45,952 nucleotides of DNA from Candidatus Doudnabacteria bacterium (GTDB lineage: Bacteria; Patescibacteriota; Doudnabacteria; UBA920). A program made the translations under genes and the position numbers. The DNA is taken from positions 1 to 45,952 of the forward strand of contig JAEUSF010000007.1 of assembly GCA_016788665.1 (NCBI GenBank). Direction: 5' to 3'. Shown one piece after another: positions 1-45,952 of the stretch. Below the pieces are notes generated by a model that was given only the letters and a program-made list of their open reading frames with translations, had not been told where the DNA came from and did not search any database. Positions within the stretch are counted from its first letter, which is position 1, and every line of letters starts with the position of its first letter.

Positions 1-58
1 AAGCGAGGGAATTTGATGTAATGAGGCACGGGATTTTGTTTTAAGGAAAGGAGGAGTC

Positions 59-151
59 GTGGCAGCCAAGAAGAGAAATGGCAGACGTCCACCCAAGTCA
101 CCGAAGACCTTGTTTGTCACCATAATTGTGCAAAAACCAGCCAAGCCCTAG
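59..151 (+). CDS. Tiny basic protein, 30 aa, unknown function
   Basis: A GTG-initiated ORF of 30 codons preceded by a strong ribosome site (AAAGGAGGAG, five bases or so before the GTG). The product is rich in Lys, Arg and Pro in its first half and has a short hydrophobic patch (LFVTIIV) in its second half. The stop lies inside a terminator hairpin whose left arm covers the last codons. The strong ribosome site plus abutting terminator is the design shared with other small genes in this window, which is the main reason to believe it is real. I do not recognise the family; its promoter would lie outside or at the very edge of the window. Confidence 0.55.
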   Translation: MAAKKRNGRRPPKSPKTLFVTIIVQKPAKP

Positions 152-177
152 CACATTGTACTTCTTGGGCTTTTTAT
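143..177 (+). terminator. Intrinsic terminator of the 30-aa gene
   Basis: Arms AAGCCC and GGGCTT with a roughly 20-nt loop, followed by TTTTATTT. It overlaps the stop codon of the tiny gene. Confidence 0.6.
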
Positions 178-212
178 TTGTCTTGATTATAACCATCCTA
201 TATAATTAGTCT

Positions 213-503
213 ATGGATTCAATAAAAAATGCTTTTAAAATAACCAAAAAAGCAGTTCAGCCTAAACCAAGCAAATACTTACACTCCCCTGCCCACCTGT
301 TAGCAGACGAGCTTTGTTTAAGGTTTAATGATAAGAGGCATTTTGGTTTTTATTTAAAACTCGCCGTAACTTATGACCATGCCTTTTTGAGGAAGCTATG
401 TGGTGAAGTTATGGAGAATAAGAATGTTAAAACTCCAGGCAAGCTCTTCGCCTACCTTATAAAAAAACACAACGAGACTTTAAAAAAGTCGGCAGCACAA
501 TAG
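213..503 (+). CDS. Conserved-looking hypothetical protein, 96 aa
   Basis: An ORF of 96 codons ending 11 bp before def, so probably co-transcribed with it. There is no clear Shine-Dalgarno site, as for most housekeeping genes here. The protein is basic and predicted soluble, mostly helical, with a His/Leu-rich middle (HLLADELCLRF) and a Lys-rich tail. No catalytic motif, signal peptide or membrane segment is visible. Its place directly upstream of def suggests a household role, perhaps nucleic-acid binding given the charge, but that is inference. I do not recognise the family. Confidence 0.7.
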   Translation: MDSIKNAFKITKKAVQPKPSKYLHSPAHLLADELCLRFNDKRHFGFYLKLAVTYDHAFLRKLCGEVMENKNVKTPGKLFAYLIKKHNETLKKSAAQ

Positions 504-514
504 TTTATAATTTT

Positions 515-997
515 ATGAAATTACCCATAAAAAAATATCCAGATCCTGTTTTAAGGGCTAAAACTCAGCCTGTCGTTTTTCCCTTGTCTGCCGAAATACA
601 AAAACTGACAAAAGATATGATAGATACAGTTCGAAGTGCGGATGGTATAGGCTTAGCTGCTCCCCAGGTGGGAAAGTCGGTTAAGCTGGTTATTATAAAT
701 TTGGAGAAGTCGGGTATTCCAATTTTTGCACTTTATAATCCACGGGTTGTTTCTAAAGGTTTTAAAAAAATAGAGCTTGAAGAAGGTTGTTTGTCTATAC
801 CGGGAGTTTATGGGTATGTTAGAAGGCCTAAAAAAGTTACTATTAAGGCCGAAAACCATTTGGGTGAAACTGTGCAAATAACCGACGAGGGGTGGGTGGC
901 TCGGGTTGCTCAGCATGAAATTGACCATATAAACGGAGTGTTAATAACGGACCTAATAAAAAAATACACAAAGGGAGAAGAATTGGTTAAAAAATAG
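515..997 (+). CDS. def: Peptide deformylase
   Basis: Removes the N-formyl group from the initiator methionine of nascent proteins, using a metal ion (usually Fe2+) in the cytoplasm. All three family motifs are present: GIGLAAPQVG at about residues 44-53, EGCLS at 90-94 with the metal ligand Cys92, and HEIDH at 134-138 with ligands His134 and His138 and catalytic Glu135. At 160 aa it is of usual length for a bacterial deformylase. The partner enzyme that adds the formyl group, fmt, lies 1.3 kb downstream on the same strand, separated by two DnaQ-like genes. Confidence 0.97.
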   Translation: MKLPIKKYPDPVLRAKTQPVVFPLSAEIQKLTKDMIDTVRSADGIGLAAPQVGKSVKLVIINLEKSGIPIFALYNPRVVSKGFKKIELEEGCLSIPGVYGYVRRPKKVTIKAENHLGETVQITDEGWVARVAQHEIDHINGVLITDLIKKYTKGEELVKK

Positions 998-1063
998 TTT
1001 ATGTGATTTTTGTTTTTAATTGGGCTCGAGAGTTTCTTTATAATTTGTTAAGGGGAAATTTTT

Positions 1064-1603
1064 ATGCGTTTCATTAAAGATTTATTATTTTTTGAGCTTA
1101 ATACCACTGGTCCTGATTTGGACAAGGACAATGTTATTCAGTTGTCGGCAATAGTTGTAGATAAAGACAATTTATTAGAAAAAGATTTTTTTAATACGTA
1201 TGTTCGTATAAGTTATTTAGACAGTTTACTTTTGGCTCATTCTAAGCTTTTGCAGGTTGAGTACGAAGTTGTAAAAAAAAGTCCAAAAGTTGCCGATGCA
1301 GTAAAACTATTTCATGGAAAATTTAATCCAGGCCAAATATTGCTTGTTACTCATGGCACAAGTAATTTATTTTTTCTAAAGGCAATGTTTAAAAAAGTTT
1401 TAGTTCCTTTTGATTACAATACTCACGCAATAGATCTTTGGACTTTGGGTTATATATATACCTTAAATTACGGTATAAAAAAAATGCCTTCTTTCCATAC
1501 TTTTATTGAATACTTCAAGCTAAAACAGAAACAGCCGGCAGATGCCTTGGAAAAGGTTCGTCTGGAAGCCGAGGTGTTTAGAAAAATAATTAAAGAAGTT
1601 TAG
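1064..1603 (+). CDS. Degenerate DnaQ/RNase T-fold exonuclease-like protein
   Basis: A 179-aa protein with the outline of the DEDD exonuclease fold: an N-terminal strand followed by NTTGPD and VIQLSA, then the C-terminal RLEAEVFRKIIK helix. Aligned by eye to the next gene it is clearly a paralogue, but the catalytic acids are altered: the Exo I D-x-E becomes E-x-N (FELNTTGPD), the Exo II Asp region reads GTSNLFFL, and the Exo III H-x(4)-D reads ADALEKV with no His and no Asp. It is therefore probably inactive as a nuclease and may bind nucleic acid or act as a partner of the active paralogue. Weak AAGGGGA ribosome site. Family placement is likely; loss of activity is inference from the missing residues. 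Confidence 0.75.
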   Translation: MRFIKDLLFFELNTTGPDLDKDNVIQLSAIVVDKDNLLEKDFFNTYVRISYLDSLLLAHSKLLQVEYEVVKKSPKVADAVKLFHGKFNPGQILLVTHGTSNLFFLKAMFKKVLVPFDYNTHAIDLWTLGYIYTLNYGIKKMPSFHTFIEYFKLKQKQPADALEKVRLEAEVFRKIIKEV

Positions 1604-1716
1604 TTTGTAGGTGTGTTTTTAAGGCAAGCTGTTGGTAGGTGCAGCTGTCAGTGAAATATTGCATGATTTTAAGTTCTGCTTCTGTATAAATTTAAAAGTT
1701 TTATTAAGTTTGAATT

Positions 1717-2277
1717 ATGAATTTTAAAAAAGACATTTTGCTTATAGACCTAGAAATGACGGGGCTCGATGTAAGCAAGCACGAAATTATACAACTTTCG
1801 GCGGTTTTGCTGGACAAAAAAAGTTTAGAGGAGAAAGCATATTTTAATGCATATGCAAAAAGCCGTAGGTGGAAAGACAGGGATCTGGAGTCAATGCGGG
1901 TAAATGGGGTCAAAAAAGAATGGTTGGATGCTTCCCCGGATTTAGTCAGTGTGCTTAGGGAGTTTAGTTTGAAATTCAATCCGCGGGATGTAATTTTAAG
2001 TTATTATGGCGGTCCTTTGGATATGGATTTTTTGAGAGCGGCCTACGGGAAGCATAAAATTCAATGGCTTTTTGATTATCATTATTTTAATTTATGGTCA
2101 TTTTTTTATGGTTATTTGGCAGCCGTCAACCAATTAAAAAATACTCGTAAATTTACCGGTTTTTCACTGGAAGATTTGATGAGAAAATATAAAGTTAAGT
2201 CAGTTAACCGTCATGATGGTTTGGAAGACTGCAGAGTGGAGGCGGAAATATTGAGAAAGATTATTAAACATACATAA
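1717..2277 (+). CDS. DnaQ/oligoribonuclease-like 3'-5' exonuclease
   Basis: A 186-aa DEDDh-type 3'-5' exonuclease. Exo I reads DLEMTGLD (Asp and Glu in place), Exo II is in the GGPLDMDFL segment, and Exo III reads HDGLEDCRVEAE near the C-terminus, giving the catalytic His and Asp. Such enzymes trim DNA or RNA 3' ends using two metal ions; whether this one proofreads for a polymerase or degrades short RNA cannot be told from the sequence. It follows its degenerate paralogue after about 110 bp and precedes fmt. No Shine-Dalgarno site is visible. Confidence 0.85.
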   Translation: MNFKKDILLIDLEMTGLDVSKHEIIQLSAVLLDKKSLEEKAYFNAYAKSRRWKDRDLESMRVNGVKKEWLDASPDLVSVLREFSLKFNPRDVILSYYGGPLDMDFLRAAYGKHKIQWLFDYHYFNLWSFFYGYLAAVNQLKNTRKFTGFSLEDLMRKYKVKSVNRHDGLEDCRVEAEILRKIIKHT

Positions 2278-2327
2278 TTCGTCCGAATTATTTAAATTCG
2301 AACGCTGCCCGAGTTTATGATTGAGCT

Positions 2328-3263
2328 ATGAAAATAATATTTTTTGGAACTTCGAACGTTGCTTTGCCAATTTTGGAAGCTTTGAGCAAAAAGCATGAGA
2401 TAGTAGCAGTCGTTACTAGTCCTGATGCTAAAGTTGGTCGAAAACAGGAGTTAAAGGAGTCGCCGGTTTCTGTGCTGGCCACGGAAATGAAGCTGAAGCT
2501 TTTAAAACCTGTAAAAGTTAAAGGAGAGGCTGGTTTCGTTGAGGAACTATCTGCCTTAGGCGCAGATATGTTTGTAGTGGTGTCTTACGGGAAAATTTTG
2601 CCTTTACAAGTAATAAATTTGCCAAAATACAAGACTGTCAATGTTCACTTTTCTCCACTTCCAAAATATCGAGGACCTTCACCTATACAAGCTGCTTTGC
2701 AAAATGGCGACGAGTATACCGGAAGTTCTGTATTTATTTTAGATGAAAAGGTGGATAATGGGCCTTTGCTGTCTACGGAAATTATAAAAATTGACTCCGA
2801 CGATAACTATTTAACACTTTCTCAAAAGCTGGCTTATAAGGCGGCTGGCTCAATAAACCAAGTGCTTGAAGATTACGTGACTGGAAAAACCACTCCCCTA
2901 CCCCAAGACGAAGCCTCGGCTACTTATACAAAAATTATTTCAAAAACAGACGGACAGATAGATTGGAATAAGTCTGCGTATGAAATTTATAATCAGTTTC
3001 GTGCTTTTTTTCCTTGGCCGGGGGTTTGGACAAGGTGGAATGGCAAGGTGCTTAAAATAATTGATTTAGAACCTGCTTTAAAATCTCAGGCAGAGCCTGG
3101 GTCTGCAAAAAATTGTGGATTGGTTTTGGACGGTGGAAAAATTGCCTGCGGCCAGGATACCTTTCTTTGGCTTAAAATGGTTCAGTTAGAAGGAAAAAAA
3201 GAAACTCTTATTCAGGATTTTTTAAATGGCTATTCAGAATTTGTCGGTAGCGAATTAAAATAA
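2328..3263 (+). CDS. fmt: Methionyl-tRNA formyltransferase
   Basis: Transfers a formyl group from 10-formyl-tetrahydrofolate to Met-tRNA(fMet), enabling translation initiation. The catalytic core is visible: Asn105 and His107 in VNVHFSPLPKYRG, and Asp143 in DEKVDNGPLL. The C-terminal half carries the Met-tRNA-binding domain beginning near the QIDWNKSAYEIYNQFRAF segment. At 311 aa it has the usual length. It functions opposite to def, encoded upstream on the same strand. No strong ribosome site. Confidence 0.97.
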   Translation: MKIIFFGTSNVALPILEALSKKHEIVAVVTSPDAKVGRKQELKESPVSVLATEMKLKLLKPVKVKGEAGFVEELSALGADMFVVVSYGKILPLQVINLPKYKTVNVHFSPLPKYRGPSPIQAALQNGDEYTGSSVFILDEKVDNGPLLSTEIIKIDSDDNYLTLSQKLAYKAAGSINQVLEDYVTGKTTPLPQDEASATYTKIISKTDGQIDWNKSAYEIYNQFRAFFPWPGVWTRWNGKVLKIIDLEPALKSQAEPGSAKNCGLVLDGGKIACGQDTFLWLKMVQLEGKKETLIQDFLNGYSEFVGSELK

Positions 3264-3290
3264 AAAACTAGCTTCAAAATCAGCTAGTTA
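3264..3290 (-). terminator. Terminator of small membrane gene (faces fmt end)
   Basis: Arms AACTAGCT and AGCTAGTT with an 8-nt loop. On the minus strand it is followed by TTTTATTTT and overlaps the stop of the small membrane gene; on the plus strand the same hairpin follows fmt and may act weakly. Confidence 0.7.
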
Positions 3291-3529
3291 GGTTTACGTG
3301 GATAAAATATTGGTTGGGTGACCATAATTATTCCCGCTAGTATAACAACTATACAAACGCAGAGCACTATGGCGCCTGTTACTAGCGACAGTATTATGGC
3401 CGTTAATTGTTCGGATCCTGTCTCCGCCAGCGAGTTTCCCTTCAGTCGGGTACCGATTAATTGTACAATCGTGATGGCCTCCCAACACCCGGCCAAAATA
3501 AGCAAGAGCCCGTAGCAGAAGTTCTTCAT
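3284..3529 (-). CDS. Small two-helix membrane protein, unknown
   Basis: An 81-aa protein with two predicted membrane helices, one near residues 5-25 (CYGLLLILAGCWEAITIVQL) and one near 43-72 (rich in Ile, Val, Leu). It starts with ATG 5 bp after an AAGGAGG ribosome site and has a good promoter upstream (TTGCCA, 17 bp, TATAAT). The stop codon lies within the terminator stem. It is a free-standing unit antisense to fmt and downstream of mltG, from which it is separated by a terminator. The competing ORF in another minus frame has no ribosome site and is rejected. Function unknown. Confidence 0.75.
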   Translation of the reverse strand: MKNFCYGLLLILAGCWEAITIVQLIGTRLKGNSLAETGSEQLTAIILSLVTGAIVLCVCIVVILAGIIMVTQPIFYPRKPN

Positions 3530-3547
3530 GGGACCTCCTTAAAAGCA

Positions 3548-3576
3548 ATTATACTCAGATTAATGAATTCTGGCAA
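3548..3576 (-). promoter_or_regulatory. Sigma70-type promoter of small membrane gene
   Basis: Reading the minus strand: TTGCCA, 17-bp spacer, TATAAT. It lies between the mltG terminator and the ribosome site of the 81-aa gene. Confidence 0.7.
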
Positions 3577-3579
3577 TTT

Positions 3580-3612
3580 AAAATAAGCACCGCTTAGGGT
3601 GCTTATTTTAAA
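3580..3612 (-). terminator. Terminator after mltG
   Basis: Arms AAAATAAGCACC and GGGTGCTTATTTT with a 5-nt loop, overlapping the mltG stop region. Confidence 0.7.
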
Positions 3613-4457
3613 TGCTTTTGTTTGTTTTTAATATGTTCTTCAAAGGTCTTTGAGTATATAGGTTCCCCAGTTGTTTGGTTATGTAGGTAGAAAAAATAGT
3701 CGGTGGTTTTAGGGTTTAAGACGGCCTTAATGGAATATATGGACGGGTTAGTTATAGGCGTTGGAGGCAGCCCCTTAATTTTGTACGTATTGTATGGAGA
3801 ATCGGTTTCTAAGTCTTTTAGGGACGGAGATGCTTCGCTTTTGCCGGTGGCATAGTTTACTGTTGCGTCGCTTTGGAGAGGCATGCCTATTTTTAAACGG
3901 TTGTAAAAAATTCCTGCTATAATATTTTTTTCTTCAGGAAAATCGTTAGATTCTTTTTCTACAATAGAGGCAAGTATTATGGCTTCGTAAAGATTTATGC
4001 CTTGCGCTAAGGATTTTTCTTTGGCATTGGCTGGTAGTTTTGTAACAAAATTAGTCAGCATTTTTTCGGCTATGGCGTGGGTTGCCTGCTCTGCGGTAGT
4101 TACTTTGCGGTCGCCTAGGCTTTTAAATACACGATATGTGTCCGGATACAAAAATCCCTGCCAGTCTTTATATGCTTCCTCGGGTAATATGTTTTTATAA
4201 AGGTCAGGTGAAAAAGTTTTAAGGTTTTTTGTGAATTCTGTAGCGGTTAAAATATTTTGAGTTTCCAAAAATTTTCCAATTTCTTTATTGTTCCAACCTT
4301 CTAAAAAGGTTAGAGAAATTTCCTCGGCCTTCTGTTCCTGGGCTTTTTGGTAAAATTTCTGCCTCGCTTTTCTTGCCTGAAATTTTGAATAAAATACGAA
4401 CAGGCTGCTAAGTAGCAGCCCGGTTAAAAGAATTGTTATAATCGTTTTTTTACGCAT
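3603..4457 (-). CDS. mltG: Endolytic transglycosylase MltG-like
   Basis: Cuts nascent peptidoglycan strands at the outer face of the inner membrane and so sets glycan length. The 284-aa protein has an N-terminal membrane anchor (about residues 5-23), a LysM-like region and the YceG/MltG domain. The catalytic Glu is Glu168 in ILASIVEKES, and the family signature GLPPTPITNPSIYSIKA lies near the C-terminus. It is shorter than the E. coli protein, as is common in reduced genomes. It is the last gene of a minus-strand run and ends in a terminator. Confidence 0.93.
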   Translation of the reverse strand: MRKKTIITILLTGLLLSSLFVFYSKFQARKARQKFYQKAQEQKAEEISLTFLEGWNNKEIGKFLETQNILTATEFTKNLKTFSPDLYKNILPEEAYKDWQGFLYPDTYRVFKSLGDRKVTTAEQATHAIAEKMLTNFVTKLPANAKEKSLAQGINLYEAIILASIVEKESNDFPEEKNIIAGIFYNRLKIGMPLQSDATVNYATGKSEASPSLKDLETDSPYNTYKIKGLPPTPITNPSIYSIKAVLNPKTTDYFFYLHNQTTGEPIYSKTFEEHIKNKQKHLK

Positions 4458-4507
4458 TTAAACAACCATTAATGGTTTATAGATTATAACATGTTTTATT
4501 TATTCCT

Positions 4508-5188
4508 TTAATTTTTGCGAGTCAAGTTTGCCTCAACTTCATCTAAAACCTTTTTTGCATGCTCTTTTCCGCCAAGACCAAAGGCTATACCTCCCGCAAT
4601 GGCGAGCATGGCCACAATTGCTCTAAACAGGTCATGCAAAAATTCAGTGGCTATTTGAAGTTGTGAGAGAGCTGCTATTATGCTGAACGAAACTATTGCC
4701 CAGCGTGTTATGGCGCCTAAAGCTTGGGAACTGTGCAGCCCGCTGGCTTTTACAGATGAGCTGACAATGCCGGAGAAAAAGTTTGCAGCTAAAACACCCA
4801 AAAGTAAAATAGCCATAGCAACAACTACCTGGCCTGCATATGTTAAGACGCCTTCGTACAAAAATTCGCTAACTTGGCGTAAGCCCAAAATTTCAGCGGC
4901 AGCTATAAAACTCCCTAAAAAGAAAAACCATTTTACTACCCAGGCTCCAAGACCTGCCAAGCTAAGTTTTTTTCCAGTTTTCTCTGACAACTGGCCTAAA
5001 CCCAGTTGGTTTGCTAAATTGTCAATTTTAATGGAGCTTAAAATCTTATGTACTAAGCCACTTAAAATGCTGCCTAAAAGCCAGCCGAGTATAAGAACAA
5101 TAATAACTGCTAGTACATTTGGTAAAACCCATATTATCCTTTGGTACAGGTCCGTAAGCGAGTTTAATACCGTGGTTTGATATGTCAT
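4508..5188 (-). CDS. TM-helix-repeat membrane protein (MscS-related channel-like)
   Basis: A 226-aa integral membrane protein with about four to five hydrophobic segments. It contains two copies of the conserved TM-helix motif (NVLAVIIVLILGWLLGSI and a second near VVVAMAILLLGVLAANFF), as in the PF05552 family of small mechanosensitive-channel-like proteins, and a Gly-rich terminal helix IAGGIAFGLGGKEHAKK. It lacks the soluble beta domain of full MscS, so channel activity is uncertain. It lies between yjbQ and mltG on the same strand. Confidence 0.8.
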   Translation of the reverse strand: MTYQTTVLNSLTDLYQRIIWVLPNVLAVIIVLILGWLLGSILSGLVHKILSSIKIDNLANQLGLGQLSEKTGKKLSLAGLGAWVVKWFFFLGSFIAAAEILGLRQVSEFLYEGVLTYAGQVVVAMAILLLGVLAANFFSGIVSSSVKASGLHSSQALGAITRWAIVSFSIIAALSQLQIATEFLHDLFRAIVAMLAIAGGIAFGLGGKEHAKKVLDEVEANLTRKN

Positions 5189-5230
5189 ATTTTTATTTTT
5201 TATGCGACTTAGTCGCTTAATAATTTTGTT

Positions 5231-5671
5231 TTATTCGCCTAAAATTTTTATCCAAGCCTCTCTGTGTCTGCCACCATCTAGTTCAATAAAAAATATACTT
5301 TGTTTTTCTCCCAACAATATTTCACTTCGCTGAACTATTAAATTTTCCGAAGAGCCCAGCAAAAAAGCTTTCACGTGAGCGTGGCCGTTGCTTCTTTCGT
5401 TAGGGGCGACATTTTGCCTGACTTCAAATAAGTCATGGCTGTAGCTAATATCTAAGGGTACCAGTCTATAAATGGTTTTCATCAGGTCTTGTAACAGCAG
5501 GGGCTCAAAGTGATTGAGCTTAATTGAGGCGGTTGTGTGTGGGCTGAAAACGGTAACCATCCCCTCTTTTACTCCCGATTCAATCACTGCAGTTCTGACG
5601 TGGCTGGTAATGTCTAGCATTTCAAATTGTTTTTTGGTTTCTAGTTGAATTTTTTTTTGGTAGGTTTTCAT
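5231..5671 (-). CDS. YjbQ/UPF0047 family protein
   Basis: A 146-aa member of the YjbQ family (secondary thiamine-phosphate synthase type). Family signatures are present: TVFSPHTTASI, NGHAHVKAFLLG and a C-terminal LLGEKQSIFFIELDGGR segment. Members form compact trimers and some show weak thiamine-phosphate synthase activity, but the true role is unresolved. No thiamine gene lies nearby. It follows the DUF5654-like gene by 28 bp on the same strand. Confidence 0.9.
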   Translation of the reverse strand: MKTYQKKIQLETKKQFEMLDITSHVRTAVIESGVKEGMVTVFSPHTTASIKLNHFEPLLLQDLMKTIYRLVPLDISYSHDLFEVRQNVAPNERSNGHAHVKAFLLGSSENLIVQRSEILLGEKQSIFFIELDGGRHREAWIKILGE

Positions 5672-5699
5672 GGTTTTTATTTTGGAAATTTTTGGAGGG

Positions 5700-6005
5700 T
5701 TATGCTTTACTGTCTTTTTTTGATTCCAGTTTAAATTTTTCAGAAATTTTTGTTAAACGGGAAGTAACAATTACCGCAATAAGAGTGACTATTAGCGTGT
5801 AAGCGAATCTGGAAGCGAGACCTCTGCCGGTGCTGAAATATTGGGCAATAAGCTCTTTTATGGTGTCGTTCCAAGCCAATGCTGCCACCAGAACAAATGC
5901 TGAGCTAATAAATCCTGCTGTTTGGCTAACGACTAGCCGGTTTGCTTCTTTTAAATTTTCTTTAGTTTTGTCAATTAGAATATTTTTATCAATATTTCTA
6001 AGCAT
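5700..6005 (-). CDS. Small membrane protein, DUF5654-like
   Basis: A 101-aa protein with an N-terminal charged segment, a hydrophobic helix carrying FVLVAALAWNDTIKEL, and a second helix (FAYTLIVTLIAVIVTSRL). The ALAWND motif between two helices resembles the DUF5654 family common in archaea and candidate-phyla bacteria. Function unknown. It starts 60 bp after the histidine kinase stop and may be read from the same transcript. Confidence 0.75.
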   Translation of the reverse strand: MLRNIDKNILIDKTKENLKEANRLVVSQTAGFISSAFVLVAALAWNDTIKELIAQYFSTGRGLASRFAYTLIVTLIAVIVTSRLTKISEKFKLESKKDSKA

Positions 6006-6065
6006 GATTTATATTGTTATATTATACCATATTTGGAATATAACCACACAATCATTAGAGAAAAA

Positions 6066-7739
6066 TTAACCTTTGGTCAGGTCTAAGAGCGTTGTTGCGT
6101 GTAAATCTGTATGTACGGGTAAGCTAAAAGCAAAAACTGACCCTTTGCCTTGACCTTGGCTCTCTGCCCAAATTTTGCCTTTATGCTGTTCTATAATAAC
6201 TTTGGCAACATAAAGCCCCAGGCCCAATCCTGCGCTTTGCTTAACAGATTCATTTCCCCTTTTGAATTTCTGGAAGATTTCTTCTCCTTCTTCTTTAGAG
6301 AAGCCCTTACCAGTATCTTTGACTGAAAAAACTATTTCGTCGTTTTTCTGTTCTAACGATACATTTATATCTCCTTGTTTTGTGTATTTGAGTGCGTTGT
6401 CGATTAAATTATTCATAACCTGCCTTAGCTTTTCTTTGTCGGCCATAATTTTTGGTAAGAAGCCTGACGGGCGTTTGAATTGCAGGTTTAAGTTTTTCTC
6501 TTTTGACATGGGTGTAAGTTGCTCAATTGTTATATCTGCGAGTGATAATGCGTCGGTTTCTTCGAACAAAAATTCCATTTTGCCACGTTCAATACGTGAG
6601 ACATTGAGCATGTCGTCTATAAGAGAAATTTGCGAATTGTTGGTACGGTTAGCTTTGTCTATTACATTTTTTTGTTCGTCGGTTAGTTTGCCAAAATCAC
6701 CAGCCAGCACGGCGCTTAGGTACCATTTTATGGTTGCAGGTGGGGTTCTGAGTTGATGGCTAGCAATGGTAATGAATTCGCTCCTGGCCTGGTCCAGAGC
6801 TTTGAGTTTTTCGTTGGCATCTGCAAGTTGGGTGCTTAAAATTTGAAGCTGGTCCTTTTGTTCTATTTCGTTTCTGACACTTTTATTTAGTAGAAAACTA
6901 ATATTTAAAATTAGAAAAAATATTATAAACCTGAAAGCGGCAGATTGAATGTCTTCGGAAATTAAGACTTCGAAAAGACTACTTATGGCCAATAGAAAAG
7001 TTAAAAATTCCGTTGTAATTATTTTGGCGTTAAGCAGGTGGTAGCGGACTATGGCGACGGCCGTGAAAGCTATAAAAGGAAGAATAAAAACCGGAGCTAA
7101 AGGTATGAATTTTAGGTTATTGAATACAACCGGTAAAAAGAAATTAAAACACAAGATAAGTAAAAAGGTTATGCTGGTTCCGGCAGCTATGGTGTTGTAC
7201 TGCTGTCTTTCCAGCTTTTGTGCTGCGGATCTTTTTTTCCATAAAATAACTAAACTGCCAAGAACTAAGAAAACTACAGCAATTCCAAATAAGGCAATAG
7301 CGGGTCCTCTTTCCGGGTTTGTTACTTGTCCTTCTACGGCAATTTTGTCTATGCGGTTAAATACCAGTGGCGTTAGGGTAAGGATAGAAGTTATAATAGT
7401 TCCCGGTATTAGGATTTTCTTGTACCATTTCGAAAATTTAACTTCTTCTTTGGGGAAAACATAGAAAAATTGAAATAAGGCAAAAGCGTGCCAAACGGCA
7501 GAAAAAATTGTGAGTCGTAAAAACCACAAAATTAATTCCGGTGAGCGAACCTTGTAATTAATGTAGTTAAAAATACCGTAAACCGCGGTTAAGAACGCAA
7601 AAATAAGAAACGTTTTATTGGTAATACTTTTTTTGTTGTTAAAGTATACGACAAAACCTAAAATTCCTATTGCCGCTATGGCAATTCCTACCGCAAGGAG
7701 GTCCAAGTTATTTAAATTTAAAAGTTGTAGAATTTTCAT
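6066..7739 (-). CDS. Membrane sensor histidine kinase, 7TM-type input
   Basis: A 557-aa sensor kinase. The N-terminal third has about seven to eight membrane helices (residues 12-280), of the HisKA_7TM/MHYT-free sensor type, followed by a short coiled coil (about 290-318). The HisKA domain carries phospho-acceptor His328 in ASHQLRTPPATIKW; the usual Leu after TP is Pro. The HATPase domain has the N-box NNLIDNALKY, G1 DTGKGF and G2 GLGLGLYVAK. The start ATG directly abuts the nitroreductase stop (no gap), so it is the last gene of the lyase-ligase-E1-nitroreductase operon. No receiver or output gene is adjacent; an orphan receiver lies at 13624 on the other strand. The ligand is unknown. Confidence 0.95.
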   Translation of the reverse strand: MKILQLLNLNNLDLLAVGIAIAAIGILGFVVYFNNKKSITNKTFLIFAFLTAVYGIFNYINYKVRSPELILWFLRLTIFSAVWHAFALFQFFYVFPKEEVKFSKWYKKILIPGTIITSILTLTPLVFNRIDKIAVEGQVTNPERGPAIALFGIAVVFLVLGSLVILWKKRSAAQKLERQQYNTIAAGTSITFLLILCFNFFLPVVFNNLKFIPLAPVFILPFIAFTAVAIVRYHLLNAKIITTEFLTFLLAISSLFEVLISEDIQSAAFRFIIFFLILNISFLLNKSVRNEIEQKDQLQILSTQLADANEKLKALDQARSEFITIASHQLRTPPATIKWYLSAVLAGDFGKLTDEQKNVIDKANRTNNSQISLIDDMLNVSRIERGKMEFLFEETDALSLADITIEQLTPMSKEKNLNLQFKRPSGFLPKIMADKEKLRQVMNNLIDNALKYTKQGDINVSLEQKNDEIVFSVKDTGKGFSKEEGEEIFQKFKRGNESVKQSAGLGLGLYVAKVIIEQHKGKIWAESQGQGKGSVFAFSLPVHTDLHATTLLDLTKG

Positions 7740-8804
7740 TTACTTCCAAATAATTTTGGCGGGTTGTCTAAGTGTTCGGGCGCTGGGCTCTCCCCCGTCC
7801 CCTATTCTGAACATTAACAGAGCGTGTTCGTTTTTTAGCTGAAAAGTCTTTTTAATTTCATTATAAGAGTCCTCAATGACTCTTATGTGTTTTTTAGACA
7901 AACCAGGATCGGAAAGGTTTTTAATTCGTTGGTATAAAAAACATATACCAGTTAACGGTTGGAAAGAAAGCTTAAGTGCGGTGGTTTTTAGCCATATTTC
8001 TTCAAGCAGTTTTCCTGCACTAAGGTAGTCCTTTCCAGTAATGCCTTGGCTGGTAATTACACCATGCAGATATGAGCTTTCATAAATTTGGGCATTTTGC
8101 TTTGCAATGAAATTGGCAAAGCCCAAAGCCCCTAGTACGCGCATAATCTGCCAGTTTTGTGCGAGCTTAAAGCCAGGCAACGCAGGACCTGGTATTTCAA
8201 GAGTTTTAATATAGAAACCTTTTTTATGTTTAATTTCTTCACTTGTAGACCAGTTAATATGCGAATAGAAAAAATTGTGCATATGCTGGTTTTCAAACAG
8301 GATTTTTTCGTTTGCTGCCACAGCTTTGCCTAAGGTTTTCTTTGATAGTTTATCGCTAATAAATTTTACGTTTGCGTGATGGGTTTCGTTGGGCTTTAAA
8401 TTTTCTTGTAAATTCTGAATAAAAATATCCGCTTTATTTTCGTTGGAATATTTTTTTCGATTGGTACACCTTTCAAACACAGCTTCGAACAGCGCAGGGC
8501 GGCCTTTTTTATCCGAAGGACTTAAGTTTAATACTGCCACTGGTTTTTCCGGGCTTTGGTATTCAAAAAATTCAGTTTGGCAGCTAAGGCTGGAGTTTTC
8601 CGCGGCAATTGCCATATTTTCTACGCAGGCTCCAATTGCCAGCAAAGAAGCTTTGTGACCCCAGCTGTATAAAGAGTTATCAGCTTCTTCAACTAAAAAA
8701 ATTGAAATACTGTTTGTGCTAGCTTCAAAGCGCCAAGGTTGGCAGTTGTCTCCTGAGGGTGCGTGGATTCCAGCGTCGATTATTTTTTCTATTTTTTCTT
8801 TCAT
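7740..8804 (-). CDS. Nitroreductase-fold protein, Rv1355c/MoeY C-terminal-half type
   Basis: A 354-aa protein of the nitroreductase-like (FMN-dependent oxidoreductase) superfamily. The N-terminus has the flavin-site signature HAPSGDNCQPWRFE (about 15-28), and the C-terminus ends with FRIGDGGEPSARTLRQP. It is longer than simple nitroreductases, with two nitroreductase-like halves possible. It starts 6 bp after the ThiF-like gene. From memory, mycobacterial Rv1355c (MoeY, about 715 aa) is a fusion of a ThiF domain and a nitroreductase domain; the 362- and 354-aa neighbours here would equal that fusion split in two. Substrate unknown; redox chemistry on the adenylated or condensed product of the operon is inference. 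Confidence 0.85.
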   Translation of the reverse strand: MKEKIEKIIDAGIHAPSGDNCQPWRFEASTNSISIFLVEEADNSLYSWGHKASLLAIGACVENMAIAAENSSLSCQTEFFEYQSPEKPVAVLNLSPSDKKGRPALFEAVFERCTNRKKYSNENKADIFIQNLQENLKPNETHHANVKFISDKLSKKTLGKAVAANEKILFENQHMHNFFYSHINWSTSEEIKHKKGFYIKTLEIPGPALPGFKLAQNWQIMRVLGALGFANFIAKQNAQIYESSYLHGVITSQGITGKDYLSAGKLLEEIWLKTTALKLSFQPLTGICFLYQRIKNLSDPGLSKKHIRVIEDSYNEIKKTFQLKNEHALLMFRIGDGGEPSARTLRQPAKIIWK

Positions 8805-8810
8805 TTTGTT

Positions 8811-9899
8811 TTAAGCTAAAAGTTCCTTTAGGTTTATTATATACCTATTTTTATTTAGCCGCTGCTTCGTTATTATCATTCTGGCAATATAAGAGAGTGC
8901 GGAAGCGTTAAGAATTGCTGTTCCGCCCAGTTGGGGCCAGGAAACTATGCTTTTCCCGATTTCTGACAATGACTCAAGCATTCTGTTTTCATGGTTTTGT
9001 TTGCCTAGTAATTTTGCAATATACTCCCCTGTTTTCTGTTTGGTGAGATTAAAAAAAGTTTTAGAGGTCACTTTTCCTAGTCGTCCGTTAAAGTAAGGAG
9101 TTTTTTGGTTTAGGTCGTAACGTTCAATGTCCACAATTGCACTATTGCCGACGTCGGCTCCCATAATAACAGGTTTTTTTTGTTTTTTTGCCTCTTCCCG
9201 CAAAAAAATTTTTGCCGGAAAGCTGTCTAACTCGTCTATTACAATATCTAAGTCCTTTACAAAACTTTTAATATTATGTTTTGTGAGGCCTTCGGAAAAG
9301 ATTTCAATTTTTTGGTAGGGATTTATTTCATACAGCTGTTTTGCTAAAATTTCTGTTTTGGGTTCTCCTAAGTTATTTATGCTGGCACGTATGCGGTTTG
9401 TATTGGAAAGAGCAAGTCGGTCAAAGTCAGCAATTTTTATAGACTTTGCTCCCCCTTGTATAATCAGTGCTGTAGCCACACTGCTGCCAATGCTTAAGCC
9501 GCCAATACCTACTTTGGCATTATAAAAGGCTTTTTGTTCCTGGGGGTAAATTAATTTTTGGTTTCGTGAAGTTCTGACTTTAAAATAATCTTCTTCTTCT
9601 AAAATATGAGTTAAGGTATTTAGCCATGGAAAAAAAACCCAGGTTCCAAGTTGTTTTTCCTTTTGCTTGTTTGTTAGGCTGAAATAGTAGAACCTAAAGG
9701 CTTTTTCGGCTTCATTAGGTGTTAAAACCAAATGGGGGTTTTTTAAATAAAACAATTCTTTTTGCTGTTCCAGGTAATCGTCGCAAACTTTAATATTTTT
9801 ATGCTGCGCTAAAAGATGACTCAATTTTTTTTGGTCAAATTTATTGGAAAGCTTATAGAATTTGGGTGGAGCAAAAACTGGCCTTTGTTTTTTGGGCAT
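8811..9899 (-). CDS. ThiF/MoeB/E1-like adenylating enzyme
   Basis: A 362-aa protein: about 120 residues of N-terminal extension, then a Rossmann-type ThiF domain. Visible motifs are the nucleotide loop GIGGLSIGS (131-139), the D-x-D followed by SNTNR (D158, D160, R169), Lys181 in GEPKTE, and DELDS at 222-226. These are the ATP and Mg contacts used by E1-like enzymes to adenylate a carboxylate. No zinc CxxC pairs and no obvious catalytic Cys are seen, so it may only adenylate. The ThiS, MoaD or ubiquitin-like partners of such enzymes are not present in the window. One bp separates it from the upstream ligase gene and 6 bp from the nitroreductase gene. Confidence 0.88.
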   Translation of the reverse strand: MPKKQRPVFAPPKFYKLSNKFDQKKLSHLLAQHKNIKVCDDYLEQQKELFYLKNPHLVLTPNEAEKAFRFYYFSLTNKQKEKQLGTWVFFPWLNTLTHILEEEDYFKVRTSRNQKLIYPQEQKAFYNAKVGIGGLSIGSSVATALIIQGGAKSIKIADFDRLALSNTNRIRASINNLGEPKTEILAKQLYEINPYQKIEIFSEGLTKHNIKSFVKDLDIVIDELDSFPAKIFLREEAKKQKKPVIMGADVGNSAIVDIERYDLNQKTPYFNGRLGKVTSKTFFNLTKQKTGEYIAKLLGKQNHENRMLESLSEIGKSIVSWPQLGGTAILNASALSYIARMIITKQRLNKNRYIINLKELLA

Positions 9900-9900
9900 T

Positions 9901-11379
9901 TTACTGAATGTATTTTGGTTTTAGTCCGGGCTTAAAGTACTTTTCGTGGCTGTACGGCCAAAGTTTAATTTTGGGTGTTAAATCTTTTTGCAGATTTTCG
10001 GTTAAAAATTTGTATTCGGAGTTTAAGTATTTTAACTCCCGAACCACTTCTTGTTGAATTTTTTTTATAAGCGCGCCGCTCGCGGTACTATGCGCTCTAA
10101 GTTCTATGTTTATTTCCAAAAATTCATCGAGGTTTTTTAAGTAGCCCTTCGTCATACTGAATTTCCCGGTAATTTCTTTCAAAAAGATTTTTTTGCTTAG
10201 AGCCTTATGTATATGCTGCGGATAAATATTGGCCGCATAAAATACTATTGCGTAGTCGCTGCGGCCGAAAAGAGCAATGTAGGGCAAATTCCAGTTGGGT
10301 TTATGGGCAGGAAAAAAATCAAGTATCTGCTGCTGCTTAACAATTCTGCCCTTGTCGTGTAAATTAAATCTGACTAAAGGAATGCCACTGTTGGAAGTAA
10401 ACAATAATTCCGAATTTTCCTCTTCTATGTATCTTAATGCGGGATTGTATTGGAAAAAGTTAAATAATTCCGTGCTATTCAACAACTTTTTTTCAAAGCC
10501 CAGACTTTCAATTTTTTTCTTTAAACCCACGGAGTCTGGTGTTTCGTATGCCATAAGAAGCATTTCAGAGGATCCGTAGGTGTTGAAAGCTCGGCAATTT
10601 TTCCCTCCCGCTTCCTGAATTATGTACTCTCGCCATTCTTCGCTAAAGCCTTCGCTGCAAAACATTAGGTTTAAGTGGTAGTTTTTCCATTTTATACCTT
10701 CTAACTTACCTGTCTCTATTACGTCTTTTAGGAAAAAAGGATGGCCTACTAAAATTAGCTGTTTAAAGTTTTGGCCTAAATTTTTTACTGCCTTTAAAAA
10801 TTCCTGTTTGTTGTTGCCTGGACAAATTACGCTAGCGTTGTATTTGTTTATAAGTTGCCAGACAGGCAGGGTGGTTGCTATACCTGACACATACACACCC
10901 ATTGGAAAGCCTATAATTACTAAGGTGCTGTGTTTTTCTATGGCAAATAAATTTCTAAACAGTAATTCGTGAGTTAAGACGGCTTCGTTTTCTTGTTCTT
11001 GGGACCTGGGCCAGTAGCTTGGTACGCCTTTGGTGCCTGAGCTTGAGGCTATAAGTTTAATATTGTCTAATTTTCCGTCCCAGCATCGGTCTTTGAGCTC
11101 GTATGACTGAATGTAATTTTGCTTGTCTGTATGAGGAATTGAAGACAGGTCGGTAATAGTTTTTATTTTGTCCGGGTTTACTTTGTTTTTTTTAAGAAAA
11201 TTTTTATAGGCTGGTACTCTTTTAGAAGCCGATTTAAAAATATTTAGTGCTATCTTTTCACCGGATTTATTCCAAAATTGTTCTGGTTTTTCTCTAAGAA
11301 GTTTTTCGGCCATGTGGGCTGGGTTTGGAGTGTTGGGCTTAGGCGTAACGGCGGAATGCGGAGAAAAAACATTTTTCAT
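9901..11379 (-). CDS. PaaK/CapK-like AMP-forming acyl ligase
   Basis: A 492-aa adenylate-forming enzyme of the phenylacetate-CoA ligase / CapK group. Motifs: N-terminal VPAYKNFL (55-62), phosphate loop SSSGTKGVP (112-120), aromatic-Y-G motif TYGSSEM (267-273), VRFNLHDKG (336-344) in the place of YRTGD, and GRSDYAIVF (372-380). The C-terminus has several lysines near LKPKY that could hold the catalytic Lys. Such enzymes activate a carboxylic acid as an acyl-AMP and often pass it to CoA or an amine. It begins 2 bp after the MIO lyase stop, so its substrate may be the unsaturated or beta-amino acid made by that enzyme (inference). Confidence 0.85.
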   Translation of the reverse strand: MKNVFSPHSAVTPKPNTPNPAHMAEKLLREKPEQFWNKSGEKIALNIFKSASKRVPAYKNFLKKNKVNPDKIKTITDLSSIPHTDKQNYIQSYELKDRCWDGKLDNIKLIASSSGTKGVPSYWPRSQEQENEAVLTHELLFRNLFAIEKHSTLVIIGFPMGVYVSGIATTLPVWQLINKYNASVICPGNNKQEFLKAVKNLGQNFKQLILVGHPFFLKDVIETGKLEGIKWKNYHLNLMFCSEGFSEEWREYIIQEAGGKNCRAFNTYGSSEMLLMAYETPDSVGLKKKIESLGFEKKLLNSTELFNFFQYNPALRYIEEENSELLFTSNSGIPLVRFNLHDKGRIVKQQQILDFFPAHKPNWNLPYIALFGRSDYAIVFYAANIYPQHIHKALSKKIFLKEITGKFSMTKGYLKNLDEFLEINIELRAHSTASGALIKKIQQEVVRELKYLNSEYKFLTENLQKDLTPKIKLWPYSHEKYFKPGLKPKYIQ

Positions 11380-11381
11380 AA

Positions 11382-12932
11382 CTATATGTTTTTTAATTCT
11401 TGGACAATTTGGCTAAGTTCCGAAGTTATTTCGTTGTCAGAGTCAATAACAGGCAAGATTTTTCGGACAGCGTTGTAAAGTTGCTTGGTTTCGTTGGACA
11501 GACTATTTTTGATTTTAAGTATGTCGACGGCTTGGGCAAGCGCTACGGCCTCGATAGATAAAACAATAAATGCATTTTCTATAATTTTATGAGTAAATAA
11601 GGCTGCATCTGTTCCCATACTTACCACGTCTTGGTTGTCGCCATTGGTAGAAATAGAATGTGCGCTCATGGGATAAGCTAAAGTTTGGCTGTTCGCTGTT
11701 GTAGATGTGGCTACAAACTGTAAGCCTTGTAGAGCTAATGTAAGTCCCGGGGTATTTATGTTCAAAAATGGCGGCAAATTTTTTTCTATGTTGGGGTTTA
11801 AAAAGAAATTGACTCGCCTTTCCGACAGCATGGTTAATTTGACCAAGCTAGTTTTCAAATGATCCATGGTTTGTGCTATGTATTCGCCGTGGAAATTTCC
11901 GCCATGCAAAAAATCTTTACTTTCCAAATCTACAATCGGGTTGTCTGTAACGGAGTTTATTTCTACTTCTGTTTCCAGAGAAGATTTTTGTAATGCATCA
12001 TATATAGGTCCGAGTATTTGGGAAATGCACCTTAAAGAATAAACTTCTTGGACTTTTTCTGAAATATGGTTAACCTCTTTGCCCGTGTTAACTTGCGAGT
12101 AGAGTGCTTTTCTATTTTTTATACGTTTGGAAGAGGCAAGAATTCTTCGCATTTCGGAAGCTATTGCAACTTGGCCTTTGTGGGGTCTTAAGCTGTGGAG
12201 TTTTTCTGAAAAACTGTCATTGTAGCCGCCTACTATTTCCAAAGCCATACAACCGAGTGTGGTTGAGAGTTTTAAAAGCCTAGAAGCTTCCGCGCACGCT
12301 AAGGCGGCTATGCCCGACATCATGCTAGTACCGTTAATAAGCGAAAGACCTTCTTTTGGCCCTAGGTTATGAGACTGTAGCTTAAAGCTCTTTAAGGCTT
12401 CGGAGGCTTTTTGAATTTTGTTGTTTATGGATACCTGTCCTTTGCCAATAAATGCCAAGGCTATGTGTGCAAGCTGAACGAGGTCTCCGCTTGTACCAAC
12501 TGCGCCGTGTTCGGGTACTATGGGTATAATTCGGTTATTTACAAATTGTTCAAGGCGTATTAAAAGTTCTTCAGATACGCCTGAATAGCCTTTTAACAGA
12601 GTATTTAGCCTAACCACCATTGCCGCTAACACGAACTGGTCTGGAAGCTTGGGGCCCATTCCGACCGCATGACTGTTAATTAGGTTGTACTGAAGTTTTA
12701 TTAGGTCGGCTTTGGGTAATATGTAGCTCGCCATAGGACCGAACCCTGTGTTTATGCCGTATGTAATTTTTTTGTTTTCGGTCGCGGCCTGCTCGACAAA
12801 TTTTCTAGTTTTCTTTACGAAGCCCAGGCTTTTTATATCTAAGCTGACTTTAAGGGAATTATTTTTGGTAATTTCAGCAATTTTTTCAACAGTTAAATTT
12901 TTACCGTCTAGGGTATATGTTTTTTGTTTCAA
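11382..12932 (-). CDS. MIO-type aromatic amino acid lyase or aminomutase (HAL/PAL family)
   Basis: A 516-aa member of the histidine/phenylalanine ammonia-lyase family, which removes or shifts the alpha-amino group using a self-made MIO cofactor. Motifs: catalytic Tyr in YGINTGFGP (58-66), MIO region GAVGTSGDL (143-151) with TSG instead of the common ASG, SLINGTS (197-203), YSLRC (298-302), DNPIV (330-334), GNFHGE (345-350) and NQDVVSMG (433-440). The last motif favours an aromatic lyase or aminomutase over HutH, yet Ser87-His88 in the specificity position resembles HutH, so the substrate is open. I recall that Pantoea phenylalanine aminomutase also forms MIO from TSG. The start is TTG at 12930-12932; it heads a tightly packed five-gene operon. 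No hut genes are present. Confidence 0.93.
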   Translation of the reverse strand: MKQKTYTLDGKNLTVEKIAEITKNNSLKVSLDIKSLGFVKKTRKFVEQAATENKKITYGINTGFGPMASYILPKADLIKLQYNLINSHAVGMGPKLPDQFVLAAMVVRLNTLLKGYSGVSEELLIRLEQFVNNRIIPIVPEHGAVGTSGDLVQLAHIALAFIGKGQVSINNKIQKASEALKSFKLQSHNLGPKEGLSLINGTSMMSGIAALACAEASRLLKLSTTLGCMALEIVGGYNDSFSEKLHSLRPHKGQVAIASEMRRILASSKRIKNRKALYSQVNTGKEVNHISEKVQEVYSLRCISQILGPIYDALQKSSLETEVEINSVTDNPIVDLESKDFLHGGNFHGEYIAQTMDHLKTSLVKLTMLSERRVNFFLNPNIEKNLPPFLNINTPGLTLALQGLQFVATSTTANSQTLAYPMSAHSISTNGDNQDVVSMGTDAALFTHKIIENAFIVLSIEAVALAQAVDILKIKNSLSNETKQLYNAVRKILPVIDSDNEITSELSQIVQELKNI

Positions 12933-12955
12933 GTTTGTTTCTTTAAATATGAGTA

Positions 12956-12964
12956 ATTATATCA
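12956..12964 (-). promoter_or_regulatory. Extended -10 promoter for the MIO lyase operon
   Basis: Minus strand reads TGATATAAT, a TGn-extended -10 element, 24 bp before the TTG start. No good -35 at the right distance (TAGGGA), as extended -10 promoters tolerate. It lies back-to-back with the promoter of the 174-aa gene. Confidence 0.5.
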
Positions 12965-12987
12965 TATTCCGCTTACCTTCCCTATTA

Positions 12988-13016
12988 TTGACGACCGGTT
13001 TGTAAAATAGTAATAT
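12988..13016 (+). promoter_or_regulatory. Sigma70-type promoter of the 174-aa gene
   Basis: TTGACG, 17-bp spacer, TAATAT, about 29 bp before the ATG at 13045. Confidence 0.7.
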
Positions 13017-13044
13017 AAGTGGTTCGGGATTTACAGGAGGGCTT

Positions 13045-13569
13045 ATGCTGAAGAAAATTCTGTGGGCTTTATTGGCCGCGTGGACGGTATTTACAACCGC
13101 GGCTACTTACCTTTTCCTTTATGGAGGGCCAAAAAATATCCCCTTCCCTTTCCCTGACCAGGGGCACTGCACGCTGGAGGCGTCCAGTGATAAGGCCAGG
13201 AAGGATCTGGCGGCTTCGCTCGAAACCGCGGGTGTAGTAAGGCTAAATTACTCGTTTCTTGCCGGTCAAACCCGGCAGACACTTATGACAGACAACAGAA
13301 CGGTTGTACTGTCAAAAGAAATAGAGGGTATTATTGGCAGGTTGCCTGGCAACTCCAGGTCATTTGTGGTGGAGGATCCGAGCGCGTCGGCGCTGGGCTT
13401 CTCTGCCGACTTGATTGGTCGGGGGTGGGAGTCGGTTGTTTATGACATGACGCCCAACACTTCCCCGCCAAGGAGTTTGATGGTAGTGGAAACCGAGGCG
13501 CTCAAAAACGCCGTGATTGTATTTAGGCGCCATAGCATGAATATGGGCCAGCTCTACATACTCCCCTAA
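13045..13569 (+). CDS. Membrane-anchored or secreted protein, 174 aa, unknown
   Basis: A 174-aa protein with an N-terminal hydrophobic helix (LLAAWTVFTTAATYLFLYGG, about residues 9-28), probably a signal anchor, and a soluble domain outside the membrane. No Cys pair or known motif apart from one Cys near residue 40. It has its own promoter, an ACAGGAGGG ribosome site 6 bp before ATG, and a terminator whose arm starts in the stop codon. Codons are visibly richer in G and C than in the flanking lyase and regulator genes. It sits alone between the MIO operon and the receiver gene. I do not recognise it. Confidence 0.75.
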   Translation: MLKKILWALLAAWTVFTTAATYLFLYGGPKNIPFPFPDQGHCTLEASSDKARKDLAASLETAGVVRLNYSFLAGQTRQTLMTDNRTVVLSKEIEGIIGRLPGNSRSFVVEDPSASALGFSADLIGRGWESVVYDMTPNTSPPRSLMVVETEALKNAVIVFRRHSMNMGQLYILP

Positions 13570-13600
13570 AGGTGCTTTTTTATAAGCGCCTTATTTTTTT
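13569..13600 (+). terminator. Terminator of the 174-aa gene
   Basis: Arms AAGGTGCTT and AAGCGCCTT (one G-U pair) followed by ATTTTTTT; overlaps the stop codon. Confidence 0.75.
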
Positions 13601-13623
13601 GTGCTATAATAAAAACAATATAT

Positions 13624-14016
13624 ATGCCAGATTTGAAACAGACAAAAATTTTGGTTGCCGAAGACGACCCTGCTATGGCAGAAATTGTGGTTCATAAATT
13701 GACCACAACGGGTTTCAGTGTAAGGCACGCCTCCGACGGCGCAAAGGCTTTGGAGATGTTTAAGGCAGAAACTCCAGATATTATGCTTTTAGACCTTATG
13801 ATGCCCGAAATGGATGGCTTTCAGGTGCTAGAAGCTATTCGAGGAGACTCCGACAAGAAAAAGGCAGAAACACCTGTTATTGTCTTGAGTAACCTTTGGA
13901 GTAACCAAGATATTCTAAAGGCCAAAAGCCTTAAGGCCGACGATTATATGGTTAAAGCGTACTTTACAACCGAAGAGATCTTAAACAAAATAAACGCAAT
14001 ACTGCATTTGCACTAA
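13624..14016 (+). CDS. Receiver-only response regulator
   Basis: A 130-aa CheY-like receiver. Acidic pocket EDDP near residue 15, phospho-acceptor Asp in LLDLMMPEMDG (about residue 57), Ser in the switch position (VIVLSN) and the conserved Lys in DDYMVKAYF, although the usual Pro after that Lys is replaced by Ala. No output domain. A TATAAT lies 14 bp before the ATG and there is no Shine-Dalgarno site. It could receive phosphate from the histidine kinase at 6066-7739, about 6 kb away on the other strand, but nothing in the sequence proves the pairing. It converges on the HU gene with a shared terminator. Confidence 0.9.
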   Translation: MPDLKQTKILVAEDDPAMAEIVVHKLTTTGFSVRHASDGAKALEMFKAETPDIMLLDLMMPEMDGFQVLEAIRGDSDKKKAETPVIVLSNLWSNQDILKAKSLKADDYMVKAYFTTEEILNKINAILHLH

Positions 14017-14058
14017 AAAAATACCGCCTCCTTTACAGGTAGGGCGGTATTTTTTTTA
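14015..14058. terminator. Bidirectional terminator between receiver gene and HU gene
   Basis: Arms ATACCGCC and GGCGGTAT with A and T tracts on both sides, serving both converging genes. Confidence 0.85.
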
Positions 14059-14062
14059 TTAA

Positions 14063-14335
14063 CTAGAGAATCGCATCTTTGGCGGCTTTGAGTACACGGA
14101 ATTTGATAACAGTCTTGGCAGGGATTTGTATAGACTCACCAGTTGCCGGATTGCGACCCATTCTGGCTTCGCGGCGCTTTTTAATAAGCTTGCCCAAACC
14201 TGGGATGGTGAATTCGCCTTCTTTTTTTGTAACCTGGTAAGCCATTTCAACCAAGGCTTCTACATATTCGTTGACTTCTTTGCGGGTCTTGCCCAATTTG
14301 TCGGCCAAGGCTTGCAAAATTTCTGACTTTGTCAT
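14063..14335 (-). CDS. hup: HU-family DNA-binding protein
   Basis: A 90-aa histone-like protein that bends and compacts DNA as a dimer. It starts at MTKSEIL (an upstream in-frame ATG adds nine unlikely residues), then the helical dimer domain and the DNA-binding arm with GRNPATGESIQIPAK, the family hallmark including the intercalating Pro. A moderate AAGGAA ribosome site precedes the start. The 70 bp upstream hold two perfect palindromes that could be operators. Confidence 0.96.
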   Translation of the reverse strand: MTKSEILQALADKLGKTRKEVNEYVEALVEMAYQVTKKEGEFTIPGLGKLIKKRREARMGRNPATGESIQIPAKTVIKFRVLKAAKDAIL

Positions 14336-14351
14336 TGTTTTATTTCCTTTT

Positions 14352-14372
14352 TCCAACAACACTGTTGTTGGA
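14352..14372. repeat. 21-bp perfect palindrome upstream of the HU gene
   Basis: Arms TCCAACAACA and TGTTGTTGGA around a single C, ending 16 bp upstream of the HU start, between promoter region and ribosome site. Could be an operator or a 5'-UTR hairpin. Confidence 0.7.
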
Positions 14373-14386
14373 GTTAAATTACTTTT

Positions 14387-14405
14387 TTAACTTATATTAA
14401 GTTAA
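14387..14405. repeat. 19-bp AT-rich palindrome upstream of the HU gene
   Basis: Arms TTAACTTA and TAAGTTAA around TAT. Position fits an operator over the HU promoter, but the AT-rich arms could also arise by chance. Confidence 0.5.
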
Positions 14406-14412
14406 TATTAAC

Positions 14413-14440
14413 AAAAACCCTATTAAAATCAAGGGTTTTT
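14413..14440. terminator. Bidirectional terminator-like hairpin
   Basis: Arms AAAAACCCT and AGGGTTTTT around a 10-nt loop. It lies between the HU promoter region and the 45-aa gene. Confidence 0.55.
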
Positions 14441-14518
14441 GTACACATGTCAAGACTCTGCAAGAATATTTTCATAATTATTCAGTTTGGCAAACTACTA
14501 TTTTGGCTTAAATAAAAG

Positions 14519-14550
14519 AAAAAAGCCTCAAGAGTGGAAGAAGGCTTTTT
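14519..14550 (-). terminator. Terminator of the 45-aa gene
   Basis: On the minus strand AAAAAGCCT, an 11-nt loop region and AGGCTTTTTT; the left arm overlaps the stop codon of the 45-aa gene. Confidence 0.75.
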
Positions 14551-14686
14551 AGTCCAGGCCGTTGCCTATTGCGGTTGTAATTCTGGGTTTTTTTTGTTTA
14601 GGTTTTAAGTTAATTAGCTTTTCGCTAACCCGTTCCATAAAGTCTGAAACGTGGCCCAGAACAAACATGAATATAAGCCAGCCCAT
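14549..14686 (-). CDS. Small membrane protein, 45 aa
   Basis: A 45-codon ORF: a hydrophobic start (GWLIFMFVLGHV), an amphipathic middle and a basic tail (KPKQKKPRITT). A GGGGG ribosome-site-like run lies about 9 bp before the ATG. It begins 20 bp after the queA stop on the same strand, so it is probably read through from queA, and ends in a good terminator that overlaps its stop. Function unknown; a single membrane helix with a cytoplasmic basic tail is the visible feature. Confidence 0.55.
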   Translation of the reverse strand: MGWLIFMFVLGHVSDFMERVSEKLINLKPKQKKPRITTAIGNGLD

Positions 14687-14705
14687 CGTGACATCCCCCT
14701 TTTTT

Positions 14706-15731
14706 TTATTTAACTAGCATTCCGTCGCCAAATGAAAAGAATCGTAACTTCTTTTCAATAGCATCATTGTAAAGTTTAAGAAGCTCTTTTCTGCCCGTCA
14801 GTGCTGAGACTAGCATAAGCAGACTGCTCTCAGGTACGTGAAAATTTGTAATTAGACAGTCGGTCATTTTAAATTTATAACCAGGTGAAATAAATAAGTC
14901 TGTGCTGTTTTTAAGCTTTCTGGATTTCGCAAAAGATTCCAAAGTCCTTACGACGGTTGTTCCAACGGCTACAATTGGCTTTTTTTGCTTTTTTGCATTA
15001 ATTAAAAATTCAGCCGTTTTTTTATCAATATAATAATTTTCCAGATGAAGTTTTTGCTTTTTTAGCTGTTCTTCAGTGAGTTTGGCAAAAGTTCCTAGAT
15101 TTACGTCCAGTCTAACGTATTTTAGTTGAATGCCTTTTTTCTTAATTTCTTTTAAAAGGTTTTGAGTAAAATGAAGAGAGGCCGTGGGCGCTGCAACAGA
15201 CTCACCTTTTTTGGCAAAAATTGTTTGGTAGGCTCCCCTTCTTTGTTTTTCTGTGAGCGGTGAATCTTTCATGTAAGGAGGTAAGGGCGTGAGTCCATGC
15301 TGTAGCAGTATGGATTGTATTTTATTTTTTGAAATAGGCGTTTTAATAAAATAAACGCCGTTATGCTTTTTTTCTACCCTGAACTTATGTGAAGTATTTT
15401 CAAAAAATAATTCTTCGCCCGGATTTAAATTTTTGTTTGCAAGTATTTTTAAATATTTTTCTTCGAAACTTAAATACAGGGCATTAACTTTTCCCCCGGT
15501 TGGCTTATAAAGGTTAAATCTGGCCGGTATTACACGAGTTTGGTTAAAAACTAAAATTGCATTTGCGGGTAAGAAATTTGCCAGGTTTTTAAAAGTGCTA
15601 TAAGTAGTTATTTTAGAATTTCTGTCATATACTAAAAGCCGGGCTGCATCGCGCGGCTCGGAAGGTTTTTTAGCTATTAGCTCTTTCGGTAGGTTGTAAT
15701 TGTAGAGCTTATTTACTTGATTTATTTTCAC
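14706..15731 (-). CDS. queA: tRNA preQ1(34) S-adenosylmethionine ribosyltransferase-isomerase
   Basis: Converts preQ1 in the wobble position of certain tRNAs to epoxyqueuosine, using the ribosyl part of S-adenosylmethionine. The 341-aa protein has the family signatures EPRDAARLLVYDR, FNQTRVIPARF, SVAAPTASLHFT, VGTTVVRTLES and TNFHVPESSLLMLVSALTG, and normal length. No other queuosine gene is in the window. Its start overlaps the end of the upstream 150-aa gene by 23 bp, indicating co-translation. Confidence 0.97.
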   Translation of the reverse strand: MKINQVNKLYNYNLPKELIAKKPSEPRDAARLLVYDRNSKITTYSTFKNLANFLPANAILVFNQTRVIPARFNLYKPTGGKVNALYLSFEEKYLKILANKNLNPGEELFFENTSHKFRVEKKHNGVYFIKTPISKNKIQSILLQHGLTPLPPYMKDSPLTEKQRRGAYQTIFAKKGESVAAPTASLHFTQNLLKEIKKKGIQLKYVRLDVNLGTFAKLTEEQLKKQKLHLENYYIDKKTAEFLINAKKQKKPIVAVGTTVVRTLESFAKSRKLKNSTDLFISPGYKFKMTDCLITNFHVPESSLLMLVSALTGRKELLKLYNDAIEKKLRFFSFGDGMLVK

Positions 15732-16161
15732 CGCTTTGTAATAAAGTTAGGGCCTTTTCTAATTCTGTCAGATACTCTTGCAAAAAAAACATTTTGCTAT
15801 TTTCTTCACGAAAATTTTCGAAAATTTTCGAAAATTTTTCCGAAGTAGCATGCTGGATAATTTTTTCTAGGATTTCAAATATATTTTTTAAGGAAGTAAA
15901 AATATAAATACGAGGATTGATTTTGCGATCTGCCCCCGGGCCTGCCATATTAGCTAGATGGCCCATGGGATTATGGTCTGAGTGCGCCCATTGTTCGTTA
16001 ATATTGTTCAGCCGAAGTTGGTTAGCAGAATTTTTTGCGTAAAGGAGTAATTCTTGTATATTTTTGAGTTCTTCAGACAGCTTGTTTAAATTAGTTTCGA
16101 AACCGGCTTCTTTTGTCGTAAACTCTTGAAATAAACCAATAAATCTTTCGAAACGGGACAT
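15709..16161 (-). CDS. Helical hypothetical protein upstream of queA
   Basis: A 150-aa protein, almost wholly alpha-helical and charged, with coiled-coil character at about residues 10-50 and 100-140. No signal peptide or enzyme motif; a short loop GHLANMAGPGADRKINPRIY is the only non-helical stretch. The 3' end overlaps queA by 23 bp. It contains a run of GAAAATTTTC-type direct repeats in DNA near 15810-15840 which fall in frame. Function unknown. Confidence 0.7.
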   Translation of the reverse strand: MSRFERFIGLFQEFTTKEAGFETNLNKLSEELKNIQELLLYAKNSANQLRLNNINEQWAHSDHNPMGHLANMAGPGADRKINPRIYIFTSLKNIFEILEKIIQHATSEKFSKIFENFREENSKMFFLQEYLTELEKALTLLQSGENKSSK

Positions 16162-16201
16162 AATTTTATTCTGAATTATTTTTTACAGTTTAGCCTAATT
16201 T

Positions 16202-16235
16202 AAAACACCCGTCCATACTTTGAACGGGTGTTTTA
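16202..16235 (-). terminator. Terminator of the 35-aa gene
   Basis: Arms AAAACACCCGT and ACGGGTGTTTT; ends 3 bp from the stop codon. Confidence 0.75.
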
Positions 16236-16237
16236 AA

Positions 16238-16345
16238 TTATCTGCCGTATTCGCCAAAGCCGCTTCCAGCGGCACCAGGGTCAACCTGGGTTGAGCCAAA
16301 ACCCTGTCCCTGACCCGATTCGACTTCTGCCATATAAATAGTCAT
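16238..16345 (-). CDS. Tiny Gly-rich acidic protein, 35 aa
   Basis: A 35-codon ORF with an AAAGGAG ribosome site 8 bp before ATG and a terminator 3 bp after the stop. After the short start MTIYMAEVE the peptide is nearly all Gly, Ser, Gln and small residues (GQGQGFG, then GAAGSGFGEYGR). There is no hydrophobic signal. The composition would suit a disordered linker-like peptide, or a substrate for modification, but nothing in the sequence shows modification. It stands alone between the queA unit and the hydrolase. Confidence 0.5.
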   Translation of the reverse strand: MTIYMAEVESGQGQGFGSTQVDPGAAGSGFGEYGR

Positions 16346-16448
16346 GCGTTTTACTCCTTTGTACCTTAATTCTTAAATTTAGAGAAGGTAAGGTATTAAT
16401 GACTATTTGTACTTTACCATGCAGGGCTTAAAAATATCTGAAAAACTG

Positions 16449-17465
16449 CTAAAGATTTCTACGGAAAAAATCTACACAGTCTTGCATAAAATTGTTCCAG
16501 GTAGGAGGTGTAAATTCGTGTGGCTGATTTTCATATTCCACAAGTTCCGCTTGTTTTCCGAGTTCTTGGAGTATTTTTACGCTCCGCCTGCTCCAGTCTA
16601 TAGGCACATCTTTGTCGTTGTTACCGTGGAAATATAGCATCGGTGTTTGAATTTGACTATAAAAATTTTCGGCGGAAATATTTTTCCAAAAATCTAAGGT
16701 TTCTGTTGGCAAGCCGTATTTATTTGCAATTGCTTGGGCTATTTCAGGCCGGGACTTAGTCCATCTTTCGTAGCTTTCTTCGGCTTGACCGCTAACCGGA
16801 GCGTATAGTACCGCTGCTTTTATTAGATCCGGCTTTGTAACTAAAATATTCTGGGTTATTCCTCCTCCCATACTGTGTCCGAGCATGCCAAATTTTTCTT
16901 TACTTAGATTAGAAAAGTTGCTGTTTTTTACAGCCATAACGGCATTTATAACATCTTCTGTATAGCCGAGGCGGAAATTGTATTCTTCGTTTGGGTCCTT
17001 GTCACTTTCGGCATGGTTTCTGTAATCACTATGTAACACAGCAAAGCCATTTTTTGCCAAAAAGTCCTGCTCGCGTCTAAGTCCCCTGCCGTTTGTGTAT
17101 ACGGAGGTGTCAATATAGCCATGGTTCAAAAATAGAACAGGCCATCCGTCTTTTGGAGGGGTGCCTTTGGGAATGTTTAGAATTCCAGAAATTAGCAGGC
17201 TTCCGCTCTGGTAAGTAATATAGCGTCTTGTGTAGCTGGTTGTTTCCGCTAGCGTTTTACCTAAGGTTAGACTGTTACCGTTTAATTCCTTACCTGCTAA
17301 AGTTTGCAGAGACGTTTCGTCGAAATTTTTTGGCACAGCTGGCTCGTCAGATATAGTTGAATTAATATTTGTATTTTGAATTGAGCCGGGTTTCTGACTT
17401 GCTAGGTTAGAACAGCTAGCGCCAATCAAAAACAACGCTAAAATAAGATAGGTGCTTTTATTCAT
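16449..17465 (-). CDS. Secreted or lipid-anchored alpha/beta hydrolase
   Basis: A 338-aa serine hydrolase of the dienelactone hydrolase / prolyl-oligopeptidase group. N-terminal hydrophobic signal (residues 4-18) ends in GASCSN, a weak lipobox with Cys19, so a lipoprotein is possible. The catalytic triad can be read: Ser in GHSMGGG, Asp in HGNNDKDVP and His in NQPHEF near the C-terminus. The oxyanion region is LFLNHGYID. The substrate, ester or peptide, is unknown. It stands alone with 57 bp to the next gene upstream. Confidence 0.9.
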   Translation of the reverse strand: MNKSTYLILALFLIGASCSNLASQKPGSIQNTNINSTISDEPAVPKNFDETSLQTLAGKELNGNSLTLGKTLAETTSYTRRYITYQSGSLLISGILNIPKGTPPKDGWPVLFLNHGYIDTSVYTNGRGLRREQDFLAKNGFAVLHSDYRNHAESDKDPNEEYNFRLGYTEDVINAVMAVKNSNFSNLSKEKFGMLGHSMGGGITQNILVTKPDLIKAAVLYAPVSGQAEESYERWTKSRPEIAQAIANKYGLPTETLDFWKNISAENFYSQIQTPMLYFHGNNDKDVPIDWSRRSVKILQELGKQAELVEYENQPHEFTPPTWNNFMQDCVDFFRRNL

Positions 17466-17522
17466 AACTCAATTTTATAAATAGATAGTTAAAAATAAAT
17501 TAGCGCAATAAAACACAGTTGT

Positions 17523-18695
17523 TTAAAAGTAGGTTTTGCCCTTTAGTTCATCTGGCAGGTAGTCTTCAGTTTCAGGATACATTTCGTAAGATTTTCCATA
17601 ACCTAAATCTTTTAGGAGTTTTGTCGGGGCATTTCGTAAATATAGGGGTATTGGTAGATTGCCGTAAGTTTTTGCATCATCCAAGGCTTTGAAGTATGCG
17701 TCGTATGAGGATCTGTCTTTTTTGCATTGGCTTAGGTAGCATGTTCCATGAGCCAGGTTTATTGCGCATTCTGGGTAACCAATTTTTTGACAAGCTTCAA
17801 AAACTGCGTTAGTAACCACCAAAGCGGTGGGCTGTGCCAGGCCTATGTCTTCGCTGGCAAATATTACCATTCTTCTTGCAATAAAAAGAGGGTCCTCGCC
17901 AGATTCTAGCATTCGAGCTAAATAATATAGTGCCGCATTAGTATTGCTTGCCCTCATGGATTTTATGAAGGCGGAGATTGTGTTGTAGTGTTCTTCTCCG
18001 TTTTTATCGTAGCGCAAAGTTTTGGACTGAAAAGTATTTTTCAGGGTTTCGGTCGTAACTTTTCCGTGCAGACTAAATGTGTTGTCTAAAAGAGTTAATG
18101 CCTGGCGGGCATCGCCGCCTGACATTTGAACGATTAAGTCCACGGCATCGGTAACTACCGAGGACGGCTCTCTGCTATTTTGGAGAGGATCGTTCTTTGC
18201 AAAACTAAGAGCTGTTGTAATTATCTGTTTCATTTCCTCGGGCGTTAGCTCGTTTAAGACAAATACACGGCAGCGGGAAATAAGAGCTGGTATTATTTCA
18301 AAAGACGGGTTTTCTGTGGTGGCTCCAATTATGTAGAGCTTTCCGTTTTCTACGTGTGGAAGTAAAAAATCTTGCTGAGCTTTGTTGAAGCGGTGGATTT
18401 CATCTAAGAACAAAATTTTAGGTTGGCCAAGCATTGAGGGTTTATCCACAATTTTCCTTATATCCTCTTTACCTGCGCTGACGGCGGAGAGCTCGTGGTA
18501 TTCAGCGTTAACGGCTTTTGCATAAATCCGGGCTAAGGTGGTTTTGCCTACCCCTGGTGGTCCCCACAGAATAAAGCTAAATAAATGTTTTTGCCCAATA
18601 GCAAGATTTAAAGGCTTTCCGGGCCCTACTAAATGGGCTTGCCCGACATAAGCGTTTAAAGTTGTGGGCCTAAGTTTGCTCGCGAGAGGTTCCAT
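17523..18695 (-). CDS. rarA: Replication-associated recombination protein A (AAA+ ATPase)
   Basis: Clamp-loader-like AAA+ ATPase that acts at stalled replication forks. The 390-aa protein has Walker A GPPGVGKT (45-52), Walker B with DEIHRFN, sensor 1 in GATTENPSF, and the C-terminal tetramer domain with DPLFIARRMVIFASEDIG, a RarA/MgsA hallmark. Length slightly shorter than the E. coli protein. Confidence 0.95.
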   Translation of the reverse strand: MEPLASKLRPTTLNAYVGQAHLVGPGKPLNLAIGQKHLFSFILWGPPGVGKTTLARIYAKAVNAEYHELSAVSAGKEDIRKIVDKPSMLGQPKILFLDEIHRFNKAQQDFLLPHVENGKLYIIGATTENPSFEIIPALISRCRVFVLNELTPEEMKQIITTALSFAKNDPLQNSREPSSVVTDAVDLIVQMSGGDARQALTLLDNTFSLHGKVTTETLKNTFQSKTLRYDKNGEEHYNTISAFIKSMRASNTNAALYYLARMLESGEDPLFIARRMVIFASEDIGLAQPTALVVTNAVFEACQKIGYPECAINLAHGTCYLSQCKKDRSSYDAYFKALDDAKTYGNLPIPLYLRNAPTKLLKDLGYGKSYEMYPETEDYLPDELKGKTYF

Positions 18696-18771
18696 AAAAA
18701 GATTGAGTTTGTATATAGTATACGAATGTATACCTTATAAAAATATCATTTTAATAACCTGTAGTCAATTC

Positions 18772-18800
18772 ATAAAAAATACCGCTTAATTTATAGCGGT
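18772..18800 (-). terminator. Terminator after the ABC-F gene
   Basis: Arms ACCGC and GCGGT around an AT-rich loop, followed on the minus strand by ATTTTTT. Confidence 0.6.
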
Positions 18801-18831
18801 AAAATTTACTATTTTGAAAATAAAATATTGT

Positions 18832-20298
18832 TTATTTAAGTTTAGAAAGATCTAATATTTGGTCAATGCGTACCTGGCTGACGAAATCAGGAATGTGGCT
18901 GACCATAACTATTGCGCCTTCGTAGTCGCTTAAAGCTTGGGCAATAATTGGTAGGTGTCTGAAGTTTATATGGTTAGTGGGCTCGTCTAAAATTAAAAGA
19001 CCCGGCTTCATTAAGACCAGCTGGCAAAAAGCTAAAAGTCCCTTCTGACCTTCAGATAATACTTCTATTTTTTGGTCTAGCAGCCTTCCGTCTAGTAAAA
19101 AGCCCGCTGCTGTAGAGCGTAATAGGTGTTCGTCTCGTTTTTCCATAACCTCTGCTAAAGCATCGAAGGCTTTTTGGTTAAAGTCGAGCCCTGAAAAATC
19201 TTGTCGATAAAAACCCACTCTAACTTCGTCGGAAATTTTTGCCCCTTCCGCTTGGCCACTGGCCAAAGCATTTAGGAACGAACTTTTTCCTATGCCGTTT
19301 GGACCCGCTACTAAAACGTGTATGTTTTTCCTAACTGTGAACTCCAGTTCGTGTTTGACAGGTTCGTGGTTTAAAAAAGTGTGAATTGACGTAAGGTTTA
19401 AAATTTTGCCGTCAAAAAATGAACCAAATTCTTGGCAAGGAATATTAAATTCGCGAATGGTTTTGTCTTCTTGTCTTACTTCCACAATCCCCTCTTCTGC
19501 TTCTTCCGCCGCTTCGCGCATGCGTTTGGCAACAGCGCGCAGTTTTCCGCCTTTGTGTGCAAAGACTTCCGCTTGGGAGCGTTTTTCTTTTATTTGGGTT
19601 TGCATGCGGGCGTTTTGCAAATTTTCTCTTTCTATGCGATTTTTTATTTCTTCTACCACGTCGTAGTAGTTACCGGCGTACTGTTCAATTTTGTGAGTAT
19701 GGACATCGAGGTATAAAACTCCGTCGGTAAAAGCGTTTAAAAAGTCTGCATCGTGCGAAATGACTAGGCAGGTTTTTTCGTACAGCATTAAAAAACCGGT
19801 TAAGTGTTCTATCCCCGCTTGGTCTAAATTGTTGGTTGGTTCGTCTAAAAGTAAAATGTCGGGGTTTTGTATTAGCGCGTGGGCTAGTAAGAGTCTCGCC
19901 TGTTGGCCACCCGAAAAAGCTTTGACCTGTTTGTCTAAAGGCACTTTTAAATTTACAACTTCAAAAATATCGGCAATCAGTTTGTCCAGATTATATTTTA
20001 TTTCAGTAAATGCAGTGGCAAAGTATTCTCTCACTGTCATTTCCATAAACTCTTTGGGCATAACTTGCCTGGCTATGGCTATGCTAGCATCTTTGGGGGT
20101 TATGTGTATTTCTCCATCTGTGGGTTGTCTTTCTTTCAATATTAGGGAAAATAAAGTAGATTTTCCCGCCCCGTTTTGTCCCATGAGTGCAAATTTTGAA
20201 CCCGCGCGCATAGAAAAACTAGCCTCGTCCAAAGTTTGTTTGTCGTGGCTATATTCAAAATTTACTTTACTGAATCTTAAAATTACGTTGTCTGCCAT
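18832..20298 (-). CDS. ABC-F family ATPase
   Basis: A 488-aa protein with two ABC ATPase domains and no membrane segment, as in ABC-F translation factors that bind the ribosomal E site. First domain: Walker A GQNGAGKST (39-47), signature FSGGQQARLLLAHAL, Walker B LLLDEPTN. Linker of charged helix (about 225-265). Second domain: GPNGIGKSS, signature LSEGQKGLLAF, LILDEPTN. The second signature has E for the usual G. Whether it gives antibiotic resistance or is a housekeeping EttA/YbiT-like factor cannot be told. Confidence 0.93.
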   Translation of the reverse strand: MADNVILRFSKVNFEYSHDKQTLDEASFSMRAGSKFALMGQNGAGKSTLFSLILKERQPTDGEIHITPKDASIAIARQVMPKEFMEMTVREYFATAFTEIKYNLDKLIADIFEVVNLKVPLDKQVKAFSGGQQARLLLAHALIQNPDILLLDEPTNNLDQAGIEHLTGFLMLYEKTCLVISHDADFLNAFTDGVLYLDVHTHKIEQYAGNYYDVVEEIKNRIERENLQNARMQTQIKEKRSQAEVFAHKGGKLRAVAKRMREAAEEAEEGIVEVRQEDKTIREFNIPCQEFGSFFDGKILNLTSIHTFLNHEPVKHELEFTVRKNIHVLVAGPNGIGKSSFLNALASGQAEGAKISDEVRVGFYRQDFSGLDFNQKAFDALAEVMEKRDEHLLRSTAAGFLLDGRLLDQKIEVLSEGQKGLLAFCQLVLMKPGLLILDEPTNHINFRHLPIIAQALSDYEGAIVMVSHIPDFVSQVRIDQILDLSKLK

Positions 20299-20375
20299 AT
20301 ATGTTTACAATACTGTCAATTATACTTTAAAATTTTATCTAAATCAAGGGGCTTTAGGTCTAAACATATAAAAGT

Positions 20376-20416
20376 AGAGGACGGTCCTCTGCTGTGGCAG
20401 TGGACCGTCCTCTTTA
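20376..20416 (-). terminator. Strong hairpin after the prepilin gene
   Basis: Perfect 12-nt arms AGAGGACGGTCC and GGACCGTCCTCT with a 14-nt loop; short T run on the minus side. Confidence 0.7.
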
Positions 20417-20436
20417 ATTTATAGCTTGGTTTTATT

Positions 20437-20958
20437 CTACTTTACTCCCGAAGGTGAGGCGAAGCGTATTCCAGCTGGCCAACTCTCGGTGCCTTTGCCC
20501 AAACAAAAGGTTAGGGTATAGTTGGAACCGTCCAATGCGGATTCGTACCAATATTCGTTTCCTCCCCCGCCACTGCCGGCACAATTGCCGTCTGGCGGAG
20601 TGGGCGAAACTGGAACCATAGGTATGTAACTGGGTATCATGGGTTCCGCAGATGAATTAAAAGCTCCAGGGTCAGAAAGTTTGCCTCCTCCAGCCGCAGC
20701 TGATACTGTGCCAGTCGGGTAGCTGCCATTTTGTATGTAATATTGGTCAAATGCGGTAATAAGCTGGCGGATATCTCCTGTGCGTTTAGCGTCGCGTCCC
20801 TTTATTCGAGCTTGGTTTACAGCAACCGAAACAACGCCGGCTAATGCTCCGATAATGGCAATAACCACTAAAAGTTCTAACAGAGTAAACCCGCTTTCTT
20901 TGTTTTGTTCTTTATCTTTTATCTTTTGGTGGAGAAAATAAAGTTTTTTATTTTGCAT
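20437..20958 (-). CDS. Type IV prepilin / pseudopilin
   Basis: A 173-aa prepilin. After a 22-residue charged leader comes the class III signal: SG followed by FTLLELLVVIAIIG, with Glu at mature position 5, cut and methylated by prepilin peptidase. The conserved RDAKRTGDIRQL helix and YYIQNGSYP follow, as in many candidate-phyla pilins. The C-terminal half is a globular domain rich in Gly, Ser and Pro with two Cys that may form a disulfide. No assembly ATPase or peptidase gene is nearby. Confidence 0.92.
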   Translation of the reverse strand: MQNKKLYFLHQKIKDKEQNKESGFTLLELLVVIAIIGALAGVVSVAVNQARIKGRDAKRTGDIRQLITAFDQYYIQNGSYPTGTVSAAAGGGKLSDPGAFNSSAEPMIPSYIPMVPVSPTPPDGNCAGSGGGGNEYWYESALDGSNYTLTFCLGKGTESWPAGIRFASPSGVK

Positions 20959-21037
20959 TTTTATTTTCAGAAATTATTTTATTTATTATATCACATTCAC
21001 AAGGAGAATCCATGTATAGTGAGTCTGATAATAATTT

Positions 21038-22789
21038 TTAAGCGAAACTTCCAGCTTGAATGCCCCAAAGTTTCTGGTAAATACCTTTTTTTGCTTTTAG
21101 GAGTTCGGAGTGTTTTCCCTGTTCGGCGATACGACCATTTTCAACAACAACTATTCTGTCCATTTGCATTATGGTAGAGAGTCTGTGGGCAACTACAATA
21201 ACTGTTTTATCTTGCATTAAATTCTTTAAAGCTTGTTGGATATACATTTCACTTTCACTATCTAAAGAAGAAGTTGCTTCGTCCAAAACCAATACCGGTG
21301 CATTTTTGAGTATCGCCCTAGCAATAGCTACCCTCTGTCTTTCTCCGCCCGAAAGTTTTATTCCCCTTTCGCCCACCAGAGTAGAATATCCGTTTTTGAG
21401 TTTGGAAATAAATTCATGGGCGTAAGACTTCTCAGCGGCTGCGAAAACCTCTTTATCTGTAGCGTCAGGTTTGCCATACCTAATGTTTTCCATAAGACTT
21501 CTGTGAAAAAGTATGGGCTCTTGGGGTACCAGAGAAATATTTTGTCGTAAAGAATCTTGGGTTACCGAATTAATATTTTGCCCGTCAACTGAAATTTCTC
21601 CGCCTTGTATGTCGTAAAATCTGAACAAAAGCTTGATCAATGTGGTTTTTCCTCCCCCGGAAGGACCTACTAGAGCAATTTTTTCTTTGGGTAATATTTT
21701 AAAATTAAAGTTGTTAAGTATAGGTCTTCCGTCTTTGTAGCCAAAGGTGACGTTGTTAAAATTTATTTGGCCTGCGCTTTTTTTCATGTAAGCGGCGTTA
21801 GGCGCGTCTTTAATATCATGCTCTTTTTCAAGTATTTCGGTCATTTCATTTGCGTCTGCTATTGCCTCGTATAGGTTTCTTATGTTTTTTCCCATACCCC
21901 AGAATTTGTCGAACAGCCTTAAAAAGTAGCTTTGTATTAGAGCTATAGTGCCTACGGTTATTGCGTTTTGTTGCCAGAGTGAAACAGCGTAATACATTAC
22001 AGCAAGTTCTAAGGTTATCATTGACACTGACTGAAAAATTTCGCTGACAGTGGCTAAGTCCCAGCTTTTTCTACGGATTCTAAAATGTGAGTTCGAGACT
22101 TTTATAAACTCTTTATCTTCTAGGTTATAAGCCGAAAAAGTTTTAATGTTAGTGTTGTTGGTGACGCTGTCGGCAAGCTGGGCCGTGACTTTACTGTCAG
22201 CTTCAGCTCGTTTAATGTCATATGGTAGCTTGTAGAGCGCGAAAAAATAACTAAAAGCAATATATATAACTGCCCAAATACTTACAATTATGGCGACATT
22301 TTTATTTTGCGTGAACAGTATGGTCAGTATAATTAGCATTTCTAGAATGGTGCGTCCAAGTTCAAAACATAGTTGGTCGGAGACCTGCTCAAAAGATTTT
22401 TCATAACGCTTGACTTTGGTAACCAAGCCGCCTACGAAACTATTGGAAAAAAAATCGTAAGAATGTTTTTGTAGGTATTTAAAGCAGCTCTGGCTTAAGT
22501 CGGCCATTACTCTTGGTTGGAAATAGTTGTTGGTGAATTGGAATATCCGGGCAATTACAATGCGGATTATAGAAACAAAGAAAATTGCTTTAACTATAGA
22601 AATTAAAGGCGCTGCTTCTCTGGCCTGGGAAGAGGCGGCTAGGTCTATAAGTTTTTTGTAGAGTAATGGTAGATAATTTTGTAAAATAATATGTCCCAAT
22701 ACGCCTAAGATAATTACAAAAACATGCCAGGGATACCTTCTGGCATGTTGCCAAAAAATTTGTAGAGTTTTGGTGGTTAGCGATTTCAT
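21038..22789 (-). CDS. ABC exporter, fused membrane and ATPase domains
   Basis: A 583-aa half-transporter of the MsbA/LmrA type: six membrane helices (residues about 20-310), then the ATPase domain with Walker A GPSGGGKTT, signature LSGGERQRVAIARAIL, Walker B VLVLDEATSS and H-loop AHRLST. Acts as a homodimer or with a partner; substrate unknown (lipid, drug or peptide). Its start codon overlaps the stop of the upstream gene in ATGA, showing translational coupling. Confidence 0.94.
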   Translation of the reverse strand: MKSLTTKTLQIFWQHARRYPWHVFVIILGVLGHIILQNYLPLLYKKLIDLAASSQAREAAPLISIVKAIFFVSIIRIVIARIFQFTNNYFQPRVMADLSQSCFKYLQKHSYDFFSNSFVGGLVTKVKRYEKSFEQVSDQLCFELGRTILEMLIILTILFTQNKNVAIIVSIWAVIYIAFSYFFALYKLPYDIKRAEADSKVTAQLADSVTNNTNIKTFSAYNLEDKEFIKVSNSHFRIRRKSWDLATVSEIFQSVSMITLELAVMYYAVSLWQQNAITVGTIALIQSYFLRLFDKFWGMGKNIRNLYEAIADANEMTEILEKEHDIKDAPNAAYMKKSAGQINFNNVTFGYKDGRPILNNFNFKILPKEKIALVGPSGGGKTTLIKLLFRFYDIQGGEISVDGQNINSVTQDSLRQNISLVPQEPILFHRSLMENIRYGKPDATDKEVFAAAEKSYAHEFISKLKNGYSTLVGERGIKLSGGERQRVAIARAILKNAPVLVLDEATSSLDSESEMYIQQALKNLMQDKTVIVVAHRLSTIMQMDRIVVVENGRIAEQGKHSELLKAKKGIYQKLWGIQAGSFA

Positions 22790-23439
22790 TCGTGAGGTCT
22801 TTTAAATTGAATATTAGGTTTATTTCCTGGGCTTATTTTTTTTGCCGTTTCGTAAATTGTTTGCATGCTATCTTCCGCTACAACAAAAGTTAAGGAATTA
22901 AAACCTGCCTTAATAGTTTTTTCTATAAGATTGCTTTCGGCTACTTTTTTTAAAAATTCTTCTTCGCTTATAGAGCCTAATTCGTAGGCTTCTTTGGCAG
23001 CGAGTATCGCCTGTCTGGTTTTTGGGTGTTCTATTACAGAAGTCAGTTTCCAGCCTACAGGAAAGTTTTCGGCAATTAGTTTTAGAATCTGTTCGTAAAC
23101 GCCTTTGCCTAAAAGTTCCGGGTCGGTAAATTTGGCGTAGTTTATGTTTATTTCTTCAGTGTCAGTATATGTTTCCAGCTCGACATAATTTTGCGGAATT
23201 AGGTCTTTTTCGGAATATGGTCCCTTTGGATCGTAATTTTCAAATTCAATAACCCAAGCAGCCCGGTCGCTTTTTGGTATGCTGTTTTTATTTATTGTAA
23301 AACTTGTGTTTTCCTGCCTTATTTTAAGTTTTATTATTTTTCCCTTGCTGTTTTTTAGCATAGCTCCTCTGAAAGATTCGAAAAAATTATGTAGAGCAGG
23401 ATTTTCTTGACCTTGCCTTGCCTCGAAGCGTGTTTCCAT
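22786..23439 (-). CDS. Hypothetical protein coupled to the ABC exporter
   Basis: A 217-aa soluble protein. The middle part (DPELLGKGVYEQILKLIAENFP) resembles the cofactor-binding turn and helix of GNAT acetyltransferases, but the similarity is weak and I do not claim the family. The rest is charged mixed alpha/beta without signal peptide or Cys. The ATGA overlap with the exporter gene suggests the two work together. Ends in TGA, in keeping with the standard code. Confidence 0.75.
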   Translation of the reverse strand: METRFEARQGQENPALHNFFESFRGAMLKNSKGKIIKLKIRQENTSFTINKNSIPKSDRAAWVIEFENYDPKGPYSEKDLIPQNYVELETYTDTEEININYAKFTDPELLGKGVYEQILKLIAENFPVGWKLTSVIEHPKTRQAILAAKEAYELGSISEEEFLKKVAESNLIEKTIKAGFNSLTFVVAEDSMQTIYETAKKISPGNKPNIQFKRPHE

Positions 23440-23595
23440 ATAAATATGTATTAATACAGCTTTATAAGTATAGCAGAATTTTTTTGTTAGTAATTTTGAA
23501 ACCGGGAACCATTAAAAAGAACGAATCGGCCCTTAAAATTGACAATGTTACCATGTTATGAGAACATCAGTCTATTCTTTGTCCTAAGGAGGCCG

Positions 23596-24210
23596 ATGAA
23601 ACGGCTTGTGCTGGCTTTGTTTTGTGTTATGGGTTTGCTGTTTGCCCAGCAGCCCAAAGCTTCCAAAAAGTCCGAGCAGTCCAAAAAAGAGCGGAAGCAC
23701 CAGGTGTTCCGCAACTTTGTTGGGGACGACACTTTCTACATTGAGTACTGTCTTCCCGGTCGTGTGGAAGACGGCAAGAAGGGCATGACCAAGGGCGTGC
23801 CGTGCGGCTGCATAGGCATGTACCAACAGTATTGGGAAGGCGCTTCGTCCGATTGCCACCGCGAGGCAAAGGGCGACAAAAGGGCTTTTATGGACTGTGC
23901 CAAAGAGATTCAAGGCTGCTCCGAGTTTATGGAGCACGGCGGAGACAGTGCATTGTTTGGCGACAAGGAGAAGCAAAAGTGTCAGGTATACTGCTACGAA
24001 AGGCAGTCGTGCGGATGCTGCGACGACAAAGTTGCAGGGGGTCGCATGTACCGATGGCATATGGGCACCCTGGCCGGTATGGTGGCACTTAAGACCCGGT
24101 TTCGGGCTTTGACCAGGGCCCAGGCTTGTCACGAGCCGACACTTTTTTCTTATGAGCCGCTTACCCGCGCCGACCTGTTCTACGTTGCCGGCGCTATGTT
24201 GCTTCGGTAA
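23596..24210 (+). CDS. Secreted cysteine-rich protein, unknown
   Basis: A 204-aa protein starting at the ATG 5 bp after a TAAGGAGG ribosome site (an upstream in-frame ATG at 23539 has none). Residues 1-18 are a clear Sec signal peptide (RLVLALFCVMGLLFAQ). The mature part begins with a Lys/Ser-rich linker and then has about twelve Cys, several in pairs: PCGC, CQVYC and SCGCC, spread over residues 50-185. An even, clustered set of Cys in an exported protein suggests disulfides or metal binding. A terminator follows within 15 bp. Codon use is GC-rich compared with the neighbouring exporter operon. The large antisense ORF here is a shadow. Family not recognised. Confidence 0.8.
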   Translation: MKRLVLALFCVMGLLFAQQPKASKKSEQSKKERKHQVFRNFVGDDTFYIEYCLPGRVEDGKKGMTKGVPCGCIGMYQQYWEGASSDCHREAKGDKRAFMDCAKEIQGCSEFMEHGGDSALFGDKEKQKCQVYCYERQSCGCCDDKVAGGRMYRWHMGTLAGMVALKTRFRALTRAQACHEPTLFSYEPLTRADLFYVAGAMLLR

Positions 24211-24222
24211 CCAAAACCAAAA

Positions 24223-24257
24223 GCCAAGACCATACAGGGTCTTGGCTATTTTTTTAT
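24223..24257 (+). terminator. Terminator of the Cys-rich gene
   Basis: Perfect arms GCCAAGACC and GGTCTTGGC, then TATTTTTTT. Confidence 0.85.
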
Positions 24258-24307
24258 TTATTTTACTTGCGACTTGGTTAGTGTAAAGACTTGGTAGAGA
24301 ACCTGAT

Positions 24308-24313
24308 TATAAT
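24308..24313 (+). promoter_or_regulatory. Possible -10 element of the second secreted gene
   Basis: A consensus TATAAT 53 bp before the ATG at 24366, but no convincing -35 at 16-18 bp. Confidence 0.35.
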
Positions 24314-24365
24314 AAATTAAGCGAAAAATATTTCAGTTTGTGTTAAGCTTGAAAAAGGAGGCCCA

Positions 24366-24953
24366 ATGAAGTTGCTTGTTAGGCTGGCGATTTTGATGCT
24401 GGCGGCTCTTGAAGGGGTTGCTCAAAAAGTAGAAGAGTACCCTGCCATTTTTGAAGCCCGTATTCGTTACGCGCACACGGTTACTCTGGATTTGCTCGAC
24501 ATGTGCGCGGCTGTTCAATACCACGGTGATTTTGACTGGGGTGAGCAGTATTATGACCCTGGAAAAATTCGCGAAGCGAAAACGGTTTTGGGCAAAAAGC
24601 TTGTCCGGGCAGTATACGAAATTCTCCGCCGAAACGTCACTACACGGCTTAACGTGTGTTCGTTTTACCTGGACCTTACCAGCTTTTACTGGACACACGA
24701 GTATTTGGACCAGCTGATGTTTTGGTATCCCGATGTCTTAAGTAACCACGAGCGTGCATCGCTTTCGGCTGCTTGGGAAAAGCGTTTTCTGTCTGAGCAA
24801 AAAGAGTACATAAGGCTCTGTGCCGAGTCTGTCCGTGGCTTGTATTCGTGCAGCAGGCTCGCGAACGCAGTTGCCAGAGGTCTTAACGTGGAACTCTCTT
24901 TGCTCCCACACAGCAGAAGAGCAATGGTGCTTTTGTCAGCCAGCATATACTGA
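24366..24953 (+). CDS. Secreted protein, 195 aa, unknown
   Basis: Begins 5-6 bp after an AAAAAGGAGG ribosome site. Residues 1-19 form a Sec signal peptide (LLVRLAILMLAALEGVAQ). The mature domain is mainly helical, rich in Tyr, Trp and Leu, with four Cys (DMCAAV, NVCSFY, RLCAES, YSCSR) that could pair. It follows the Cys-rich secreted gene by 155 bp in the same direction but with a terminator between, so each has its own transcript. A terminator follows 13 bp after the stop. I do not recognise the family; it may act together with the neighbour outside the membrane (inference). Confidence 0.75.
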   Translation: MKLLVRLAILMLAALEGVAQKVEEYPAIFEARIRYAHTVTLDLLDMCAAVQYHGDFDWGEQYYDPGKIREAKTVLGKKLVRAVYEILRRNVTTRLNVCSFYLDLTSFYWTHEYLDQLMFWYPDVLSNHERASLSAAWEKRFLSEQKEYIRLCAESVRGLYSCSRLANAVARGLNVELSLLPHSRRAMVLLSASIY

Positions 24954-24966
24954 CGCGCAGAACCTT

Positions 24967-24993
24967 AAACCATGATGACTCATGGTTTTTTAT
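24967..24993 (+). terminator. Terminator of the 195-aa secreted gene
   Basis: Perfect arms AAACCATGA and TCATGGTTT around TGAC, then TTTATTT. Confidence 0.85.
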
Positions 24994-25061
24994 TTGATTT
25001 GGTCTATTTGGACTAGACAGAAATTACTTTAAAATAATAAAATCAAAAATCTTGTTATGTT

Positions 25062-25105
25062 CTCGGTGTCCACTTTCTCACGGCCGTGAAAAAGTGGACA
25101 CCGAG
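25062..25105. repeat. 44-bp near-perfect palindrome without loop
   Basis: Two 22-nt arms that begin CTCGGTGTCCACTTT and end AAAGTGGACACCGAG, meeting at CACGGCCGTG, with one mismatched position. No T tract follows, so it is not a typical terminator. Confidence 0.85.
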
Positions 25106-25155
25106 TGAAATTATTTAAAAAACAGAATAGATAATTTTTTGTTAATGATGTTAAT

Positions 25156-25183
25156 GATGGGAGTCTTCGGGAAGACTCCCATC
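25156..25183. repeat. Dispersed 28-bp palindrome, copy 1 (centre GG)
   Basis: Arms GATGGGAGTCTTC and GAAGACTCCCATC separated by GG. Same arms, different centre, occur at 29718, 35617 and 36239. Confidence 0.95.
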
Positions 25184-25198
25184 AGTGGATCGTTTTTA

Positions 25199-25217
25199 TG
25201 GCAGGGCGGTAGGAATC
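25199..25217 (-). repeat. Truncated copy of the tRNA-Trp 3' end
   Basis: Nineteen bases matching the last 20 bases of tRNA-Trp including the CCA end (read on plus as TGGCAGGGCGGTAGGAATC), with one G missing, 172 bp downstream of the tRNA's own 3' end. Could be an attachment-site remnant or a decayed duplicate. Confidence 0.6.
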
Positions 25218-25332
25218 CTTTTTGCTCCGACAAAAAGCCGGGGTGCTAGACTCAAGAAGCTGTACTAGCTCGCTTCTTTCCGCTCGCTGACTAGCTATCT
25301 CCCACCCTTCGATTCCTTTGTCTACTATTATA

Positions 25333-25364
25333 AAGCAAAATGCCTCACCACAAGGGTGAGGCTC
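25333..25364 (-). terminator. Terminator downstream of tRNA-Trp
   Basis: Perfect arms GCCTCACC and GGTGAGGC with a 5-nt loop; minus strand continues ATTTTGCTTT. Confidence 0.75.
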
Positions 25365-25370
25365 TTTGCT

Positions 25371-25444
25371 TGGCAGGGGCGGTAGGAATCGAACCCACGC
25401 AAGCGGTTTTGGAGACCGCTGTACTACCATTATACGACGCCCCC
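25371..25444 (-). tRNA. tRNA-Trp (anticodon CCA)
   Basis: Cloverleaf read on the minus strand: anticodon stem GCGGT/ACCGC around CTCCAAA gives anticodon CCA; T arm GTGGGTTCGATTCCTAC; acceptor GGGGGCG with CGCCCCT (first pair G-U), discriminator G and an encoded CCA. Fits the standard code in which TGA is a stop. Confidence 0.95.
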
Positions 25445-25545
25445 AAAAGAAAGTAGTAAGTACGTGGTATTAAGTATAAAGTTGTGATCTTACAAATGTA
25501 AGTTGACTCTATACTTACTACTTAATACTTACTACTTATTAACAC

Positions 25546-25713
25546 TTACTTTGTTTCTTTGTGCATTACTTGTTTTTTGCAGAATTTGCAGAATTTCTTT
25601 AGCTCTAAGCGCTTACGTATTTGTGCGCCTGGGCTTTTTTTATTGCGCTTGGTTTGGTAGTTTATGTTGTGGCAAACCGTGCACTCCATGTTAAGTAAAT
25701 GGTCTTGTGACAT
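25546..25713 (-). CDS. rpmG: 50S ribosomal protein L33
   Basis: A 55-aa zinc-ribbon ribosomal protein. Reading from MSQDHLLN, it has CTVC at about residues 11-14, NYQTKRNKK, then LELKKFCKFCKKQVMHKETK with the second Cys pair, ending in the usual HKETK. A start at the later Met (25689) is possible, but the upstream ATG agrees with related proteins I recall. It is placed between tRNA-Thr and tRNA-Trp on the same strand, a common arrangement for rpmG beside tRNA genes. Confidence 0.93.
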   Translation of the reverse strand: MSQDHLLNMECTVCHNINYQTKRNKKSPGAQIRKRLELKKFCKFCKKQVMHKETK

Positions 25714-25755
25714 ATAGATAGAATTAAGAATTATAGAGTAGGAATTAAGAATAAA

Positions 25756-25815
25756 AATTTCTGGGCGTCAGAAATTTTTTAGCATTATCTTGATCCAGAA
25801 GATAATGTTTATTTT
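25756..25815. repeat. Two adjacent hairpins upstream of rpmG
   Basis: First hairpin AAATTTCTG/CAGAAATTT with a T run on the plus side; second CATTATCTT/AAGATAATG. They lie between rpmG and tRNA-Thr. No gene is seen here; they may process or terminate the tRNA-Thr transcript. Confidence 0.5.
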
Positions 25816-25849
25816 GATAGCCCGCCTTTGTATGAAGCTTCGGCGGACA

Positions 25850-25900
25850 GACTTCGCTAAATCTGCAAGTGGCGTAAGCCAGACGTAGCTTTAGCGAAGT
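25850..25900. repeat. Imperfect long inverted repeat downstream of tRNA-Thr
   Basis: Outer arms ACTTCGCTAAA and TTTAGCGAAGT, inner arms TGGC and GCCA around GTAA. It directly precedes the truncated tRNA-Thr copy. No T tract. Confidence 0.6.
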
Positions 25901-25901
25901 T

Positions 25902-25943
25902 TGGAGCCGGCTGCCCCGCCTTGGCGGGACCACCTGCGGTTTA
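25902..25943 (-). repeat. Decayed copy of the tRNA-Thr 3' half
   Basis: Starts with the same 14 bases as the tRNA-Thr 3' end (TGGAGCCGGCTGCC on plus) and ends with CCACCT-CGGTTTA as in the anticodon arm region; between them the T-loop is replaced by a CCCGCC-TT-GGCGGG hairpin. Lies 18 bp from the intact tRNA. Confidence 0.6.
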
Positions 25944-25961
25944 TTTGCATGCCTTAATTTA

Positions 25962-26037
25962 TGGAGCCGGCTGCCGGACTCGAACCGGCCACCTACGGTT
26001 TACAAAACCGTTGCTCTACCAGATGAGCTAAGCCGGC
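25962..26037 (-). tRNA. tRNA-Thr (anticodon TGT)
   Basis: Acceptor GCCGGCT/AGCCGGC, D arm AGCTCATCTGGTAGAGCA, anticodon stem ACGGT/ACCGT around TTTGTAA giving TGT, T arm GCCGGTTCGAGTCCGGC, discriminator T and encoded CCA. 76 nt. Confidence 0.97.
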
Positions 26038-26111
26038 AAGTTGTTAAGGGTGTCAACTTAAAAGATTTTAACATAAATTGCTTAAATAGTCCAGACTCTA
26101 TGTTTTATGGA

Positions 26112-26140
26112 TTGACTAACAGGCTAGATACTAGTACTAT
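26112..26140 (+). promoter_or_regulatory. Sigma70-type promoter of the 170-aa gene
   Basis: TTGACT, 17-bp spacer, TACTAT, with an untranslated leader of about 80 bp before the gene at 26227. Confidence 0.7.
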
Positions 26141-26226
26141 GTGGTACTTGGGCGTATTGTTATAAGCTCGTAAAATTTTATGGGCTTAAAAGGGTATGCG
26201 TGTAGGTGTAGAAAGGAGGTTGGCGA

Positions 26227-26739
26227 ATGGAAAGAGGTCTGTTAGAGGCCTTGGGCAAAACAGATATCCCTCTTGTCGGAAAGCATCTGCTTGAAGCGTT
26301 TGAGGGGGCCCGTAGGGCTTTAGGTCACCGAGTAGTTTTGGGCCAAAAAGAGATAGAAGGGATGACAACCTGGGACGAGGTTGTAGGCTGCTGGATTAAA
26401 GCTAAGGGCGCAAGTCTGAAAACGGCTATTCCGGCTGTCGAACTGTCCGGGGGCTATCTGGCTGCGGAATACCGCACGGCCCGGGCAGTGCTTACTGTTT
26501 CGGACCTGGTTTTTCGGGCAGAAGTAAAAAACAGAGCTGGCGAGATTATTTGCAAGCTTTGTTTGCTGGCTGACCGCCACAGGGAGGTTCAGTTTAACAG
26601 CGTGGCGTACCAAGACTTCGTGGACTCCGAGGTTGGTGACGGCAAAGACCTATACCGGCGTCGGACGTATATGGCCTTGTTGCAATACCTGCTTAAGGGC
26701 TCGCAGTATGAGTCCCAAATTTCTGCTCAAGAAGAGTAG
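26227..26739 (+). CDS. Hypothetical protein, first of a tandem paralogous pair
   Basis: A 170-aa soluble protein preceded by an AAAGGAGG ribosome site. The N-terminal part (LEAFEGARRALGHRVVLGQKEIE, then TTWDEVV) and the C-terminal part (LLQYLLKGSQYESQIS) match the next gene, so the two are duplicates. The middle is a beta-rich domain (SGGYLAAEYRTARAVLTVSDL). No signal peptide, membrane helix or catalytic motif is seen. It has its own promoter and a terminator 12 bp after the stop. Codon use is GC-richer than in ahcY nearby. Function unknown. Confidence 0.75.
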   Translation: MERGLLEALGKTDIPLVGKHLLEAFEGARRALGHRVVLGQKEIEGMTTWDEVVGCWIKAKGASLKTAIPAVELSGGYLAAEYRTARAVLTVSDLVFRAEVKNRAGEIICKLCLLADRHREVQFNSVAYQDFVDSEVGDGKDLYRRRTYMALLQYLLKGSQYESQISAQEE

Positions 26740-26751
26740 CTATTATCCCCT

Positions 26752-26781
26752 GACGGTCGCTTGTAACGACCGTCTTTTTTT
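26752..26781 (+). terminator. Terminator of the 170-aa gene
   Basis: Perfect arms GACGGTCG and CGACCGTC, 7-nt loop, T7. Its stem resembles that of the next gene's terminator. Confidence 0.85.
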
Positions 26782-26880
26782 ATGAATTGTTATTCAGCCT
26801 ATTTTAAGATTTAACTGTTAAACTGAATTAATTTACAGCAGTTTTTCCAATTATACGATGTCTTGTGAAGGAGGATTTTT

Positions 26881-27402
26881 ATGAAGGACGAAGACTTGTT
26901 AGATGTTCTGTTCCAACTCCCTTTGCTGAATAAACCACTTATATATAAATTCGAAGCGGCTAGAAAGGCTTTGGGTCAAAAGATTGTTTTAGGCCAAGAG
27001 GAGGTTGGTGTTTTACAAACTTGGGGCGAGTTGGTGGTTTTGTGGGAGAGGATGTTTGAAGCAACGGACCCCAAAGATCATTGCGCATATATTGTACCCT
27101 TCGTTTCGACCACTAACCGAACAGTGGTTGTGTGGCACAAAACAAGTCACTCTGAGCTCAGCTTAACAAACGGGGAGCTTGAATTTATTTTAAGAGATTT
27201 TGAAGGTGAAGTTGCGTTTTACTACGCACTGCAAGCTAACGGCAGTCAGTTTTCTGAGCTTAGAGCAGAACGGTGTGAATGCTTATTGGGCAGTGAGCCG
27301 CCCGGGCTCTTGCAATACTCCAAAGGTTACTTTAAGCGGGTTTACGGTGGTTTGGTGAATTACTTACTTCAAGGCACAGAATATCTTTCAGAAATCTCAT
27401 AG
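26881..27402 (+). CDS. Hypothetical protein, second of the tandem pair
   Basis: A 173-aa paralogue of the preceding gene: KFEAARKALGQKIVLGQEEV, QTWGELV and NYLLQGTEYLSEIS line up with the same positions there. The middle domain is more diverged (VPFVSTTNRTVVVWHKTSH). It has a GAAGGAGG ribosome site, and a terminator that follows its stop immediately and has the same CGGTCG/CGACCG stem core as its twin, so the duplication covered the whole unit. A possible promoter TTTACA-16-TACGAT lies upstream but is not convincing. The motif TTAACTGTTAA occurs about 60 bp before the start. Confidence 0.75.
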   Translation: MKDEDLLDVLFQLPLLNKPLIYKFEAARKALGQKIVLGQEEVGVLQTWGELVVLWERMFEATDPKDHCAYIVPFVSTTNRTVVVWHKTSHSELSLTNGELEFILRDFEGEVAFYYALQANGSQFSELRAERCECLLGSEPPGLLQYSKGYFKRVYGGLVNYLLQGTEYLSEIS

Positions 27403-27430
27403 CGGTCGTATGAAACGACCGTTTTTTATT
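27403..27430 (+). terminator. Terminator of the 173-aa gene
   Basis: Arms CGGTCGT and ACGACCG around a 5-nt loop, then TTTTTTATTTTT; directly after the stop codon. Confidence 0.8.
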
Positions 27431-27433
27431 TTT

Positions 27434-27464
27434 GCAAAAAAACCACAACGTAACAGTTGTGGTT
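27434..27464 (-). terminator. Terminator of the 41-aa gene
   Basis: Perfect arms AACCACAAC and GTTGTGGTT with a 6-nt loop, then TTTTTTTG on the minus strand; overlaps the stop of the 41-aa ORF. Confidence 0.65.
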
Positions 27465-27588
27465 AGGGTTTTGAGTTCTGTATGAACGATAAAACAAGAC
27501 CGAGTAATGGGGATATCAAAAACAGAACAAAACCAGCGGTTCGCCAGTTGGGCGAATGTCGCGAGTGTATCCTCGTGTTTCGACTCAT
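27463..27588 (-). CDS. Possible small membrane protein, 41 aa
   Basis: A 41-codon minus-strand ORF: a basic start (SRNTRIHSRHSPNWR), one hydrophobic helix (AGFVLFLISPLLGLVLSFI) and a short tail. Support: the stop codon lies inside a good minus-strand terminator, the same arrangement as in other small genes of the window, and no other minus-strand gene exists here to need that terminator. Against: no Shine-Dalgarno site and only a TAATAT element very close to the ATG. It lies divergently from ahcY. Confidence 0.45.
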   Translation of the reverse strand: MSRNTRIHSRHSPNWRTAGFVLFLISPLLGLVLSFIQNSKP

Positions 27589-27701
27589 AGGCGAAATATT
27601 AACATATTCCCCTATTTTTGAAAAGGTGGTATATTTATAGGGTTATATTAAACTTATATGCTCCATAAGTGGGGTGACTACAAAAAATAATAAGGAAAAA
27701 T

Positions 27702-28955
27702 ATGCCATACAAAGTAAAAGACATAGCACTTGCAAAACAAGGAAAAAGCAAAATAGCTTTGGCGGAAAAAGAAATGCCGGTTTTGCAAAGTATAAAAGCA
27801 GAGTTCGAAAAAACTAAGCCGTTTGAAGGTTTAACTATTTCTGCCTGCTTACACGTAACCAAAGAAACCGCGGTGCTTATGAAGGCCTTAAAAGCCGGTG
27901 GAGCCCGCATTGGTTTATGCGGTTCCAATCCCCTTTCTACTCAGGACGATATTTCTGCGGCACTGGCCGAAGAAGGTATAAATATTTTTGCCTGGCGCGG
28001 AATAAAAGAAGACAAGTATTACTGGTGCGTAGACAAAATTTTGGATATGAAGCCTGAGCTTATAATAGACGACGGCGCGGACTTGATTTCTGTTTTGCAT
28101 AAAGAACGAAAAGCACAGCTTAAAGAAATATGGAGTTGCCAAGAAGAAACAACCACCGGTGTTATACGGCTTAAGGCCATGGAAAAAGATGGCAAATTAA
28201 AGTTGCCGGTTGTGGCTATAAACGACACACCTACTAAGCATATGTTTGACAACTACTATGGCACTGGACAGTCTACAATAGACGGACTGTTGCGTGCTAC
28301 CAACGTATTACTTGCCGGTAAAACTTTGGTGGTTGCCGGGTATGGTTTTTGTGGAAAAGGTATTGCTCTCAGAGCAAAAGGTTTAGGCGCCAAAGTTGTT
28401 GTAACGGAAGTCGATGCTCTCCCCGCTCTTCAGGCTGCCATGGATGGTTTTGAAGTTATGCCCATGACAAAGGCTGCTCGTTTGGGTGATATTTTTATTA
28501 CTGTTACTGGTAACAAAGACGTTATTACCAAAGAGCACTATGCTGTTATGAAAGATGGCGCAATTTTGGGCAACAGCGGACACTTTAATGTAGAAATTAA
28601 CGAACAGCAGTTAAAACAATCTTCAAAAAATATAAAAACCGTTCGAGATAATTTGGCAGAGTACGAACAAAAAGACGGACGCAAAATTTACCTTATTGGT
28701 GAAGGTAGGCTTATGAACCTTGCGGCGGCGGAAGGTCACCCAAGCGCTGTTATGGACTTGTCTTTTGCAGACCAAGCCTTAAGCTGCGAGTGGCTGGCAA
28801 AGAACCACGAAAGTCTAGAACATAAAGTTTATAACGTGCCTACTGAAATAGACGTGAAAGTCGCAAAATTGAAGCTTGCGTCTATGGGGGTTAAAATAGA
28901 TACTCTTACTCCTGCTCAGGCCAAATATTTGGCAAGTTGGCAAGAAGGAACTTAA
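27702..28955 (+). CDS. ahcY: Adenosylhomocysteinase
   Basis: Splits S-adenosylhomocysteine, the by-product of methylation, into adenosine and homocysteine with bound NAD. The 417-aa protein has the substrate-domain signature NDTPTKHMFDNYYGTGQST, the NAD loop VAGYGFCGKGIALRAKG, and the C-terminal motif near VYNVPTEIDVKVAKLKL. Length is typical of the shorter bacterial/archaeal type. The ATG follows a moderate AAGGA site. No methionine synthase, adenosylmethionine synthetase or Pfs gene is in the window. It ends near a converging terminator shared with the zinc-ribbon gene. Confidence 0.97.
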   Translation: MPYKVKDIALAKQGKSKIALAEKEMPVLQSIKAEFEKTKPFEGLTISACLHVTKETAVLMKALKAGGARIGLCGSNPLSTQDDISAALAEEGINIFAWRGIKEDKYYWCVDKILDMKPELIIDDGADLISVLHKERKAQLKEIWSCQEETTTGVIRLKAMEKDGKLKLPVVAINDTPTKHMFDNYYGTGQSTIDGLLRATNVLLAGKTLVVAGYGFCGKGIALRAKGLGAKVVVTEVDALPALQAAMDGFEVMPMTKAARLGDIFITVTGNKDVITKEHYAVMKDGAILGNSGHFNVEINEQQLKQSSKNIKTVRDNLAEYEQKDGRKIYLIGEGRLMNLAAAEGHPSAVMDLSFADQALSCEWLAKNHESLEHKVYNVPTEIDVKVAKLKLASMGVKIDTLTPAQAKYLASWQEGT

Positions 28956-29022
28956 TAGAAAATTCAAATTTCAAATTCCAAATTTCAAAAATAAGAATGA
29001 AGAAGCAGTTCGTTAAGCTTAT

Positions 29023-29056
29023 AAAAAAAGAACCACTCCGCTATGGGGTGGTTTTT
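29023..29056. terminator. Bidirectional terminator between ahcY and the zinc-ribbon gene
   Basis: Arms AACCAC and GTGGTT with extra C/G pairs inside; T tract on the plus side (TTTTTG) and a longer one on the minus side (CTTTTTTT). Confidence 0.8.
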
Positions 29057-29057
29057 G

Positions 29058-29480
29058 CTAGGCGGGGCGGGCGTTAAAGCCCTGTCCACATTTGCTGCAC
29101 TTAAAGTAAAAGTCAACGAGCGTGTAGGCGCCGGGGAACTGGCGCCAATTTTGGCAGTTTGGGCAACAGATGTAATCCTCGGGGGTAATCCGGGCGGTGA
29201 CCCTGGTTTTCAACGGCGCTGAAAGCCGGGTTACGGGCGCCTGGTAGTTGTCCCGGTGTACCCGGGCAACAATGTGCCGTTTGGGCCACAACTGTTTGCG
29301 CAGTGTTTCGGCCCGTTTACTGCTCATCCGCCCTAACTCCGGCAGCTGGTTGCAGACCAGCTTGCCTTTTGTTACGGGCCTGAAGGTGAAGCCGCCCTGA
29401 AGGCGGATTTGCTGGAGCATGTTACTGCTCAAGCTGAGTTGCGGTGTCTTTTGGTCCACCGCTCTTCCGTATGCTCGCAT
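29058..29480 (-). CDS. Zinc-ribbon protein, 140 aa, unknown
   Basis: The C-terminal 40 residues form a zinc ribbon: CCPNC at about 112-116 and CSKC at about 131-134. The N-terminal 100 residues are strongly basic (many Arg and Lys), fit for nucleic-acid binding. ATG lies 5 bp after an AAGGAGG site and a good promoter (TTGACT, 17 bp, TAAAGT) is placed upstream; the terminator abuts the stop. Clearly GC-richer than neighbouring ahcY. Role unknown; binding to RNA or DNA is inference from charge and ribbon. Confidence 0.8.
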   Translation of the reverse strand: MRAYGRAVDQKTPQLSLSSNMLQQIRLQGGFTFRPVTKGKLVCNQLPELGRMSSKRAETLRKQLWPKRHIVARVHRDNYQAPVTRLSAPLKTRVTARITPEDYICCPNCQNWRQFPGAYTLVDFYFKCSKCGQGFNARPA

Positions 29481-29499
29481 GGAGCCTCCTTAGCCGTGT

Positions 29500-29528
29500 A
29501 CTTTACCGTAAGCATTGCAAAAAGTCAA
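29500..29528 (-). promoter_or_regulatory. Sigma70-type promoter of the zinc-ribbon gene
   Basis: Minus strand reads TTGACT, 17-bp spacer, TAAAGT, 20 bp before the ATG. Confidence 0.65.
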
Positions 29529-29585
29529 CGGTTGCATATTGACCAAAGTATATAAAAATTGTAAAATACTTAAGTTGTAAAATAT

Positions 29586-29672
29586 GGGCAGGTAGCGAAG
29601 TGGTCAAACGCGACTGACTGTAAATCAGTTGGCCTTGCGCCTTCATAGGTTCGAATCCTATCCTGCCCACCA
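29586..29672 (+). tRNA. tRNA-Tyr (anticodon GTA)
   Basis: Acceptor GGGCAGG/CCTGCCC, anticodon stem ACTGA/TCAGT around CTGTAAA giving GTA, a long class II variable arm (GGCCTTGCGCC region), T arm ATAGGTTCGAATCCTAT, discriminator A and encoded CCA. Confidence 0.96.
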
Positions 29673-29675
29673 TAA

Positions 29676-29710
29676 AATAACCGGTGCTAACTCGCCGGTT
29701 ATTTTATTTT
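29676..29710 (+). terminator. Terminator after tRNA-Tyr
   Basis: Arms AAATAACCGG and CCGGTTATTT around a 10-nt loop, then TATTTTAG. Confidence 0.75.
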
Positions 29711-29717
29711 AGATTTT

Positions 29718-29745
29718 GATGGGAGTCTTCCAGAAGACTCCCATC
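29718..29745. repeat. Dispersed 28-bp palindrome, copy 2 (centre CA)
   Basis: Same 13-nt arms as copy 1, with CA between them; placed just after the tRNA-Tyr terminator and before the DUF1801 gene. Confidence 0.95.
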
Positions 29746-29796
29746 TTTCACATCTTTAAGGTTGGATTATGATTATATAGATGATAAAATATTTAT

Positions 29797-30225
29797 ATGT
29801 CTTATACAAACAAAACACAGCCAACGCAAGTAAGTCCTGAAGAGTACTTAAAAGAAAATTTTAAGGGTAAGGAAAGCACGCAAACCACAGCTTTAAAGTT
29901 AATAGGTTTATATTCAAAAGCTACGGGTTTTCCATGTGTTATGTGGAATAAAATTTTTGGTTTTGGGAAGTATACTTATTTAGACAGCAAAGGTGGGAAA
30001 CATGAGTTTCTAATAACTGGTTTTGCTGTGTCCTCTACTGGGTTCACTCTTTACAACATGCTGGGCTGGAAAACATTTAGCACCGAAATTAAAAACCTGG
30101 GAAAGTTTAAGTTGTCTGGGGGTTCGTGTCTTAAAATAAAAAACTTGGAAGATGTAGACCAAAAGCTCCTTATGAGCATAATAAAAAAGTCTTTCACTGC
30201 TACGCAAAAGAAATATAAAACTTAA
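29797..30225 (+). CDS. DUF1801 (YdhG-like) family protein
   Basis: A 142-aa protein with the DUF1801 outline: MWNKIFGFGKYTYLD, then EFLITGFAVSSTGFTLYNM, and LGKFKLSGGSCLKIKNLED near the C-terminus. The family has a small alpha/beta fold and no known reaction. No ribosome site is seen; codon use is AT-rich like the housekeeping genes. It converges on the lipase gene with only 12 bp between stops. Confidence 0.88.
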   Translation: MSYTNKTQPTQVSPEEYLKENFKGKESTQTTALKLIGLYSKATGFPCVMWNKIFGFGKYTYLDSKGGKHEFLITGFAVSSTGFTLYNMLGWKTFSTEIKNLGKFKLSGGSCLKIKNLEDVDQKLLMSIIKKSFTATQKKYKT

Positions 30226-30237
30226 AGGTTTTATATT

Positions 30238-33180
30238 CTAGGGTAAAATATTCCATTCAAAATCCCCTGCTAGGGTTTTTAGTTCAAAAGTCTTAAGTCC
30301 TGTAAGTATTTTGTTTATTTTACCATGTTGGTCCCGCCCGGTAAGTTTGGTTTTGTTATTTTCAAAGTGAAGCTCCAGGTTAAAGTCTTTTTTTGACCTC
30401 GCGTGTTGTTCTAAACTTTTTAAGACTCCTTTTTTGTCTAAGTTCCAGGAAGTTTTAAAAACAGTTTTCGTTATGTTGGCAGATTTGTTGTTATACGACA
30501 AAGCTATTATTTCTGCTCGTGAGTTTTGCTTCCTGTTTTTTTCTTTGAAGAGTATCTCGGCTTTGTTGCCCGCTTTGTCAGTTGCAACTATTCTACTGTC
30601 CTGGTCTTGCAGTGTGTCGAGAGTGTTTTGGGTTTTAAATTCTAAGTCTTTTTTGGTTAGATTAAAACCAATAAGAAATTCTGGAGGCGTTTTGTCTATT
30701 GTAAATTTAATTTGTTTTATTGCCTCGTTATTACCCGCTTTGTCAGTAGAAAAAAACTTTAATACGTGTTCTGTTTCTTGTGTGACTTCTAAACTAATTG
30801 AGCTAGTCGAAGCAGACTGCCAGGGGCTGTTGTCTAATTGGTAGTTAATTTTCAAAATGTCCGATGCTGGTGATATGGACGAGATTGTATCAGTTGCCGA
30901 AAGCAAAACCAATATGTTACTCAAATAAAAATTTTCATTTCCTTTTGTTCCCACTATAGTGGAGGTCGAAACAGGTGGTAAAATATCTGTCGCTGTTTCA
31001 GGGCTGAGTACAGACGAAGGGTTAATGGTTTGGTCCGGCATATTGTTTCCGTCCGTATCTAAAGTGAGTTTGGAATCTTCTGTATTGAGTTCTGCCTTTA
31101 AATTCATAGTTACTGGAATGTTTGAAAAAACTTCTGTTGTTTTGGGCGCGTTATTTTCTATGTTAAGACTTGTGAGAGTAAAAGTTCCCTCCCCTGTCCC
31201 TTTAAGTCGTATATTGTAAACCTGGTTTTCGTCTTCGGGTAAAAATATAAACTTTACATGTCCAAAGATGCTTAGTTCGGCATTTGGGATGTTGTTTTCT
31301 ACGCTTCCATCTTCGGCAAAACCTGCTCTGTTGCCCATTTGGTCATATGCTTCTATGTTCACCGGGCTATATACTGAAATTGCTCTTCCGTTAAGTTTGC
31401 AGTCACTTTCGTTTTGGGAAAGAGAGGGTGTTTCAAGTGAGCTGTCGGTTAAAATATTTACCACCTTTTGCCTAATACCGTTTTGAGACGGCATTTTTCC
31501 GTGGTCTGCCTTAAGTGCATAGAATTTATTGTTTTGACTGGTCGGTAAGTTAGTTGCGCTTTCTAAAGGTACTGTTCCGTCGCCCGGCACAAATATTGGA
31601 GCTTTGTAGCTGGTACTGGTTTCGCCCAAAAGGTTTGTGTATTGATATTCTTGAATTTTGCCCAGGGTGGCCTTTTTACAGCCGACTATGTTGTACAGGT
31701 CTATTCCGTAGTTTCTTAGGTCCGCATTGTCGAATTCTGGGGAATGTAGTAATGCGGAGTTTTCAAAAGCGGTTTGGTTGTAGCCCTTTTGGTTTAGTAA
31801 ATTGTCCCAAACTTCGTTGAAATTTAGGTCTTGAGTTGTGGGCGGTTTTAAAAATTTTTCTTGAGTTAAGTTATAAAAGCTTCCTTTAGCGTTATAATAA
31901 GTTTGGCTCGGAGTTAGGTCGTACACCACAGGAAGGTTTAAGGCAATTTTCTTCATTTCTTCGTCACTTAATCCCACAACTCCAAAGTTGTCTCCTTCCA
32001 GTAATACTTTTATTGCCTTAGGCGCGCCGGTGTTGGGCACGCCCAAAAGAACAGCTTTGTTTACCGAATGGCTACTTGGGTTTTCTAATACATATTTTTT
32101 TAAAAGAAGTCCACCGTTGCTGTGGGCAATAATATTTATTTTGTTGCTACCTGTTATGTTTAAAATTTCGGTAATTTTTTCTTGTAGCAAATTAACATTA
32201 GTTTTGTTATTCGATTGGTCTATAATTCCACTAACTCCATATCGCCAGTCATAAGGGAAAGTGAAAAAATTTTGGTTTTCTGTATAACCTTGGTCTGTAA
32301 ATTCAGATATTAATCCGGAGGTGTAGTCGAATAATTCAAGTTCGATCCCGCCAATCGTTGCTGAGATAGTTTTGATTACATTAGTATATCTAGTAGAATT
32401 TGATGTTGGTTTGAGCAGCGAAGTGAAACTTAAAGGATCCATAAAGTTGTCTGAATTGGCTGGTATAGTCATTTTAGGGTTCGCCCATAATAATTCATCA
32501 TTTTCAGCAATTTCTGTTCCTAAAATTCCTGGTATAAAAAGTATGGGAATTTTAGTGTTTTCCAGGTCTTCAATTCTAGTTGCCATTACGTTACTGCTGG
32601 TAAAGTTAGTACTGGGGTCAGCGTACCAGAAAAGTATATTGCTGGGGTTTTGGTCGGTTCCACCCAATTCAAAAAAAGCTTGGCTACCAAAGCCAAAGCC
32701 ACCGCACGAACCATAGTCTTCTTCTATAAATATGTTTTGTATTTTTTCTCCCCCCGCAAAGTTTACTGTGGTACTTGTAGAGGTGTTGTCGAAAGCAAAT
32801 GTAAAGGGTTTGTATTCGTCTGTGGGCAAAGCGGAAAATGGTACTTTGCTTAAGTTGGTAGAAAAGAAGTTTTTGCCCGAAGTTGTAACTCTGGCATAAA
32901 GCAGGCAGTTGCCATAGGTTTCTTTGGTGCTAGGGTTAGTTTTTAAGTAAACGGTTATAGAGGCCAGCTGGCTTCTGCTGCCAAAGTTGTTGCCTGTGTT
33001 GCCCAGGTTGGGACCGGTGCCGTCTAGAACTTGGGTTGCTTGCCTGTACCAGTATTGATCTTGAAAGATTCTGTTTGGCGGAGTGTTATCGAATAGAATC
33101 TTTGCACTACTAGAATTGGGTGCAAGTATAAAAGCACTTAGAGTCAAGAGAAATGAAATTGAATAAAAACACGACTTCAT
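30238..33180 (-). CDS. Large secreted LCAT/PGAP1-like lipase with C-terminal repeats
   Basis: A 980-aa exported protein. Residues 1-26 are a Sec signal peptide ending SSSA. Residues about 30-200 form a beta-rich N-terminal domain. The catalytic domain of the lecithin:cholesterol acyltransferase type begins with IPILFIPGILGTE (211-223, oxyanion hole), has Ser354 in IAHSNGG, an Asp in PGDGTVPLESA and a His in LKADHGKMP. The C-terminal 350 residues hold at least one Ig-like domain (FTIDKTPPEF, a motif of cell-surface adhesive domains) and a Lys-rich tail. Likely acts on lipids or esters outside the cell. ATGA overlap with the upstream 97-aa membrane gene shows coupling. Confidence 0.88.
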   Translation of the reverse strand: MKSCFYSISFLLTLSAFILAPNSSSAKILFDNTPPNRIFQDQYWYRQATQVLDGTGPNLGNTGNNFGSRSQLASITVYLKTNPSTKETYGNCLLYARVTTSGKNFFSTNLSKVPFSALPTDEYKPFTFAFDNTSTSTTVNFAGGEKIQNIFIEEDYGSCGGFGFGSQAFFELGGTDQNPSNILFWYADPSTNFTSSNVMATRIEDLENTKIPILFIPGILGTEIAENDELLWANPKMTIPANSDNFMDPLSFTSLLKPTSNSTRYTNVIKTISATIGGIELELFDYTSGLISEFTDQGYTENQNFFTFPYDWRYGVSGIIDQSNNKTNVNLLQEKITEILNITGSNKINIIAHSNGGLLLKKYVLENPSSHSVNKAVLLGVPNTGAPKAIKVLLEGDNFGVVGLSDEEMKKIALNLPVVYDLTPSQTYYNAKGSFYNLTQEKFLKPPTTQDLNFNEVWDNLLNQKGYNQTAFENSALLHSPEFDNADLRNYGIDLYNIVGCKKATLGKIQEYQYTNLLGETSTSYKAPIFVPGDGTVPLESATNLPTSQNNKFYALKADHGKMPSQNGIRQKVVNILTDSSLETPSLSQNESDCKLNGRAISVYSPVNIEAYDQMGNRAGFAEDGSVENNIPNAELSIFGHVKFIFLPEDENQVYNIRLKGTGEGTFTLTSLNIENNAPKTTEVFSNIPVTMNLKAELNTEDSKLTLDTDGNNMPDQTINPSSVLSPETATDILPPVSTSTIVGTKGNENFYLSNILVLLSATDTISSISPASDILKINYQLDNSPWQSASTSSISLEVTQETEHVLKFFSTDKAGNNEAIKQIKFTIDKTPPEFLIGFNLTKKDLEFKTQNTLDTLQDQDSRIVATDKAGNKAEILFKEKNRKQNSRAEIIALSYNNKSANITKTVFKTSWNLDKKGVLKSLEQHARSKKDFNLELHFENNKTKLTGRDQHGKINKILTGLKTFELKTLAGDFEWNILP

Positions 33181-33470
33181 GCTCCAAAGTTTTTAAAAGC
33201 AATAAATAAATATAATATTATTCCCGAATATAAGGAAATTAAAAGTCCGCCAAAAAGAATTAACAAGCTAAAATACTTTGTTTTTTGCGTTGATTTAAAA
33301 TGCTGGGCATATGAAAAATAAGTTGCTGACAGTCCGGACAAAAGCATGGCAATAATTAAAATTAGCTTGCTAGTTTTTGAATAATCAAAACTCTGTAAAG
33401 CCCCATAAATAAATAATGATATTATAAAGCTGGTTATGCTTGTAAGAGTTGTTAATCTATCTTTTTTCAT
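33177..33470 (-). CDS. Small membrane protein coupled to the lipase
   Basis: A 97-aa protein with three predicted membrane helices (about 10-28, 34-54, 66-92). No conserved motif recognised. Its TGA stop overlaps the lipase ATG. Possible roles are an anchor or an export helper for the lipase, but that rests on position only. Confidence 0.7.
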   Translation of the reverse strand: MKKDRLTTLTSITSFIISLFIYGALQSFDYSKTSKLILIIAMLLSGLSATYFSYAQHFKSTQKTKYFSLLILFGGLLISLYSGIILYLFIAFKNFGA

Positions 33471-33545
33471 CTATATTATCTTAAATATAAGTTACTTTTA
33501 GCATAACACCAGAAAAGGTTTTGTCAAAAAACTTTTCCACACTAA

Positions 33546-33578
33546 CTAAAACCCGTCACAAAAGGTGACGGGTTTTAG
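33546..33578 (-). terminator. Hairpin after the 308-aa gene
   Basis: Perfect 14-nt arms CTAAAACCCGTCAC and GTGACGGGTTTTAG with a 5-nt loop, overlapping the stop codon; T run short on the minus strand. Confidence 0.7.
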
Positions 33579-34501
33579 TCTTGGAGCGCAATTTGTTCAA
33601 ATTGGTTAAGTATTTCCCCAAACTGTGTATATTTATCTTTTAGTATTTGGTGTCGGGAAATTTCTCGGTACTCTGTAAGCTGTTCCTTTAAAGATGCTAC
33701 CAGAAGTGCAAAAGACTCTTTTTCTTTCTGGCTGATATGGTGTGAGTTGGGTTGCATGGCATGAATGAGCTCTTTTAACTGGCTGTCAGTAATGCCTAAA
33801 AAGAACATCGGTAAATTTGTCATTTTTGCTCTTTGCAGTTGTCCGCGATTAACCATAAGGCCATATTTTGCATAACCGCCTCGACCTTGAAGAATGTGAC
33901 TTTTCACTTGATCCCTTTTTAAATTCCCTTTGGAAACTACTCCTTGCAGGGAAGATGTGTTTTCGTCTTCTACGGCGTCATCTAGTCCGCACACGGCCTC
34001 TCCGGTTTCTTTATTTACTATAATAGTGTCCACTCCAAATTTATTGTCGTCGTACTCGCTTGACCTAACTACCCAAAAATTTTTTCCCAAAATTTTTTGT
34101 AATAGCACTGTTAGTGTAATTTCCGCACGATACCCAACTTTTTCTTTTTTAAGAGTTTCCTGCTTTTTTACAATACTGTCGACTCCTTCTATTCCGTAAG
34201 TTTGCTTGTAATGCTCTTGGACGGCTGTTATGTTTGCACGGCTGTTAAGTATTTGTTTCTCCCTAAGTTCTTTTTGGTCTTGCTCAATGCTCTCTTGGTT
34301 GAATATGCCCCCGGCTTTGTTAGTATAGTTTTGCATGTTTATTCGTCCTTCCGAGTCCAGCAAGTTTCGTACACCGTGCTTAGACGCTTCGGCGTTTATT
34401 TCCTGTGAAAACATGCTTAAAAGCGTTTCTAGTTTTTGTCGACTTTCGCGCTCAGACTCCAGTCGGTTTATTTGTGTTTCAAAATGTAACGGCCTCCCCA
34501 T
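33575..34501 (-). CDS. Hypothetical protein with possible nuclease-like core
   Basis: A 308-aa soluble protein. The N-terminal half is coiled coil (many Glu, Gln, Lys). The middle has a segment GYRAEITLTVLLQKILG, then EYDDNKFGVDTIIV and CGLDDAV, an order of Glu, Asp and a second acidic strand that recalls PD-(D/E)xK nuclease folds; however the second D/E-x-K is not clear, so the family is a guess. The C-terminus is again helical. No signal peptide or ribosome site. It stands alone between the lipase unit and the small gene pair. Confidence 0.7.
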   Translation of the reverse strand: MGRPLHFETQINRLESERESRQKLETLLSMFSQEINAEASKHGVRNLLDSEGRINMQNYTNKAGGIFNQESIEQDQKELREKQILNSRANITAVQEHYKQTYGIEGVDSIVKKQETLKKEKVGYRAEITLTVLLQKILGKNFWVVRSSEYDDNKFGVDTIIVNKETGEAVCGLDDAVEDENTSSLQGVVSKGNLKRDQVKSHILQGRGGYAKYGLMVNRGQLQRAKMTNLPMFFLGITDSQLKELIHAMQPNSHHISQKEKESFALLVASLKEQLTEYREISRHQILKDKYTQFGEILNQFEQIALQD

Positions 34502-34573
34502 AGTGCTTTTGTTTCGTTGACTTTTTACTGTCCCTTAATTGTAAACTGAGGGGTTTTTATTGTAAAGATGTGT

Positions 34574-34606
34574 ATAAAAAAATACCCAGAACTATTAAGT
34601 TCTGGG
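34574..34606 (-). terminator. Terminator of the 142-aa gene
   Basis: Perfect arms CCCAGAACT and AGTTCTGGG, then TATTTTTTT on the minus strand; the stem contains the stop codon region. Confidence 0.85.
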
Positions 34607-35023
34607 CGCGGCCTTAAACACAACTGCGTAAAAATGGGGCAGGAGCTTTTGCTCCGAGTGGCAGCTGCCAAAAACCCATTTATTATTGGCGGGGTCAAAG
34701 CGTATGTAGATATAACGTACGCTTTTGTCGTCGCTTCGGTACAAACGGGTTCCTGGAAAGATTACGCATTTCCCTTCCCAGGTTGGTGGGATCAGTGCCG
34801 GGCTTTGCAGTAGTGTCTCGGCGTGGCGTACGCCCGGTAGAGATCGGCGCACTAGTTGCCGAATCTTTATTCTTGCCTTTTTATTTTCCCCCTTTTCTGC
34901 CCCTACCCGGAGCAACAAGATGTCACTCAGGTCGAAGCGACCGATTTTTGCACTGCGGCTGTCATCGGTCACATAACCTTTAAAACCTGTCCAATGTTTA
35001 GGGTTAGACGAAATTACAATCAT
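34595..35023 (-). CDS. Hypothetical protein of the W-G-IFPGT pair, member 1
   Basis: A 142-aa protein. The start chosen is the ATG at 35023 (MIVISSN), just after an AAAGGAGGGG ribosome site; the longer ORF has none. The N-terminal half is basic; the C-terminal half carries WEGKCVIFPGT, then YIYIRFDPANNKWVFGS, shared with the neighbouring gene. Predicted soluble, beta-rich. Promoter TTGCTT-17-TTAAAT upstream, terminator overlapping the stop. No family recognised. Confidence 0.72.
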   Translation of the reverse strand: MIVISSNPKHWTGFKGYVTDDSRSAKIGRFDLSDILLLRVGAEKGENKKARIKIRQLVRRSLPGVRHAETLLQSPALIPPTWEGKCVIFPGTRLYRSDDKSVRYIYIRFDPANNKWVFGSCHSEQKLLPHFYAVVFKAAPRT

Positions 35024-35055
35024 CCATCCCCTCCTTTCGAAAACTCCAACTAAAC

Positions 35056-35084
35056 ATTTAACCATAAAAATGAAAATTAAGCAA
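35056..35084 (-). promoter_or_regulatory. Possible promoter of the 142-aa gene
   Basis: Minus strand reads TTGCTT, 17-bp spacer, TTAAAT. Confidence 0.5.
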
Positions 35085-35100
35085 TAGCTATAGGGTAAAT

Positions 35101-35136
35101 AAAAAAACCTATTAAAAGCTAAGGCTTTATAGGTTT
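35101..35136 (-). terminator. Terminator of the 124-aa gene
   Basis: Imperfect arms AAACCTAT and ATAGGTTT with an inner AAGC/GCTT stem, then a T7 run on the minus strand; touches the stop codon. Confidence 0.75.
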
Positions 35137-35509
35137 AGGAGAGAGTAATAACTCTGTATTTCCCTGCGGCTGTGTAAGAGCCGTTTACGTAGGCTATTTT
35201 CCACGAGCCTAGGGCCTCGTCAAACAGTACGACGACTGCCTGGAAGCACTTCTTGCCTGGAGCCGAGCTTTTCCGGATGGTCCCGGGAAAGATGATGTAA
35301 AAACCTTTCCACTCGCTGGGCAGTTTTCTCTGCTCGATGGCTTGCTTGGCCTGCTTAAGGCCTAGTTTCTTTTTTAGTCTGCAGGCCACGCCGTGCTTTA
35401 CTCGGGGCTTTTGGGTAGGTGAGCTAACTTCGAGCAGCCCGAGTCGTGAATGCGTTATGTCTACTGGACAACTGGTATCAACCAGCTTCCATTCTCCGGC
35501 GTTTTCCAT
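35135..35509 (-). CDS. Hypothetical protein of the W-G-IFPGT pair, member 2
   Basis: A 124-aa protein starting at the ATG at 35509, 2-3 bp after an AAGGAGGC ribosome site. Shares with member 1 the segment WKGFYIIFPGT, then a hydrophobic strand ending VVVLFDEALGSWKIAYVNGS. The basic region before it (KHGVACRLKKKLGLKQAKQ) also corresponds to a basic stretch there. So the two are ancient duplicates, in tandem, same strand, each with its own promoter and terminator. Function unknown; the basic N-terminus may bind nucleic acid. Confidence 0.72.
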   Translation of the reverse strand: MENAGEWKLVDTSCPVDITHSRLGLLEVSSPTQKPRVKHGVACRLKKKLGLKQAKQAIEQRKLPSEWKGFYIIFPGTIRKSSAPGKKCFQAVVVLFDEALGSWKIAYVNGSYTAAGKYRVITLS

Positions 35510-35536
35510 ACGCCTCCTTCGTTTTGATAACAATGC

Positions 35537-35565
35537 ATTTTATATTTTTTTCATAATAAAATCAA
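35537..35565 (-). promoter_or_regulatory. Sigma70-type promoter of the 124-aa gene
   Basis: Minus strand reads TTGATT, 17-bp spacer, TAAAAT. Confidence 0.65.
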
Positions 35566-35587
35566 GGCTCTAGACCTTTTTAAAGTA

Positions 35588-35644
35588 AACTGTTAAGGCA
35601 TTTAAAGTATACAAAAGATGGGAGTCTTCTGGAAGACTCCCATC
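35588..35644. repeat. 57-bp repeat unit A containing palindrome copy 3 (centre TG)
   Basis: AACTGTTAAGG, AT-rich stretch, then the 28-bp palindrome (35617-35644). Five differences from unit B at 36210. It lies upstream of the 139-aa gene. Confidence 0.9.
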
Positions 35645-35692
35645 TTTTAGTATAATTCGTCGTATTTTTAATGAGAACAAAACGCCTTTAGC

Positions 35693-35722
35693 TTGACGTT
35701 AAAAAGGCTCATGTGAGAATAT
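35693..35722 (+). promoter_or_regulatory. Possible promoter of the 139-aa gene
   Basis: TTGACG, 18-bp spacer, GAATAT, 17 bp before the ATG. Confidence 0.55.
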
Positions 35723-35739
35723 GGTAAAGAGGAGGTAGT

Positions 35740-36159
35740 ATGATATCTGCAGACTTCATCAGGCAGGCTCGATTTTTTTTCTGGGGCGCGCCTTCGGTTC
35801 AGGTGTTGATAGTCCGCCCAGGAATACCGAGGCGAATTATTAACCGCAAAAGCTTTAAGGTAGATCTGGTGCCTTCGGGTATGTGTTCTCCTTTTTCAAC
35901 GCATTACGACCTGATTTGTGTTGAGGGGCGGTACAGCGCGGAGACAGTAAGGCATTTTGACCAAATGTACTTTTGTGTATTTCGCGTCGTCTTTGTGGCT
36001 TATAATCACGAAGATACAATACAAGTCCTGTCTAGGTCAGATCGGCAGTTCCCAAAGCTGTTTTCGGTTTTTGTGGCAGAACCAGCAGATGTGTTTTTGC
36101 AAAAAACCTGCTTTGAGCTTGGTCGCGCTTTCGCTTTAGAGCACTATAATTTTGACTGA
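35740..36159 (+). CDS. Hypothetical protein bracketed by repeats, 139 aa
   Basis: A 139-aa protein with an AGAGGAGG ribosome site 5 bp before ATG. Predicted soluble, mixed alpha/beta, rich in Phe and Arg, with three Cys; no signal peptide or known motif. The unit (promoter, gene, terminator) lies between two direct copies of a 57-bp repeat at 35588 and 36210, which is the mark of a cassette that was duplicated, inserted or excised as a block. Codon use is GC-richer than the adjoining metal ATPase. Function unknown. Confidence 0.72.
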   Translation: MISADFIRQARFFFWGAPSVQVLIVRPGIPRRIINRKSFKVDLVPSGMCSPFSTHYDLICVEGRYSAETVRHFDQMYFCVFRVVFVAYNHEDTIQVLSRSDRQFPKLFSVFVAEPADVFLQKTCFELGRAFALEHYNFD

Positions 36160-36165
36160 GTCTTT

Positions 36166-36193
36166 ACCGCCCGTGGAAGCGTGCGGTTTTTTT
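36166..36193 (+). terminator. Terminator of the 139-aa gene
   Basis: Arms ACCGC and GCGGT with an inner CG pair, then TTTTTTTAT; 7 bp after the stop. Confidence 0.7.
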
Positions 36194-36209
36194 ATACTTT
36201 TTCTTAGTT

Positions 36210-36266
36210 AACTGTTAAGGTATTTAAAATATATAAATGATGGGAGTCTTCTAGAAGACTCCCATC
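36210..36266. repeat. 57-bp repeat unit B containing palindrome copy 4 (centre TA)
   Basis: Direct repeat of unit A; the 28-bp palindrome occupies 36239-36266. It ends 12 bp from the stop of the metal ATPase gene, on which it converges. Confidence 0.9.
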
Positions 36267-36277
36267 ATTTACTTTTA

Positions 36278-38113
36278 TTATACCTTTTCAAAATTAACTC
36301 TTAGTGCGTTTAAAATAACTATGACATCTAAAACTTCTTGTAAAAGAGCGCCGTAAACAGGCATAATTTTTCCGGCAGCTGCAATAAACATGAGTAATAT
36401 ACTTACTCCCATGCCAATAAAAATTCCTTGTTTTGCTATGCGCATAACTTGGCGGGCGATTTTGTATGCTTCCCCTACTCTTTCTAGGTTGTCTACGGTT
36501 ATGACAATATCGCTGGTGTCGGAGCTGGCGGTGGAGCCGTGTCCGCCTAAAGCTATACCCACGTCTGCCGCGGCTAGGGCTGGTGCGTCGTTTACCCCGT
36601 CCCCAATCATTGCAACTTTACCAAATTGTTTTTTGTGGTCCTTTACTTCATTTACTTTGTCTTCGGGCAAAGATTCGGCATGAATATCTGTAAGTCCTAA
36701 CTGCCTGCCAATGTTGTCGGCAACCGATTGCTTGTCGCCAGTTAGCATAACAATTTTTTCCATGCCCAAATTCTTTAAATCCCTAAACACGTTTTTTATT
36801 TCAGGCCTTATTTTGTCGGCAAACATTACACTGCCTAAAAGCTTTTCGCCTTGTCCCAAGTAAACGGCAATAGTGCCACTGCCTTGTAGTTGGTCGTGAG
36901 ATTTTTTAATGCTTTCATCTACCTTTATGCCGTTGCTTTGCAAAAATTTGAGTTTGCCAAAATAATATTGTTTTCCTTCTATCTCTCCAGTCACGCCTTC
37001 CCCAAAAACTTCCTTAAAGTTTTTTGGATAAGAAATTTTAACATTATTTTTCTGTGAATAGGTTACTAATGAGCGCGCCAAAATGTGGGCGGAAAGTTGG
37101 TCTAAAGACGTCGCAATTTCTAAAACCTGTTTTTCTTCGGAGCTGACTTTAAATACCTCCGGCGTGCCTAGTGTTAAGGTTCCTGTTTTGTCGAAAATAA
37201 AAGCATCTGCTTCGGCCAAGTTTTCCAAAGCTGATCCACTTTTGATTATAATTCCCCGGCTGGCAGATTTAGCCAAACCCGAAATTATGGCAATAGGCGT
37301 GGCTAAAATAAGCGGACAAGGCGTTGCTACTACTAATACTGCTAAAAGCCTAACCGGATCGTGCGAAACTAGCCAAGCCAGAAGAGCTATAAAAAAAGTT
37401 ATGGCTGTAAACCATACGCTGTACCTGTCGGCCAGTCTTACAACTGGTGCCCTGCTTTCTTCCGCGTCTTTAATGAGTTTAATAATCTGTTCGTATTTGC
37501 TTTCATTTGCTTGTCTCACCGCTTTTATTTCAAGAGGGTTTTCTTTGTTTATACTTCCCGAAAGTAGTAAGCTGCCAGTCTGTTTTTCTTTTGGTACAGA
37601 TTCACCGGTAAGTGCGGATTCGTCAACTTCAGACTTGCCTTCTAAAACAATACCATCTACTGGAACCGCTTCCCCGGGTTTAATAACTATTATGTCTCCA
37701 ATTTTAACCTCGCTCGCTTGAACATCCAGTAAACCCGAGTTTGTTTTTATGTGTGCCACCGAAGGTGCATTGGAAATAAGTTGCGTAAGTTCCTTTCGTG
37801 CACGTCTGAGCGCGTATGCTTCCAAAGCTTCTCCGCCCGAAAGCATTAAAACTATAACAGAGCCTGCCAGATATTGCCCCAGAATAAAAGACGTTACTAT
37901 GGCGGTAATGGCTATAATATCCACACCGAAGTGCCCTCTTAAAAGGTCCTTTATAAGCCGAAACACTAAAGGCCCGGCACCAATTATAATAGTAATCATC
38001 CAAACCGTTTGGTCTAGCTTAGCATTACCGGTTAAATGGAAAAAGGCTCCTACAGCAAGTCCGGTCAGGGTTAGAAATGGAATGGTCACAAAACTTAAAA
38101 AACTTTTGTTCAT
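36278..38113 (-). CDS. Heavy-metal P1B-type ATPase
   Basis: An ATP-driven metal pump of the inner membrane, 611 aa from the start chosen (ATG 7 bp after a GGAG site; an ATG five codons upstream is the alternative). About eight membrane helices; phosphorylation site Asp308 in FDKTGTLT, TGES in the actuator domain, and MIGDGVNDAPAL near the C-terminus. The membrane metal motif is TPCPL instead of the common CPC, and the nucleotide-domain HP pair is replaced by HI (SAHILARS). There is no N-terminal metal-binding domain. The metal cannot be assigned; TPC-type pumps form a less-studied group. Confidence 0.93.
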   Translation of the reverse strand: MNKSFLSFVTIPFLTLTGLAVGAFFHLTGNAKLDQTVWMITIIIGAGPLVFRLIKDLLRGHFGVDIIAITAIVTSFILGQYLAGSVIVLMLSGGEALEAYALRRARKELTQLISNAPSVAHIKTNSGLLDVQASEVKIGDIIVIKPGEAVPVDGIVLEGKSEVDESALTGESVPKEKQTGSLLLSGSINKENPLEIKAVRQANESKYEQIIKLIKDAEESRAPVVRLADRYSVWFTAITFFIALLAWLVSHDPVRLLAVLVVATPCPLILATPIAIISGLAKSASRGIIIKSGSALENLAEADAFIFDKTGTLTLGTPEVFKVSSEEKQVLEIATSLDQLSAHILARSLVTYSQKNNVKISYPKNFKEVFGEGVTGEIEGKQYYFGKLKFLQSNGIKVDESIKKSHDQLQGSGTIAVYLGQGEKLLGSVMFADKIRPEIKNVFRDLKNLGMEKIVMLTGDKQSVADNIGRQLGLTDIHAESLPEDKVNEVKDHKKQFGKVAMIGDGVNDAPALAAADVGIALGGHGSTASSDTSDIVITVDNLERVGEAYKIARQVMRIAKQGIFIGMGVSILLMFIAAAGKIMPVYGALLQEVLDVIVILNALRVNFEKV

Positions 38114-38231
38114 AAAAAAACTCCACATTCTTGTGGGTTTTATGCCCGAACAAGAATCTTTATAAATCTAATAAATGAGATTCATATTGACTCTGCCCGG
38201 ATTGCCAATGCCTGCCCGACTTTTAGGGCCC

Positions 38232-38272
38232 GCCTTTACAGCCGAATATTAAGGCACCGGAGGCTGTAAAAT
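38232..38272. repeat. Inverted repeat upstream of the metal ATPase
   Basis: Arms TTTACAGCC and GGCTGTAAA separated by about 20 bp, in a 270-bp stretch without genes between the ATPase and tRNA-Thr(GGT). Might be a regulatory hairpin; no T tract. Confidence 0.45.
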
Positions 38273-38316
38273 GCATGCAGATAATTTATAAGTTAACTAT
38301 ACCATAAATTAGTAAA

Positions 38317-38340
38317 CAAAAAAAGCGCAGGACGCTTTTT
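38317..38340 (-). terminator. Terminator downstream of tRNA-Thr(GGT)
   Basis: Perfect arms AAAAAGCG and CGCTTTTT around a 5-nt loop; T run on the minus strand. Confidence 0.7.
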
Positions 38341-38384
38341 AGTTTAAACGAGGTGTGTTACGTTATTGCGATTCAATAATTGTC

Positions 38385-38460
38385 TGGAGCCGTTGTCCGG
38401 GATTGAACCGGAGACCTTCTCCTTACCATGGAGATGCTCTACCAGCTGAGCTACAACGGC
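38385..38460 (-). tRNA. tRNA-Thr (anticodon GGT)
   Basis: Acceptor GCCGTTG/CAACGGC, anticodon stem TCTCC/GGAGA around ATGGTAA giving GGT, T arm CTCCGGTTCAATCCCGGA, discriminator T and encoded CCA. Flanked by 13-bp perfect inverted arms (38375-38387 and 38461-38473) that would extend the precursor's acceptor stem. Confidence 0.96.
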
Positions 38461-38543
38461 CCAGACAATTATTTAATCACTTGTATTTTAATATACCACT
38501 TTTAAATTTTAATTCAATGCAATCCTTAAAAACCTTTATCGGT

Positions 38544-39296
38544 TTACTGCTGAGCCATGGTTTTCGCTCGGTCGAAGCCAAGTTTATACTTCTCGTTCTG
38601 GGGTTCCATTTCTAGCGCTCTATAAAAGCTGCCGGCAGCATCTTTCCATTTTTCCTGGCATTCCTGACTTAAACCCAAATTATAATAGCGGTTTGGATGC
38701 ATTTTGTCGAGAGCAAGGGACTTGGAAAAGTGGTTTTCTGCTAAAGGAAAATCTTTCAGCAAAAAAGCTGCTTGCGCCAGGCGCGCATGGTATGTAGAGT
38801 TGCTTACTTCGTGGCCGACCAAATATAAATATATGTCTTTAGCGTCGGTATATAATTGTTTAGCAAGGTACAGTTTACCTAAGTCGTCGTAGTGCTTTCG
38901 GTTTTTAGGATCTTGTTTAATTCGTTCAAGCAAAACTTCTTCCGGTTCTTGGTTTTGTTCAGCCGGCGAAAATACAGGCTCGGGAGTCTTAGCGGCCTGG
39001 TTTTTCGTTTTGGTTTGAAAAAGCTTTTTTAAATTGTATGCCCCCGGTGCAGGCTTTAGGTCTTTGGCTTCTAAAGCCAAAGACCAAATTTTATGTAGCC
39101 AGAATTTTAACTTGGCAAGTAGGCGGTTAAATTTTTCGGCTTGTATGCCTTTTTCTTCCAGCTTGTTTGCCAAGGAATTTTTTTCTTCTCTGGGCTTGCT
39201 TAAATTTTGAGCCTCTGGTAAACGCCTAAGGATTAATACAATAACCCCCAAAATGCATAACAAGAAAATTAAGTTTGGAATGAGTTGGTAAGACAA
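38544..39296 (-). CDS. Membrane-anchored TPR protein
   Basis: A 250-aa protein with one N-terminal membrane helix (about 5-25), a charged linker, and about three to four tetratricopeptide repeats from residue 120 on (for example YDDLGKLYLAKQLYTDAKDIY, then YHARLAQAAFLLKDFPLAENHF and YYNLGLSQECQEKWKDAAGSFYRALEM). TPR domains bind partner proteins; the partner is unknown. It lies downstream of tsf on the same strand, with a long inverted repeat in between. Confidence 0.88.
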   Translation of the reverse strand: MSYQLIPNLIFLLCILGVIVLILRRLPEAQNLSKPREEKNSLANKLEEKGIQAEKFNRLLAKLKFWLHKIWSLALEAKDLKPAPGAYNLKKLFQTKTKNQAAKTPEPVFSPAEQNQEPEEVLLERIKQDPKNRKHYDDLGKLYLAKQLYTDAKDIYLYLVGHEVSNSTYHARLAQAAFLLKDFPLAENHFSKSLALDKMHPNRYYNLGLSQECQEKWKDAAGSFYRALEMEPQNEKYKLGFDRAKTMAQQ

Positions 39297-39308
39297 GTAG
39301 AAACCTGG

Positions 39309-39361
39309 AATATCAAATTTGTAAATTTCAAGTTATTACTTGGTTTTTGAATTTGATATTT
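39309..39361. repeat. Long imperfect hairpin between tsf and the TPR gene
   Basis: Outer arms AATATCAAATT and AATTTGATATT, inner arms CAAGT and ACTTG around TATT. May end or process the rpsB-tsf transcript; the T run is weak. Confidence 0.55.
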
Positions 39362-39405
39362 GTAATTTTATATTTAAGGCTTTATTGGTTGTAAAGCGCT
39401 TGCGT

Positions 39406-39990
39406 TTAAGCGCCGAGTATAAACCTGGCGAATCTGCGGATTACTACATTCTCACCCATTTTGGCAACTTCGTTAGAAACGAATTCTTTTACTTTTATGT
39501 CTGGGTTTTTAACGTAAGGTTGTTCCAAAAGACAAGTTTCTTCGTAGTACTTTTGAATCTTACCGTCCAGCATTTTGTTTATAACTTCTTCCGGTTTGCC
39601 TGAGGCTTTTGCTTGTTCTTTGTAAATTTCTTTTTCCTTTTCAATTACTTCAGCTGGTACATCGGAGACGTTTACGTACAATGGGTTTGCTGCTGCAATG
39701 TGTAATGCTAATTCTTTAGCAAGATTTTTAAAGTCTTCGGTGCGGGCAACGAAATCGGTTTCGCAGTTTATTTCCAAAAGGACTCCAATCCTGCCGCCAC
39801 CGTGAATATAGCTTTCAATAATACCCTCTTTCGCAACACGGTCAGATTTTTTTCCTAGCTTTAAGGAGCCTTTTTTGCGTAAAATTTCGATTGCCTTCTC
39901 TTTGTCACCCCCTGCTTCTGTAAGGGCTTCTTTTATGTCCATAAGTCCGGCTCCGGTAGTTTCGCGGAGCTCTTTAAGTACGTCGTTCAT
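39406..39990 (-). CDS. tsf: Translation elongation factor Ts
   Basis: Nucleotide-exchange factor that recharges EF-Tu with GTP. The 194-aa protein has the N-terminal UBA-like domain (ETTGAGLMDIKEAL) and the core signature ETDFVART. It is far shorter than the E. coli protein (about 283 aa), lacking part of the core duplication, like the short Thermus-type and candidate-phyla forms. Downstream of rpsB as in most bacteria. Confidence 0.96.
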   Translation of the reverse strand: MNDVLKELRETTGAGLMDIKEALTEAGGDKEKAIEILRKKGSLKLGKKSDRVAKEGIIESYIHGGGRIGVLLEINCETDFVARTEDFKNLAKELALHIAAANPLYVNVSDVPAEVIEKEKEIYKEQAKASGKPEEVINKMLDGKIQKYYEETCLLEQPYVKNPDIKVKEFVSNEVAKMGENVVIRRFARFILGA

Positions 39991-40109
39991 ATTTTTGTGG
40001 CTGATTTATAAATTTTTAATGACTAAAAGCTTGCGGGCAAAAGAGCAGGGTTTTGCAAACAAAACGGTATACACAAGCAGTGTGTCGATATATTTATAAA
40101 TTGTTAATA

Positions 40110-40823
40110 TTAGTTTTGTACTGGTGCAGCAACTGGAGCCGCAGCACGGCCTTCGCTTATGGCGGCGGCCATAAAGTTCAATATCATTTCTACTGCTTTT
40201 GTTGCGTCGTCGTTGCAAGGAATAACAAAATCTACACCGTCTGGGCTTGCGTTAGTATCGACTATGCCAATGGTTTTAACTTTAGATTTGTTTGCTTCCT
40301 TAATGGCAATGTTTTCATGCTTTACGCCAGTAACAAAAATTGCGTCAGGTAACTTTTTTAAGTTTGTTATTCCTTCGAACAGCTTCTTTAGTTTTTCGAT
40401 TTCACGCTCTATCATGAGAGCTTCTTTTTTTGTGTACTTGGTTTGCAAGTCGCCTGAAGCTTTCAGGTTTTCAAGCTTTTCCAGTTTGCGGATTGTTTTT
40501 TGAATAGTCTTAAAATTGGTAAAGGTTCCGCCCAGCCATCGAATGTTTACAAACGGCATGTTGCAGGAAAGAGCAGATTTTTTTAAGAGCTCTCGGGTCT
40601 GTTTTTTTGTTCCAACGAATAGAATGGTTCCGCCCTTGGAAGTGGTTTCTTTGGCAAACTGGGCAGCTTTAAGCAGGCCTTGTTTGGTTTTTTCCAAGTC
40701 TAAAATATGTATGTCTCCGCGGGTTGCGAAAATATACTGTTTCATCTTTGGGTTCCATCTGGAGGTGTTATGCCCAAAGTGTGCGCCGCTCTTAAGCAGC
40801 TCTAAAAGAGAGATGTCTTTCAT
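40110..40823 (-). CDS. rpsB: 30S ribosomal protein S2
   Basis: A 237-aa S2 protein with the usual start (LLELLKSGAHFGHNTSRWNPKM), FVGTKKQTRELL, and PDAIFVTGVKHENIAIKEA. An Ala/Pro-rich tail extends the C-terminus. An AAAGGA ribosome site lies 6 bp before ATG, one of the few housekeeping genes here with one. It heads the rpsB-tsf operon. Confidence 0.98.
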   Translation of the reverse strand: MKDISLLELLKSGAHFGHNTSRWNPKMKQYIFATRGDIHILDLEKTKQGLLKAAQFAKETTSKGGTILFVGTKKQTRELLKKSALSCNMPFVNIRWLGGTFTNFKTIQKTIRKLEKLENLKASGDLQTKYTKKEALMIEREIEKLKKLFEGITNLKKLPDAIFVTGVKHENIAIKEANKSKVKTIGIVDTNASPDGVDFVIPCNDDATKAVEMILNFMAAAISEGRAAAPVAAPVQN

Positions 40824-41083
40824 TGTTATCCTTTATCTTTTACCCTTCGAGTCCCAAAACTCTATTGGAACAGGATATTTTAGAAGAGTATGCAAGATTA
40901 ATATTAGTTCGGTTATTATAACAAGACTTGACTATTTTGGCAAGAAGAGTTAAAATTAATCAGATAATTCTAGGTGCATTAAGTGCCTAAGACATATTTC
41001 CGTATAGGATTTGTAAAATTACCCAATTTAAAGGGTTTTATATGGGAATCGCCAATTAAGTTAATGATTTAGTTTTAAATACT

Positions 41084-41344
41084 ATGAAATCGAATATCCA
41101 TCCTCAATTTTATAACAATAGTACGGTTTCGTGTGCCTGTGGCAACAGTTTTGTTACTGGCTCCACCAGACAGGAATTCCATACTGAAGTTTGCTCCAGT
41201 TGCCACCCTTTTTATACCGGCAAGCAAAAGTTGCTAGATACCGCTGGTCGTGTAGACAAGTTTAAGACCAAACAGATTAAAGCAGCTGACATTAAGTCCA
41301 AAGTTGCTCCAAAGAAACCAAGAAAAACCAGGGGCGAGAAATAA
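41084..41344 (+). CDS. rpmE: 50S ribosomal protein L31
   Basis: An 86-aa zinc-type L31: [10 protein letters not shown] start, CACG and [13 protein letters not shown] with the Cys residues for zinc, and a basic tail. The rpmE-prfA-prmC order is widespread in bacteria. A terminator follows, so prfA likely has its own transcript. Confidence 0.97.
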
Positions 41345-41363
41345 CACAATATCAATTTTCACT

Positions 41364-41398
41364 AACCGCACGTCTGTCTGGACTTGCGGTTTTGTGTT
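41364..41398 (+). terminator. Terminator after rpmE
   Basis: Arms AACCGCA and TGCGGTT around a 14-nt loop, then TTGTGTT. T run is weak. Confidence 0.5.
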
Positions 41399-41406
41399 AA
41401 AATTGT

Positions 41407-41469
41407 ATGGCAATTAAAGACAAGTGCTTTGCGGTGTTTAAACCGCACAAGCGTGTAAATACCATTTAA
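41407..41469 (+). CDS. Possible 20-aa leader peptide of prfA
   Basis: A 20-codon ORF ([12 protein letters not shown], then PHKRVNTI) whose TAA stop shares its last base with the prfA ATG in TAATG. That overlap would couple prfA translation to ribosomes finishing the leader on a TAA, which RF1 itself reads. No Shine-Dalgarno site is seen, and a short ORF with this overlap could occur by chance. Confidence 0.3.
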
Positions 41470-42527
41470 TGGAACCAGCTTTTCAAAAAATTTTAGAAGA
41501 ATACAATACGCTTACTGCTGAAATGTCCAGCGGTCAGGCTGGTTTAGATTTGGCTACTTTAGGTAAGCGCCAAGCTACCCTTTCTCCCCTTGTAGAAAAA
41601 ATTACAAGACTTTTAAAGTTTGAGCAGGACCTGCAAAACTCGGAAGAGCTAGTTAAGTCCTCAGACGCCGATCTGGCACAAATGGCTTCGGAGGAAATAC
41701 CTCAGCTGAAGCTCGAGATTTTGAGCCTTAAGTCTCAAATCGAGGAAGCATTGTTACCAAAAGACCCTAACGACGAAAAAGATTGCATTGTAGAAATTCG
41801 GGCAGGCGCTGGCGGAGACGAGTCTACTCTTTTTGCTGCCGAGTATTTTAGAGCTTTGGGAAAATTCGCAGAAGAGCATAAGCTTAGAATTCACATAGTA
41901 TCTTCCTCTAAAAGTGATGCCGGAGGGTTTAAGGAAATTATATTTGAAACTCATGGTAATGGGGCCTATGGCATTTTAAAATATGAATCGGGAGTTCACC
42001 GGGTACAGCGCGTGCCCGATACCGAAAAAAGCGGTCGCGTACATACGTCTACTATTACCGTAGCCGTGTTGCCGGAGCTGGAAGAGAATGACTATAAAAT
42101 AGCTGACAAGGACCTTAAGATTGAAGCCACTACTTCTTCTGGGCACGGTGGGCAAAGCGTGAATACCACTTATTCCGCTATTCGCATAACGCATATTCCT
42201 ACCGGCATTACCGCTCAGTGTCAGGACGAGCGAAGTCAGGCGCAAAATCGGGAAAAGGCTTTGGCGGTTATTCGCTCTCGTGTTGCGGCGCATTTTGCAG
42301 AAATTGAAAATAAAAAAATTCGTGACTTAACCAAGAGCCAAATAGGCACTGGAGACAGAAGTGAAAAAATTAGAACTTACAATTTTCCTCAGGACCGGGT
42401 GACTGACCACCGGATTAATCAAAATTTTAACCAGATTACTCTTATTATGGAAGGCAAGCTGTCCCCTATTTTTGAGGCATTAGTAAAGGCGGATCTTGAA
42501 GCAAAAAAAGAAGCTCTGAAAAAATAA
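41469..42527 (+). CDS. prfA: Peptide chain release factor 1
   Basis: Recognises UAA and UAG stops and triggers release of the protein. The 352-aa protein has GGQ at 227-229 in [12 protein letters not shown] and the anticodon-like tripeptide PDT at 183-185 (PxT, RF1 type; RF2 has SPF). [10 protein letters not shown] at about 111-120 is also typical. Start overlaps a possible leader ORF. The usual partner prmC, which methylates the GGQ Gln, lies 540 bp downstream. Confidence 0.97.
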
Positions 42528-42530
42528 ATT

Positions 42531-42812
42531 ATGGAAAACTCTTTCATTGTAGATAGTCAGAAAATTATATATTCTTCCGAAGAATTTTGTGACTTGGTGG
42601 ACGGCGCGGAATACAAAGGAGTTAAGCATTTTATTCACTCTAAGAGTTTTGAGGTATGGGCAAAAGAGTATTCGGACGAAGAAGGTCTTTTTGTTTATAG
42701 AGTTGGTGGTGATAACGATGCTGCGCTTAAAGCTGTAAAATATTTCGCTCTTCATATTAACCCGGTTGGCGTGGTAAAGTTGCTTAAAGAAGAAGGGTAT
42801 GTGGTTATGTAA
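42531..42812 (+). CDS. Hypothetical protein after prfA, 93 aa
   Basis: Starts 3 bp after the prfA stop, so co-transcribed. A small soluble alpha/beta protein, acidic, with aromatic-rich FFEVWAKEYSDEEG-like middle. No motif or signal peptide recognised. Position suggests a link with translation, but nothing else supports it. Confidence 0.72.
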   Translation: MENSFIVDSQKIIYSSEEFCDLVDGAEYKGVKHFIHSKSFEVWAKEYSDEEGLFVYRVGGDNDAALKAVKYFALHINPVGVVKLLKEEGYVVM

Positions 42813-42843
42813 TAAAAAAACTCTCCGTTAAAGTAAGAGAGTT
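42812..42843 (-). terminator. Terminator of the 62-aa gene
   Basis: Perfect arms AACTCTC and GAGAGTT, then TTTTTTT on the minus strand; overlaps the stop codon. Confidence 0.8.
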
Positions 42844-43030
42844 AACAGGCGCCTTGGCCCCTGTACCAGGGGTTGCGGCGACTTTCGTCGTCCACACGCT
42901 GTGTTAGTTCTGCTGCCCACAGGTCGAAAGACCACGTGGCACCGCGATGTATTGCGGTTAGCTGGGTTGGTTGAACGGGCTTTGGCTCCTCAGCCTCAGG
43001 CGGTTGATCTGCTTTGGGTTCTTCTTCCAT
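42842..43030 (-). CDS. Small acidic Pro-rich protein, 62 aa, antisense within the prfA-prmC interval
   Basis: A 62-aa protein: the first 27 residues are Glu/Pro-rich (EEEPKADQPPEAEEPKPVQP) and likely disordered; the rest holds three Trp and Arg residues and one terminal Cys. It has an AAGGAGGGAGG ribosome site 6-8 bp before ATG, a promoter TTGCAA-17-TAAAAT and a terminator overlapping the stop. It sits on the opposite strand between the prfA unit and prmC, and its promoter overlaps the prmC start. Unknown function. Confidence 0.75.
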   Translation of the reverse strand: MEEEPKADQPPEAEEPKPVQPTQLTAIHRGATWSFDLWAAELTQRVDDESRRNPWYRGQGAC

Positions 43031-43063
43031 TTTATCACCTCCCTCCTTGTCGGGATACTTGGA

Positions 43064-43092
43064 ATTTTATGCGAATTGCAGAAATATTGCAA
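43064..43092 (-). promoter_or_regulatory. Sigma70-type promoter of the 62-aa gene
   Basis: Minus strand reads TTGCAA, 17-bp spacer, TAAAAT. It overlaps the first codons of prmC on the other strand. Confidence 0.65.
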
Positions 43093-43956
43093 AAGTACAA
43101 AAATATAGAAATCGAAATTCTTTTGGCTCATGTACTAAAAAAGCCAAAAGAATTTTTGTATTTGCATGCTGAATATAAATTAAGCCAAAATCAAGTTAAA
43201 AAACTAAAGCTGGCAGCGGACAGAAGACTTAAGGGTGAGCCGGTGGCTTATATTTTGGGCTATAAAGATTTTATGGGGTTGAGGTTTAAGGTAAATAAGT
43301 ATGTGCTTATCCCCCGTCCGGAAACGGAAGTACTAGTAGAAAAAATTTTGAATGCAGAGTTGAAAATAAGAAATGACAGAAAAAGACTTAGTATTTTAGA
43401 TATTGGGACTGGTAGTGGCTGTATAGCAATTTCAATTGACAAGTCTTTACAAAAATCAGGACTACCAGCTACAAGCTACCAGCTACAAGCTACCGATATT
43501 TCAGAACAGGCCCTTAAAGTTGCAAGAAAAAATGCCCGAAATATTTTTAGCAAATACTCCAATACTAGCGAGTATTGGAGAAAGGCTAAAATTAGGTTTG
43601 TAAAAAGTAATTTGCTGGAAAAAGTTAAAGGCAAGTTCGATATAATTGTGGCAAATCTGCCATACGGCTGGAGAGGTGTTAAAAATAGGTTTTCATCTGT
43701 ACGTGATGGATTAAAATTTGAGCCGCAATTGGCTTTGTACACAGAAGAAAGAGGGCTTAAACTTATAAGTCAGCTTTTACAACAAATAAAAAAAACCTAT
43801 ATCTTAAATTCTAAATCTTATATTTTCCTTGAGTTTGATCCGCGGCAAAAAAAAGAGCTTGCTGCTTTAATAAAAAAAATTATTCCTAAGGCTCGGCTTA
43901 AATTTTATAAAGATCTTGGCGGGCTCTGGAGAGTGGCAGAAATATATATACCATAA
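43069..43956 (+). CDS. prmC: Release factor glutamine methyltransferase
   Basis: Methylates the Gln of the GGQ motif in release factors with S-adenosylmethionine. The start chosen is the ATG at 43069 (MRIAEILQKY), which fits the family; the longer ORF runs through the antisense small gene. 295 aa: N-terminal helical domain, then motif I DIGTGSGCIAIS and the substrate motif NLPY, where most PrmC proteins have NPPY. Between them lies a repeat-rich stretch (tandem CTACCAGCTACAAG units at about 43462-43495, and a perfect hairpin at 43557-43580). Confidence 0.93.
   Translation: MRIAEILQKYKNIEIEILLAHVLKKPKEFLYLHAEYKLSQNQVKKLKLAADRRLKGEPVAYILGYKDFMGLRFKVNKYVLIPRPETEVLVEKILNAELKIRNDRKRLSILDIGTGSGCIAISIDKSLQKSGLPATSYQLQATDISEQALKVARKNARNIFSKYSNTSEYWRKAKIRFVKSNLLEKVKGKFDIIVANLPYGWRGVKNRFSSVRDGLKFEPQLALYTEERGLKLISQLLQQIKKTYILNSKSYIFLEFDPRQKKELAALIKKIIPKARLKFYKDLGGLWRVAEIYIP
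43557..43580. repeat. Perfect hairpin inside prmC
   Basis: Arms CTCCAATACT and AGTATTGGAG around AGCG, in frame within the prmC coding region, encoding a variable linker. Confidence 0.85.
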
Positions 43957-43958
43957 AT

Positions 43959-43990
43959 AAAAAGAAAAGGCTCACCTTTTCTTTTTATAT
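43959..43990. terminator. Bidirectional terminator between prmC and the deacetylase
   Basis: Perfect 12-nt arms AAAAAGAAAAGG and CCTTTTCTTTTT around CTCA. Confidence 0.85.
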
Positions 43991-44025
43991 ATAAGCTGGT
44001 TGTTTCTTGGTAAAAAGTTTTAAAA

Positions 44026-44949
44026 TTATTCAGTTAACAGTTTTTTAAACCCTGCAATCGTCGTGCTGTTGCTTATGCGTATTCTGGGTATTTCCATTAG
44101 GTTGTCTAGTTTGACCACTTTTCCTTCAGTTGTTGTTAGGCCAATTTCGAAGCCGGCTTTTTGCGCGATTTTTATGTAGGTTGTGTCATAATGGCCGAAG
44201 GGGTAAATAAGAATTTTTGTATCAACCCCTAGTTTTGACTTTATGTCTGCCTTGGAGCCTTCTATATTTCTTAATTTAAAAGCTTCGTTATAGGTTTTAT
44301 TGGTTCCGTCGAAATGGTCCTGGGTATGAGATGCTATTTCCATTCCCGAGTTTTTTGCATTTTTTATTTGTTCCCAAGTCGCATATTTGTTTGTCCCATA
44401 AGAAATACCAGAAAATTGGGTAATTATGCCGAAGGTTCCGGTAAAGCCATATTTCTTTAGAATTGGGGGTGCGGTTAGAATGGCATCTTCGTATCCGTCG
44501 TCGAAAGTAATTACGACCGGGTTTTTTGGCATATTGAAACTTTGTTTTGTGTAATCGAGTAGGTTTTGCAGAGTTATGGAGTTAAAACCTTGGTTTTTAA
44601 GCCAGGCTATTTGAGCCTCAAAATTTTCCGGGCTCACCGTTAGGCCGACGCGTATATAGTCTGTTTTTGCTTCTTTTGGGATCTCGCCAATATGATGATA
44701 CATAAGAATAGGCAGTTTTATGGTCTTACCGCTTAAATTGCCAGTAGTAAAGTTATGTGTTTCCGCGTCGGTTTGTCCTGAGAAGTCGGCGGCGAGGTTT
44801 TTACTCTGGCTAACTTGCCAGGCATTTTTAGGATTTTTTTGCAGCATGTTCCTGTAAATAACAGACAGCAAAATTAAAACAATAAAAAGCACTATGGCTG
44901 TTAGCCAACTGTTTGGTATACCTTTGTTTTTCTGGGATTGCAGGTGCAC
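44026..44949 (-). CDS. Membrane-anchored polysaccharide deacetylase
   Basis: A 307-aa NodB-domain (carbohydrate esterase 4) protein with one N-terminal membrane helix (about 16-36). Motifs: MYHHIG (83-88 region), TFDDGYEDA with the metal and catalytic Asp, and SHTQDH with the two His ligands. Removes acetyl groups from cell-wall or surface polysaccharide, on the outer face of the membrane. Usual length for anchored forms. Confidence 0.94.
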   Translation of the reverse strand: MHLQSQKNKGIPNSWLTAIVLFIVLILLSVIYRNMLQKNPKNAWQVSQSKNLAADFSGQTDAETHNFTTGNLSGKTIKLPILMYHHIGEIPKEAKTDYIRVGLTVSPENFEAQIAWLKNQGFNSITLQNLLDYTKQSFNMPKNPVVITFDDGYEDAILTAPPILKKYGFTGTFGIITQFSGISYGTNKYATWEQIKNAKNSGMEIASHTQDHFDGTNKTYNEAFKLRNIEGSKADIKSKLGVDTKILIYPFGHYDTTYIKIAQKAGFEIGLTTTEGKVVKLDNLMEIPRIRISNSTTIAGFKKLLTE

Positions 44950-44998
44950 TTATATTTTTGTTTCTTTTTTCTAGCTTTTATAATTTTATTATAACATT

Positions 44999-45036
44999 AA
45001 AACACCGCCCTGAATAGTTTTTGGGGCGGTGTTTTG
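44999..45036 (-). terminator. Terminator after rplY
   Basis: Arms ACACCGCCC and GGGCGGTGT with a 13-nt loop, then TTTTAA on the minus strand. Confidence 0.8.
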
Positions 45037-45046
45037 TTTAAAAGAG

Positions 45047-45724
45047 TTATTTAGCTTCTTCAGATTTGGCTTCTTCTTTTGCCGCTGCGGCCTTTGCCTT
45101 TTCAGCGTCAGTAGCTGCCAATACTGCAGCAACATCTTCGGTTGACTGTGCGGAAAGCTCTTTTTCCATATCTCTCGGAGGTTGGACTTTGGCTACGACT
45201 TCGTCGGCTGGTGCGAGTATTTTGACTTTTGCATCAACTTTCAAGTCTTTTACATAAACCGCATCTTCAAAAGTTTTTAAGGAAGAAATGTCTACCAAAA
45301 TATTGTGTGGCAAATCAGCTGGTAAGCACTCAACTTGAACTTCGTTAATTTGCTTGTTAAGTACACCACCTAAAGTTTTTACAGCAGAAGATTCGCCAGT
45401 AAACTCCAAGGCTACGTTGGCTTTTAACTTGTCGCTCATGCTGACCTGGTAGAAGTCAACATGTATAGGGGTGTTTTTTAAGTTATGATACTGCACGTCT
45501 TGAATAAGGACAGGGTGTACTTTTCCATCTTCTAAAGTTAAATTAACCAAAGTGCTTTCACCAGCTTTTCTAAATACCTTTTCAAATTCAACAGAGTTTA
45601 AAATTAGGTTTTGGTTCTGTATTTTGTTACCATACAAAACAGCAGGTATTTGACCTACTTTTCTTAAGGCGTCCAATTTAATTTTCATATCTCTGCTTTT
45701 TGCAGACAACTGTTGCTTTTCCAT
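45047..45724 (-). CDS. rplY: 50S ribosomal protein L25, CTC form
   Basis: A 225-aa L25 of the long general-stress (CTC) type: an N-terminal 5S-rRNA-binding domain (ALRKVGQIPAVLYG, HPVLIQDVQYH, HVDFYQV) and the C-terminal TL5 domain, followed by an Ala/Glu/Lys-rich tail. A terminator follows the stop. Confidence 0.96.
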   Translation of the reverse strand: MEKQQLSAKSRDMKIKLDALRKVGQIPAVLYGNKIQNQNLILNSVEFEKVFRKAGESTLVNLTLEDGKVHPVLIQDVQYHNLKNTPIHVDFYQVSMSDKLKANVALEFTGESSAVKTLGGVLNKQINEVQVECLPADLPHNILVDISSLKTFEDAVYVKDLKVDAKVKILAPADEVVAKVQPPRDMEKELSAQSTEDVAAVLAATDAEKAKAAAAKEEAKSEEAK

Positions 45725-45808
45725 TTAAGTCCTTGCTTGATTTTGCCCATAATACCTGAAAAAGTATTTACTCACAAAATCTTAATTTATTACTCTGCGC
45801 ATTATAAC

Positions 45809-45837
45809 AAAAACCCTTGCTTTTGGCAAGGGTTTTT
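45809..45837 (-). terminator. Terminator of the gene cut by the window end
   Basis: Arms AAAAACCCTTGC and GCAAGGGTTTTT around a 5-nt loop; T run on both sides. Confidence 0.8.
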
Positions 45838-45854
45838 ATTTTGAAGTAAGGTAT

Positions 45855-45952
45855 TTATTTAACGTCTTTAAGCATAATTTTTACAAAATCACCGTCAAAT
45901 TTGTTAAGCCCGTGATGCATAGAGAGTATGTCAGAGGACTTTATGGGGCTGA
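45855..45952 (-). CDS. Partial gene, C-terminal end only
   Basis: The last 31 codons of a minus-strand gene that runs out of the window. The visible end (SSDILSMHHGLNKFDGDFVK) faintly resembles the tail of HD-GYP phosphodiesterase domains, where a Met, a Gly turn and FDP-like motif precede the last helix, but this is too short to call. Confidence 0.45.
   Translation of the reverse strand, partial: SPIKSSDILSMHHGLNKFDGDFVKIMLKDVK

Follow-up and report, generated by a model that had tools for sequence, protein, structure and literature searches.

A conserved operon of Patescibacteria linking an oxazolone-synthetase-type enzyme pair to a membrane sensor kinase

What might five genes of small-molecule metabolism and sensing, packed end to end in the genome of Ca. 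Doudnabacteria, produce together, and what would the sensor kinase at the end of the series respond to? The window analyzed here, a stretch of 45,952 nucleotides, belongs to a genome of 1.06 Mb (97% complete) that is placed with Ca. Doudnabacteria. An earlier note made from the DNA alone had rightly taken the host to be an organism of reduced metabolism.

Operon layout and distribution

The five families and their arrangement on one strand are well supported and agree with the earlier note: recomputed open reading frames place all genes on the minus strand, separated by 2, 1, 6, and 0 bp from gene 1 to gene 5 (Table 1). Pfam assigns gene 1 to PF00221 (Lyase_aromatic, E = 4e-157), gene 3 to PF00899 (ThiF, 1e-24), gene 4 to PF00881 (nitroreductase, 3e-6, in its N-terminal part only) and gene 5 to PF16927 (HisKA_7TM), PF00512, and PF02518 (HisKA, HATPase_c). 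No exporter gene is found in the operon. That these genes form a single operon is borne out by the tight gaps and by the recurrence of the layout in relatives. The extended -10 promoter from which the operon was thought to be read, TGATATAAT, is indeed present upstream of the TTG start, but a consensus scan of the region finds 21 promoter-like sites against 16.6 ± 4.5 in shuffled sequence, so that its status as the promoter is no more than plausible.

Table 1. Features of the operon and its surroundings, in positions of the window.
Feature	Position	Strand	Basis or remark
Gene 1, MIO aromatic amino acid ammonia-lyase, 516 aa, TTG start	11382..12932	-	PF00221
Gene 2, PaaK-family AMP-forming ligase, 492 aa	9901..11379	-	NCBIfam PaaK, AlphaFold model
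Gene 3, ThiF-like adenylating cyclase, 362 aa; N half of an OxzB/TrzS-type oxazolone synthetase	8811..9899	-	NF005901
Gene 4, nitroreductase-family flavin enzyme, 354 aa; C half of the synthetase of gene 3	7740..8804	-	NF005901
Gene 5, sensor histidine kinase, 557 aa; 7TM sensor, HisKA, HATPase_c	6066..7739	-	Pfam
CheY-like response regulator, 130 aa, divergent from the operon, without output domain	13624..14016	+	PF00072, 1e-24
Extended -10 promoter-like element TGATATAAT	12956..12964	-	24 bp 5' of the TTG start of gene 1

The ligase is present in 20 of the 49 genomes of the host's order (41%), the same 20 being found by a profile search, and in 55 of 380 genomes sampled from the phylum (∼15%), where it mostly lies inside this operon. 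As it adjoins ThiF in 19/19 relatives of the order, the order of the cluster is not due to chance; nitroreductase and kinase are nearly always near the ligase where the contig allows, and the gene order differs in a few of these relatives. A search with a ThiF alignment retrieved 80 named loci, mostly with the layout of the window, from Kaiser-, Taylor-, Lipton-, Magasanik-, Wolfe-, Yanofsky-, Niyogi-, Uhr-, Andersen-, Gottesman-, and Gracilibacteria, among others, while a contig scan with the ligase as a single protein gave no match. Since these loci were picked by ThiF, their ThiF counts are not independent evidence; independent evidence comes from the ligase, sensor, and ThiF searches, each made over the same 380 genomes. 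First-gene counts and ThiF conservation given below refer to 88 loci left after removal of duplicates. By these searches the operon is conserved across Patescibacteria and, as the proposed neighborhood check brought out, recurs far beyond this contig.

Recurrent neighbors in Parcubacteria include DnaJ upstream, and one locus (L078) is followed by a W/Y tRNA synthetase, a class II (D/K/N) synthetase and ScpA; we read such housekeeping neighbors as a sign of vertical inheritance. Some relatives also have a methyltransferase. The operon is found in one record titled Planctomycetota (L143), possibly a mis-binned contig. Plasmid and actinomycete matches, none of them annotated with this operon, include ThiF genes of Streptomyces beside a GNAT protein (L160) or a ketoacyl-ACP synthase III (L161) and a fused Rv1355c-family protein of Rhodococcus (L163).

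The ThiF-nitroreductase pair

Genes 3 and 4 both match NF005901, the model of the Rv1355c family (722 residues), in which the ThiF-like protein covers positions 13-339 (1e-87) and the nitroreductase positions 375-715 (4e-54); the latter also matches an Acg-family model. The two genes share a frame, with one TAA between them and a gap of 6 bp, and when joined across this stop they score 476.6 bits against a curated cut-off of 476, a natural fusion (L028) scoring 452 bits, below the cut-off. ThiF and nitroreductase are one protein in L028 and L130, which are the same locus, and in L125. TrzA-TrzS (Rv1356c-Rv1355c) and OxzA-OxzB of Pseudoalteromonas rubra likewise have a ThiF cyclase and a nitroreductase-family oxidase in fused form, whereas in the window the pair is split by the stop. 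Separate and adjacent ThiF and oxidase genes, as in the window, are found in the TyzA-TyzB-TyzC tyrazolone pathway of M. tuberculosis, which differs in the acyl donor route, in the sensor and in that tyzA lies on the opposite strand.

Rv1355c is TrzS, which cyclizes and desaturates N-acyl tryptophan to tryptazolone, and OxzB and TyzB/TyzC carry out these reactions on N-acyl tyrosine or phenylalanine (PMC12856293, PMC10404671). In ThiF, residues R109, R112, D158, D160, N166, R169, K181, and D225 are at least 93% conserved over the 88 loci, and alignment of the pair with a Rhodococcus protein of the Rv1355c family shows that the ThiF Asp and the FMN motif APSGxNxQPW are kept; the residue probably equivalent to TrzS Arg540, which affects desaturation, is Lys here by inferred numbering. 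Family matches and conserved residues lend good support to a pair of oxazolone-synthetase type, and we consider it likely that the two enzymes act on an N-acyl amino acid. The earlier note had supposed that the E1-like enzyme performs a second joining or adenylation; because ThiF and nitroreductase correspond to the characterized oxazolone synthetase pair, its step is most likely the cyclization of an N-acyl amino acid instead. The flavin step is present as proposed, and its redox role, which had been left between reduction and oxidation, is most likely a desaturation.

The deaminating enzyme and the ligase

The position upstream of the ligase is occupied by different enzymes: among the 88 loci it holds a dehydrogenase in 27, an MIO lyase in 11 and an aminotransferase in 10, never two together. 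The first gene is unrecognized in 40 loci, 32 of which have at least 3.5 kb of upstream sequence, and this counts against our best reading. For the MIO enzyme of the window the best NCBIfam model is FlxA_rubin_TAL (586 bits, below the cut-off of 700; the enzyme of L038 reaches 610 bits, also below), so that by its score it is of the same kind as the tyrosine ammonia-lyase FlxA, yet not an established FlxA orthologue. Its MIO triad T147-S148-G149, the catalytic tyrosines Y58 and Y298, and H88 are invariant in eight homologues, and the lyase is probably specific for tyrosine (or histidine). The replacing dehydrogenases are ELFV enzymes of the Leu/Trp type that conserve K76, K88, and D125 and have the tryptophan dehydrogenase ScyB as best model, below its curated cut-off; the aminotransferases are HisC-like, of class I/II, with the conserved Lys present. 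FlxA and ScyB deaminate aromatic amino acids in pigment pathways, those of flexirubin and scytonemin, and neither polyene nor scytonemin genes were noticed in the vicinity. Lyase, dehydrogenase, and aminotransferase have unrelated folds, and common to all three is the removal of an alpha-amino group; two of the three types could instead add one. Judged by its occupants, the first slot is that of an interchangeable amino-acid-deaminating enzyme, and the idea that the route begins with an amino acid holds.

No Pfam model matches the ligase at E ≤ 0.01, and NCBIfam PaaK matches it at 2.8e-15 (55.8 bits, short of the equivalog cut-off of 646 bits). Its AlphaFold model (pLDDT 91) has the PaaK fold, with PaaK1 (2y27, E = 1e-23) as best PDB match, followed by NatL2, AjiA1, and ClxA, and the C-terminal K487 is invariant in 20 homologues; the earlier proposal of acyl-adenylate activation by a PaaK-like ligase was right. 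On the ligase tree, MIO-linked and keto-acid-linked sequences are separated by a single change, where shuffled labels need 10.2 on average and 6 at least, and a careful tree again gives one change (1-2 in bootstraps) with branch support of only 70/16; dehydrogenase and aminotransferase interchange at least four times. This split indicates that the ligase varies with the type of acid (arylacrylate or 2-keto acid), which would be expected if that acid is its substrate, and the link between deaminase slot and ligase type is well supported. On quick trees the same labels show less for the sensor (3 changes) and ThiF (4), and for the nitroreductase they show no signal (8 against 9.0 when shuffled), which would, tentatively, be in keeping with an oxidase that works on the amino acid half.

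Known oxazolone loci, among them TrzA-TrzS and OxzA-OxzB, have an acyl-CoA-dependent N-acyltransferase (PMC10404671, PMC12856293), and the window has the PaaK-like ligase and the deaminating enzyme instead. No N-acyltransferase was recognized in the loci examined, and searches of the host genome for ketoacyl synthase, FeeM, and Acetyltransf_5 gave no match. We infer that the ligase takes the place of ACYLTRANSFERASE, i.e., of the N-acyltransferase of those loci. By analogy it may join the acyl-AMP directly to an amino acid: NatL2 joins acyl-AMP without CoA to a second small molecule, forming an ester and then an amide (PMC7204872), and ClxA performs a direct, CoA-free joining of acyl-AMP to give amide and ester (PMC12519233). 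With NatL2, AjiA1, and ClxA the ligase of the window has fold and adenylate chemistry in common, at ∼15% identity.

Together these assignments suggest the following route, in which the substrates, the direct amide formation by the ligase and the ring in the final product are inferred. The first enzyme would strip the amino group, the MIO lyase converting Tyr to p-coumarate and, in relatives, dehydrogenase or aminotransferase giving a 2-keto acid; the PaaK-like ligase would form the acyl-AMP and link the acyl group to a second amino acid through the amino group of the latter; ThiF would adenylate the free carboxylate and thereby close the oxazolone ring; and the flavin enzyme would desaturate the Cα-Cβ bond. 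The product would most likely be an aryl-acyl oxazolone (azlactone) or a ring-opened N-acyl dehydroamino acid. Known desaturases of the family use O2 and many of these hosts are probably low-oxygen, which counts against this best reading, as do the NF005901 score that only just reaches its cut-off, the Lys at the probable place of Arg540 and the lack of an exporter gene in the operon.

The sensor kinase and the role of the product

The kinase comprises a 7TM region at about residues 9-231, two further hydrophobic helices, HisKA with an invariant H328, and HATPase_c; its sensor is modeled by AlphaFold at pLDDT 80, and no other kinase of the host genome matches over this region. Two ideas about the sensor were rejected, namely 7TM/GPCR homology, for which fold matches are weak (best E = 0.009, TM at most ∼0.5), and light sensing through a bound coumaroyl group, since the sensor alignment has no conserved Cys and a PYP-like thioester is therefore unlikely. 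The CheY-like regulator is likely the partner of the kinase; of the 19 relatives of the order, nine have a homologue of it in divergent orientation ahead of the operon.

Ligase and sensor occur together in 46 of 380 genomes (Fisher p = 5e-24), and for 44 of 57 ligase matches the sensor lies within 6 kb on the same strand. The linkage of the kinase to the pathway, which had been claimed before, is well supported by these counts; the sensor model also matches in genomes that have no ligase (48 of 94), for the most part more weakly, and this counts against our best reading. In that reading the 7TM histidine kinase would bind the product, its own or that of neighbors, and pass phosphate to the CheY-like regulator. 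The chief argument for a kinase that reads the product is its place near the operon end: of the 68 loci with enough sequence, 57 have it downstream of ThiF at a distance of at most 4.5 kb. We give roughly even chances to the proposal that an amino-acid-derived small molecule is made by an oxazolone-type pathway and read by its own receptor kinase.

It is less probable, and in our view unlikely, that the oxazolone or N-acyl dehydroamino acid serves as pigment, protectant or antimicrobial while the kinase responds to another cue and does no more than regulate the operon. It is common for a biosynthetic operon to be regulated by a sensor kinase encoded beside it, sensor homologues exist without the ligase, and the physiological roles of known oxazolones are open (PMC12856293); the 28 best sensor matches, however, all adjoin the ligase, the position of the kinase recurs as described, and the partner regulator lacks a DNA-binding domain, which would be odd for simple operon control.

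Rather improbable is a ThiF that activates without a surviving ring, with a linear N-acyl dehydroamino acid as end product (cf. stieleriacines, thalassotalic and kyonggic acids). ThiF and nitroreductase are paired in loci of Stieleria, Thalassotalea, and M. kyonggiensis, where an oxazolone was not seen, and the Stieleria locus also has a methyltransferase (PMC12479983), as do some relatives here. However, oxazolones are labile and easily missed, and desaturation by TrzS takes place obligately after cyclization (PMC12856293).

The earlier note's alternative to deamination, conversion to a beta-amino acid, fared worse than deamination itself. An MIO enzyme acting as aminomutase, with a product containing a beta-amino acid, is very improbable: the top-scoring solved structures for the enzyme are tyrosine aminomutase (3kdy, 2rjr) and AdmH, and the T-S-G triad is one that we take to be present in AdmH as well, but the bacterial aminomutase models score 389-425 bits, also below their cut-offs and more than 160 bits under the FlxA lyase model, and the slot is filled elsewhere by dehydrogenases and aminotransferases, which are incapable of converting an alpha- to a beta-amino acid. 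We see almost no chance that ThiF works as an E1 on a ubiquitin-like protein or a ribosomal peptide, as its fold and weak matches to E1-E2 defense models might suggest, given the far stronger Rv1355c-family match, the absence of a recurrent small-protein gene from the operons and the lack of any conserved Cys column in ThiF across the 88 loci, which speaks for a small molecule as substrate and against a protein carrier, since enzymes forming a thioester with a protein would be expected to conserve a Cys. A defense system was also rejected, as it drew no more than generic E1 matches.

In keeping with the earlier note, no described cluster with this set of genes, and no characterized cluster matching it gene for gene, was found in the open literature; a 7TM kinase or a ligase such as those of the window is not described in the accessible portions of PMC10404671 and PMC12856293. 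We rate at about even the full proposal, a variant of the oxazolone-synthetase pathway in which a ligase provides the acyl route, the deaminase can be exchanged and a receptor kinase is included. The operon shows a feature of quorum-type systems in that synthase genes are linked to a membrane sensor kinase. In CqsA-CqsS and LqsA-LqsS a signal synthase stands beside a polytopic membrane histidine kinase and a response regulator; the synthase-kinase linkage is shared, while chemistry and sensor are unrelated and signaling by the window's operon is a prediction.

We tentatively suggest, while holding it doubtful, that the product serves as a signal to which the kinase responds and that the operon constitutes a quorum-sensing-like system of Patescibacteria, a group known for missing biosynthesis; a described signaling molecule of Patescibacteria was not found in the open literature. 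Since the operon recurs across Patescibacteria, it may be a chemical signaling system of the group. In full, and with the same reserve, bacteria free of fatty acid synthesis would build an aryl oxazolone from two amino acids, with three deaminases setting the chemical dialect. If true, this would be a candidate for how Patescibacteria cells sense each other or their hosts, and an acyl-CoA-free route via a PaaK-like ligase would be added to the young class of bacterial oxazolones; the proposed pathway names a definite product to look for.

Flanks of the operon

Three same-strand genes follow the operon in the window, encoding a DUF5654 protein, a YjbQ/UPF0047 protein and an MscS-like protein, but we did not assign them to it, as none turned up behind the operon in those relatives that were checked. 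On the other side, an ORF of 174 aa with a hydrophobic N-terminal stretch separates the operon from the divergent regulator; it had no match in Pfam or NCBIfam. It looks like a local insertion, because in relatives having such a regulator, the regulator gene itself usually adjoins the first gene of the operon directly. A homolog of the 980-aa LCAT/lipase-domain protein of the window is present downstream of the operon in locus L022.

Variation around the nitroreductase and kinase

Between nitroreductase and kinase, the operons of relatives optionally carry a methyltransferase gene; at some loci this position holds a gene of ~300 aa that was not recognised. L022 is the closest relative by its ligase (59%), yet its nitroreductase is strongly divergent (23–25%) and its kinase sensor resembles that of locus L038; the nitroreductase-kinase part therefore seems to have been swapped between operons. 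At its C-terminus the kinase carries a TTLLDLTK-like tail, found again in several Doudnabacteria relatives, which is perhaps a docking motif.

Coordinates in the window and in relatives' loci (L numbers) with a related operon
Feature	Location	Strand
DUF5654, YjbQ/UPF0047, MscS-like	window 4508-6005	-
Kinase	window 6066-7739	-
174-aa ORF	window 13045-13569	+
LCAT/lipase-domain protein	window 30238-33180	-
Optional methyltransferase	L025:12160-12885	
Optional methyltransferase	L039:3209-3931	
Optional methyltransferase	L151	
Optional-gene slot	L031:13148-14062	
Nitroreductase-kinase part	L022:4985-7681

Follow-up and report, generated by a model that had tools for sequence, protein, structure and literature searches.

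Is a small gene held between two long direct repeats a cassette that can be excised or duplicated as a unit, or does the bracket have another origin? The case arises in a window of 45,952 nucleotides from a Candidatus Doudnabacteria genome, in which an alignment of 35588-35644 with 36210-36266 bears out the 57-bp direct repeats described in a first-pass annotation (exactly five mismatches), as well as the 28-bp palindrome, GATGGGAGTCTTC-YR-GAAGACTCCCATC, that it had placed at the end of each copy. Ungapped homology between the two sites reaches 87 nt at 83% identity (35571-35657 versus 36193-36279), which rules out a chance closeness of two palindromes. Paired AT flanks lengthen the palindromes to 36 bp in copy 1 and 38 bp in copy 2, yielding two REP/TIR-like elements without an assigned strand: palindrome A (35613-35648; core 35617-35644) has a TG loop, and palindrome B (36234-36271; core 36239-36266) is a perfect 38-bp palindrome with a TA centre. 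Between the two repeat copies, the palindromic core differs at 1 of 28 positions and the flanks at 14 of 59 (p = 0.03), so the sequence around the palindrome has decayed whereas the palindrome itself has been preserved or renewed.

The sole ORF between the repeats is an orphan gene of 139 aa on the + strand (35740-36159; GC 46%), with a Shine-Dalgarno AGGAGG at 35730-35735 and a coding-like frame (codon score 0.006, versus -0.25 to -0.6 in the other frames). Searches of Pfam, PHROGs, NCBIfam and PADLOC gave no hit for it, and it has no homologue in the related genomes, viral contigs, plasmids or phages searched; single-sequence AlphaFold2 models its protein at a pLDDT of 32, and an Rfam scan returned tRNAs only. 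The claim that exactly one promoter, gene and terminator lie between the repeats holds for the gene and for a terminator-like hairpin resembling an intrinsic terminator (36171-36193, + strand; stem 36171-36186 plus a T-run), but not for a single promoter: the promoter-like site TTGACG-16-GAGAAT, with an extended -10 (35693-35720, + strand), is a consensus match only, and the same kind of consensus scan picks out 18 promoter-like sites in the 5-kb region, compared with 7.9 in shuffles. Two neighbouring genes on the - strand, 34595-35065 and 35135-35509, are also orphans (GC 49-51%, no family matches), and the C-terminal halves of their products are similar by eye (FPGT.. and W.F.. motifs). Because three adjoining genes are orphan and GC-rich (46-51% versus 40%), this stretch may collect foreign genes generally.

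The palindrome extends far beyond this bracket. The 1.06-Mb genome, that of an ultra-small bacterium of the Patescibacteria type, carries 11 copies with invariant 10-bp arms, nine of them dispersed and two at a transposase gene; the window alone holds four copies of the core (25156, 29718, 35617 and 36239), as against none in 100 shuffles. The further copies in the window, again without an assigned strand, are 25156-25183, with a GG loop and a TTAATGATG doublet upstream, and 29718-29745, downstream of tRNA-Tyr. All 11 appear extragenic, overlapping only doubtful ORFs or over-extended upstream gene starts, and they stand mostly singly, outside any cassette layout. Five are found where two genes converge, against an expectation of 13.6% (p = 0.010), two lie between divergent genes (35617 and C22:100109, contig and position), and one is 4-5 bp from two gene ends. 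The palindromes form strong hairpins, several with T-runs, and in the outer stem beyond the fixed 28 bp A-T and T-A pairs swap between copies, with 84% of cells paired versus 43-55% when slid. Read on the strand whose centre is TG (GG in one copy), 5 of the 11 copies have a TTAAWGATG-like doublet just upstream (C22:54053, C3:24635, C35:20759 and, in the window, 25159 and 29721), which hints that the element may have a direction, or else at a target. Next to the C32:39710 copy, an additional similarity of 50 bp was considered as part of the element and rejected, as it resembled promoters duplicated within an array of small genes. The palindrome is absent, at up to two mismatches, from 59 related genomes, none of them of the same genus, and its exact form has no match in about 85,000 other genomes or in viral contigs. 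Beside the copy at 25156, the 3' end of tRNA-Trp recurs over about 20 nt (GGCAGGG-CGGTAGGAATC) some 170 bp downstream of the tRNA gene (25198-25220 and 25371-25395), in what looks like a leftover att-type duplication.

Two copies on contig C22 flank, at 4 bp and 30 bp from its ends, the only Y1_Tnp gene in the genome (C22:99431-100078; PF01797, E = 1.1e-11). Its protein carries MPNHFH and YSKYFNKKY motifs (HxH and the catalytic Y) and matches the NF047646 REP-associated tyrosine transposase at E = 5.7e-16 and 58.7 bits, under the curated cut-off of 80. We fetched 80 relatives of this gene from the genome collection, with titles mostly from Patescibacteria (Doudnabacteria, Zambryskibacteria, Daviesbacteria and others), and tested 80 loci with enough flank, that of our own genome included, for matched palindromes, meaning that the palindromes of the two flanks have a stretch of at least 14 nt in common. 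Such pairs bracket 33 of the 80 RAYT loci, with 0.2 expected when left flanks are paired with right flanks of other loci; at 47 loci the same test gives no matched pair. The bracketing sequences vary from lineage to lineage; at several loci (e.g., L143 and L152) the palindrome consists of two copies of a smaller hairpin joined head to head. In pattern searches, the relatives' own palindrome families are largely confined to their genomes or close kin (six copies in G092, three in G065); the family of G009 has five copies, with similar sequences in its close kin G019. The palindromes have no conserved GT[AG]G foot, which occurs at 4 of 132 palindrome ends, about as often as by chance. Because matched bracketing recurs at so many transposase loci with lineage-specific palindromes, the most likely reading is that a RAYT/TIRYT-type transposase has the palindromes as its cognate REP/TIR elements, though they lack the canonical GTAG foot.

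Bracketing of a DNA-binding-protein gene alone is no proof of a transposition substrate, because a gene of the Trp-repressor family (PF01371) is also bracketed, by two of the seven copies of CAATACTAG-N-TAGTATTG in this genome (sites at C31:12933-13553, C30:56949, C31:49708, C33:30750, C33:39489 and window position 43560); the CTAG cores suggest that these copies are operators of the Trp-repressor-type regulator. Genes for PaaX_M (PF20803, a Cas2-like domain) are multi-copy in the relatives, being present in 46 of 60 genomes with up to 11 each, and matched perfect palindromes of 18-42 bp, most centred on CGGCCG or CGATCG, bracket 9 of the 24 tested (1.2 expected). The loci concerned are C3:3792-4389 in our own genome and L217, L221, L232, L233, L238, L241, L242, L244 and L245 elsewhere, and an isolated copy of a PaaX-type palindrome lies in the window at 25062-25105; this may be another gene system tied to palindromes, with either a mobile or a regulatory character. 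A further family, GAGGACGGCCCTC plus its complement, has some copies fused head to head and occurs in our own genome at C11:211549, C36:16219, C33:62475, C11:30231, C3:8254 and C6:13102.

If the palindrome is a dispersed element, what is the remainder of the 57-bp repeat? Judged from the alignments, the non-palindromic half was copied from the 3' end of the neighbouring gene and has since decayed; that gene encodes a heavy-metal P-type ATPase of 616 aa (36278-38128, - strand; TIGR01525, E = 7.5e-167). The true 3' end, X0 (36273-36317, - strand; ..VILNALRVNFEKV*), is the putative source of a first decayed copy, XA (35565-35609, - strand; antisense ..TLNALTVYFKKV*), and of a second, XB (36187-36231, - strand; antisense ..ILNTLTVN*). 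Over 45 bases, XB and X0 share 35 identities, XA and XB 32, and XA and X0 30; as the best match to X0 among 1500 random windows is also 30, none reaching 32, XA is linked to the ATPase end mainly via XB. XB and X0 flank palindrome B, 86 bp apart, and the resulting order, XA-palindrome-gene-XB-palindrome-X0, points to a local tandem duplication in which the ATPase end was copied along with the palindrome, the orphan gene lying inside.

We consider it probable that the palindromes are low-copy REP/TIR-like elements which at this locus were duplicated together with the ATPase end, and that the bracket around the gene is a by-product of this duplication rather than a dedicated cassette system. Their cognate enzyme would be the one Y1 (HUH, IS200-like) transposase of the genome, which is of the RAYT/TIRYT type. 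TnpAREP proteins act on single-stranded hairpins (PMC8266576), and judging from the RAYTs that have been studied, this transposase probably recognises its element in the same form and probably cuts and rejoins DNA beside the hairpin, scattering short copies between genes. One element sits at the 3' end of the heavy-metal ATPase gene, and the 3' end and palindrome would have been copied locally, from X0 to XB to XA, probably through (i) slippage provoked by the hairpin or (ii) cutting and rejoining by the transposase. The orphan gene, which looks foreign and has expression signals of its own, is now found between these units and would have come after the duplication; recombination may delete or duplicate it.

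The first-pass annotation saw in this arrangement a unit that recombination could excise or duplicate like a cassette. Recombination between the 57-bp repeats is indeed conceivable, and the three ATPase 3' ends are signs of tandem duplication, but a cassette takes more than this, and the palindrome turns out to be a dispersed element of 11 copies linked to the RAYT-like transposase. That the gene is a unit bounded by recombination sites and excised or exchanged as a module, either integron-like or as a transposase passenger between end hairpins, strikes us as improbable: the exact bracketing by direct repeats, the lack of relatives of the gene in the collections searched, its GC (46% versus 40%) and the shared orientation of both palindromes, as seen for the paired end hairpins of IS200/IS605 elements, would fit, but the extra homology is local ATPase sequence and no conserved site, the other palindrome copies are without it, and the one tyrosine recombinase gene of the genome, which may be of either the IntI or the XerC/D type, lies elsewhere, on contig C31. 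The positions of the palindromes also argue against such a module: only the transposase is bracketed in this genome, with no non-transposase gene between palindromes other than the orphan, and in three relatives (G092, G065 and G009) the genome's own dispersed palindromes bracket, judged by position, no gene but the transposase. Excision or mobility of the orphan gene is possible. We see a slim chance that the transposase mobilises the DNA between the two palindromes in trans, in which case the orphan gene, together with its promoter and its terminator, would be a captured passenger in a non-autonomous, gene-carrying REP composite of Patescibacteria.

Two further readings dispense with transposition. 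As bidirectional intrinsic terminators with a common sequence, the palindromes would have their strong hairpins, the T-runs of several copies and the enrichment between convergent genes explained, but identity at 20 arm positions and a nearly fixed 2-nt centre are needless for termination, the other terminators of the genome vary, and the copies at 35617 and C22:100109 stand between divergent genes; we regard this reading as unlikely, and termination may be a side effect of the palindromes. Very unlikely, in our view, is that they are operators of a transcription factor at about 11 sites and that the RAYT bracketing is incidental autoregulation. Dyad symmetry is expected of operators, and the Trp-repressor-type and PaaX-type genes described above show other palindrome families here bracketing genes for DNA-binding proteins, but operators are unexpected between convergent gene ends, where 5 of the 11 copies lie, one of them squeezed to within 4-5 bp of both, and matched bracketing persists at the 33 transposase loci despite differing palindrome sequences.

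The reading of the palindromes as low-copy elements of a RAYT/TIRYT-type transposase thus accounts for a class of palindrome easily taken for operators, terminators or cassette ends. Accounts of RAYT/REP systems deal chiefly with Proteobacteria, Cyanobacteria, Acidobacteria and similar phyla; the literature searched yielded no paper joining RAYT and Patescibacteria, which is no proof of nonexistence. With matched palindromes lacking the GTAG foot at 33 of 80 related transposase loci, mostly in Patescibacteria, these low-copy, perfectly palindromic elements in tiny genomes make up a set for studying the co-evolution of a domesticated transposase and its element.

Among known systems, integron cassettes resemble the locus in having a small orphan gene beside imperfectly repeated palindromic sites, but here the attC architecture (an imperfect hairpin with conserved boxes) is missing, the sites are dispersed perfect palindromes whose flanks are not conserved, and the flank that is shared is ATPase sequence. 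IS200/IS605 elements (IS608, ISDra2) have the same Y1 transposase family and hairpin ends; unlike them, the present system combines a single-copy transposase gene with many solo hairpins, and there is no sign of the gene moving as a unit. The REPtron with its REP/BIME elements (RAYT/TnpAREP; PMC2817692, PMC6006769, PMC8266576) comes nearer, as it too has a single-copy HUH-Y1 transposase of the RAYT type between its own palindromes, extragenic dispersed copies and a palindrome sequence that varies by lineage, and the fused inverted-dimer palindromes of several relatives recall the "double foot" REPs of subclass 2.4. Canonical REPs, however, are marked by a GTAG foot and usually exceed 100 copies per genome (PMC2817692, PMC8266576), whereas our palindrome has no GT[AG]G foot, 11 copies rather than hundreds, and a long, perfect form with a 2-nt centre. 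The TIRtron consists of a RAYT-like gene flanked by palindromic or inverted repeats that are in some cases self-complementary, are unrelated to GTAG REPs and form a moderately abundant family in some genomes; TIRtron/TIRYT hosts include Acidobacteria, Stenotrophomonas and others, and a GGGGWSAS motif is common to some TIRs (PMC3733652). Our system differs in its patescibacterial host and in the absence of GGGGWSAS from the palindrome, but shares a Y1 transposase gene between self-complementary repeats, a small dispersed family and the lack of a GTAG tag. The TIRtron is thus the closest description, and we place the system as a Patescibacteria member of the RAYT/TIRYT kind.
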